Of a DNA stretch of 33,155 nucleotides, positions 1 through 33,155 are shown piece by piece. The stretch is from Rothia sp. (in: high G+C Gram-positive bacteria). GTDB taxonomy: Bacteria > Actinomycetota > Actinomycetes > Actinomycetales > Micrococcaceae. The stretch covers positions 1 through 33,155 of the forward strand of contig JAUMUA010000012.1 of NCBI GenBank assembly GCA_030530925.1, written 5' to 3'. Position 1 is the stretch's first letter, and each line of letters begins with the position of its first letter. A program made the position numbers and the translations under genes. The notes under the pieces were generated by a model. It searched no databases, was not told where the DNA came from, and worked only from the letters and a program-made list of their open reading frames with translations.

Positions 1-384
1 AGCTCTGGCCCAGGCGGTCAGTCGGTGAACACTACCGATTCAGCAGTGCGGCTCACCCACCTTCCCACTGGAATTGTGGTGTCTATGCAGAATGAAAAGT
101 CTCAAATACAAAACAGGGCAGCGGCAATGCGAGTACTTCAGTCTCGATTGCTATTGCTCAAAAAAGAAGAAGAAAACGCTCAGAAAAAAGAACTTGCCGG
201 CGACGTCAAAGCTTCTTGGGGCGACCAAATGCGATCGTACGTTTTGAATCCCTACCAAATGGTCAAGGATTTAAGAACCAACTACGAAGAAGGTAACCCC
301 TCAGCCGTATTTGACGGCAAAATAGATGAATTCATTGACGCAGGAATTCGTTGGCGAGCGTCTGCACGAAACGAAGAAGACTAG
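1..384 (+). CDS. prfB: Peptide chain release factor 2, C-terminal part (5' truncated by window)
   Basis: Class I release factor that reads UAA and UGA stop codons and triggers peptidyl-tRNA hydrolysis on the ribosome. The frame is open from base 1 and reads [10 protein letters not shown], which contains the universally conserved GGQ motif that enters the peptidyl-transferase centre. It continues with the typical [12 protein letters not shown] strand and the charged helical stretch of RF2 ([17 protein letters not shown]), and ends at TAG 382-384. Only about 127 C-terminal residues are present, because the start and the stop-codon recognition domain lie outside the window. RF2 rather than RF1 is inferred from the [15 protein letters not shown] signature and from linkage to smpB. 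The next gene, smpB, starts 9 bases after the stop, so the two are probably co-transcribed. Most actinobacteria carry ftsE and ftsX at this junction; they are absent here. Confidence 0.95.
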
Positions 385-393
385 AAAATAATC

Positions 394-885
394 ATGGCAA
401 CTAAAAAGAACACTAAAAAAGAGGATTCAAATAATAGAACGATAGCCTCTAACCGTAAAGCTCGACATAACTACAACATTGTTGAGACCTATGAGGCTGG
501 TCTAGCGCTCATGGGCACAGAGGTAAAGTCCTTGCGTGACGGCGGAGCCTCCATTATGGATGGTTTTTGCCAAATGTACGGCACCGAAATATGGCTAGAA
601 AATATCCATATTGCCGAATACGGCCGGGGGTCGTGGACAAACCACGCCGCACGACGTCGTCGAAAGCTATTGTTGCACCGTTCGGAAATTAATAAGTTAC
701 AGCAAAAGCTCAATGAAACTGGTTATACCGTAGTGCCTCTCAAACTGTACTTTTCTAACGGAAAAGCAAAAGTAGAGATCGCGCTGGCTACTGGTAAGCG
801 AGAATTCGATAAGCGCCAAGCGTTGCGAGAGCGTCAGGATAACTTAGAAGCAGCTCGTGCGATGCGCTATAAAAACTTGGGTTAG
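394..885 (+). CDS. smpB: SsrA-binding protein SmpB
   Basis: Small basic protein (163 aa) that binds tmRNA and delivers it to ribosomes stalled on broken mRNAs for trans-translation. The family pattern is clear: an N-terminal NRKARHNYNIVETYEAGL segment, then GTEVKSLRDG, then LYFSNGKAKVEIALATGKREFDKRQ, and a basic C-terminal tail that normally becomes helical in the ribosomal decoding site. Length is normal for the family. The ATG at 394 has only a weak purine-rich stretch upstream (GAAGAAGA in the end of prfB), which suggests translational coupling to prfB. The partner RNA gene ssrA lies about 170 bases downstream on the same strand, the classic smpB-ssrA arrangement. Confidence 0.97.
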   Translation: MATKKNTKKEDSNNRTIASNRKARHNYNIVETYEAGLALMGTEVKSLRDGGASIMDGFCQMYGTEIWLENIHIAEYGRGSWTNHAARRRRKLLLHRSEINKLQQKLNETGYTVVPLKLYFSNGKAKVEIALATGKREFDKRQALRERQDNLEAARAMRYKNLG

Positions 886-931
886 TCCGTTGTTTCGGCT
901 CAGCTTAGTGCATCGTGCCCTCTGCTAGCTC

Positions 932-961
932 TTGATAAAAATGCACCTTACGGTGTAGACT
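932..961 (+). promoter_or_regulatory. Candidate promoter for ssrA
   Basis: TTGATA (932-937) and TAGACT (956-961) are separated by 18 bases, a reasonable housekeeping-sigma promoter. Transcription would begin near 968, giving a leader of about 85 nt before the mature tmRNA 5' end, to be removed by RNase P. This is inferred from pattern only; another start nearer to 1053 is possible. Confidence 0.4.
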
Positions 962-1052
962 GAAGAACTCTGCACTGATTGGTCCTGTAGATATTCTTAG
1001 GGGTATCAAGCAGATAACTTTCAGCAGAGAAGTTCTTTGATAAAAGAATAAT

Positions 1053-1421
1053 GGGGATGATCGGTTTCGACGATGTGAGTTGAGACAGGTGAAGCGTGCC
1101 GAGGATGTAGAGGAAACTCGTTAATACCCTCTGCAAAAAAATAAGTGCAAAACAAAACCGCACTGACTTCGCACTCGCTGCCTAAGCGCGAGTCCAGTCT
1201 GTCGGCCTGAGCTTGCCTTTGGCTCAGTTCCCGGCATCAATTTAAAAGGCCACTGCTTGATGCTCTCGTCGTAGGAGCATCGGGGACTTTTATACGAATA
1301 GGTTCGGCGGCATATGTGTTTACGCAAGTGCCGGAGCCGAAAACACCACTACGTAAACTACGCACGTAGAAGCCCTGATGATGCCACATCGGACCGGGGT
1401 TCGATTCCCCGCATCTCCACA
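1053..1421 (+). ncRNA. ssrA: Transfer-messenger RNA (tmRNA)
   Basis: One-piece tmRNA that rescues stalled ribosomes with SmpB. The 5' end GGGGATG (1053-1059) pairs with CATCTCC (1412-1418), forming the tRNA-like acceptor stem with discriminator A1419. The T-arm GGTTCGATTCC lies at 1397-1407. The CCA end is not encoded (CAA follows), so it must be added after transcription. The reading frame resumes at GCA 1147 and runs to TAA 1183-1185, giving the tag AKQNRTDFALAA. This ends in the usual ALAA degron and matches the DFALAA form common in actinobacteria. The segment after the tag contains several G/C-rich repeats consistent with the pseudoknots. A strong terminator follows at once. Confidence 0.96.
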
Positions 1422-1426
1422 AACAA

Positions 1427-1458
1427 CCCTCTGTTTCTCTGAAACAGAGGGTTTTTTT
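1427..1458 (+). terminator. Rho-independent terminator of ssrA
   Basis: An 11-bp perfect stem, CCCTCTGTTTC (1427-1437) with GAAACAGAGGG (1441-1451), a TCT loop and a run of seven T. It starts within 10 bases of the tmRNA 3' end, so it is clearly the ssrA terminator. Confidence 0.93.
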
Positions 1459-1602
1459 GTTAACTGGCGCACCTGGCACAGCTCAAGAGCCCGATTGTGA
1501 TTCAATGGGAAGAGGTGGCTAACACGATGTGAAAAGCACCTATCAGCCTCACGACCAAACGCTGAATACATCATCAAACCATTGTGGGAATAAGGTCTAG
1601 TT

Positions 1603-2070
1603 ATGTCAGAACCACTCAATTCACCCCCGACCCAGCTCGGTGTACCTGCCCAATTCCGTATTCCGGAATCTGCTCGTGCCGCCTATGGTGCTCATCCCTT
1701 TGACCAGCGTGGGGCTGCTTATTATCTAGCAACCGGTGCGCTCGCGGCGTCAATCTTATCGGTGGGGCTGGTTTTTCTCTTGATGTTTGTTGCTGGGGGA
1801 GCGAGTCTCATTCCGGCAACCCTGGGGCTCATTCTGGGCATCATGGCGTTGCGAAAACTCAAAGAATCACCGTTACCGTATTTTCGCAAGCAAGCGAAAA
1901 CTTTTGCTGTATGGTCGCTCGTTCTCAGCTCTCTAGGTCTTCTGCTGGGCATTGCCTCGTTAATCTTTACCACCTGGCTGTTTTCTAACATAGGTGATTG
2001 CGATCAGTATGATTCAGGGTCAACTCTGCAGCAAGATTGCCAAAGCATCACCGAAGATTCTGCCTCATAA
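1603..2070 (+). CDS. Small membrane protein of DUF4190-like type
   Basis: A 155-residue protein of unknown function. It has a Pro-rich, probably cytoplasmic N-terminus (about residues 1-40), then about three hydrophobic segments: residues 43-65 (ALAASILSVGLVFLLMFVAG), 68-82 (ASLIPATLGLILGIMAL), and 103-128 after a basic loop RKLKESPLPYFRKQAK. A short acidic tail carries two cysteines (GDCDQYD and QQDCQS). The GLILGIMALRK stretch resembles DUF4190 proteins, common in actinobacteria and usually annotated as hypothetical membrane proteins. The ATG is preceded by AAGG at about 10 bases. The gene stands alone between the ssrA terminator and a bidirectional terminator shared with hisN. I cannot assign a function. 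Confidence 0.8.
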   Translation: MSEPLNSPPTQLGVPAQFRIPESARAAYGAHPFDQRGAAYYLATGALAASILSVGLVFLLMFVAGGASLIPATLGLILGIMALRKLKESPLPYFRKQAKTFAVWSLVLSSLGLLLGIASLIFTTWLFSNIGDCDQYDSGSTLQQDCQSITEDSAS

Positions 2071-2080
2071 CAAGCAATAG

Positions 2081-2119
2081 AAAAGGGCGAACGTTGTGAT
2101 CACAACGTTCGCCCTTTTT
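2081..2119. terminator. Bidirectional terminator between the DUF4190-like gene and hisN
   Basis: A perfect 30-base palindrome at 2085-2114 (arms GGGCGAACGTTGTGA and its complement), flanked by AAAA on the left and TTTTT on the right. It can end transcription from both converging genes. Confidence 0.92.
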
Positions 2120-2127
2120 GCATAGTG

Positions 2128-2919
2128 TTATTCGGTGCCCAGATACTGCAGAGCTGCATCATGGAGCAATGAATTTGTAGCCACTGCGTTTGCTCCAAAT
2201 GGGCCCTCTTCGCCAGAAAGAGAAGTAAATCGTCCCCCAGCTTCTTGCACGATGGGCACCAACGCGGCCATGTCATGTAAATTCAGTTCGGGTTCTGCTG
2301 CGATATCTACCGCGCCTTCAGCAACCATGCAATACGACCAAAAATCACCAAAAGCTCGGGTACGCCATACCGTGTCAGTGAGTTCAAGCATCTTTTGGCG
2401 GTTTCCCAGTTTCTTCCAACCACTCAGCGAAGAATATGAGAATGACGCGTCGGATAGCTCAGATACTGTTGAAACGGAGATTCTCTTAGCATTGGCCAAA
2501 GACCTACCGGTGTAGGCTCCGGTACCTTCTGCCGCCCACCAGCGACGTTGTAACGCCGGTGCGGAGACCACCCCGAGCACCGGGCGTCCGCGATCAATTA
2601 GGGAAATCAGCGTCGCCCATACGGGCACGCCGCGCACAAAATTCTTGGTGCCGTCGATGGGGTCAATAACCCATTGACGAGGCGAGGATCCGGTTTCGCC
2701 AAATTCCTCACCGATGACGGCGTCCCGAGTGCGGACGCGCGAGAGTTGGCTGCGAATGAGCTGCTCCGCTTCGCGGTCGGCGTCGGTGACCGGGGTGAGA
2801 TCGGGCTTAGTCTCAACGCTAAAGTCTTGATTCTGGAACTTAGTGAGGGTGAGGCGGTCGACGCTATCTGCAAGGATATGTGCCAAGCGCAAATCGTCGG
2901 TATAAGAATTAGAGTTCAT
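2128..2919 (-). CDS. hisN: Inositol-monophosphatase-family phosphatase, probable histidinol-phosphatase HisN
   Basis: Mg2+-dependent phosphatase of the IMPase superfamily (263 aa). Metal-binding motifs are visible: GEEFGE (about residues 70-75), WVIDPIDGTKNF (about 83-94), and a C-terminal region with LHDMAAL in place of the usual WDxAA motif. In actinobacteria such proteins downstream of aroA-rsgA have been assigned as histidinol-phosphatase, the step that dephosphorylates L-histidinol phosphate in histidine synthesis. The assignment to HisN rather than inositol phosphatase rests on synteny and is not provable from sequence alone. The ATG at 2919 has only a weak AGAGA upstream and follows the rsgA stop by 32 bases, so it is probably the last gene of the aroA-rsgA-hisN transcript. 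Confidence 0.85.
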   Translation of the reverse strand: MNSNSYTDDLRLAHILADSVDRLTLTKFQNQDFSVETKPDLTPVTDADREAEQLIRSQLSRVRTRDAVIGEEFGETGSSPRQWVIDPIDGTKNFVRGVPVWATLISLIDRGRPVLGVVSAPALQRRWWAAEGTGAYTGRSLANAKRISVSTVSELSDASFSYSSLSGWKKLGNRQKMLELTDTVWRTRAFGDFWSYCMVAEGAVDIAAEPELNLHDMAALVPIVQEAGGRFTSLSGEEGPFGANAVATNSLLHDAALQYLGTE

Positions 2920-2951
2920 AAGATGTGTTCTCTGACTGGGTGAGATAGTTT

Positions 2952-4043
2952 TTATTCAACAATACCGAGTTCTTTCTCAGAATCTACATCGGTGATTTCT
3001 TGAACACCCAATAATTTGCGTAGTGAGCGCAGACGAAGTTCGCCGTAGGCACCGGCTTTGCCTTCTGCTACCCATGTTGAGAGCGCGCAATCAGCCGCTG
3101 ATTCTGCGTGAGAGCAGCCCTTAGGGCAGTGCGCACTAGCGGGTGCGAGTTCAGCAAAAGCTCCCACGATATTTTCTTTTTCGATGTGCGCCAGACCGAA
3201 TGATCGGATTCCAGGGGTATCGATAATCCATGAGCTGGTGCTGTATTGCTGAGGACGTAGCGCCACCGCTGAGGACGAGGTATGACGGCCGCGCCCGGTC
3301 ACAGCATTGACGTGCCCGGTGTCACGGGTTGATCCGGTCAGCGCATTGACGAGGGTAGACTTGCCAACTCCAGAGTGTCCCAGCAGTACCGAGACTTCGC
3401 CGTCGAGCATCTGCAAAATGTCCTCTACCAAGGATGTTGTAAGCCCCTCAGAACCTTCCTCGCTGGGCGCTTTTCCATCAGAGGATTGCGAAAGCTTAAT
3501 TTCAAGACCCGCATGTTCGTAATAGTCCAAAAGCTCTTGGGGGTATTTGAGATCAGTTTTAGTAATGCAAAGAATAGGGCGGATTCCGGCGTCATAAGCC
3601 GCCACGATGGAGCGGTCAATAAATCCTGTACGAGGCTCAGGATTAGCTGCGGCTACCACAATAAATAATTGGGTTGCGTTGGCAACCACCACACGTTCAA
3701 AAGGATCGGTGTCATCAGCGCTACGGCGCAATAAAGTTGAGCGATCTTCGATGCGTACTAAGCGCGCTAAAGAACCCTCTTGGCCCGAGGTATCGCCCAC
3801 AAGCCCTACCAAATCTCCAACCACCACAGGGTTTTTGCGAAGCTCTTTGGCGCGTACTGCCACTACCGAATGTTCTTCAGAAGTGCCTTCGTGAACCACA
3901 GCGGTATAACGGCCCCGATCCACGGTAATAATTCGTCCGATCAGCGCATCTTTATAGGACGGTCGATCTTTGGTTCGCGGTCGAGAGCCCTTTTTATTAG
4001 GGCGGACTCGAATATCTGATTCATCCCAGGTTCTACGCGCCAA
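2952..4043 (-). CDS. rsgA: Ribosome small subunit-dependent GTPase A
   Basis: Circularly permuted GTPase that acts in late maturation of the 30S subunit (363 aa with this start). An N-terminal OB-fold (GRIITVDRGRYTAVV) precedes the GTPase. Motifs occur in permuted order: G4 as ITKTDL, then G1 GHSGVGKST, then G3 DTPGIRSFGL, followed by a zinc-binding C-terminal segment CPKGCSHAESAADC. I chose the TTG at 4043 (product MARRTWDESD) because it has AAAGAGG eight bases upstream, and RsgA relatives in this family begin with MARR. A longer ATG-initiated frame to 4133 exists, but it would overlap aroA by 101 bases and adds sequence unlike the family. With the TTG start the overlap with aroA is only 11 bases, typical of translational coupling. 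Confidence 0.92.
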   Translation of the reverse strand: MARRTWDESDIRVRPNKKGSRPRTKDRPSYKDALIGRIITVDRGRYTAVVHEGTSEEHSVVAVRAKELRKNPVVVGDLVGLVGDTSGQEGSLARLVRIEDRSTLLRRSADDTDPFERVVVANATQLFIVVAAANPEPRTGFIDRSIVAAYDAGIRPILCITKTDLKYPQELLDYYEHAGLEIKLSQSSDGKAPSEEGSEGLTTSLVEDILQMLDGEVSVLLGHSGVGKSTLVNALTGSTRDTGHVNAVTGRGRHTSSSAVALRPQQYSTSSWIIDTPGIRSFGLAHIEKENIVGAFAELAPASAHCPKGCSHAESAADCALSTWVAEGKAGAYGELRLRSLRKLLGVQEITDVDSEKELGIVE

Positions 4044-5406
4044 GGGACTGACCTCTTTCTGGGGTTTCGAATTGGTCGAGCATGTCTTTCCACATCGTTG
4101 GAAAATCTGGAAGAGTCTTTGAGGTAGTGGCAATATTTTCGATGACTGTACCTTTTATGCGAAGCCCAATGACCGCACCTGCCGTTGCCATGCGATGATC
4201 TGCATAGGTTTTGAAATGAGTGGCGTTTTGTACAGGTTTGAGAATTTCAATGCCGTCGTCGGTTTCTTGCGCGACGCCGTCCATCGCGTTGATTTCATGT
4301 ACCAACGCTTCAAGTCGGTTGGTTTCGTGCCCGCGCAGATGCGCGATGCCGCGTAGTCGGCTGGGGGAGTTCGCCAGAGCACAGAGGGCGGCAACGGTGG
4401 GGGCTAGCTCCCCAGCTTCAGAGAGATCAAGATCGATTCCTGCAAAACCGCTGTCTCGGTGCGCTGGGTTTTCGTGGACCGTCAACACATCATTATTCAA
4501 TTCCACCGTGGCGCCGAAAAGAGGCAAAATCTTTTTCCACATATCTCCACCCTGGGTGGTGTGCTGTGGCCAGCGGGGGATGCTAACGCTGGTGCCCAGC
4601 GCAATTGCAGAAACCAAGAAGGGACCGGCATTAGAGAGATCCGGTTCTACGGTAATCTCAAAGCCCGGAAAGCGTGTGGCAGGTACATGCCACGTGTAGG
4701 GCTCTGCTGTATCTACAGAAATTCCTACCTCACGCATTACCTCTAGCGTCATTTCGATATGCGGCATGGATGGGATCGCAGAACCCTGATGCCGAACGGT
4801 GAGACCACGAGGATATTTGGCGCTTGCTAGGAGCAGAGCCGAAAGAAATTGCGAAGATCCTGAGGCATCAATGGTTACCTCATCAGCTACGAATTTCTCA
4901 GGAGGAAGAATCGTAAAAGGAAGCTGATCATTTTGAGCCTCAACTTTCACTCCCAGATCACGTAGCGCACGAATCACTGGTTGCATGGGGCGATGGCTTG
5001 CATACTCATCGCCAAAAAAACGCGTTGTACCGGGCAAGAGAGCTGCAACAGGGGGAATAAATCGCATCACGTTACCGGCCAGACCGACGTCGATAGAGCG
5101 GTTTTCTTCTACACTCTGTTCAAAATTGATGGGATGAACGCGGATATCAGAGGTGCTGGAATCTGTAAGGTGCTCAACTTTGGCACCCAATGCCTCAATG
5201 GCTTGAATCATCAACGAGGTATCACGGGATCTGAGGGGTGCATGAATAATCGACGGCGAATCGGTTATCGCCGCCAGTAGCAAATACCGGTTGGTCAATG
5301 ATTTTGAACCTGGGATTTCAACGGTAGCTGATCCGCCAGTGAGGTGCCCGGCAAAAGGTGCCGCCCAATCGCCCGGTGATAAAGTTGCGTTCGATGATGA
5401 TGCCAA
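4033..5406 (-). CDS. aroA: 3-phosphoshikimate 1-carboxyvinyltransferase (EPSP synthase)
   Basis: Sixth step of the shikimate pathway: joins phosphoenolpyruvate to shikimate-3-phosphate (457 aa). Clear family motifs are PGSKSLTNR (residues 32-40), the AGNVMRF segment (residues 110-116, equivalent to the NAGTAMRP loop of E. coli), the PDLSNAGPFL stretch, and the C-terminal DHRMATAGAVIGL. The start is a TTG at 5406 with AGAGGA about 11 bases upstream; no ATG lies nearby in frame. A small hairpin (GGTGG/CCACC, 5436-5449) lies in the presumed leader. It is the first gene of aroA-rsgA-hisN. The residues at the glyphosate-contact loop differ from E. coli (Asn112 for Thr97, Phe116 for Pro101). Confidence 0.96.
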   Translation of the reverse strand: MASSSNATLSPGDWAAPFAGHLTGGSATVEIPGSKSLTNRYLLLAAITDSPSIIHAPLRSRDTSLMIQAIEALGAKVEHLTDSSTSDIRVHPINFEQSVEENRSIDVGLAGNVMRFIPPVAALLPGTTRFFGDEYASHRPMQPVIRALRDLGVKVEAQNDQLPFTILPPEKFVADEVTIDASGSSQFLSALLLASAKYPRGLTVRHQGSAIPSMPHIEMTLEVMREVGISVDTAEPYTWHVPATRFPGFEITVEPDLSNAGPFLVSAIALGTSVSIPRWPQHTTQGGDMWKKILPLFGATVELNNDVLTVHENPAHRDSGFAGIDLDLSEAGELAPTVAALCALANSPSRLRGIAHLRGHETNRLEALVHEINAMDGVAQETDDGIEILKPVQNATHFKTYADHRMATAGAVIGLRIKGTVIENIATTSKTLPDFPTMWKDMLDQFETPERGQSLGA

Positions 5407-5470
5407 AAGCTTGTTCGTCCTCTAGTTTTAGTGACGGTGGTCAGCCACCTATTTTACGCTGTTATACAGC

Positions 5471-5500
5471 AAAGCCCCGCCTCATTGAAGCGGGGCATTA
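5471..5500 (-). terminator. Terminator of the DoxX gene
   Basis: A seven-bp GC stem GCCCCGC/GCGGGGC (5474-5480 and 5490-5496). On the minus strand it is followed by a short T-rich run (CTTTGCTGT), 20 bases after the doxX-like stop codon. The tail is weak, so termination may be partial and allow some read-through into aroA. Confidence 0.65.
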
Positions 5501-5515
5501 CCTCATCACAACTTA

Positions 5516-6028
5516 TTAGTGACTGAAGAGATCCTCAGACTTATCTTTGATTTCCGAGCTAATCTTCTCTGATTTCTTAGCAATGTTTTCGCCGAGCTTG
5601 TTAGCGCGCCAGACCAACGAAGGGTTGCCGTCAGTATCTACTGCGGTGATGGCAATAGCACCGAGCAATGAACCATTGGTGAGAGCTACACGGGCGCGTG
5701 CTTTCTTAGCTTCTTTGGTCTCAGAATCAGCAGCGCTGTATTCGGTGTATGCGTTGAGAGCACCGGTGGTCAGAAGAACCATGGAAGAAATGCGAGGGAA
5801 CTTACCCAACGCGAACATTGAACCAGCAACTACCTGAGCGCCCGCAATACCCTGACCGATGAGTTCTTCTTTGCCCTTAAGCACAATCAACTGAGGGTTG
5901 GTCTTAGCAGCCAAATCAATTGCTTTAGCCAAATGAGCGTGTGAATCTGGGTTCTTCAAGTGATCTACACCTGAGAGAACAAAGCTTGAAGCGAGCAAGG
6001 GGCGTGCTAGTTTACGTACCAATGACAT
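5516..6028 (-). CDS. DoxX family membrane protein
   Basis: A 170-residue membrane protein with the DoxX pattern. The N-terminal helix RPLLASSFVLSGVDHLKNP is followed by a hydrophilic stretch, then helices around GIAGAQVVAGSMFALGKFPRISSMVLLTTGALNAYTEY and VALTNGSLLGAIAITAVDT, and a Lys/Glu/Ser-rich cytoplasmic tail. DoxX proteins are linked in other bacteria to thiol or redox homeostasis, and in mycobacteria to a membrane oxidoreductase complex; here this is only suggestive. The gene is divergent from the thiol-stress sigma factor next door, which fits a redox role by context. The SD AAAGGAAT lies just upstream of the ATG. A GC hairpin with an AAAC loop (6044-6059) sits just before the SD and might affect translation. 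Confidence 0.87.
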   Translation of the reverse strand: MSLVRKLARPLLASSFVLSGVDHLKNPDSHAHLAKAIDLAAKTNPQLIVLKGKEELIGQGIAGAQVVAGSMFALGKFPRISSMVLLTTGALNAYTEYSAADSETKEAKKARARVALTNGSLLGAIAITAVDTDGNPSLVWRANKLGENIAKKSEKISSEIKDKSEDLFSH

Positions 6029-6143
6029 ATTGATATTCCTTTCACCCGAAAACTCGGGTCACTTAGTAAATAATTACCTTTAAACATCATACTAAGCATA
6101 CGAACTGGATATCTTGAAATCCGTGCCACAACCGGCAAAAAGT

Positions 6144-6169
6144 GGAATAAAAATCGACTTTATGACGTT
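6144..6169 (+). promoter_or_regulatory. SigR/SigH-type autoregulatory promoter
   Basis: GGAAT (6144-6148) and GTT (6167-6169) are separated by exactly 18 bases. This matches the GGGAAT-N18/19-GTT consensus of the Streptomyces SigR and mycobacterial SigH regulons. It lies about 95 bases upstream of the sigma-factor gene, as expected for autoregulation. Confidence 0.75.
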
Positions 6170-6262
6170 CTAACCGCTAATACACATCAATCCAGCGCGA
6201 CTAAACTAGCCTGTGTAAACGAGAACATGTCCACTTATTGCACAGACACAAAGGAATGCTGA

Positions 6263-6919
6263 ATGGCAACCGAAAATCTCACTCAACTCAGGGAGAACCC
6301 TCATGTTGATGCCGAGTTAGATATCCAAAGCGAGTCTGATGCTGATCGAAAAATCAGATTTGAACAAGAAGCCATGCAGTACGTAGACCAGCTCTACGGG
6401 GCAGCGCTCCGCATGGCGCGCAATCCTGCTGATGCCGAAGACCTAGTGCAAGAAGCCTATATGAAAGCTTTTTCCTCTTTTCATCAGTATCGACCGGGAA
6501 CGAATCTCAAAGCATGGCTTTACCGGATTCTCACCAACACCTACATTAATCTTTATCGCAAGCGTCAGCGTGAACCCTATCAGGCACACACAGACACCGT
6601 TGAAGATTGGCAGCTCGCGCAAGCAAGCTCTCACGATTCAGTGGGACTGGTCTCGGCAGAAGCTGAAGCTCTCACTCATTTGCCTGATGACGACGTCAAA
6701 AAAGCCTTGCAATCCATTCCCGAAGATTTTCGGATGGCAGTATATTACTCTGACGTCGAAGGCTTCTCGTATAAGGAAATTTCCGACATTATGAACACTC
6801 CATTAGGGACAGTGATGTCGAGGTTGCACCGCGGACGCAAAATGCTTCGGGATTTACTGGCTGATTACGCCGAAGAACAAGGCATTGCAACTCATCAAAA
6901 TACTAGAAAGGGTAAATAA
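6263..6919 (+). CDS. sigR: Thiol/heat-stress ECF sigma factor (SigR/SigH family)
   Basis: Group IV (ECF) sigma factor, 218 aa. Region 2 is clear (about residues 48-102: [53 protein letters not shown]). Region 4 contains the helix-turn-helix (about residues 165-205: [34 protein letters not shown]). The [19 protein letters not shown] segment and the Trp in EDWQLA are characteristic of the SigR/SigH group, which controls thioredoxin, Clp protease and other thiol-stress genes. The ATG has AAGGA upstream. The anti-sigma gene begins one base after the stop (TAA 6917-6919, ATG 6921), the standard sigR-rsrA arrangement. Both SigR (Streptomyces) and SigH (mycobacteria, corynebacteria) are used as names. 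Confidence 0.94.
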
Positions 6920-6920
6920 A

Positions 6921-7190
6921 ATGACGTCATCACAGAATCCATGTTCCCAAAAACTGGGTGAAATCTATGAATATCTGGATGGTGCGCTTTCGTGCGAAGA
7001 GTTGCAGAAAATGGACGATCACCTTAAAAACTGTGAGCACTGCGCCAAAGAGCATGACTTAGAGTGTGTGATTCGTTCAGTAGTAAAGCGCTCTTGTTGT
7101 GAGCCTGCGCCCCAAGATCTCAAAGAAAAGATTTGGAAGAAAATTTCCACGGTCAAAGAGACCGATCATTCAGCCCCGCAAAACACCTAG
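6921..7190 (+). CDS. rsrA: Zinc-containing anti-sigma factor (RsrA/RshA family)
   Basis: Redox-sensing ZAS-family anti-sigma factor, 89 aa. Zinc ligands are visible: Cys8, His34, Cys38 and Cys41 in the HxxxCxxC motif (HLKNCEHC). In RsrA, disulphide formation among these cysteines releases zinc and frees the sigma factor. Further cysteines at 25, 49, 59 and 60 are also present. A longer in-frame start at 6885 lies inside the sigma-factor gene and adds 12 residues unlike the family; the ATG at 6921 is chosen because it immediately follows the sigma-factor stop and gives normal family length. Its action on the sigma factor is inferred from family and position. Confidence 0.93.
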   Translation: MTSSQNPCSQKLGEIYEYLDGALSCEELQKMDDHLKNCEHCAKEHDLECVIRSVVKRSCCEPAPQDLKEKIWKKISTVKETDHSAPQNT

Positions 7191-7251
7191 AGACTTGCTA
7201 ACTAGAAATTGCAACCTAGAACATAACATCTAGTAGAAATATGAAGAGTAC

Positions 7252-7290
7252 AAAACAGGCCCTGAGGTTAATAACCTCAGGGCCTGAAAA
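7252..7290. terminator. Terminator between rsrA and bL37
   Basis: A perfect 15-bp inverted repeat (arms 7256-7270 and 7272-7286, CAGGCCCTGAGGTTA and complement). On the minus strand it is followed by TTTTG, so it best serves the bL37 gene. On the plus strand the tail is GAAAAGTTT, weaker, but the very stable stem probably ends sigR-rsrA transcription too. Confidence 0.85.
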
Positions 7291-7307
7291 GTTTAATTCA
7301 AGGGGTC

Positions 7308-7382
7308 TTAAGAATTAGGACGCTTACCGTGGTTAGCGCCATTCTTACGACGGTCCTTGCGCTTACGACCGCGCTTGCTCAT
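7308..7382 (-). CDS. 50S ribosomal protein bL37 (24 aa)
   Basis: A very short, strongly basic protein starting MSKRGRKRKDRRKN and ending NHGKRPNS. This matches the 24-residue actinobacterial large-subunit protein bL37, first recognised in mycobacterial ribosome structures. Support for a real gene is strong. A perfect SD (AAGGAGG) sits five bases before the ATG at 7382, a terminator hairpin starts about 20 bases after the TAA, and 11 of the 24 residues are Arg or Lys. It is too short for many gene callers. The upstream region has an AT-rich inverted repeat (TCCTA/TAGGA, about 7439-7453) that may belong to the promoter region. The product name rests on my recall of the family sequence. Confidence 0.85.
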   Translation of the reverse strand: MSKRGRKRKDRRKNGANHGKRPNS

Positions 7383-7526
7383 GTGAGCCTCCTTATGAGT
7401 TCAATACACACTCAACGATAGTGCGTACGATTGTATATCCTAAAAAATAGGACACCGCCGTCTATTTTTGCACAATCAGCCAGTAATTTCATTTCACCAG
7501 GCTGAGAAAGCGTGAACAGTGAGCTG

Positions 7527-8153
7527 TTATACAGGCTCGGGTAGGTTCAGCCAGCTATACCAACCGCGGTGAAGAACGAGCCAAGCAATCAAACCGTAAC
7601 CCGATTGCCCGGGACGACCATCATTTGCCGCCAAATCATTTCTCCACTGTTCATGATGTAACAAGGGATTGAACGTATCCACGTAGACGTGATTACGGCG
7701 AGTCACCACATCAGCATAGGCAGCGTTGAGATCAGCAATTCGACGGTTGCGTTCAGTCTCTAGCGTGGGGGGAGGGCCAACCACCAAAACTTTAATGTTG
7801 TTCTGCGAAGCCATGTCTACCATATTCGCCAAATTCAGGCGGCTACGCGCACTTGTGATATCCAAATCAACATCAAAGGTAGAGGGAGCAATCACCAAAC
7901 GATTATCAGCACCCTGACCAAAACGACGGCTCGCTTCATCAAACCAACGAGCATTCAAAAGTTCAGTGCCCTCTCCGGGCGCCGCAAGATTATATGCAGC
8001 AATGGATGCAGAATGTTGGGGGGTGCGTGCCATCACGCGACCAAACCAACCGAGGGCGCGAGGGTCACCCAAACCTGCTAGAAGATCGTCGCCTACGGCA
8101 ACTAGTCGAATATTACGCTGATCCACGGAGAATCTTTCTGTCAAAATTGTCAA
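7527..8153 (-). CDS. SGNH/GDSL-hydrolase-like protein with degenerate active site
   Basis: A 208-residue protein with the overall layout of a small SGNH hydrolase. It has an N-terminal strand with VAVGDDLLAGLGD in place of the GDSL block (residues 18-30), a middle IKVLVVGPPPTLETERNRRIADLNAAY segment typical of these proteins, and a C-terminal NDGRPGQSGYGLIAWLVL in place of the DxxHP block. The nucleophile Ser is Asp23, the block III Asn is not recognisable (APSTFDVD), and the catalytic His is missing (Arg in DGRPG). The fold is probably kept but the usual esterase chemistry is not expected. The TTG at 8153 has no clear SD; GTG 8126 is an alternative start (199 aa). No secretion signal is seen. 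It lies downstream of kgd behind a terminator-like hairpin. Confidence 0.82.
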   Translation of the reverse strand: MTILTERFSVDQRNIRLVAVGDDLLAGLGDPRALGWFGRVMARTPQHSASIAAYNLAAPGEGTELLNARWFDEASRRFGQGADNRLVIAPSTFDVDLDITSARSRLNLANMVDMASQNNIKVLVVGPPPTLETERNRRIADLNAAYADVVTRRNHVYVDTFNPLLHHEQWRNDLAANDGRPGQSGYGLIAWLVLHRGWYSWLNLPEPV

Positions 8154-8241
8154 ACGGTCTAAACCGCTTTTTAGTTAAGAATAATCTTATCGGGCAAACT
8201 GTAGCCTCACATCACCTGCATAAACTACAAAAAACTCTCAA

Positions 8242-8292
8242 AAAGATAAGTGTGGATGTCTCTTATCATACAAGGGGCATCCACACTTTTGA
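8242..8292 (-). terminator. Terminator of kgd
   Basis: Inverted repeat AAGTGTGGATG (8248-8258) with CATCCACACTT (8278-8288), within 10 bases of the kgd stop. On the minus strand a T-run (CTTTTTGAG) follows the stem closely. The loop is large (19 bases) but the stem is well placed. Confidence 0.75.
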
Positions 8293-8296
8293 GAAA

Positions 8297-11200
8297 TTAG
8301 TCTTCAAAGACGTCTGCAACCAAGCTCTCTAGCTCAGCTGCGTGGCGCTTGCCCGTACCGGCAGCAGGGGATGCTGCCGCGCGTCGTGACGCCAAACGCA
8401 CCTTGAAATCAACTTCAGGAAGCAAGTTGACCGCAATGAAAGGCCACTGACCCTGGTTAGCAGGTTCGTCCTGAGCCCACACAATGTCTTTCGCATTGGG
8501 GTACTTGCTGATCTGCTCGTTGATTTCATCAAGAGGCAAGGGGTAAAGCTGTTCCACACGAATAATCGCAGTGGTGTTGTCGTTGTTCTTAGCTCGCTGA
8601 GCTTCCAAATCGTAGTACAAACGACCCGAAACCATGACGACGCGCGTTACCTCAGAAGCCTTCAAATCAGCAGTATCAGCCAAAACAGGCTCGAATTGAC
8701 CCTGAGTGAAATCCTCAACCGAGGACGCCGCAGCCTTCAAACGCAAAAGCTGCTTAGGAGTGAAAACAATCAAAGGCTTGTGCGGACGTGAGTGAGCGTG
8801 AGTGCGCAACAAGTGGAAGTATGATGCCGGGGTAGAAGGCACCGCAACCGTCATGTTGTTTTCTGCACACAGCTGCAAATAACGTTCCTGACGTGCCGAT
8901 GAATGGTCAGGTCCCTGACCTTCGAAACCGTGAGGAAGCAAGAGTACGAGCGATGAGCGCTGAGCCCACTTCTGCTCAGCAGAAGAAATGAACTCATCGA
9001 TGATGGTCTGCGCACCGTTCGCGAAGTCGCCGAACTGTGCTTCCCAAACTACCAATGAATCGGGGCGCTCTACCGAGTAACCGTACTCAAAACCCATCAC
9101 ACCATACTCAGAAAGCAACGAGTTATAGATGCTGAAATTGCCCTGGTTCTCTGAAAGATGCTGAAGCGGATTCCACTCAGCATCTGAGTTTGCATCGTGA
9201 AGCACGGTGTGGCGTTGTACGAAGGTGCCGCGCTGAACGTCCTGACCGGACATACGCACGTCGACGCCTTCCATAAGCAACGAACCGAAAGCTGCAAGCT
9301 CGCCAAAGCCCCAGTTGATGCCGCCCTTGGTGGACATTGCCTGACGCTGTTCCATGAGCTTCTTGAGCTTCTTGTGAGGCTCAAAGCCTTCAGGGAAGTT
9401 CACGAAGGAGTTACCGATTTCCTGCAGGGTTTCAGCAGAAATTGAGGTGGAATCGGGTACCTTGACTGAGTCTTCGTTCTGCTGAGCTGCAGGACGCTCG
9501 ATGTTCGAGACAGCTGCTGCGTCGGCAGTGACCAAAGGAGCCTTAGAAGACTGTGCCTCGTGAATCTCAGTGAAGATCTGCTCCAAGCGCTGCTGGTAAT
9601 CCTTGAGCGCGCGATTGGCCTCTTCACGAGTGATATCACCACGACCCACCAAGGACTCGGTGTAGATCTTTCGGGTGGAATTCTGCGCGCCAATCAACTT
9701 GTACATTGAAGGCTGAGTCATCGAGGGATCATCGGCTTCGTTGTGACCGCGGCGGCGGTAGCACAGCATGTCGATGACGGCGTCCTTGTTGAACTTCTGA
9801 CGGTACTCAAACGCCAGCTGACCAGCGCGAACAACAGCCTCAGGATCATCAGCATTCACATGGAATACCGGTGCCTGAATCATACGGGCAACATCGGTTG
9901 CGTAGGTTGAGGAACGGCCGTCTTCTGGCATGGTAGTAAAGCCCACCTGGTTGTTGACGATGACGTGAATGGTGCCACCGGTCTTGTAACCCTCAAGCTG
10001 AGACATCTGTAGGGTTTCCATGACGATGCCCTGACCAGCGAATGCGGCGTCACCGTGAACCAAGATGGGGAGAACGGGGAACGGTTCAGTGTTGCCCTGC
10101 TCTGCCAAAGTATCTTGCTTTGCACGAACAATGCCCTCAAGAACAGTGTTAGCTGCTTCAAGGTGTGAGGGGTTGGCGGCAAGATAAACCTGGGTCTGGT
10201 TGCCGTTGTCAGAGGTAAATTCGCCTTCGGTACCCAAGTGGTACTTGACGTCGCCCGAACCACCGGTCAAACGGGGGTCCATCTCGCCGTCAAACTCACG
10301 GAAAATCTGTGCGTAAGACTTGCCTGCAATGTTGGTCAGCACGTTGAGGCGACCGCGGTGTGCCATACCAATGCCCACGCCAGAAAGACCGGCGTCTGCA
10401 GCTTCAGAAATCACCGAATCAAGCAACGGAATCAAAGACTCGCCACCCTCTAAGGAGAAGCGCTTTTGACCCAAGTACTTGGTCTGCAAGAAAGTTTCGA
10501 AAGCTTCTGCTGCATTGAGCTTGCCCAAAACGCGGAACTGCTCTTCACGAGAGGGCTTGGAATAGCCGTTCTCTAGCTTTTCTTGGAACCACTGGCGCTG
10601 CTGTGGGTCCTCAATGTGCATGTACTCGATGCCGGTGGTGCGGCAGTATGCTTCACGCAAGAGTTCCAAAATGGTGCGAAGCGACAAGAAGTCCTTGCCG
10701 CCAAAGCCGCCGGTTGGCCAATAACGGTCAAGATCCCACAGGGTCAAACCATAGTTTTCAATGCGCAAATCAGGGTGAGAGAGCATCTCGTAACCCAGTG
10801 GATTGGTTTCTGCAATGAGATGCCCGCGCACGCGGAATGCGTGAATAAGCTGCTGAATACGAGCAACCTTTGAAATATCTGATTCGGGATTAACCTGGTT
10901 ATCAACAGCCCAACGAACAGGCTCAAAAGGAATGTGCAGATCCTTGAAGATTTGATCGTAGAAGCCGTCGCCACCCAAGAGGTAGTACTCAATTTGGCGC
11001 AAGAATTCACCCGAGCCAGCACCTTGAATAACACGGTGATCATAGGTTGAGGTGAGGGTAATAATCTTCGAGATACCCTGGCTAGCAATGGTTTTCTCTG
11101 ATGCGCCACGGAACTCTGCGGGGTAGGTGAGTGCACCAACACCTACGATGCAAGCCTGACCCTTAGAGAGGCGAGGAACCGAGTGAATGGTGCCGATGCC

Positions 11201-12049
11201 GCCGGGGTTGGTGAGCGAAATAGTGGTGCCGCGGAAATCTTCAATGCCGAGCTGACCTTCGCGTCCACGCTTGACGATGCTGTCGTATTCTTTCCAGAAC
11301 TCAATAAAGCTGAGTTCCTCTGCACCCTTGACGTTCGGCACAACGAGGTTGCGAGAACCATCGGGGCGGGGGAGATCAATGGCAAGACCGAAGTTGATGT
11401 GCGCAGGATGAATCGCTACAGGGCGACCTTTATCGTTCGTGCCGTAGATAACGTTCATTGACGGAATCGCTGCGGCAGCGCGAATCACCGCATATCCAAT
11501 GATGTGAGTGAACGAAATTTTTCCACCACGAGTGCGCTTGAGGTACTCGTTGATGGCCATGCGGTTATCAATGAGCAACTTTGCAGGAACCGCGCGAACG
11601 GTAGTTGCGGTGGGAACCTCAAGAGATTCTTCCATAGTGGTCACAACAGCTTTAGCTGGACCGCGCAGGGGAACTTCTTTGTCTGCTTGAGATTCGTTGT
11701 TTTCTTCAGTTGATGCAGGTGAAGTCACTTTAGGCTCAGGTGCTTTCTGTGGAGCGGTTTTCTTAGCAGGTTGTGCGGAGGGCTGAGGGGAAGAAGCTTT
11801 AGCGGGGGCTGGTGCTGATTTTGCCGCTTGTGCTTGAGAATCTTCAGTCTTCGACGTTGAAGGGGCTGAAGCAGCCGGGGATTCTGAGGTGGTTGAGGCG
11901 GTGTTAGATCCCTGCATCTGTTCGAAGACGGGCCACCACTTCTTCTCTACAGAATTTTTATCTTGTTCATACTGCTCAAACAGCTCTTCAACGAGCCACT
12001 CATTGCCAGCAAATTCTTCGGGCACCTGGTGCTCTGGATTGTTGGGCAC
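8297..12049 (-). CDS. kgd: Multifunctional 2-oxoglutarate decarboxylase/dehydrogenase with fused succinyltransferase domain (Kgd/OdhA)
   Basis: Actinobacterial fusion of E2 and E1 of the 2-oxoglutarate dehydrogenase complex (1250 aa from the GTG at 12049), acting in the TCA cycle. Order: short OGDH N-terminal segment (PEEFAGNEWLVEELFEQYEQ), an Ala/Pro/Ser/Lys-rich linker (about residues 47-125), an acyltransferase catalytic domain with DHRVIQGAGSGEF (337-349), then the thiamine-diphosphate E1 domain with GMAHRGRLN, HGDAAFAGQG and RRGHNEADDPSMTQP, and the C-terminal transketolase-like domain (LLPHGFEGQGPDHSSAR). There is no lipoyl domain, as in other actinobacterial Kgd/OdhA, which borrow lipoyl groups from SucB. 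An upstream ATG at 12121 would add 24 residues unlike the family and has no SD; the GTG follows GGAAGAGG and gives the typical N-terminus. A minus-strand TAAACT (12198-12203) is a possible -10. Confidence 0.95.
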   Translation of the reverse strand: MPNNPEHQVPEEFAGNEWLVEELFEQYEQDKNSVEKKWWPVFEQMQGSNTASTTSESPAASAPSTSKTEDSQAQAAKSAPAPAKASSPQPSAQPAKKTAPQKAPEPKVTSPASTEENNESQADKEVPLRGPAKAVVTTMEESLEVPTATTVRAVPAKLLIDNRMAINEYLKRTRGGKISFTHIIGYAVIRAAAAIPSMNVIYGTNDKGRPVAIHPAHINFGLAIDLPRPDGSRNLVVPNVKGAEELSFIEFWKEYDSIVKRGREGQLGIEDFRGTTISLTNPGGIGTIHSVPRLSKGQACIVGVGALTYPAEFRGASEKTIASQGISKIITLTSTYDHRVIQGAGSGEFLRQIEYYLLGGDGFYDQIFKDLHIPFEPVRWAVDNQVNPESDISKVARIQQLIHAFRVRGHLIAETNPLGYEMLSHPDLRIENYGLTLWDLDRYWPTGGFGGKDFLSLRTILELLREAYCRTTGIEYMHIEDPQQRQWFQEKLENGYSKPSREEQFRVLGKLNAAEAFETFLQTKYLGQKRFSLEGGESLIPLLDSVISEAADAGLSGVGIGMAHRGRLNVLTNIAGKSYAQIFREFDGEMDPRLTGGSGDVKYHLGTEGEFTSDNGNQTQVYLAANPSHLEAANTVLEGIVRAKQDTLAEQGNTEPFPVLPILVHGDAAFAGQGIVMETLQMSQLEGYKTGGTIHVIVNNQVGFTTMPEDGRSSTYATDVARMIQAPVFHVNADDPEAVVRAGQLAFEYRQKFNKDAVIDMLCYRRRGHNEADDPSMTQPSMYKLIGAQNSTRKIYTESLVGRGDITREEANRALKDYQQRLEQIFTEIHEAQSSKAPLVTADAAAVSNIERPAAQQNEDSVKVPDSTSISAETLQEIGNSFVNFPEGFEPHKKLKKLMEQRQAMSTKGGINWGFGELAAFGSLLMEGVDVRMSGQDVQRGTFVQRHTVLHDANSDAEWNPLQHLSENQGNFSIYNSLLSEYGVMGFEYGYSVERPDSLVVWEAQFGDFANGAQTIIDEFISSAEQKWAQRSSLVLLLPHGFEGQGPDHSSARQERYLQLCAENNMTVAVPSTPASYFHLLRTHAHSRPHKPLIVFTPKQLLRLKAAASSVEDFTQGQFEPVLADTADLKASEVTRVVMVSGRLYYDLEAQRAKNNDNTTAIIRVEQLYPLPLDEINEQISKYPNAKDIVWAQDEPANQGQWPFIAVNLLPEVDFKVRLASRRAAASPAAGTGKRHAAELESLVADVFED

Positions 12050-12189
12050 AGTTACTACGCCTCTTCCATGATGATTATTGAGTAAGTCTTCGGCAGTGCA
12101 ACGTTCAAACGGGGTAACCATAACCGTTGAGAATTACACATCGAAATTGTTGATGCGGTAGGGGAGTCGCAGAGCGACTCTTCGCATAC

Positions 12190-12218
12190 TTGCTTTTAGT
12201 TTAGTAATTTTTTACCTT
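12190..12218 (+). promoter_or_regulatory. Candidate rightward promoter upstream of the structured RNA element
   Basis: TTGCTT (12190-12195) and TACCTT (12213-12218) with a 17-base spacer. Transcription would start near 12225 and include the structured element at 12264-12355. On the opposite strand the same area carries TAAACT (12198-12203), a possible kgd -10 box. Pattern-based only. Confidence 0.35.
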
Positions 12219-12263
12219 AACTTTCTACCTGTGCCGGTTCATGACGGCAGATAAACGCGTAAT

Positions 12264-12355
12264 AGTAGTTGAGCTACCTCTCAAAACCCCTCGCGGTGAA
12301 GGACGACGTCCCGTGTCTTCATCTCTTAGATGAATTTGGCGGGTTCGTTTTGAGA
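12264..12355 (+). ncRNA. Predicted structured RNA element (three-way junction), unknown family
   Basis: Helices read by eye on the plus strand. A small hairpin GTAG/CTAC (12264-12276) precedes a closing helix TCTCAAAAC (12279-12287) with GTTTTGAGA (12347-12355), extended by CCC/GGG across a TTC bulge. This encloses a hairpin CGCGG (12292-12296)/CCGTG (12311-12315) with an inner GAC/GTC, and a seven-bp hairpin TTCATCT (12318-12324)/AGATGAA (12328-12334) with a CTT loop. The whole makes a compact three-way junction. I do not recognise a known riboswitch. It could be a leader of the CNNM genes or a separate small RNA; no T-run terminator follows. Function is unknown. Confidence 0.4.
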
Positions 12356-12451
12356 AGATTCTGAAGCCGTAACCTCACTGGTAAAATCTCTTGGCATGGA
12401 CGACCCTTTGAGTTGGTCAAACAATGCTCTGCTTTCTATTCCTAGCAGCCG

Positions 12452-12480
12452 TTGTCAGTTGACCGTTGCACATCTAAATT
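12452..12480 (+). promoter_or_regulatory. Candidate promoter of the CNNM gene pair
   Basis: TTGTCA (12452-12457) and TAAATT (12475-12480) are separated by 17 bases, with transcription expected near 12487, about 43 bases before the GTG start. If this is the main promoter, the structured element upstream would not be in the CNNM mRNA. Confidence 0.5.
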
Positions 12481-12529
12481 CTTCGCACGAACTACCGATA
12501 GTTTTACAGAAAGCTGAGGCTCGATTTTA

Positions 12530-13870
12530 GTGGAATGGATTCTTCTGTTAGTGGGAATTCTTCTCATCCTTGGCACAGGCTTTTTTGTTGCTGTTGAATT
12601 TTCCATGGTTGCCCTCGATCAATCTTCGATTCAGCGCGAAATAAATAATGGCGACTCTAAGGGCGAGAAAGTTTTAGAGTGCGTCAAATCCCTCTCTACC
12701 CAGCTTTCAAGTTGCCAAATTGGCATTACGATTACAACCTTGCTCACCGGTTATACGCTGGATTTTGCTATCCAGGATTTGACCGTGGGGCTGATTGCAA
12801 GCATGGGGTTGCCAGAAAACTTAGCGAGAATTTTTACTCTTATTCTGGCGATGGTCATAGCTACGGCGCTTTCAATGATTATGTGCGAGCTTGTTCCTAA
12901 AAACTTAGCGATTGCAGAGCCCTATCGCGTTGCACGAGTCTTAGCACCTGCCCAGCTCACGTTCACGCGAGTCATGCACCCTATTGTGCGTTTGATGAAT
13001 GGCACTGCTAATCGCATTCTGCATCTCTTTGGCATGGAAGCTAAAGAAGAACTCTCTGGTGCACGCTCACCGGAGGAACTCTCCTCTATGGTCAAGCGTT
13101 CAGCTGAGCAAGGAACTTTGGACTCAGATACCGCACGCTTCGTGGACAAAACTCTCTCTTTTGCCGAGTTGACGGCGGCGGACGTCATGACGCCGCGTCG
13201 TAAAGTCACCATGCTTGAAGACACTGCCAGCGTTGCTGACGTGATTGAAGCGGCTCGCGCCACCGGTTATTCCCGTTTTCCGCTGTACCGCGAAGATCAG
13301 GACAACGTGGTGGGTGCAGTTCACATTAAAAAAGCTGTGAGTGTTCCTGCCGGAGTACGTGCGAACCTTGAAGCTGGAACCCTCATGGAAGAGGTTATTA
13401 AAGTTCCTGAAACAGTTCATCTTGATTCACTATTGCAACAGCTTCGTGAGGGTGCGTTGCAGCTAGCAATAGTACTGGATGAATACGGGGGTACTGCTGG
13501 TATGACAACCCTTGAAGACTTGGTGGAAGAAATCGTGGGGGAAGTCTCTGACGAGCACGAGCTGGCAGGCGTTGAAGAACGACCCCTTCGTGTGGGTGCC
13601 GGCGATTGGATTTTCTCTGGTCTTCTACGTCCTGACGAAGTCAATGAATATATTGAGGTTTTGGATATTGAGGATGATCCCGCCTACGAGACAATGGGTG
13701 GATTCATGATGGACCGTCTAGGACGAGTTCCTGAAACCTCTGATACCGTTCCTGTAGATGGTGGCACTCTTCGCGTTGAATCGATGGAACATTGGCGAGT
13801 TGATCGTATTCGATACATCCCCTCTCAGATCCGCCGAGGAAGCATTGCTGCGGGAAAGGACTCCAAATAA
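12530..13870 (+). CDS. CNNM/CorC-family membrane protein with CBS pair (hemolysin-family), full length
   Basis: A 446-residue membrane protein. The N-terminal DUF21/CNNM transmembrane domain (about residues 1-190) includes VEFSMVALD and MCELVPKNLAI, the conserved E-x-x-P-K-x-x-A segment of this family. A CBS-domain pair follows (about 205-335: VMTPRRKVTMLED, ATGYSRFPLYREDQDNVVGAVHIKKA, IVLDEYGGTAGMTTLEDLVEEIVGE), then a CorC_HlyC C-terminal domain (about 345-435). Relatives are linked to Mg2+/Co2+ transport or tolerance; the old name haemolysin is probably misleading. The start is GTG at 12530 with GAGG ten bases upstream. The second paralogue starts directly after the TAA. Such tandem pairs are common in actinobacteria (for example Rv1842c-Rv1841c in M. 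tuberculosis). Confidence 0.92.
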   Translation: MEWILLLVGILLILGTGFFVAVEFSMVALDQSSIQREINNGDSKGEKVLECVKSLSTQLSSCQIGITITTLLTGYTLDFAIQDLTVGLIASMGLPENLARIFTLILAMVIATALSMIMCELVPKNLAIAEPYRVARVLAPAQLTFTRVMHPIVRLMNGTANRILHLFGMEAKEELSGARSPEELSSMVKRSAEQGTLDSDTARFVDKTLSFAELTAADVMTPRRKVTMLEDTASVADVIEAARATGYSRFPLYREDQDNVVGAVHIKKAVSVPAGVRANLEAGTLMEEVIKVPETVHLDSLLQQLREGALQLAIVLDEYGGTAGMTTLEDLVEEIVGEVSDEHELAGVEERPLRVGAGDWIFSGLLRPDEVNEYIEVLDIEDDPAYETMGGFMMDRLGRVPETSDTVPVDGGTLRVESMEHWRVDRIRYIPSQIRRGSIAAGKDSK

Positions 13871-14959
13871 ATGAGTGACTGGACAGCTATAGCGCTATTG
13901 GTGCTTCTTTTGGCAGGCAATGCGTTCTTTGTCTCTGGTGAGTTTGCGATTATGTCTACTCGACGTTCGCAGGTTGAACCGCTGGCAGAAATGGGCAATA
14001 AGCGTGCAAAAACTACTCTTTACGCACTGGAGCACGTTTCGCTGATGTTGGCTACCTGCCAGCTAGGCATCACCCTATGTTCTTTGTTGATTCTGAACGT
14101 TTCTGAGCCTGCCCTGCACCATTTGGCAGCTGGTCCGATGGAACATTTCGGTATTCCCGTTGCCGTGGCTGATTTGGTGGCGTTTGTCATCGCTTTGGTA
14201 CTGGTAACTTTCTTGCACGTTATTTTGGGTGAAATGGTTCCCAAAAACGCTGCGGTTTCATTGGTAGGACAGGGCGTGGCACTGTGGATTGCGCCGCCGC
14301 TGGTGTTCCTCTCTCGCATTTTCCGCCCCATTGTGGGTGCGTTGAACTGGATTGCTGATCACACACTTCGGCTGATGAAGATTGAGCCTAAGTCAGAAGT
14401 GTCATCCACCTTTACCTTGGATGAGCTTCAAAATATCGTGGCTGAATCAACGGCAGAGGGAACAGTGGAGGACGACGCCGGTGTGCTTTCCGGAGCCCTT
14501 GAATTTTCTGAGAAAAAAGTTGAGGAAATCATGGTGCCCCGCGAAAAGCTGGTGACTTTGCAGTTTCCTTGCACGCCCTTAGAACTGCAAAATTTGGTGT
14601 CACACACCGGGTATTCTCGCTACATTATTGAAGACCGGGTGGATGGCACCTTTATGGGTTATGTGCATATCAAAGATGCGTTGGGAATTTCTGAAGATCG
14701 CCTCGACAAAATGTTGCCCTGGAGTAAGATTCGCCAGATGTCTTTAGTGAGCCCAGAGGTAGACATTGACGATGCGTTAGCGATTATGCAGCGAAATCGT
14801 GCACATATTTCGCATGTTGTTGCTACCGATGGCACTTCGCTGGGCGCACTCTTTCTCGAAGATATCTTGGAAGAGTTAGTCGGTGAAATTAAGGACACGA
14901 CGCAGGAACATGTGCGACGTCGTGAGGCGGCGTCGGTGCGTGCAAACCTGAGTAGCTAG
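13871..14959 (+). CDS. CNNM/CBS-domain membrane protein, second paralogue without CorC_HlyC tail
   Basis: A 362-residue paralogue of the preceding protein. The transmembrane DUF21 domain (about residues 1-190) includes FFVSGEFAIMSTRRSQ and LGEMVPKNAAVS. The CBS pair (about 205-335) includes EIMVPREKLVTLQ, TGYSRYIIEDRVDGTFMGYVHIKDAL and LFLEDILEELVGEIKD. It then ends after a short basic tail, so the C-terminal CorC_HlyC domain found in the upstream partner is missing. The ATG directly follows the upstream TAA, so the two are translated from one mRNA and may form a heteromer; that is inference. The function presumably concerns divalent cations, as for the family. Confidence 0.92.
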   Translation: MSDWTAIALLVLLLAGNAFFVSGEFAIMSTRRSQVEPLAEMGNKRAKTTLYALEHVSLMLATCQLGITLCSLLILNVSEPALHHLAAGPMEHFGIPVAVADLVAFVIALVLVTFLHVILGEMVPKNAAVSLVGQGVALWIAPPLVFLSRIFRPIVGALNWIADHTLRLMKIEPKSEVSSTFTLDELQNIVAESTAEGTVEDDAGVLSGALEFSEKKVEEIMVPREKLVTLQFPCTPLELQNLVSHTGYSRYIIEDRVDGTFMGYVHIKDALGISEDRLDKMLPWSKIRQMSLVSPEVDIDDALAIMQRNRAHISHVVATDGTSLGALFLEDILEELVGEIKDTTQEHVRRREAASVRANLSS

Positions 14960-14977
14960 TCAATACTAAAATCCTAT

Positions 14978-14996
14978 TTTGCGAACGATTCTCTTT
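14978..14996. promoter_or_regulatory. Zur-like operator, distal box
   Basis: TTTGCGAACGATTCTCTTT carries the dyad core GNGAA-NNN-TTCNC. It is nearly the reverse complement of the proximal box 12 bases further on. Position just upstream of the zinc ABC transporter suggests a Fur-family (Zur) binding site. Confidence 0.55.
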
Positions 14997-15008
14997 AGTG
15001 CTTTAATA

Positions 15009-15027
15009 AATGAGAATTGTTCGCATT
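15009..15027. promoter_or_regulatory. Zur-like operator, proximal box
   Basis: AATGAGAATTGTTCGCATT is a 19-bp palindrome of the form AATGNGAA-NNN-TTCNCATT. It ends 16 bases before the znuA-like start codon. The length and AT-rich dyad are typical of Fur-family operators, and the zinc regulator gene lies at the end of the operon. Confidence 0.65.
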
Positions 15028-15043
15028 TTAGTTTGGAGAAGAA

Positions 15044-15991
15044 ATGAATAAAGTGGTTCAGGGTGCAACCTTGATGGCAATTGCGGCGCTAGGACTGACC
15101 GGTTGCGCAAACGGCGCTAATCAAAGCAGCTCCGATAAGCCCAAAGTTGTGACTTCCACCGACGTTTACGCTGATATCGTGAAGCAAATTGCCGGTGACT
15201 CCGTTGAAGTAACCTCTTTGATTTCTTCCACAAGCCAGGATCCGCACTCTTACGAAGCAACCGCAGCTGACCGTCTTAAAGTAAAAGATGCCGATATTGT
15301 TCTGCTCAACGGCGGCGGATACGACCATTTTCTCGAAGATCTTGCCGGGCAAGATAATAAAGATCAAAAAGTAATCAACGCTGTTGAGACCTCGGGACTT
15401 TTTAGCGCAGATGAGCTCAAAGAGCTCACCGAAGGACATACTGACGACGAGCACCACGAACACAACCATGGGGCACTCAACGAACACGTGTGGTACAGCT
15501 TTGACGCCATGAAGAAGGTATCTCAGGCGCTCACCGACGATCTCTCGGAGACCGCATCTGATCACGCCGATGAGTACAAAAAAGCTGACGAAGAATTCGA
15601 TAGGAAACTCGATAGACTCAACGCCAATGCCAAAGAGATCAACGGACAAGGCAAGAATTACATCTCTACCGAACCTGTACCTGGATATCTCTTGCAAGAA
15701 GCAGGATTGACCGACAAAACTCCCAGCGATCTCACCTCAGCAGTAGAAGATGGATCAGATATTGCTCCGTTGACCTTGCAAAACGTCAAGGACTCTCTGA
15801 AGAACGGTTCCGTGAAACTGCTTGCTTACAACGAGCAAACCGCCTCGAACCAGACCAAGGAAATTCTGGACGCCGCCCAAGCAGATAACGTAGCGAACGT
15901 ATCATTCACAGAAACCCTCCCAGAAGGCAAAGACTACGTAGACTGGATGAACGATAACGTAGCAAACGTGAAAACTGCGGTTGCACAATAA
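15044..15991 (+). CDS. znuA: Zinc ABC transporter substrate-binding lipoprotein (ZnuA-like)
   Basis: Cluster A-I metal-binding protein, 315 aa. It has a lipoprotein signal with lipobox LTGC (Cys21). It continues with VTSTDVYADIVKQIAGD and the metal-site regions SQDPHSYEATAADR and NEHVWYSFDAMKKV. Between them lies a His/Asp/Glu-rich loop (residues 132-143, HTDDEHHEHNHG) typical of zinc rather than manganese binders. The protein would be anchored outside the membrane and hand Zn2+ to the permease. SD GGAG precedes the ATG. It is the first gene of a three-gene transporter operon behind two Zur-like boxes. Zinc specificity is inferred from the His loop and the regulator nearby. Confidence 0.93.
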   Translation: MNKVVQGATLMAIAALGLTGCANGANQSSSDKPKVVTSTDVYADIVKQIAGDSVEVTSLISSTSQDPHSYEATAADRLKVKDADIVLLNGGGYDHFLEDLAGQDNKDQKVINAVETSGLFSADELKELTEGHTDDEHHEHNHGALNEHVWYSFDAMKKVSQALTDDLSETASDHADEYKKADEEFDRKLDRLNANAKEINGQGKNYISTEPVPGYLLQEAGLTDKTPSDLTSAVEDGSDIAPLTLQNVKDSLKNGSVKLLAYNEQTASNQTKEILDAAQADNVANVSFTETLPEGKDYVDWMNDNVANVKTAVAQ

Positions 15992-16006
15992 TCTAGAAAG
16001 TAATTT

Positions 16007-16846
16007 ATGATTTCCCCAAACCCTCCGGCTGCGATTTCGGTGCGAGACGGCATGCTCTCCTTTGGTTCGCGAGAACTGTGGAGCCATCTCACACTCGATA
16101 TCGCACAGGGGGAATACTTTGCAGTGCTTGGTCCCAACGGGTCAGGTAAATCAACATTTCTCAAAGTAATTTTGGGTCTGACCCATCTAAATCACGGGGA
16201 AATTTCGGTGCTCGGTCGTAAAGCTCGCACTGGTAATCAGGGCGTAGGTTATATTCCGCAGCAACGTTCTATGCCCTCCAATACGCCCCTGCGCGCCCGC
16301 GATCTCGTGGGTCTTGGAATCGATGGGCATCGGTGGGGAATTCGAATTGGAAGCAAGAAATATCGTTCTAAGATTGATGAACTATTAGAGGCTGTGGGTG
16401 CAACTGATTACGCGAACGTACCCGTCGGCTTGCTCTCTGGCGGTGAGCAACAGCGTTTGCGCATTGCACAAGCTCTTGCCAATGATCCAAGCATTCTCTT
16501 GGCAGATGAAGCTCTGCTTTCTTTGGACTTACACCACCAATATGCAGTATCCGAGCTCATTCACCAGTACAACAAGAACAACAATGCAACCGTCATTTTC
16601 GTGACGCACGAGATCAACCCCATCATTGATCACGTGGATCGCGTTCTCTACCTTGCTAACGGAAGATTCACCGTGGGCACGGTTGAAGAAGTCATGCAAA
16701 GCGACGTTCTCACTGCACTGTATCAAACCCCGGTGAGCGTGATTAAAACTAACGGTCGCTACGTGGTGGTTGGGGGAGATGCCCAATCATCTGATCGTCT
16801 CTTAGGCGGCGACGATTCCCATCCCCACTGCCACGAAGGAGCGTAA
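16007..16846 (+). CDS. znuC: Zinc/metal ABC transporter ATP-binding protein (ZnuC-like)
   Basis: ATPase subunit of the uptake system, 279 aa. It shows Walker A GPNGSGKST (residues 42-50), Q-loop IPQQRS (about 83-88), ABC signature LSGGEQQRLRIAQAL (143-157), Walker B ILLADE (163-168) followed by ALLSLD, and H-loop VTHEINP. Ala replaces the usual Pro after the Walker B Glu, a mild variation. The C-terminus ends with a His/Asp-rich segment (GGDDSHPHCHEG), which could bind zinc. It begins 15 bases after the substrate-binding gene and is followed three bases later by the permease gene, so the three are one operon. Confidence 0.94.
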   Translation: MISPNPPAAISVRDGMLSFGSRELWSHLTLDIAQGEYFAVLGPNGSGKSTFLKVILGLTHLNHGEISVLGRKARTGNQGVGYIPQQRSMPSNTPLRARDLVGLGIDGHRWGIRIGSKKYRSKIDELLEAVGATDYANVPVGLLSGGEQQRLRIAQALANDPSILLADEALLSLDLHHQYAVSELIHQYNKNNNATVIFVTHEINPIIDHVDRVLYLANGRFTVGTVEEVMQSDVLTALYQTPVSVIKTNGRYVVVGGDAQSSDRLLGGDDSHPHCHEGA

Positions 16847-16849
16847 CCC

Positions 16850-17752
16850 GTGTTAGATCTCATCGTGGGGTTATCTGCCTCTGAATTTTGGTCCAAAATC
16901 TTTGTATTCGATCGCTACGGCGAGCTCGTAGAGCTTTTGCGCAACTCCATTCTTGCTGGAGCTGTCCTGGGAATTATTGGCGGCGTCGTCGGAATTTTTG
17001 TGATGATGCGTAATCACGCGTTTGCGGTGCACGGTGTTGCAGAAATGTCATTTGCCGGCGCAGCATTGTTCCTTCTGCTGGGATATGACGTGATGACGGG
17101 CTCGCTCGTGGGATCGATTGCATCCGCAGTGTTAATCGGTCTGATGGGTGCTCGCAGTAGCGAATCTAATTCTGTGATCGGTGCACTCATGCCCTTCGGC
17201 TTAGGTTTGGGTATTTTGTTTCTCTCGATGTACGAAGGACGTTCAGCGAACAAGTTCTCGCTGTTGACCGGTCAAATTGTCTCTGTCGATAGCTCGCAAC
17301 TCACCGAAATGTTGGTCGGCGCCGTCATTATTCTTGGAATTCTTGCCATTGTGTGGCGGCCCCTAACTTTTGCCTCTCTCGATGCAGAAGTAGCGCGTGC
17401 CAAGGGCGTTCCCATGCGACTGCTCTCGCTGGTTTTCATGGTGGTTTTGGGTATTGCTGTGGCGCTATCAGTACAAGTGGTGGGCTCACTGCTGGTTTTG
17501 GCTCTGTTGATTACTCCCGCTGCAGCGGCGCTACAAGTGACGTCGTCGCCGGTAAAATCCGTGGTGCTTTCACTAGTCTTTGCCGAGCTATCTATCGTGG
17601 GCGGAATTATGCTCTCACTGGCAGGTTCTTTGCCCATTAGCCCGTACGTCACCACTATTTCTTTTGTGATTTATGTGGTGTGCAAGGGGATAGCCATGGT
17701 GCGCCAACGGCATAGCGCTTCGGGGCGAGCTGTAAAATCTAATCTCAAATAA
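16850..17752 (+). CDS. znuB: Zinc/metal ABC transporter permease (ZnuB-like)
   Basis: Integral membrane subunit, 300 aa, of the ABC-3 permease family. It has about eight or nine hydrophobic segments, including AGAVLGIIGGVVGIFVMMRNHAFAVHG, AGAALFLLLGYDV and VQVVGSLLVLALLITPAAAA. The MRNHAFAVHGVAEMSFAGAA stretch near the first loop is typical of the family. The start is GTG at 16850, three bases after the ATPase gene stop. It ends in a short basic cytoplasmic tail (RQRHSASGRAVKS). It forms the membrane channel for the Zn2+ (or possibly Mn2+) handed over by the lipoprotein. Confidence 0.93.
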   Translation: MLDLIVGLSASEFWSKIFVFDRYGELVELLRNSILAGAVLGIIGGVVGIFVMMRNHAFAVHGVAEMSFAGAALFLLLGYDVMTGSLVGSIASAVLIGLMGARSSESNSVIGALMPFGLGLGILFLSMYEGRSANKFSLLTGQIVSVDSSQLTEMLVGAVIILGILAIVWRPLTFASLDAEVARAKGVPMRLLSLVFMVVLGIAVALSVQVVGSLLVLALLITPAAAALQVTSSPVKSVVLSLVFAELSIVGGIMLSLAGSLPISPYVTTISFVIYVVCKGIAMVRQRHSASGRAVKSNLK

Positions 17753-17801
17753 GGCCACCGCCTTGGATGAAAATGTATTCATCTGACGGGCTGTAAGCGC
17801 C

Positions 17802-17844
17802 AAAAAACACTGGGGGTAGCGAAATCATTCGCTACCCCCAGTGT
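17802..17844. terminator. Terminator between znuB and zur
   Basis: A perfect 17-bp stem ACACTGGGGGTAGCGAA (17807-17823) and its complement (17828-17844), loop ATCA. On the minus strand six T follow at once, so it is a strong terminator for the zur-like gene. On the plus strand the tail is TATATG, weaker, but it probably also stops the znu operon. Confidence 0.92.
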
Positions 17845-17860
17845 TATATGAAAAAGCTAT

Positions 17861-18292
17861 TTACGATGCCAGCTTTTTCTGACATGCAGCGCAAATTCCG
17901 CTGACTTCAATCACGTGATTGATCTCGGCATATCCAAACTTTTCACCTATTTGCTGAGCCCAGGACTCCAAATCGGGAACCTCGAGTTCTTCAGCCGCAC
18001 CGCAATTACGGCACAACAGATGGTGGTGATGATGCTCTACCGAACACTTGCGGTAGATAGCCTCGCCGTCCTCGGTCTTGAGAACATCAACTTCACCCTG
18101 CTCTGAAAGGGACTGCAAAATGCGGTAAGTGGTTGCCAAGGAAACAGACTCACCAGATCTAGCCATGAGCGCGTGCAGATCTTGAGCAGAAATAAAATCT
18201 TCTAGATTTTCAATGGTTGCTTTGACCGCTCTGCGTTGCTTGGTGTTGCGAACTTCAGTTTTAGTATTCTGCGAACCAGTAGTAGGCGCCAT
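17861..18292 (-). CDS. zur: Fur-family transcriptional regulator, probable zinc regulator Zur
   Basis: A 143-residue metal-dependent repressor. The N-terminal winged helix (QRRAVKATIENLEDFISAQDLHALM, recognition helix SLATTYRILQSL at 51-62) is followed by a hinge and dimerisation domain with the HHHHHLLCRNCG cluster (His87-91, Cys94, Cys97) and the C-terminal CAAC pair (Cys134, Cys137) for the structural zinc. Zur rather than Fur is inferred because it is convergent with the znu operon, where two Fur-type boxes lie. I chose the ATG at 18292 (SD AAGGA seven bases before) over a TTG one codon upstream. It would repress znuACB when zinc is sufficient. Confidence 0.92.
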   Translation of the reverse strand: MAPTTGSQNTKTEVRNTKQRRAVKATIENLEDFISAQDLHALMARSGESVSLATTYRILQSLSEQGEVDVLKTEDGEAIYRKCSVEHHHHHLLCRNCGAAEELEVPDLESWAQQIGEKFGYAEINHVIEVSGICAACQKKLAS

Positions 18293-18447
18293 CAAAAATC
18301 CTTCAAAAAATGTGGAGATATTTGCCCATAGTTTACCGCAGAGAGCTATAGACCAAACAGAAATTTACTTTTGAGCGCAATTGATCCTGGCATTCTAAAT
18401 GCTAGGCCGATTGCAGAAGTGACTAGAACTTTTTCTTCACGGCACAC

Positions 18448-18460
18448 TAGGCTAGAGATA
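18448..18460 (+). promoter_or_regulatory. Leaderless-type promoter (-10) of the MBL gene
   Basis: TAGGCT (18448-18453) fits the actinobacterial -10 pattern TANNNT and ends six bases before the ATG at 18460. There is no Shine-Dalgarno sequence. The expected transcription start is therefore the A of the start codon, as for leaderless mRNAs common in actinobacteria. Confidence 0.5.
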
Positions 18461-19110
18461 TGAAACTCATTAAATATTCACACTCTTGTATCCGTTTGGA
18501 AAACAACAACAAGACCCTCGTGATGGACCCAGGTAATTTCTCTGAGGTAGAAAAGGCGCTTGAGGGTGCAGATTTTCTGCTCATTACTCACGCTCACCCC
18601 GATCATTATGACGCCGAGCCCGTGAACGCGTACTTGAGCGAGCACCCCGAGGTTGAAGTTTATGCTCCCGCGGCTGTTGCCGATGAAATTTCGGAGGCTG
18701 TTGACGGCGCAAAGGTTCACACCGTCGGCGGTGAAGAATCGTTCACTGTAGAAGGCTTTGACATCAAAACCTATGGGGGTCAGCATGCGCTGATTCACCC
18801 ACTGGTAAAAACCATCGACAACGTTGGCTACCTGATCAACGATTCGCTTTATCACCCCGGTGACTCCTTGGTAGTGCCTCATGATCTCAAGGTAGAAAAT
18901 CTGCTGGTTCCTATTCACGCTCCCTGGAACAAGATTCAAGAAGTTATCGATTTCATCATTGCGGTCAAAGCACCCAAAGCTTTTCCCATTCACAATGCGC
19001 TACTTTCCGAAAACGGTCACGGCATCATCGAAAATCAGTTGACGAACTTCGGTAAGAAATACGGCACCGAGTACCGTCACCTTGACGCAGAAGAAACCGT
19101 AGAAATCTAA
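18460..19110 (+). CDS. MBL-fold metallo-hydrolase
   Basis: A 216-residue metallo-beta-lactamase-fold protein. The dinuclear metal motif is ITHAHPDHYD (His44, His46, Asp48, His49). Further metal ligands are likely in YHPGDSLV (about 127-134) and PIHNALLSENGHG (about 176-188). It belongs to the small UPF0173-like group of MBL hydrolases whose substrates are generally unknown. The N-terminal MKLIKYSHSCIRLE is typical of the group. The HIT gene starts 10 bases after the stop, so the two genes are probably co-transcribed. No substrate is assigned. Confidence 0.9.
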   Translation: MKLIKYSHSCIRLENNNKTLVMDPGNFSEVEKALEGADFLLITHAHPDHYDAEPVNAYLSEHPEVEVYAPAAVADEISEAVDGAKVHTVGGEESFTVEGFDIKTYGGQHALIHPLVKTIDNVGYLINDSLYHPGDSLVVPHDLKVENLLVPIHAPWNKIQEVIDFIIAVKAPKAFPIHNALLSENGHGIIENQLTNFGKKYGTEYRHLDAEETVEI

Positions 19111-19120
19111 GGAGCTGAAC

Positions 19121-19549
19121 ATGGCAACTGTTTTTACCAAAATTATCAACGGCGAAATACCGGGGCGCTTTATTTGGAAAGATCCCGACGTCGTCGCTTT
19201 CTTGACCATTGAACCCATGGGACAGGGGCATACCCTGGTGGTTCCTCGCCAAGAAGTGGATCACTGGATCGACCTTGAGGACAACCTGCGAAATCGCGTG
19301 TTCGAGGTGGCTCAAAAGATCGCTCAAGCACAGAAGAGTATTTTTGGGGGAGAGAAGATTGGCCTAATGATCGCAGGTCTTGAAGTTCCTCATACTCATC
19401 TGCATGTGTACCCGGTGAGCGGTCTGGCAGATTTTGGCCCGTCAGCGGTTGATCATGATCCTTCTGAGCAGGAGCTCGATAGCAATGCGCAGAAATTGCG
19501 GGATACTTTGCGTGAGCAGGGGTTTGAAGAGTTCGTGCCCAACGAGTAG
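19121..19549 (+). CDS. HIT family protein
   Basis: Histidine-triad nucleotide-binding protein, 142 aa, related to Hint-type phosphoramidases and Ap4A hydrolases. N-terminal FTKIINGEIPGRFIW and the GHTLVVPRQEVDHWIDL segment are typical, and the catalytic triad motif is HTHLHVYP (His91, His93, His95). The usual HxHxHxx hydrophobic pattern is complete, so it should be active on a nucleotide substrate that cannot be named from sequence. The SD AAGGAG precedes the ATG. It follows the MBL gene by 10 bases. Confidence 0.92.
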   Translation: MATVFTKIINGEIPGRFIWKDPDVVAFLTIEPMGQGHTLVVPRQEVDHWIDLEDNLRNRVFEVAQKIAQAQKSIFGGEKIGLMIAGLEVPHTHLHVYPVSGLADFGPSAVDHDPSEQELDSNAQKLRDTLREQGFEEFVPNE

Positions 19550-19572
19550 GCAACTACTAGTGTAATCACACC

Positions 19573-19611
19573 AAAGAGCGGTAATCCTCAACAGAGAATT
19601 ACCGCTCTTTT
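19573..19611. terminator. Bidirectional terminator between the HIT gene and hrpA
   Basis: Stem AAAGAGCGGTAAT (19573-19585) with ATTACCGCTCTTT (19598-19610), a 12-base loop, and a T-run on both strands. Confidence 0.88.
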
Positions 19612-19661
19612 CCGTGGTGCTATCCCAACCTAGATTCGCTAGTCCGTTCCAGCGGAACCAT

Positions 19662-22600
19662 CTAGCGCAGATTTTCGACGGCGTCCCGCAACGCTTTGCG
19701 AATGCGTTTCTCTGAAACGGTATATGCGGTACCAAGAGGCTGCGCAAAGTAGCTCACCCGCAACTCCTCAATCATCCACCCCACGTGTTCAAGCTCTGCG
19801 GGCACTGCAGTGCCGGCTGGCAAAGCCTTGACCGCTTGATCGAACTCGTCCTCGAGCGCTTGGACAGAAACCATCAGCTGGTTATCTTTGTTCACCTGCG
19901 GGCCAAGCTTTTCAACGCGATAACTGATCGCCTTCAAATAGCGCGGCACATGTTGCAACTGGGCGTAGCCGGTTTGAGCCACAAATCCGGGATACACCAG
20001 ATTTTCTACTTGCGACTTCATGTCTTGCATAGCGTGAATAACAGCTAGTGAGGTGCTCTTTTTGATGAGCTTTTGCACCGTAGCCGCTTCTGAAAGAATC
20101 TCAGCCACCAGCTTGGTAACCGCAAAAACGGACTCAATCAGTTCTGCTCGTACCTCGTGGAACACCCGATCATATTCAGCTTTTGTGAACGGCGCAGTAG
20201 CGGGAGTGAGCATATCTACCGCAGCCACAGTGCAGTCACTAATCAGCTTGTCAATCGAACCGTGCGGATTCTGCGTGAACACCAGCTTCTCTTGAGTCGA
20301 AAGATGATCACTCACATAGCGGATGGGTGAGGGCACCTGCAATTGCAACAGCCTGATGACGCCGCGGCGTTGAGCTTGCAAAGCCTCTTGCTCGGAGGCA
20401 AAAATCCGCAATGCTACCGACGTGCCCTCGTCCACGAGAGCGGGGTAACCCGCCACTTTTTGAGTGGCGATAACCCGCTCAATTTTGCGCGGGAAATCTT
20501 TCTCGGGCCACGCCGTCAAGTTCGAGACTTCTCGAACAGACGGTTCGCCAGCCTGGGAACGAACCGGCTGTTGACCATGTTGCGCATTCTTCTTGCCAGG
20601 TGCTCCACCAGCTTTTGCTGCAGACGAACCTGACACGCGCGTCGTCGCCTGATGCGCCATATGTGACATGGCGGCAAATGTATCTGCAGAAGCTCCCAAA
20701 GAGGTTGCGAGCGCCGAACGAATTTGCGGTTGCAAAGAACTCTTGAGAGCCTCAAGGTTTTTACCTTCACCCAAGATTTTGTTCTGGGGATTACGTACCT
20801 GGAAGGTGAAACGCAAATAGTCGGGAACGGCGTCCCAATTGAACGCCGCCGGATCTACTACAACCCCGCGCAGACGGCGCAGCACGGTCGCCAAGGAATC
20901 CAACAAAGCGTCTTGAGCTGGGGAGAAGTCCTCTTCGAGTTTGAGAACCGCATTCTTGGCAACATCCGGTGCCGGCACAAAATTTTTACGAATCTGTTTA
21001 GGCAAAGATTTGATGAGAGCGGTGACCAGTTCGGTGCGTAGCCCAGGAATCATCCACTCAAATTGCTCTTTTTCGAGCTGATTCAAAAAGAGGATGGGGA
21101 TTTGGACGGCGATACCATCGGTCTGTGCTTGTGAGCTACGGACCCCGCCAATGGAAACGCTGGGGGCGTACTCGTAGCGCAAATCTAGACTGAGTTCACC
21201 GGAATCGGTTGCTACCGACCATGTTCTGGGGAATTCATTTTCGTCAAAATCCGCCGCATCTTCGTCAATAAGGTTTTCCGGGGTGAAATCGAGAAGATGC
21301 TCGTTGCGGGTGCGCTCGTCTTTCCACCACTTGTCAAAGTGCCGTTCTGAGTAGATGTTGTGGGGGATGCGCGCGTCGTAGAAGTCATAGAGAGTCTGAT
21401 CATCCACGCGTAAATCACGACGGCGCAATCGCGCCTCAAGTTCTTCGACTTCTGCCAGCGCTTTCTGATTGCGGGCGAAGAACTTGTGATGAGTTTTCCA
21501 ATCCCCTTCAACCAGTGCCGAGCGAATGAACATTTGGCGAGCGGCGACAGGATCGATGCGCCAAAACTGTACTCTGCGATCAGCAATAACAGGCACACCA
21601 AAGAGAGTGACTTTCTCGTGCGCCATAACCGAACATTGAGCGGAAGACCAATGCGGGTCTGAGTATTGCTTTTTCACCAAGTGCGAGCCGATTTCTTCAA
21701 TCCACTCGGGTTCAACCTGAGCATTGACGCGCGCCCAGAGGCGGGACGTCTCCACTAACTCTGCAGAGACCAGCCATTCGGGATTCTTTTTGAAGAGCGC
21801 TGAGCCCGGGAAAATCTGGAACCTGGTGCCGCGCGCACCCATGTACTCGTGGCGGGCGCGCTCGTCCTTGAGCCCAATATGAGAGAGCAAACCGGCCAAA
21901 AGCGACTTATGAATATCATTTTCGTGCGCGGCAGGATTAATATCGCGGCCGGCGCTCACATGAATCTTGGCAGAACGCCCAATTTCGCTTAGCTGGGCAA
22001 ACAAATCTTGCCATTCACGAATTCGCAAGAAATTGAGGTACTCACGGTGGCACATTTTGCGGAACTGACTAGAAGATAGCTCATCCTGTTTTTCGTTGAT
22101 GAAGTTCCAGAGCAACAGAAAGCTCGAAAAGTCAGATTTTTCGTCTTTATAGCGGGCATGGAGCGCATCGGCTTCACCGCGGTGTTCGGTTGGACGTTCG
22201 TGCGGGTCTTGCACGGTCAGAGCCGCAGCAAGCACCATCATTTCTTTGGCGCAACCGCGCTTATTCGCCTCAACAATCATGCGGGCCCAGCGCGGGTCCA
22301 CGGGCAATGCTGCCATCATTGAACCGATGGGGGTCAGCGGGCTGGACGGACGCCCGTTGCGTCCGCCACCGCGCTGATTGCGAGAATTGTTCGATTTTTG
22401 CCGCAGTGCCCCTAATTCGCGCAAGAGGTTGACGCCGTCATTAATCGCCCGCGATTCAGGTGGCTGCACAAAGGGGAACTTCTCAATGTCAGCAATCGTG
22501 TTAACCACGCCGATAGCAGTCATCTGCAAAATAACAGCCGCCAAGTTGGTTCGCAGAATTTCGGGATCGGTGAATTCTGGACGGGAAGCAAAATCTTCCT

Positions 22601-23960
22601 CAGAGTACAAACGAATCGCGATGCCGTCAGAGACACGACCACAACGACCAGAGCGCTGATTAGCGCTCGCCTGCGAAATACGTTCAATAGGAAGACGCTG
22701 AACCTTGGTACGCGATGAATAGCGAGAAATACGCGCGGTACCAGTATCGATCACATACTTGATGCCGGGCACGGTCAGAGACGTTTCGGCAACGTTCGTG
22801 GCTAGCACGATGCGCGGACGCCCAGAGGGGCGGAAAACTTTCGTTTGATCCTGCATCGAAAGACGCGCAAACAGCGGCAGCACTTCGTAATCGGGGATGC
22901 GACGGGTGGTGCGAACCATCTCGGTGATAGCATCCTGGGCATCGCGAATTTCACGCTCGCCCGAGAAGAAAATCAAAATATCGCCGGGATCTTCGGCGGC
23001 GAGCTCTCGAATCGCTCCCAAAATACCGTCGATGGGGTCGGCGTCGTCGTCCTCGAGTCCGTCGTCGGCGTCTTCATCTTCTTCGCCGGGCTGATCGGTC
23101 AGCGGGCGGTATCGAATTTCTACCGGGAAAGTACGGCCGGAGACTTCAATGATGGGCGGAGCATCTGCAGGCAGGCTCTCTTCAGCTTCTTGTTTCTCTT
23201 CCTCAGACAGCGAATCATCAACAATTCCCACGCCCGGCACAAAGCTGGGGGAGAAGTGCCGTGCAAATCGCTGCGGATCAATGGTTGCCGAGGTGATGAT
23301 GATTTTGAGGTCGGGGCGCTGACCCATGATGCGCTTGAGATAACCCAAAATGAAGTCAATATTCAGGCTTCGCTCGTGTGCCTCGTCGATAATAATCGCA
23401 GAGTAATTGCGCAACAGTGGGTCATTTTGAATTTCGGCGAGCAAAATACCATCGGTCATGAGCTTGATGGCAGACTGGTTGCTCACCTCAGAGGTAAAGC
23501 GCACCTGATAGCCAACGGTCTGACCAATCTTTTGCCCCAGCTCCTCAGCAATACGCTCGGCAACGGTACGTGCTGCTAAACGCCGTGGCTGCGTATGGCC
23601 AATCAAACCCTTTTCGGCGAGACCAAGATCCAGGCACATTTTGGGAATCTGCGTGGTCTTACCTGAACCGGTTTCCCCGGCAATAATCACCACTTGATTC
23701 TGCTGAATCGCTTCCATGATTTTTTCGCGGTGCCCCGAAACCGGTAGCGACTCGGGGTAATGAATAGAATCAGGAATCAAAAACTGAGCCGTATCGGTGC
23801 GTGCAGGGCGTTTCTGCCGCGCCGGACGTGACTTTCGAGAATTTTTGTGCGAATTTTCCGCAACCGTGGGTGGCGCAGACGCACGCGTAGGCGCCGCATG
23901 CATGGCTGCGGCGAGTGAACTGAGGTTGGGCTTTTGAGAGTGCGCTTGATCTTGAGACAT
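19662..23960 (-). CDS. hrpA: ATP-dependent RNA helicase HrpA
   Basis: Large DEAH-box helicase, 1432 aa, close to the usual length of about 1300 or more for HrpA. A low-complexity N-terminus (residues 1-55) precedes Walker A GETGSGKTT (95-103), TQPRRLAA (123-130), the DEAH box (192-195), SATID (224-228), and motif VI HxxGRxxR-like ASANQRSGRCGRVSDG. A strongly acidic insertion EEDEDADDGLEDDDAD lies inside the helicase core (about 292-311). Helicase-associated and OB-fold domains follow, then the long HrpA C-terminal region. HrpA is thought to resolve stalled ribosomes or process RNA. A minus-strand TAAACT (23972-23977) lies 11 bases before the ATG, so the mRNA may be nearly leaderless. Confidence 0.95.
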   Translation of the reverse strand: MSQDQAHSQKPNLSSLAAAMHAAPTRASAPPTVAENSHKNSRKSRPARQKRPARTDTAQFLIPDSIHYPESLPVSGHREKIMEAIQQNQVVIIAGETGSGKTTQIPKMCLDLGLAEKGLIGHTQPRRLAARTVAERIAEELGQKIGQTVGYQVRFTSEVSNQSAIKLMTDGILLAEIQNDPLLRNYSAIIIDEAHERSLNIDFILGYLKRIMGQRPDLKIIITSATIDPQRFARHFSPSFVPGVGIVDDSLSEEEKQEAEESLPADAPPIIEVSGRTFPVEIRYRPLTDQPGEEDEDADDGLEDDDADPIDGILGAIRELAAEDPGDILIFFSGEREIRDAQDAITEMVRTTRRIPDYEVLPLFARLSMQDQTKVFRPSGRPRIVLATNVAETSLTVPGIKYVIDTGTARISRYSSRTKVQRLPIERISQASANQRSGRCGRVSDGIAIRLYSEEDFASRPEFTDPEILRTNLAAVILQMTAIGVVNTIADIEKFPFVQPPESRAINDGVNLLRELGALRQKSNNSRNQRGGGRNGRPSSPLTPIGSMMAALPVDPRWARMIVEANKRGCAKEMMVLAAALTVQDPHERPTEHRGEADALHARYKDEKSDFSSFLLLWNFINEKQDELSSSQFRKMCHREYLNFLRIREWQDLFAQLSEIGRSAKIHVSAGRDINPAAHENDIHKSLLAGLLSHIGLKDERARHEYMGARGTRFQIFPGSALFKKNPEWLVSAELVETSRLWARVNAQVEPEWIEEIGSHLVKKQYSDPHWSSAQCSVMAHEKVTLFGVPVIADRRVQFWRIDPVAARQMFIRSALVEGDWKTHHKFFARNQKALAEVEELEARLRRRDLRVDDQTLYDFYDARIPHNIYSERHFDKWWKDERTRNEHLLDFTPENLIDEDAADFDENEFPRTWSVATDSGELSLDLRYEYAPSVSIGGVRSSQAQTDGIAVQIPILFLNQLEKEQFEWMIPGLRTELVTALIKSLPKQIRKNFVPAPDVAKNAVLKLEEDFSPAQDALLDSLATVLRRLRGVVVDPAAFNWDAVPDYLRFTFQVRNPQNKILGEGKNLEALKSSLQPQIRSALATSLGASADTFAAMSHMAHQATTRVSGSSAAKAGGAPGKKNAQHGQQPVRSQAGEPSVREVSNLTAWPEKDFPRKIERVIATQKVAGYPALVDEGTSVALRIFASEQEALQAQRRGVIRLLQLQVPSPIRYVSDHLSTQEKLVFTQNPHGSIDKLISDCTVAAVDMLTPATAPFTKAEYDRVFHEVRAELIESVFAVTKLVAEILSEAATVQKLIKKSTSLAVIHAMQDMKSQVENLVYPGFVAQTGYAQLQHVPRYLKAISYRVEKLGPQVNKDNQLMVSVQALEDEFDQAVKALPAGTAVPAELEHVGWMIEELRVSYFAQPLGTAYTVSEKRIRKALRDAVENLR

Positions 23961-24026
23961 ACTAATACCCCAGTTTAGTGCAGGAGAGACTGGCGTTAGA
24001 AGATTTTTCTTAGCGGCGAACCGACA

Positions 24027-24914
24027 TCAATGTTGAGCAAGCGTGTTCTGAGCCCACGTCACCAGTTTCATCAAATTCTCGGGAGAAAAACAACGCGAAT
24101 TTGCGTGCTCTGCCTCAGGGACTAACAGTAACTCTGTGGGGACCCCCTGACGTTCGAGAGCGTCAAACACACGCACCGACTGAATGGGCGGAACACACGA
24201 ATCTGCTAAACCATGAAGCAGATACAGCGGAGCACAACGCCGCGCCCCAGTGTTGCTCGCCTGATTCACCAAATCAATCGGGTGGGCTTTCTTCCAGTTG
24301 ATTTCTGCTGGCGATCCCGCCGGGGCAGGGTAGGTGCTCCCGAGCAAGCGCCACTCGGCGCCGTCGTCCTCAGGATGCTCCAGCGCAAACCCGCACAGCG
24401 GACGATCACTAAAGATTGTGCGCAAATCAGAGACGCCGTAGAGGCTGATGGCGGCGGCAACCTCGCTACTGACTTCTGCAGTGTCACCATCTTGGGAAAT
24501 CTCATCCTCATAAAAAGGATGTGCCCCCGAACCTGTTGCAGCGGCTAGCATCGCCAGGTGCCCACCCGCCGAACCACCAGCAATCACTATGCGATCGGGG
24601 CCAATTCCGAACTCGTGGGCGTGCGCACGAAAATAGCGAATAGCTGCTTTCACATCGTGAATCTGCGCGGGAAACTTGGCCTCATGCGAGAGTCGGTAAT
24701 TGATAGCGGCACAGGCAAACCCGTGGTCAGAAAAGTATTCTCGCAAGCGATGCGTGCCGTGAGAGCTGAAAGTAAAGGAATCCTTCGAGCCAAACCGCCA
24801 GGCGCCACCGTGCACATAAAGCAGTAGGGGAGCACGTTCAGCGCTCGCTGGAAAGAAATCAAACGCATGAGAATCGGTGGCAGAAGAAGTGTAGAAACCA
24901 CTCAAATGAGTCAT
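24027..24914 (-). CDS. Alpha/beta hydrolase (hormone-sensitive-lipase-like esterase)
   Basis: A carboxylesterase-type alpha/beta hydrolase, about 295 aa. It shows the oxyanion-hole motif HGGAW (residues 35-39), nucleophile GGSAGG (Ser115), a candidate acid in LLHGLADSCVPP, and a candidate His in EAEHANSR. The HGGAW and GDSAGG-like pattern is that of the HSL/esterase family; the substrate is unknown. The frame is open further, to 24968, but this runs through the tRNA-Arg gene. ATG 24914 (MTHLSG) or 24932 are the plausible starts; I chose 24914, with low certainty. It follows the tRNA on the same strand and precedes hrpA by 66 bases. Confidence 0.88.
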   Translation of the reverse strand: MTHLSGFYTSSATDSHAFDFFPASAERAPLLLYVHGGAWRFGSKDSFTFSSHGTHRLREYFSDHGFACAAINYRLSHEAKFPAQIHDVKAAIRYFRAHAHEFGIGPDRIVIAGGSAGGHLAMLAAATGSGAHPFYEDEISQDGDTAEVSSEVAAAISLYGVSDLRTIFSDRPLCGFALEHPEDDGAEWRLLGSTYPAPAGSPAEINWKKAHPIDLVNQASNTGARRCAPLYLLHGLADSCVPPIQSVRVFDALERQGVPTELLLVPEAEHANSRCFSPENLMKLVTWAQNTLAQH

Positions 24915-24938
24915 GGAATAAATCTTAGACATAAAAAG

Positions 24939-25011
24939 TGCCCCCGAAAGGATTCGAACCTTCGACACCCAGCTCCGGAAACTGGTGCTCTATCCACTGA
25001 GCTACGGGGGC
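24939..25011 (-). tRNA. tRNA-Arg (anticodon CCG)
   Basis: The minus strand folds into a normal cloverleaf. Acceptor GCCCCCG (5' end at 25011) pairs with CGGGGGC (24940-24946 as complement); D-arm GCTC/GAGC; anticodon stem CCAG with loop TTCCGGA, so the anticodon is CCG (reads CGG, Arg); T-arm AAGG/CCTT with TTCGAAT loop. Discriminator is A; CCA is not encoded. A run of five T follows at once. It lies divergently next to argS. Confidence 0.95.
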
Positions 25012-25164
25012 ACGTGTGCAACTATTTCACAATGAACACTGCACAGCAATTAGTAACTTTAGCAGAATTGAGCCACGCCTGATTAATCTTTAGTCAGTGC
25101 CGAAAAAATTGAGCTGTTGTCTCACCCATGGTGCCTGCGGTGCCGATTCATAATCGCTTTTCTG

Positions 25165-25178
25165 TAAACTTGTGTTTA
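25165..25178 (+). promoter_or_regulatory. Leaderless-type promoter (-10) of argS
   Basis: TAAACT (25165-25170) fits TANNNT and ends seven bases before the ATG at 25178. No SD precedes this ATG or the alternative GTG at 25172. No good -35 is seen. The expected transcription start is at or next to the start codon. Confidence 0.55.
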
Positions 25179-26839
25179 TGACACCTGAAGAACTCTCAGA
25201 AGCAATTGATTCGGCCCTCAAAAACACCATCGACAGTGGCGAGCTCACCCTCGTTGACGACGCAAGCTTACCCGTTGTTAAAGTCGAACGACCTAAAAAT
25301 CGTGACCACGGTGACTGGGCCACGAACGTTGCATTGCAGATTTCTAAAAAGGTAGGAAAAAATCCCCGCGAGGTTGCTACCGTTCTCGCAGAGAAAATTC
25401 GCGAAATCAGTGGCGTCAGCGATGTAGAGATCGCCGGTCCTGGATTTATTAACATTCGTTTGGACGCCGCCGCTGCGGGTGAACTCGCCCAGACCATCGT
25501 GAACGCTGGTGAGCAGTTCGGTACCAACAAAGACCTTGACGGCACCACCATCAACCTCGAGTTCGTCTCTGCTAACCCCACCGGTCCCATCCACCTCGGT
25601 GGTACACGCTGGGCCGCCGTCGGTGATTCACTTGCACGCATCTTGCAAGCCACCGGCGCCACCGTGATTCGCGAATACTACTTTAATGATCACGGTAGCC
25701 AGATTGACCGCTTTGCTCGCTCACTCTTGGCGCGCGCTAAGAACGAAGCAGCTCCCGAAGACGGTTACGGTGGAGAGTACATTACCGACATCGCCGAGCG
25801 CGTTTTGCAAGCAGAACCAGCGGCGCTGTCAGCGGAAGACCCCCAAGAGACGTTCCGCGCTATCGGCGTAGATTTGATGTTTGCCGATATCCGCAAGTCC
25901 CTTCATGAATTCGGCGTGGATTTTGATGTGTTCTTCCACGAAAACTCCCTCTTTGAGGGCGGTAAAGTCGATGAGCTTCTAGAACGTTTGAAGAGCTCGG
26001 ATTACCTCTATTTCAAGGACGGCGCCTGGTGGCTCAAGTCCACTGATTTTGGTGATGATAAAGACCGCGTCGTCATCAAATCTGACGGCAACGCCGCCTA
26101 TATTGCTGGCGATATTGCCTACTTCCAAGACAAAGTGCACCGTGCTGAGAACCCTGCAGACATTGCGATTTACATGCTGGGTGCGGATCACCACGGTTAC
26201 GTGGCTCGTTTGAAGGCCGCCGCTGGCGCTCTTGGCGATGATCCCGCTCGCGTGGAAGTCATGATTGGTCAGATGGTTAATCTCGTGAAAGACGGCAAGC
26301 CGGTGCGTATGTCTAAGCGAGCTGGCACCATTGTGATTCTTGAAGACCTGGTAGATGCCGTGGGTGTTGACGCAGCGCGTTACACCCTCACCCGTTACTC
26401 GGTAGATTCAAATATCGATATTGATCTTGATCTGCTGACCAAGCAGTCCAACGAGAACCCCGTGTTCTACGTTCAGTACGCGCATGCTCGTACCTGTGCA
26501 GTGGCACGTAACGCAGAAGCCGCCGGTGTAGATACCAGCTCGATCGATGCGTCCCTGCTCAACACTGATGCTGATAACGAGCTTTTGGCTGCGCTGGGTC
26601 AGTACCCCAACGCAGTCAAAGAAGCAGCGGCATTCCGCGAACCTCACCGCGTGGCACGCTACTTGGAAACCCTCGCAGGTGCCTACCATCGCTGGTACGG
26701 TAACTCGCATGTTGCGCCTAAGGGCGAAGAAGAGGTTACCGATTTGCAACGCACCCGTTTGCTGCTCAATAACGCTACCCGCCAAGTTCTCTCTAATGGC
26801 CTGGGCCTTTTGGGCGTTACCGCACCGGAGAAGATGTAA
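25178..26839 (+). CDS. argS: Arginyl-tRNA synthetase
   Basis: Class I synthetase, 553 aa. An N-terminal tRNA-binding domain ([24 protein letters not shown]) precedes the catalytic domain with HIGH-equivalent [14 protein letters not shown] (HLGG at 139-142), DHGSQIDR, and KMSKS-equivalent VRMSKRAGT (MSKR 378-381). The alpha-helical anticodon-binding domain ends the protein ([17 protein letters not shown]). HLGG in place of HIGH appears to be usual in actinobacterial ArgS. I prefer the ATG at 25178 over GTG 25172 because of the leaderless -10 spacing. The tRNA-Arg(CCG) gene lies divergently upstream. It is the first gene of argS-lysA-hom-thrB; lysA starts directly after the TAA. Confidence 0.96.
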
Positions 26840-28324
26840 ATGAGCGAAACAAACGCGCTGTATAAACCAGAGTGGCTTCACTATCCGCAGCAACCGGCTG
26901 AGCTCAATCGCACGATTTGGACTTCCAGTTTTGCTCGTGCGCAGAACGGTGAACTCACCGTTGACGGCACGCCGGTAACGCAGTTGCGCGATGAATTTGG
27001 CACCCCCGAATATGTGTTCTCAGAGACCACTTTTCGTGCTCGTGCGCGAGAATTTCGCCAAGCATTTGAAACCGCTTTTGCTCCGTACGGGGCAGAAGTT
27101 TCGGTGTATTATGCCGGAAAGTCCTTCTTGAGCACTGCCGTGGCACGCTGGGTTCTTGAAGAGGGGCTCAACCTTGACACGGCATCCGGTGGCGAGCTTG
27201 CACTTGGACTTCGCGCAGAGATTCCTGGCGCTCAAATTGCGCTTCACGGTAACAATAAATCTGACGCCGAAATCCGCCGTGCCCTACAGAACAACGTGGG
27301 GCGCATCGTCGCTGATTCGGTGTACGAAGTTCAGCAGGTTGCCCGTGTAGCCACCGAGCTAAATGCCGTAGCTCCGGTCATGTTGCGTGTAACTCCCGGT
27401 GTTCATGCCTCAACCCACGATTTCATTGCTACCGCTCATGAGGATCAAAAATTTGGTCAGTCTCTAGCGGCAGGCACGGCATCGCTTGCCGGTCTTAGCG
27501 CTGATGAACTCAAAACTCTGGGCATAACCGAACAAGACTCCTACGCCACCGTGGCCATGGCGCTCGCGTTAGAGAATGAGCACCTGGAATTGCGCGGTCT
27601 GCACTGCCATATTGGGTCTCAAATTTTTGAGGCTGAAGGATTCTCGCAAGCGGCTCATAAAGTTCTGACTTTCATGAACCAGATGAATCAGCGATTCAAT
27701 ATTGAGATGAAAGAGCTCGATTTGGGTGGCGGTTACGGCATCGGCTACATCGATGGCGAACAGCCCCGCGCAGCGCACGACGTCGCTTCCGAGTTGGCGG
27801 CGTCTGTCTCGCAAACCTGCACCGAACTGGGCATGAAAATCCCTCATCTGTCGTTTGAACCGGGCCGTTCCATCTCTGGTCCCTCCGGTATTACTCTCTA
27901 CACCGTAGGCACGATTAAAGATGTGGCAATCGACGATGAAACCGGCACGCAACGCGTGCGTCGTTACGTCTCCGTTGACGGCGGCATGAGCGATAACGCT
28001 CGTCCGGTGCTTTACGACGCCGATTACACCGCTGTGCTGGCTAACCGCGAGCCTGCGGGGGAGCACGTTCTATGCCGCGTGGTAGGCAAGCACTGCGAAT
28101 CGGGCGATATTGTGGTGCGCTATTGCTATCTACCTGCTGATTTGCAGGCTGGCGATATTCTCGCGGTGCCTTCCACCGGTGCATACTGCTATGCGCTGAG
28201 CTCAAACTATAACTACCTCACTAAACCTCCGGTAGTTGCTACCTCAGCAGAGTCTAAGCCTCGCCTGATGATTCGCGCTGAAACTGAAGACGACATGTTG
28301 AGCAGAGATTTGGGTATCGCCTAA
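26840..28324 (+). CDS. lysA: Diaminopimelate decarboxylase
   Basis: PLP enzyme of fold type III that decarboxylates meso-diaminopimelate to L-lysine, 494 aa. The alanine-racemase-like barrel carries the PLP lysine in VYYAGKSF (Lys94), then HCHIGSQIFE and EPGRSISGPSG (phosphate binding), and the C-terminal active-site motif GKHCESGDIVV. All key elements are present. The ATG directly follows the argS stop (TAA-ATG), so it depends on argS translation or a shared mRNA. In Corynebacterium argS and lysA are also co-transcribed. The next gene, hom, begins 72 bases later. Confidence 0.97.
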   Translation: MSETNALYKPEWLHYPQQPAELNRTIWTSSFARAQNGELTVDGTPVTQLRDEFGTPEYVFSETTFRARAREFRQAFETAFAPYGAEVSVYYAGKSFLSTAVARWVLEEGLNLDTASGGELALGLRAEIPGAQIALHGNNKSDAEIRRALQNNVGRIVADSVYEVQQVARVATELNAVAPVMLRVTPGVHASTHDFIATAHEDQKFGQSLAAGTASLAGLSADELKTLGITEQDSYATVAMALALENEHLELRGLHCHIGSQIFEAEGFSQAAHKVLTFMNQMNQRFNIEMKELDLGGGYGIGYIDGEQPRAAHDVASELAASVSQTCTELGMKIPHLSFEPGRSISGPSGITLYTVGTIKDVAIDDETGTQRVRRYVSVDGGMSDNARPVLYDADYTAVLANREPAGEHVLCRVVGKHCESGDIVVRYCYLPADLQAGDILAVPSTGAYCYALSSNYNYLTKPPVVATSAESKPRLMIRAETEDDMLSRDLGIA

Positions 28325-28396
28325 GGGTTGCGGTCGCATCGAGAACAAGTATTCACAACTGAGTGGCACCTGGTGCCTGCAGGAGAAACAAAGACC

Positions 28397-29686
28397 ATGA
28401 GTCAGCTAGAAAAAATTAAAGTAGCTCTGCTGGGCGCAGGAAATGTAGGCGCTCAGGTGGCTCGCATTCTCACCGAGGACGCCGATCTGATGAGCCAGCG
28501 CATCGGTGTTCCTGCCGAGCTCGTGGGCATCGCGGTGCGTGATGTTGACGCGCCTCGTCAGGTGGATATCGACCCTCAGTTGTTGACGACCGATGCTGAT
28601 GCGTTGATTGATCAGGCGGATGTGGTTATTGAGCTCACTGGCGGTATTGAGCCGGCTCGAACTCGTATTTTGCGTGCTCTGCGTGCCGGTAAACCCGTGG
28701 TTTCTGGCAATAAAGCTTTGCTGGCGCAACACGGTGTGGAGTTGCAAACCGCGGCTAACGAATCGGGAGTTCAGCTCTCTTTCGAGGCTGCAGTAGCCGG
28801 TGCTATTCCCATTTTGCGCCCTCTGCGTGACTCGCTAGCAGGAGATAAGATTACGCGCGTTCTGGGCATCATGAACGGCACCACCAACTTTATTCTTGAT
28901 CAAATGCACACCCATGGTGCTGAGTTTGAGGACGCGTTGGCGCAAGCTCAAGAGCTGGGCTATGCCGAGGCTGATCCCACGGCAGATGTGCAAGGCTACG
29001 ATGCGGCGTCCAAGGCTGCCATTGTTGCCTCCCTTGCTTTTCACTCAGAATTTAGCATTGACGATGTTCATTGTGAGGGCATTACTGCTATCACCGCCGA
29101 CGATGTTAAGGCTGCCGAAGAAGACGACTTCGTCATCAAGCTACTTGCCATTTGTGAGCAGGACGGCGACGGCGTCAACATTCGCGTGAATCCCACGCTG
29201 GTGCCGCGCAAGCACCCTCTGGCGTCGGTGCACGAGGCGTATAACGCTGTTTTTGTTCAGGCAGAAAATGCCGGGGAATTGATGTTTTATGGCCCCGGTG
29301 CAGGTGGTGCGCCTACCGCCTCTGCTGTGATGGGTGACTTTGTCTCCCTTGCACGCCGTTTGGTCTTAGGCGGTGCTGGAGTTCCCGAATCTAATCATGC
29401 GCATCTCAAATCAACGGCTATGGCAGGTGTGTTCTCACGCTTTAGCATTAGCCTGAAAGTCAGCGATAAACTGGGCGTTCTAGCCTCTATCACTAAGGTT
29501 TTTGCAGAACACGGGGTTTCCATTCAAACCATGCGCCAATCGCGCCCTAGCTCCTCTGAATTCAGTTTGATTCGTATTGTGACGCACCGTGCTAAAGATT
29601 CAGATCTGCGCAAAACCATGGCCGGGTTAGATTCTTTGGACATTGTGCAAAGCATTATTTCTGTCATTCGAGTTGAGGGCGAGTAG
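28397..29686 (+). CDS. hom: Homoserine dehydrogenase with C-terminal ACT domain
   Basis: Reduces aspartate-semialdehyde to homoserine, the branch point of the threonine and methionine pathway (429 aa). N-terminal Rossmann motif LLGAGNVGAQVARIL; catalytic domain with SGNKALLAQHG, GIMNGTTNFILDQM and YAEADPTADVQGYDAASKAAIVASLAF; C-terminal ACT domain (KVSDKLGVLASITKVFAEHGVSIQTMRQ) that probably confers feedback inhibition by threonine. I chose the ATG at 28397 with AGGAG upstream (11 bases); an earlier start at 28328 adds 23 residues unlike the family. A small hairpin GGCAC-CTG-GTGCC (28365-28377) lies just before the start. The homoserine kinase gene follows. Confidence 0.96.
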   Translation: MSQLEKIKVALLGAGNVGAQVARILTEDADLMSQRIGVPAELVGIAVRDVDAPRQVDIDPQLLTTDADALIDQADVVIELTGGIEPARTRILRALRAGKPVVSGNKALLAQHGVELQTAANESGVQLSFEAAVAGAIPILRPLRDSLAGDKITRVLGIMNGTTNFILDQMHTHGAEFEDALAQAQELGYAEADPTADVQGYDAASKAAIVASLAFHSEFSIDDVHCEGITAITADDVKAAEEDDFVIKLLAICEQDGDGVNIRVNPTLVPRKHPLASVHEAYNAVFVQAENAGELMFYGPGAGGAPTASAVMGDFVSLARRLVLGGAGVPESNHAHLKSTAMAGVFSRFSISLKVSDKLGVLASITKVFAEHGVSIQTMRQSRPSSSEFSLIRIVTHRAKDSDLRKTMAGLDSLDIVQSIISVIRVEGE

Positions 29687-29713
29687 ATTTCGGTGGCACA
29701 GGAAGAAAATGCT

Positions 29714-30736
29714 GTGAATACTTCGGCGGCGAGCACCGGCGCGGGTTCTCGCGAGCCCCTCAACGCCAAAGATATTCCCCAAGGCGCAAAAGTTACCGTT
29801 AAGGTTCCTGCCTCAAGCGCTAACCTAGGTCCTGGTTATGATTCGATGGGCATTAGCTTGGCTTATTACGATGAGCTAACTGTTGAACGACTGGCTTCAG
29901 AGACCCTGGAGTTTGACCTTAGCGGCGAAGGCACCGAAAACGTGCCACAGAACAGCTCGCATCTAGTAGTGCAGGCAATGTATCGTTGCTGGTCAGCTGC
30001 GGGTATGCAGGCTATGCCTGGAATCCGACTCACTGCTCACAATCGTATTCCTCATTCGCGAGGAATGGGATCTTCGGCGTCTGCCATTGTTGCCGGGATA
30101 GTGGCCGCAAATGCGTTGCTACCAGAATCAGACCGACTATCCCTCAATGAGCTCTTCCAACTATGTTCAGATATGGAGGGGCACCCAGATAACGTAGCGC
30201 CCTCACTCTTTGGAAACTTGGTTATTTCTTGGGGCGAGACGTCGAACTGGGAGTACCTCAGCATTCCGGTGAGCGCAGATATTACTCCTGTGGTGGCAAT
30301 TCCTGACTACGAAGTTTCTACCAAGATGGCGCGAGCTCTCATCCCCGCCACGGTACCGCACGCAGAAGCCTCGCAGAACTCAGCCCGAGCTGCCCTGTTG
30401 GCTCAAGCTCTATCGAATGCTCCGCAGTATCTTTTAGCCGGCACCCAAGACTTCCTGCATCAAAACTATCGAGCTGAAGCAATGGCACCTTCGGCGGCTT
30501 TGGTGGCGCACCTTCGAGAATTAGGGTTCCCCGCGGTGATTTCCGGAGCGGGCCCAACCGTCATGGTTTTTGCGCGTGGTGAAGACGAGCGTCGCGGCGT
30601 CATTGCTCAAATTGAGCAAGCGCAACAGATACCTGCGATTGGTGAGCACGCGGGTGCGCAACTGAGCTGGAGAGTGTTACCCGTGAACATTGATACAGAA
30701 GGTGTTATAGTTTTAGGTGAAGAGCCTATCCAATAA
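29714..30736 (+). CDS. thrB: Homoserine kinase
   Basis: GHMP-family kinase that phosphorylates homoserine for threonine synthesis, 340 aa from the chosen start. N-terminal VKVPASSANLGPGYDSMG is the usual first motif; the ATP-binding motif is PHSRGMGSSASAIVAG (residues 113-128); the C-terminal motif is AVISGAGPTVMVFA. I chose GTG 29714 because AGGAAG lies eight bases upstream; GTG 29693 would give seven more residues but has no clear SD. The Ser/Ala/Thr-rich start is probably disordered. It is the last gene of the argS-lysA-hom-thrB group. No hairpin terminator is seen after the stop. Confidence 0.95.
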   Translation: MNTSAASTGAGSREPLNAKDIPQGAKVTVKVPASSANLGPGYDSMGISLAYYDELTVERLASETLEFDLSGEGTENVPQNSSHLVVQAMYRCWSAAGMQAMPGIRLTAHNRIPHSRGMGSSASAIVAGIVAANALLPESDRLSLNELFQLCSDMEGHPDNVAPSLFGNLVISWGETSNWEYLSIPVSADITPVVAIPDYEVSTKMARALIPATVPHAEASQNSARAALLAQALSNAPQYLLAGTQDFLHQNYRAEAMAPSAALVAHLRELGFPAVISGAGPTVMVFARGEDERRGVIAQIEQAQQIPAIGEHAGAQLSWRVLPVNIDTEGVIVLGEEPIQ

Positions 30737-31054
30737 TCTGGATTGCGCCATTTATCATCACATAACGCATGTATGAATAGTTATAATTTATCAACAGTTA
30801 TGTGTTGACTATTCGTCTGATGAAATTCCACTGTGAAAATCATTTCAGATATTTCGTGTTGTACCCAAGGGCTTTTGCATAGCCGTGCGCTTTTGTTTCA
30901 ACACATCACTCACAGTTTTTTCAAATCCACTTTTCGAAGTTTTTTGTTTCTTGAACTGTGTAAAAACTCCCACTGATCTGATGGGGGAGTGTGGCACTAA
31001 TCTGATGTGCTCAACGAAAGATATTTTCGAACTTTATCGAGGGAAGGAACCTTC
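30737..31054 (+). other. Intergenic region and probable rho leader
   Basis: No gene is seen in this AT-rich 318-base stretch. It holds a perfect TATAAT (30782-30787) without a good -35. It also holds two direct repeats CACTGATCTGATG (30971-30983) and CACTAATCTGATG (30995-31007), start to start 24 bases apart, in the segment just before rho. A GGGAAGGA SD lies just before the GTG start of rho. No hairpin terminator of thrB is evident. Rho leaders are often sites of autoregulation in other bacteria; here this is inference. Confidence 0.55.
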
Positions 31055-31867
31055 GTGGCAGAATCCACCGACCGCACTGCGGCTCCGGAAGAAACCCAAT
31101 CTCCAACTTTGAGCAGCCTCAAACTCGCTCAACTTCAGTCTTTAGCCTCCCAACTGGGCATTTCTGGCGCTCGTCGTATGCGCAAATCTGATTTGGTAGA
31201 AGCTATTACTAATCACCAGCGTGGCGGCGCTATGGCTGCCCGCGAAGAATCTGCGGCGAACGAACAAAACGCAGAGACTGCAGAGAAGCCTCAGCGTAAG
31301 CGCGCTCCGCGCAAGAAAGTTGCTGACAAGAACGCTTCGGATCAGAACAATGCAGAGCAAAACAGCTCCGAGCAAAATACTGCTGAGCAATCCTCTGAAT
31401 CTGCCGAACAGTCTTCACAACACGCTGAAAACCAGGATTCTGCGGCTGCTGAGAAGTCTAAGGCGCCAGCGCGACGTCGTAATCGCCGCGCAACCTCAAA
31501 TGGTTCAGGCGAAGATACCGCTACCGTTTCAACCGAGGGTGAGCGCGAACAAGAAGGCTCAGCCGAGAGTTCTGATAACTCGCAGAATGCGGACGAGAGC
31601 AGCGAGAAGAATAACCGTCGCACTCGAAACCGCTCTGATCGCCGTCGTAAGTCTCAAGCAGAGAACCAGGTTGAAGAGACCAACGAAAACACTGATGACG
31701 CCGATCACTCTGAGCAGTCAGCAGATCGTGGCGCAGAAGGCGAGCGCACTAATTCTCGCAAGCGTACCCGCAACGATCGCAATAAGCGCAATGATCGAAA
31801 TGACCGTGGCGAGCGTTCGGACCGCAACGATCGCTCGGATCGTAACGAGGTTAAATACAAGTTTTAA
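31055..31867 (+). CDS. rho: Transcription termination factor Rho, N-terminal part, ended by in-frame TAA
   Basis: The first 270 residues of Rho. It starts at GTG 31055 with GGGAAGGA upstream. A Rho-N (SAP-like) segment LKLAQLQSLASQLGISGARRMRKSDLVEAI (about residues 23-51) is followed by a long polar, low-complexity region of the kind seen in high-GC Gram-positive Rho: Ser/Glu/Gln/Asn-rich, then Arg/Asp/Asn-rich with RNDR-like repeats. The frame reads NEVKYKF and then stops at TAA 31865-31867, in a T4A10 tract. The following bases continue in the same phase as Rho. If real, this yields only a truncated, inactive N-terminal fragment. A single T-to-A change at 31865 would turn TAA into AAA and restore the whole frame. 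Confidence 0.85.
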   Translation: MAESTDRTAAPEETQSPTLSSLKLAQLQSLASQLGISGARRMRKSDLVEAITNHQRGGAMAAREESAANEQNAETAEKPQRKRAPRKKVADKNASDQNNAEQNSSEQNTAEQSSESAEQSSQHAENQDSAAAEKSKAPARRRNRRATSNGSGEDTATVSTEGEREQEGSAESSDNSQNADESSEKNNRRTRNRSDRRRKSQAENQVEETNENTDDADHSEQSADRGAEGERTNSRKRTRNDRNKRNDRNDRGERSDRNDRSDRNEVKYKF

Positions 31868-32030
31868 AAAAAAAACAAGAACGACCGCAACGAGCGTGCT
31901 GATCGCAACGACCGTGGCGACCGCGAAAACTCGAATAACGGCCCTGAAGACGATTCACGCAACAAGCGCAACCGCAACCGCCGCGATCGTCAGAACGAGC
32001 GTCGTAATCGCAACCGCCGTCATTCCAACG
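31740..32030 (+). repeat. Degenerate short repeats in the Arg/Asp/Asn-rich part of rho
   Basis: Repeated units of about six to nine bases (variants of AACGACCGC, GATCGCAAC and CGTGGCGAC) encode RNDR, SDRN and RGDR-like motifs. The tract continues on both sides of the TAA at 31865 and is prone to assembly or slippage errors. Confidence 0.7.
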
Positions 32031-33155
32031 ATTACGATGAGCCAGAGATTACCGAGGACGACGTCCTTGTACCTGTAGCGGGTATTCTGGACGTTTTGGA
32101 CAACTACGCATTCGTGCGTACCTCCGGTTACCTTCCCGGTCCTTCAGATGTCTACGTTTCGCTGAACCAGGTTAAGCGTTACAGCTTGCGCAAGGGCGAC
32201 GCCGTCGTCGGTGCTATTCGCGCTCCTCAGGAGAACGAAAACAAGAATAACCAGCGCCAGAAGTTCAATGCTTTGGTGCAGCTAACTTCCATTAACGGTT
32301 TGGATCCTGAGACTTCAAAGAATCGCCGCGATTTTGGAAAGCTCACCCCGCTGTACCCCCAGGAACGCCTACGCCTTGAGACCGAACCGAAGAAAATCGG
32401 CACTCGTGTGGTTGACTTGGTGGCTCCTATTGGTAAGGGTCAGCGTGGTTTGATTGTTTCGCCTCCTAAAGCGGGTAAAACCCTCATGCTTCAGTCGATT
32501 GCTAACGCAATTACTACCAACAATCCCGAAGTGCATTTGATGATGGTGCTCGTTGACGAGCGTCCTGAAGAAGTCACCGATATGCAGCGCACGGTTCAGG
32601 GCGAAGTTATTGCTTCAACCTTTGATCGTCCGGCAGAAGACCACACGACGGTGGCTGAGCTGGCTATCGAGCGCGCAAAGCGTTTGGTAGAGCAGGGGCT
32701 TGACGTCGTCGTTCTCTTGGATTCGATGACTCGCTTGGGCCGCGCATACAACCTCAGCGCTCCTGCCTCGGGTCGTATTCTTTCCGGTGGTGTGGATTCG
32801 GCTGCGCTGTACCCACCCAAGAAATTCTTTGGTGCTGCTCGCAACATTGAAGAGGGTGGCTCGCTCACTATCTTGGCAACTGCTCTGGTTGAAACTGGGT
32901 CCAAGATGGACGAAGTGATCTTTGAGGAATTCAAGGGGACTGGCAACATGGAATTGCGTCTCTCCCGCCAGTTGGCAGATAAGCGCATTTTCCCCGCTGT
33001 GGACGTCAACTCCTCAGGTACCCGCCGCGAAGAGAATCTTCTCTCGAGCGAAGAAGTCAAGATTATGTGGCGTTTGCGTCGGGTTCTTGCAGGTCTCGAT
33101 CAAGAGCAGGCTTTGGGCGTTTTGACCTCAAAGCTTCGCGATACTCAGTCCAACG
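31868..33155 (+). pseudogene. rho: Transcription termination factor Rho, catalytic core, in phase after the internal stop (3' end outside window)
   Basis: Continuation of rho in the same frame as the N-terminal part. After a basic linker (RNKRNRNRRDRQNERRNRNRRH) comes the RNA-binding cold-shock-like domain (GILDVLDNYAFVRTSGYLPGPSDVYVSLNQV). The RecA-like ATPase follows with FGKLTPLYPQERLRLE, P-loop SPPKAGKTLM, Walker B VVVLLDSMTRLGR, and the R/Q-loop region SGGVDSAALYPPKKFFGAARN. The core looks intact with no further stops to the window end. No in-frame ATG or GTG with an SD lies between the stop and the RNA-binding domain; the first GTG (32114) lies inside that domain. So separate translation of a working core is unlikely. 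I call it a pseudogene for the sequence as given; a sequence error is quite possible. Confidence 0.75.

Follow-up and report, generated by a model that had tools for sequence, protein, structure and literature searches.

Micrococcus luteus belongs to the same bacterial family as the Rothia draft genome studied here. Rho is described as essential in this species and in M. tuberculosis (PMC8828861). The actinobacterial protein is described as carrying an insertion of 150-200 residues in which Arg, Asp, Asn and Gly abound and hydrophobic and aromatic residues are very scarce (PMC4167861). In the present draft an in-frame TAA stands within the low-complexity insertion of rho, and three options had been offered for it in a preliminary description: a true null allele, read-through or recoding of the stop, and an error at the homopolymer.

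Slippery runs can be sites of programmed recoding, known examples being the prfB-type +1 shift and slippage on A runs; a long A run is slippery by nature. A literature search for an in-frame stop or readthrough in rho of Rothia gave nothing on the topic in titles and abstract openings. In long-read assemblies, errors that fragment genes are treated by Kastor (PMC12007338) as a recognised class. Were the stop real, a bacterium of a group in which Rho is reported to be essential would live without Rho or would recode rho.

Experimental procedures

The window, that is, the whole stretch of DNA analysed (33,155 bases), comprises bases 1-33155 of contig C112 of the draft (genome G000). The assembly has 2,094,769 bases in 124 contigs and is 87.61% complete and 2.03% contaminated. 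A sample of 970,824 bases (46% of the genome) was used, mostly the first 20 kb of each contig in numerical order, with parts of contigs C20, C79 and C120 picked for their A runs; 15 loci consisting almost entirely of N were set aside.

The genus set consisted of 35 genomes including this one, from a collection with one genome per species. The nearest congener (G029) was used as the reference for dN/dS. For breaks in other genes, 173 non-overlapping frames were compared, over 68,152 aligned residues, with frames that run from stop to stop in 840 kb of G029.

Results

The rho frame starts at GTG 31055 and runs exactly in frame, through 270 codons, into the TAA at 31865-31867, which is formed at the junction of a T4 run (31862-31865) and an A10 run (31866-31875) (Table 1). 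Downstream of the TAA the frame is open in unchanged phase until the window end and matches Rho. The preliminary description had stated that the stop is in frame, that the phase is equal on both sides and that there is no frameshift, and this was confirmed. Against TIGR00767 the gene scored 619.5 bits, above the curated cut-off (509.45), in a match that the tool carried through the stop; the search of the genome for rho found this frame interrupted by 1 internal TAA. In addition, rho is cut by a 10-N scaffold gap (contig positions 33156-33165) directly past the window end, the sole gap seen in this contig; beyond it a frame with a rho C-terminus like that of G029 is followed by a stop. In another collection, the closest named relative for the Rho core was Kocuria varians (89% identity).

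Table 1. Features of rho in the window
Feature	Position	Strand	Remarks
rho 5' part: Rho_N domain and low-complexity N-terminal insertion, up to the stop	31055..31864	+	Pfam PF07498, residues 19-53; 270 codons
In-frame TAA of rho	31865..31867	+	
A/T-rich alien patch in rho	31850..31875	+	3 G/C in 26; within a 12-codon in-phase insertion relative to G029
A10 run in rho	31866..31875	+	found twice genome-wide
rho remainder, same phase: RNA-binding domain and ATPase core	31868..33155	+	Pfam PF07497, PF00006; NCBIfam rho

No second intact rho was found in the assembly (87.6% complete). Two extra matches, both on one other contig, were rejected as a second copy, being weak (32.4 and 19.5 bits); comparable weak matches are present in other genomes of the genus too.

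The stretch 31850-31873 had been described as strikingly AT-rich and unlike its surroundings. This was borne out over 31850-31875, which is unique in the window: among its 33,132 24-mers only six have three or fewer G/C, with starts at 31850-31855, and no 24-mer elsewhere in the window is as A/T-rich. A10 occurs 2 times in the 2,094,769-base genome, the second time directly after a C26 run and 84 bases from a 10-N gap. In the bodies of the 173 compared genes (203,634 bases) the A10 of rho is the only A/T run of at least 8, and the patch is one of only two spots with two or fewer G/C in 24. The unique 24-mers, the two genomic occurrences of A10 and the lack of any A/T run longer than 8 in 840 kb of G029 show that the A/T richness is more than chance. 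Both genomic A10 runs are exactly 10 long, which raised the idea, not claimed here, that such a run stands for a 10-N gap with A in place of N; elsewhere, however, 10-N gaps stay written as N.

In a protein alignment with G029 a 12-codon in-phase insertion spans the patch, so that the anomaly is the entire patch and not a single letter. AAA is used for 3 of the 4 Lys codons within the patch, as against 7 of 34 elsewhere in the counted stretches of rho. Among 28 relatives (27 congeners and G036), only 3 have a distal linker with three hydrophobic or aromatic residues in six positions. The patch deviates from the Arg/Asp/Asn/Gly-rich style of the actinobacterial insertion. These observations bear on a narrower form of error, in which the A/T-rich insertion would be real and would encode a Lys-rich linker, only the stop being due to a base-calling error at the T4-A10 junction. 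The residues flanking the stop are basic, like much of the linker, and the phase is kept, as such an error would have it; the codon usage and the hydrophobic triple, which put the whole patch out of style, and its top rank in A/T content among the 24-mers of the window count against it, and we consider this form improbable.

In none of the 34 other genomes of the genus, with one genome per species, was the patch found in rho, as expected of an artefact. The patch pattern (20 bases, three or fewer mismatches) was present in 2 of the 35 genomes, this one and G026. In G026 it occurs once, on contig C2, and rho is on contig C5.

All 35 genomes of the genus have rho above the cut-off. The match is stop-free in 33 of the other 34 (that in G015 spans model positions 44-414 only), and the sole exception, the 72% complete draft G023, has a different TAA, in the ATPase core, on contig C112 (L171), about 205 bases before the contig end. 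In a sample of the family, 391 of 395 genomes have rho above the cut-off, with no stop in rho among the matches listed; the four genomes without such a match are 68-89% complete, and one is a single contig. That single contig (G367) is 89% complete. The linker, delimited by landmarks, is 204-279 residues long at 28 loci (27 congeners and G036, which is of another genus; G015 was dropped, as it has no landmark).

After the stop, amino acid identity to G029 is 93.6% over 425 codons, with dN 0.051 and dS 1.26 (near saturation), that is, dN/dS of about 0.04; before the patch, identity is 58.7% over 242 codons, with dN 0.37 and dS 1.18. Downstream of the stop the conservation is that of a working rho and selection is not relaxed as it would be in a decaying pseudogene; around the patch, rho is under purifying selection. 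This conservation argues against old decay and is silent on a very recent lesion, which would stay invisible. After the stop there is no in-frame ATG, GTG or TTG before 32096, which is already inside the RNA-binding domain, so that re-initiation would not yield an intact core. A rarer start, ATT, is found at 32048, upstream of that domain.

A true, recent nonsense allele would mean that a real A/T-rich insertion in the linker brought the stop with it, so that this strain, or a fraction of the population sampled, ends translation after 270 residues and lacks functional Rho. On either side of the stop the frame is exact, and elsewhere the window is clean: each of its other long genes aligns to G029 as one piece. 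The range of linker lengths among relatives indicates that insertions are tolerated, and the lack of a restart is what a null allele would entail. Against this stand the conservation of rho past the stop, the stop-free matches of nearly all congeners, an assembly that holds no other rho and the reported essentiality of Rho in Micrococcus luteus and M. tuberculosis (PMC8828861). A nonsense allele is thus unlikely.

The +1 frame is open across the stop, from 31221 to 32078. This and the phase kept across the stop would suit read-through or recoding, in which ribosomes would pass the UAA in its slippery U4A10 context and yield a little full-length Rho, possibly as a switch, either by plain read-through or by two opposite slips (forward and backward) on the A run, which together restore the phase. 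The UUUU-AAAAAAAAAA junction would then be a recoding site within the disordered N-terminal insertion, where a small fraction of ribosomes goes on to full-length Rho and the termination factor is tuned by read-through or paired slippage. We consider all of this very improbable. Conservation in relatives, which recoding would lead one to expect, was not seen: the stop with its A10 context is found in none of the 34 congeners. Stop usage in 156 orthologous genes (TAA 108, TAG 40, TGA 8) makes TAA the commonest stop, which speaks against its reassignment. The 15 anticodons listed in a sample of 971 kb (46% of the genome only) include no suppressor, and restoration of the frame after one slip requires a second.

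No terminator-like or promoter-like site was found in 31700-32050 and no Rfam family at gathering score in 30700-33155, where two weak matches fell below threshold; a regulatory or structural element at the stop was rejected on these grounds, which weighs against recoding too. The stop site itself is weak as a hairpin, and the 50-mer directly upstream (31801) is fairly stable, with rank 43 of 3,311. A hairpin as the cause of the patch is only suggestive.

An origin of the patch in a mobile element was considered too. An 18-base piece of it has 12 exact matches in IMG/VR, which are taken as chance since the word is so A/T-rich. Both flanks of the patch with 0-30 bases between them gave no match in IMG/VR; as the window has 32 bases there, this covers shorter versions only. 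A search with the Rho core for a contig of the same species gave two distant relatives only (55% and 52%), so that with no flank match no same-species contig was obtained.

The sample contains 37 runs of N, of which 35 are exactly 10 long. A whole-genome search found five A/T runs of at least 9, all within the sample: the A10 of rho and four others that lie 22-84 bases from a gap, in a sample of which 0.8% is within 100 bases of a gap. In the 840 kb of G029 no A/T run exceeds 8 and there are no gaps. The flanks of the gaps on contigs C13, C20, C79 and C3 are homopolymer-rich and look garbled. Runs of G10, T9, A9, C26 and A10 were seen beside 10-N gaps at 10400-10550 of L194 (C20), 10550-10670 of L214 (C79) and 9640-9690 of L154 (C3). 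On C13 (L164, about 6757-6890) a garbled copy of a hairpin, with G9, A8 and C11, lies left of a 10-N gap; its counterpart on the right is cleaner and has no A8, and the two align over most of their length. In our reading the cleaner copy is the true one, and false A runs can arise in this assembly. Corrupted-looking sequence similar to the patch is thus present elsewhere at gaps, the patch in rho being itself away from one. At position 3283 of L207 (C32) a 100-N gap has 55 identical bases on each side, as if a stretch had been written twice.

Among the 173 compared genes, six in-frame stops lie inside the best alignments and affect five genes. The four besides rho have theirs within 60 bases of the alignment's beginning, where similarity is low; in our reading these stops precede the true start, which leaves rho as the one gene interrupted in the alignment body. 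Three genes are split over two alignments, two of them at N gaps and the third, infB, being the one frame break not at a gap. There (C27, L202) frames 2654-3550 and 3370-5622 meet in a Gly/Arg/Asn/Pro-rich low-complexity linker, the second frame being IF-2; in G029 infB is one frame of 994 residues. Within the genus (35 genomes) the infB frame has 934-1,020 residues, save here (751), in G012 (724) and in G028 (split). The IF-2 frame of G012 is shortened on contig C3 (74753-76543), and that of G028 is divided between contigs C74 and C65. With short or split infB in these genomes too, the break is rare and not unique to this draft, and it supports an error in rho less strongly than the gap flanks do.

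Discussion

We conclude with high confidence that the in-frame TAA of rho is an error of the draft assembly, a conclusion in which the base-calling variant confined to the stop is included; the stop is most likely not a real feature. The reasons are the alien composition of the patch, its restriction to this assembly and its likeness to the corrupted-looking gap flanks, together with a second defect in the same gene, the 10-N gap, and the conservation around the patch. The evidence favours a garbled patch of about 26 bases over a simple homopolymer miscall. In the true genome, rho would encode a full-length Rho with an N-terminal insertion that is Arg/Asn/Asp-rich and of low complexity. In the assembly, about 26 bases of the repetitive tract would have been replaced or interrupted by an erroneous homopolymer-rich sequence that happens to contain a TAA and to preserve the phase. 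Poor reads in the repetitive tract may be the origin, and the raw reads would probably lend the patch no support.

Several observations run against an error. The phase is preserved, an outcome expected of roughly one error in three. Whereas the other four long A/T runs lie close to N gaps, the patch is 1,281 bases away from the nearest one. Outside gaps the assembly looks clean, and the stop site is not a strong hairpin. As to the three options first offered, the error is favoured, as a patch rather than a simple miscall at the homopolymer; read-through or recoding found no support, with no such stop in congeners and TAA as the commonest stop. The null allele is disfavoured by the reported essentiality of Rho in Micrococcus luteus (PMC8828861) and the absence of decay, and keeps a small share of the probability.

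At gaps the draft contains patches that are rich in homopolymers and look corrupted, and some of its low-complexity coding regions are broken (rho and infB); any nonsense or frameshift allele called in this draft requires read support.

The gene resembles rho of the type found in M. tuberculosis and Micrococcus luteus in having Rho_N, a low-complexity insertion, an RNA-binding domain and an ATPase core, and differs in that the insertion holds an in-frame stop and an A/T-rich patch. With programmed recoding the locus shares a U-run beside the stop and a long A run; unlike such systems, nothing like it was found elsewhere in the genus, and a single slip fails to restore the frame. With gene-fragmenting assembly errors it shares an early stop in a gene that is intact in relatives, a low-complexity tract, a fragmented draft and corrupted-looking sequence at the gaps of this draft; it differs in that the phase is kept, so that it is not the usual indel frameshift.
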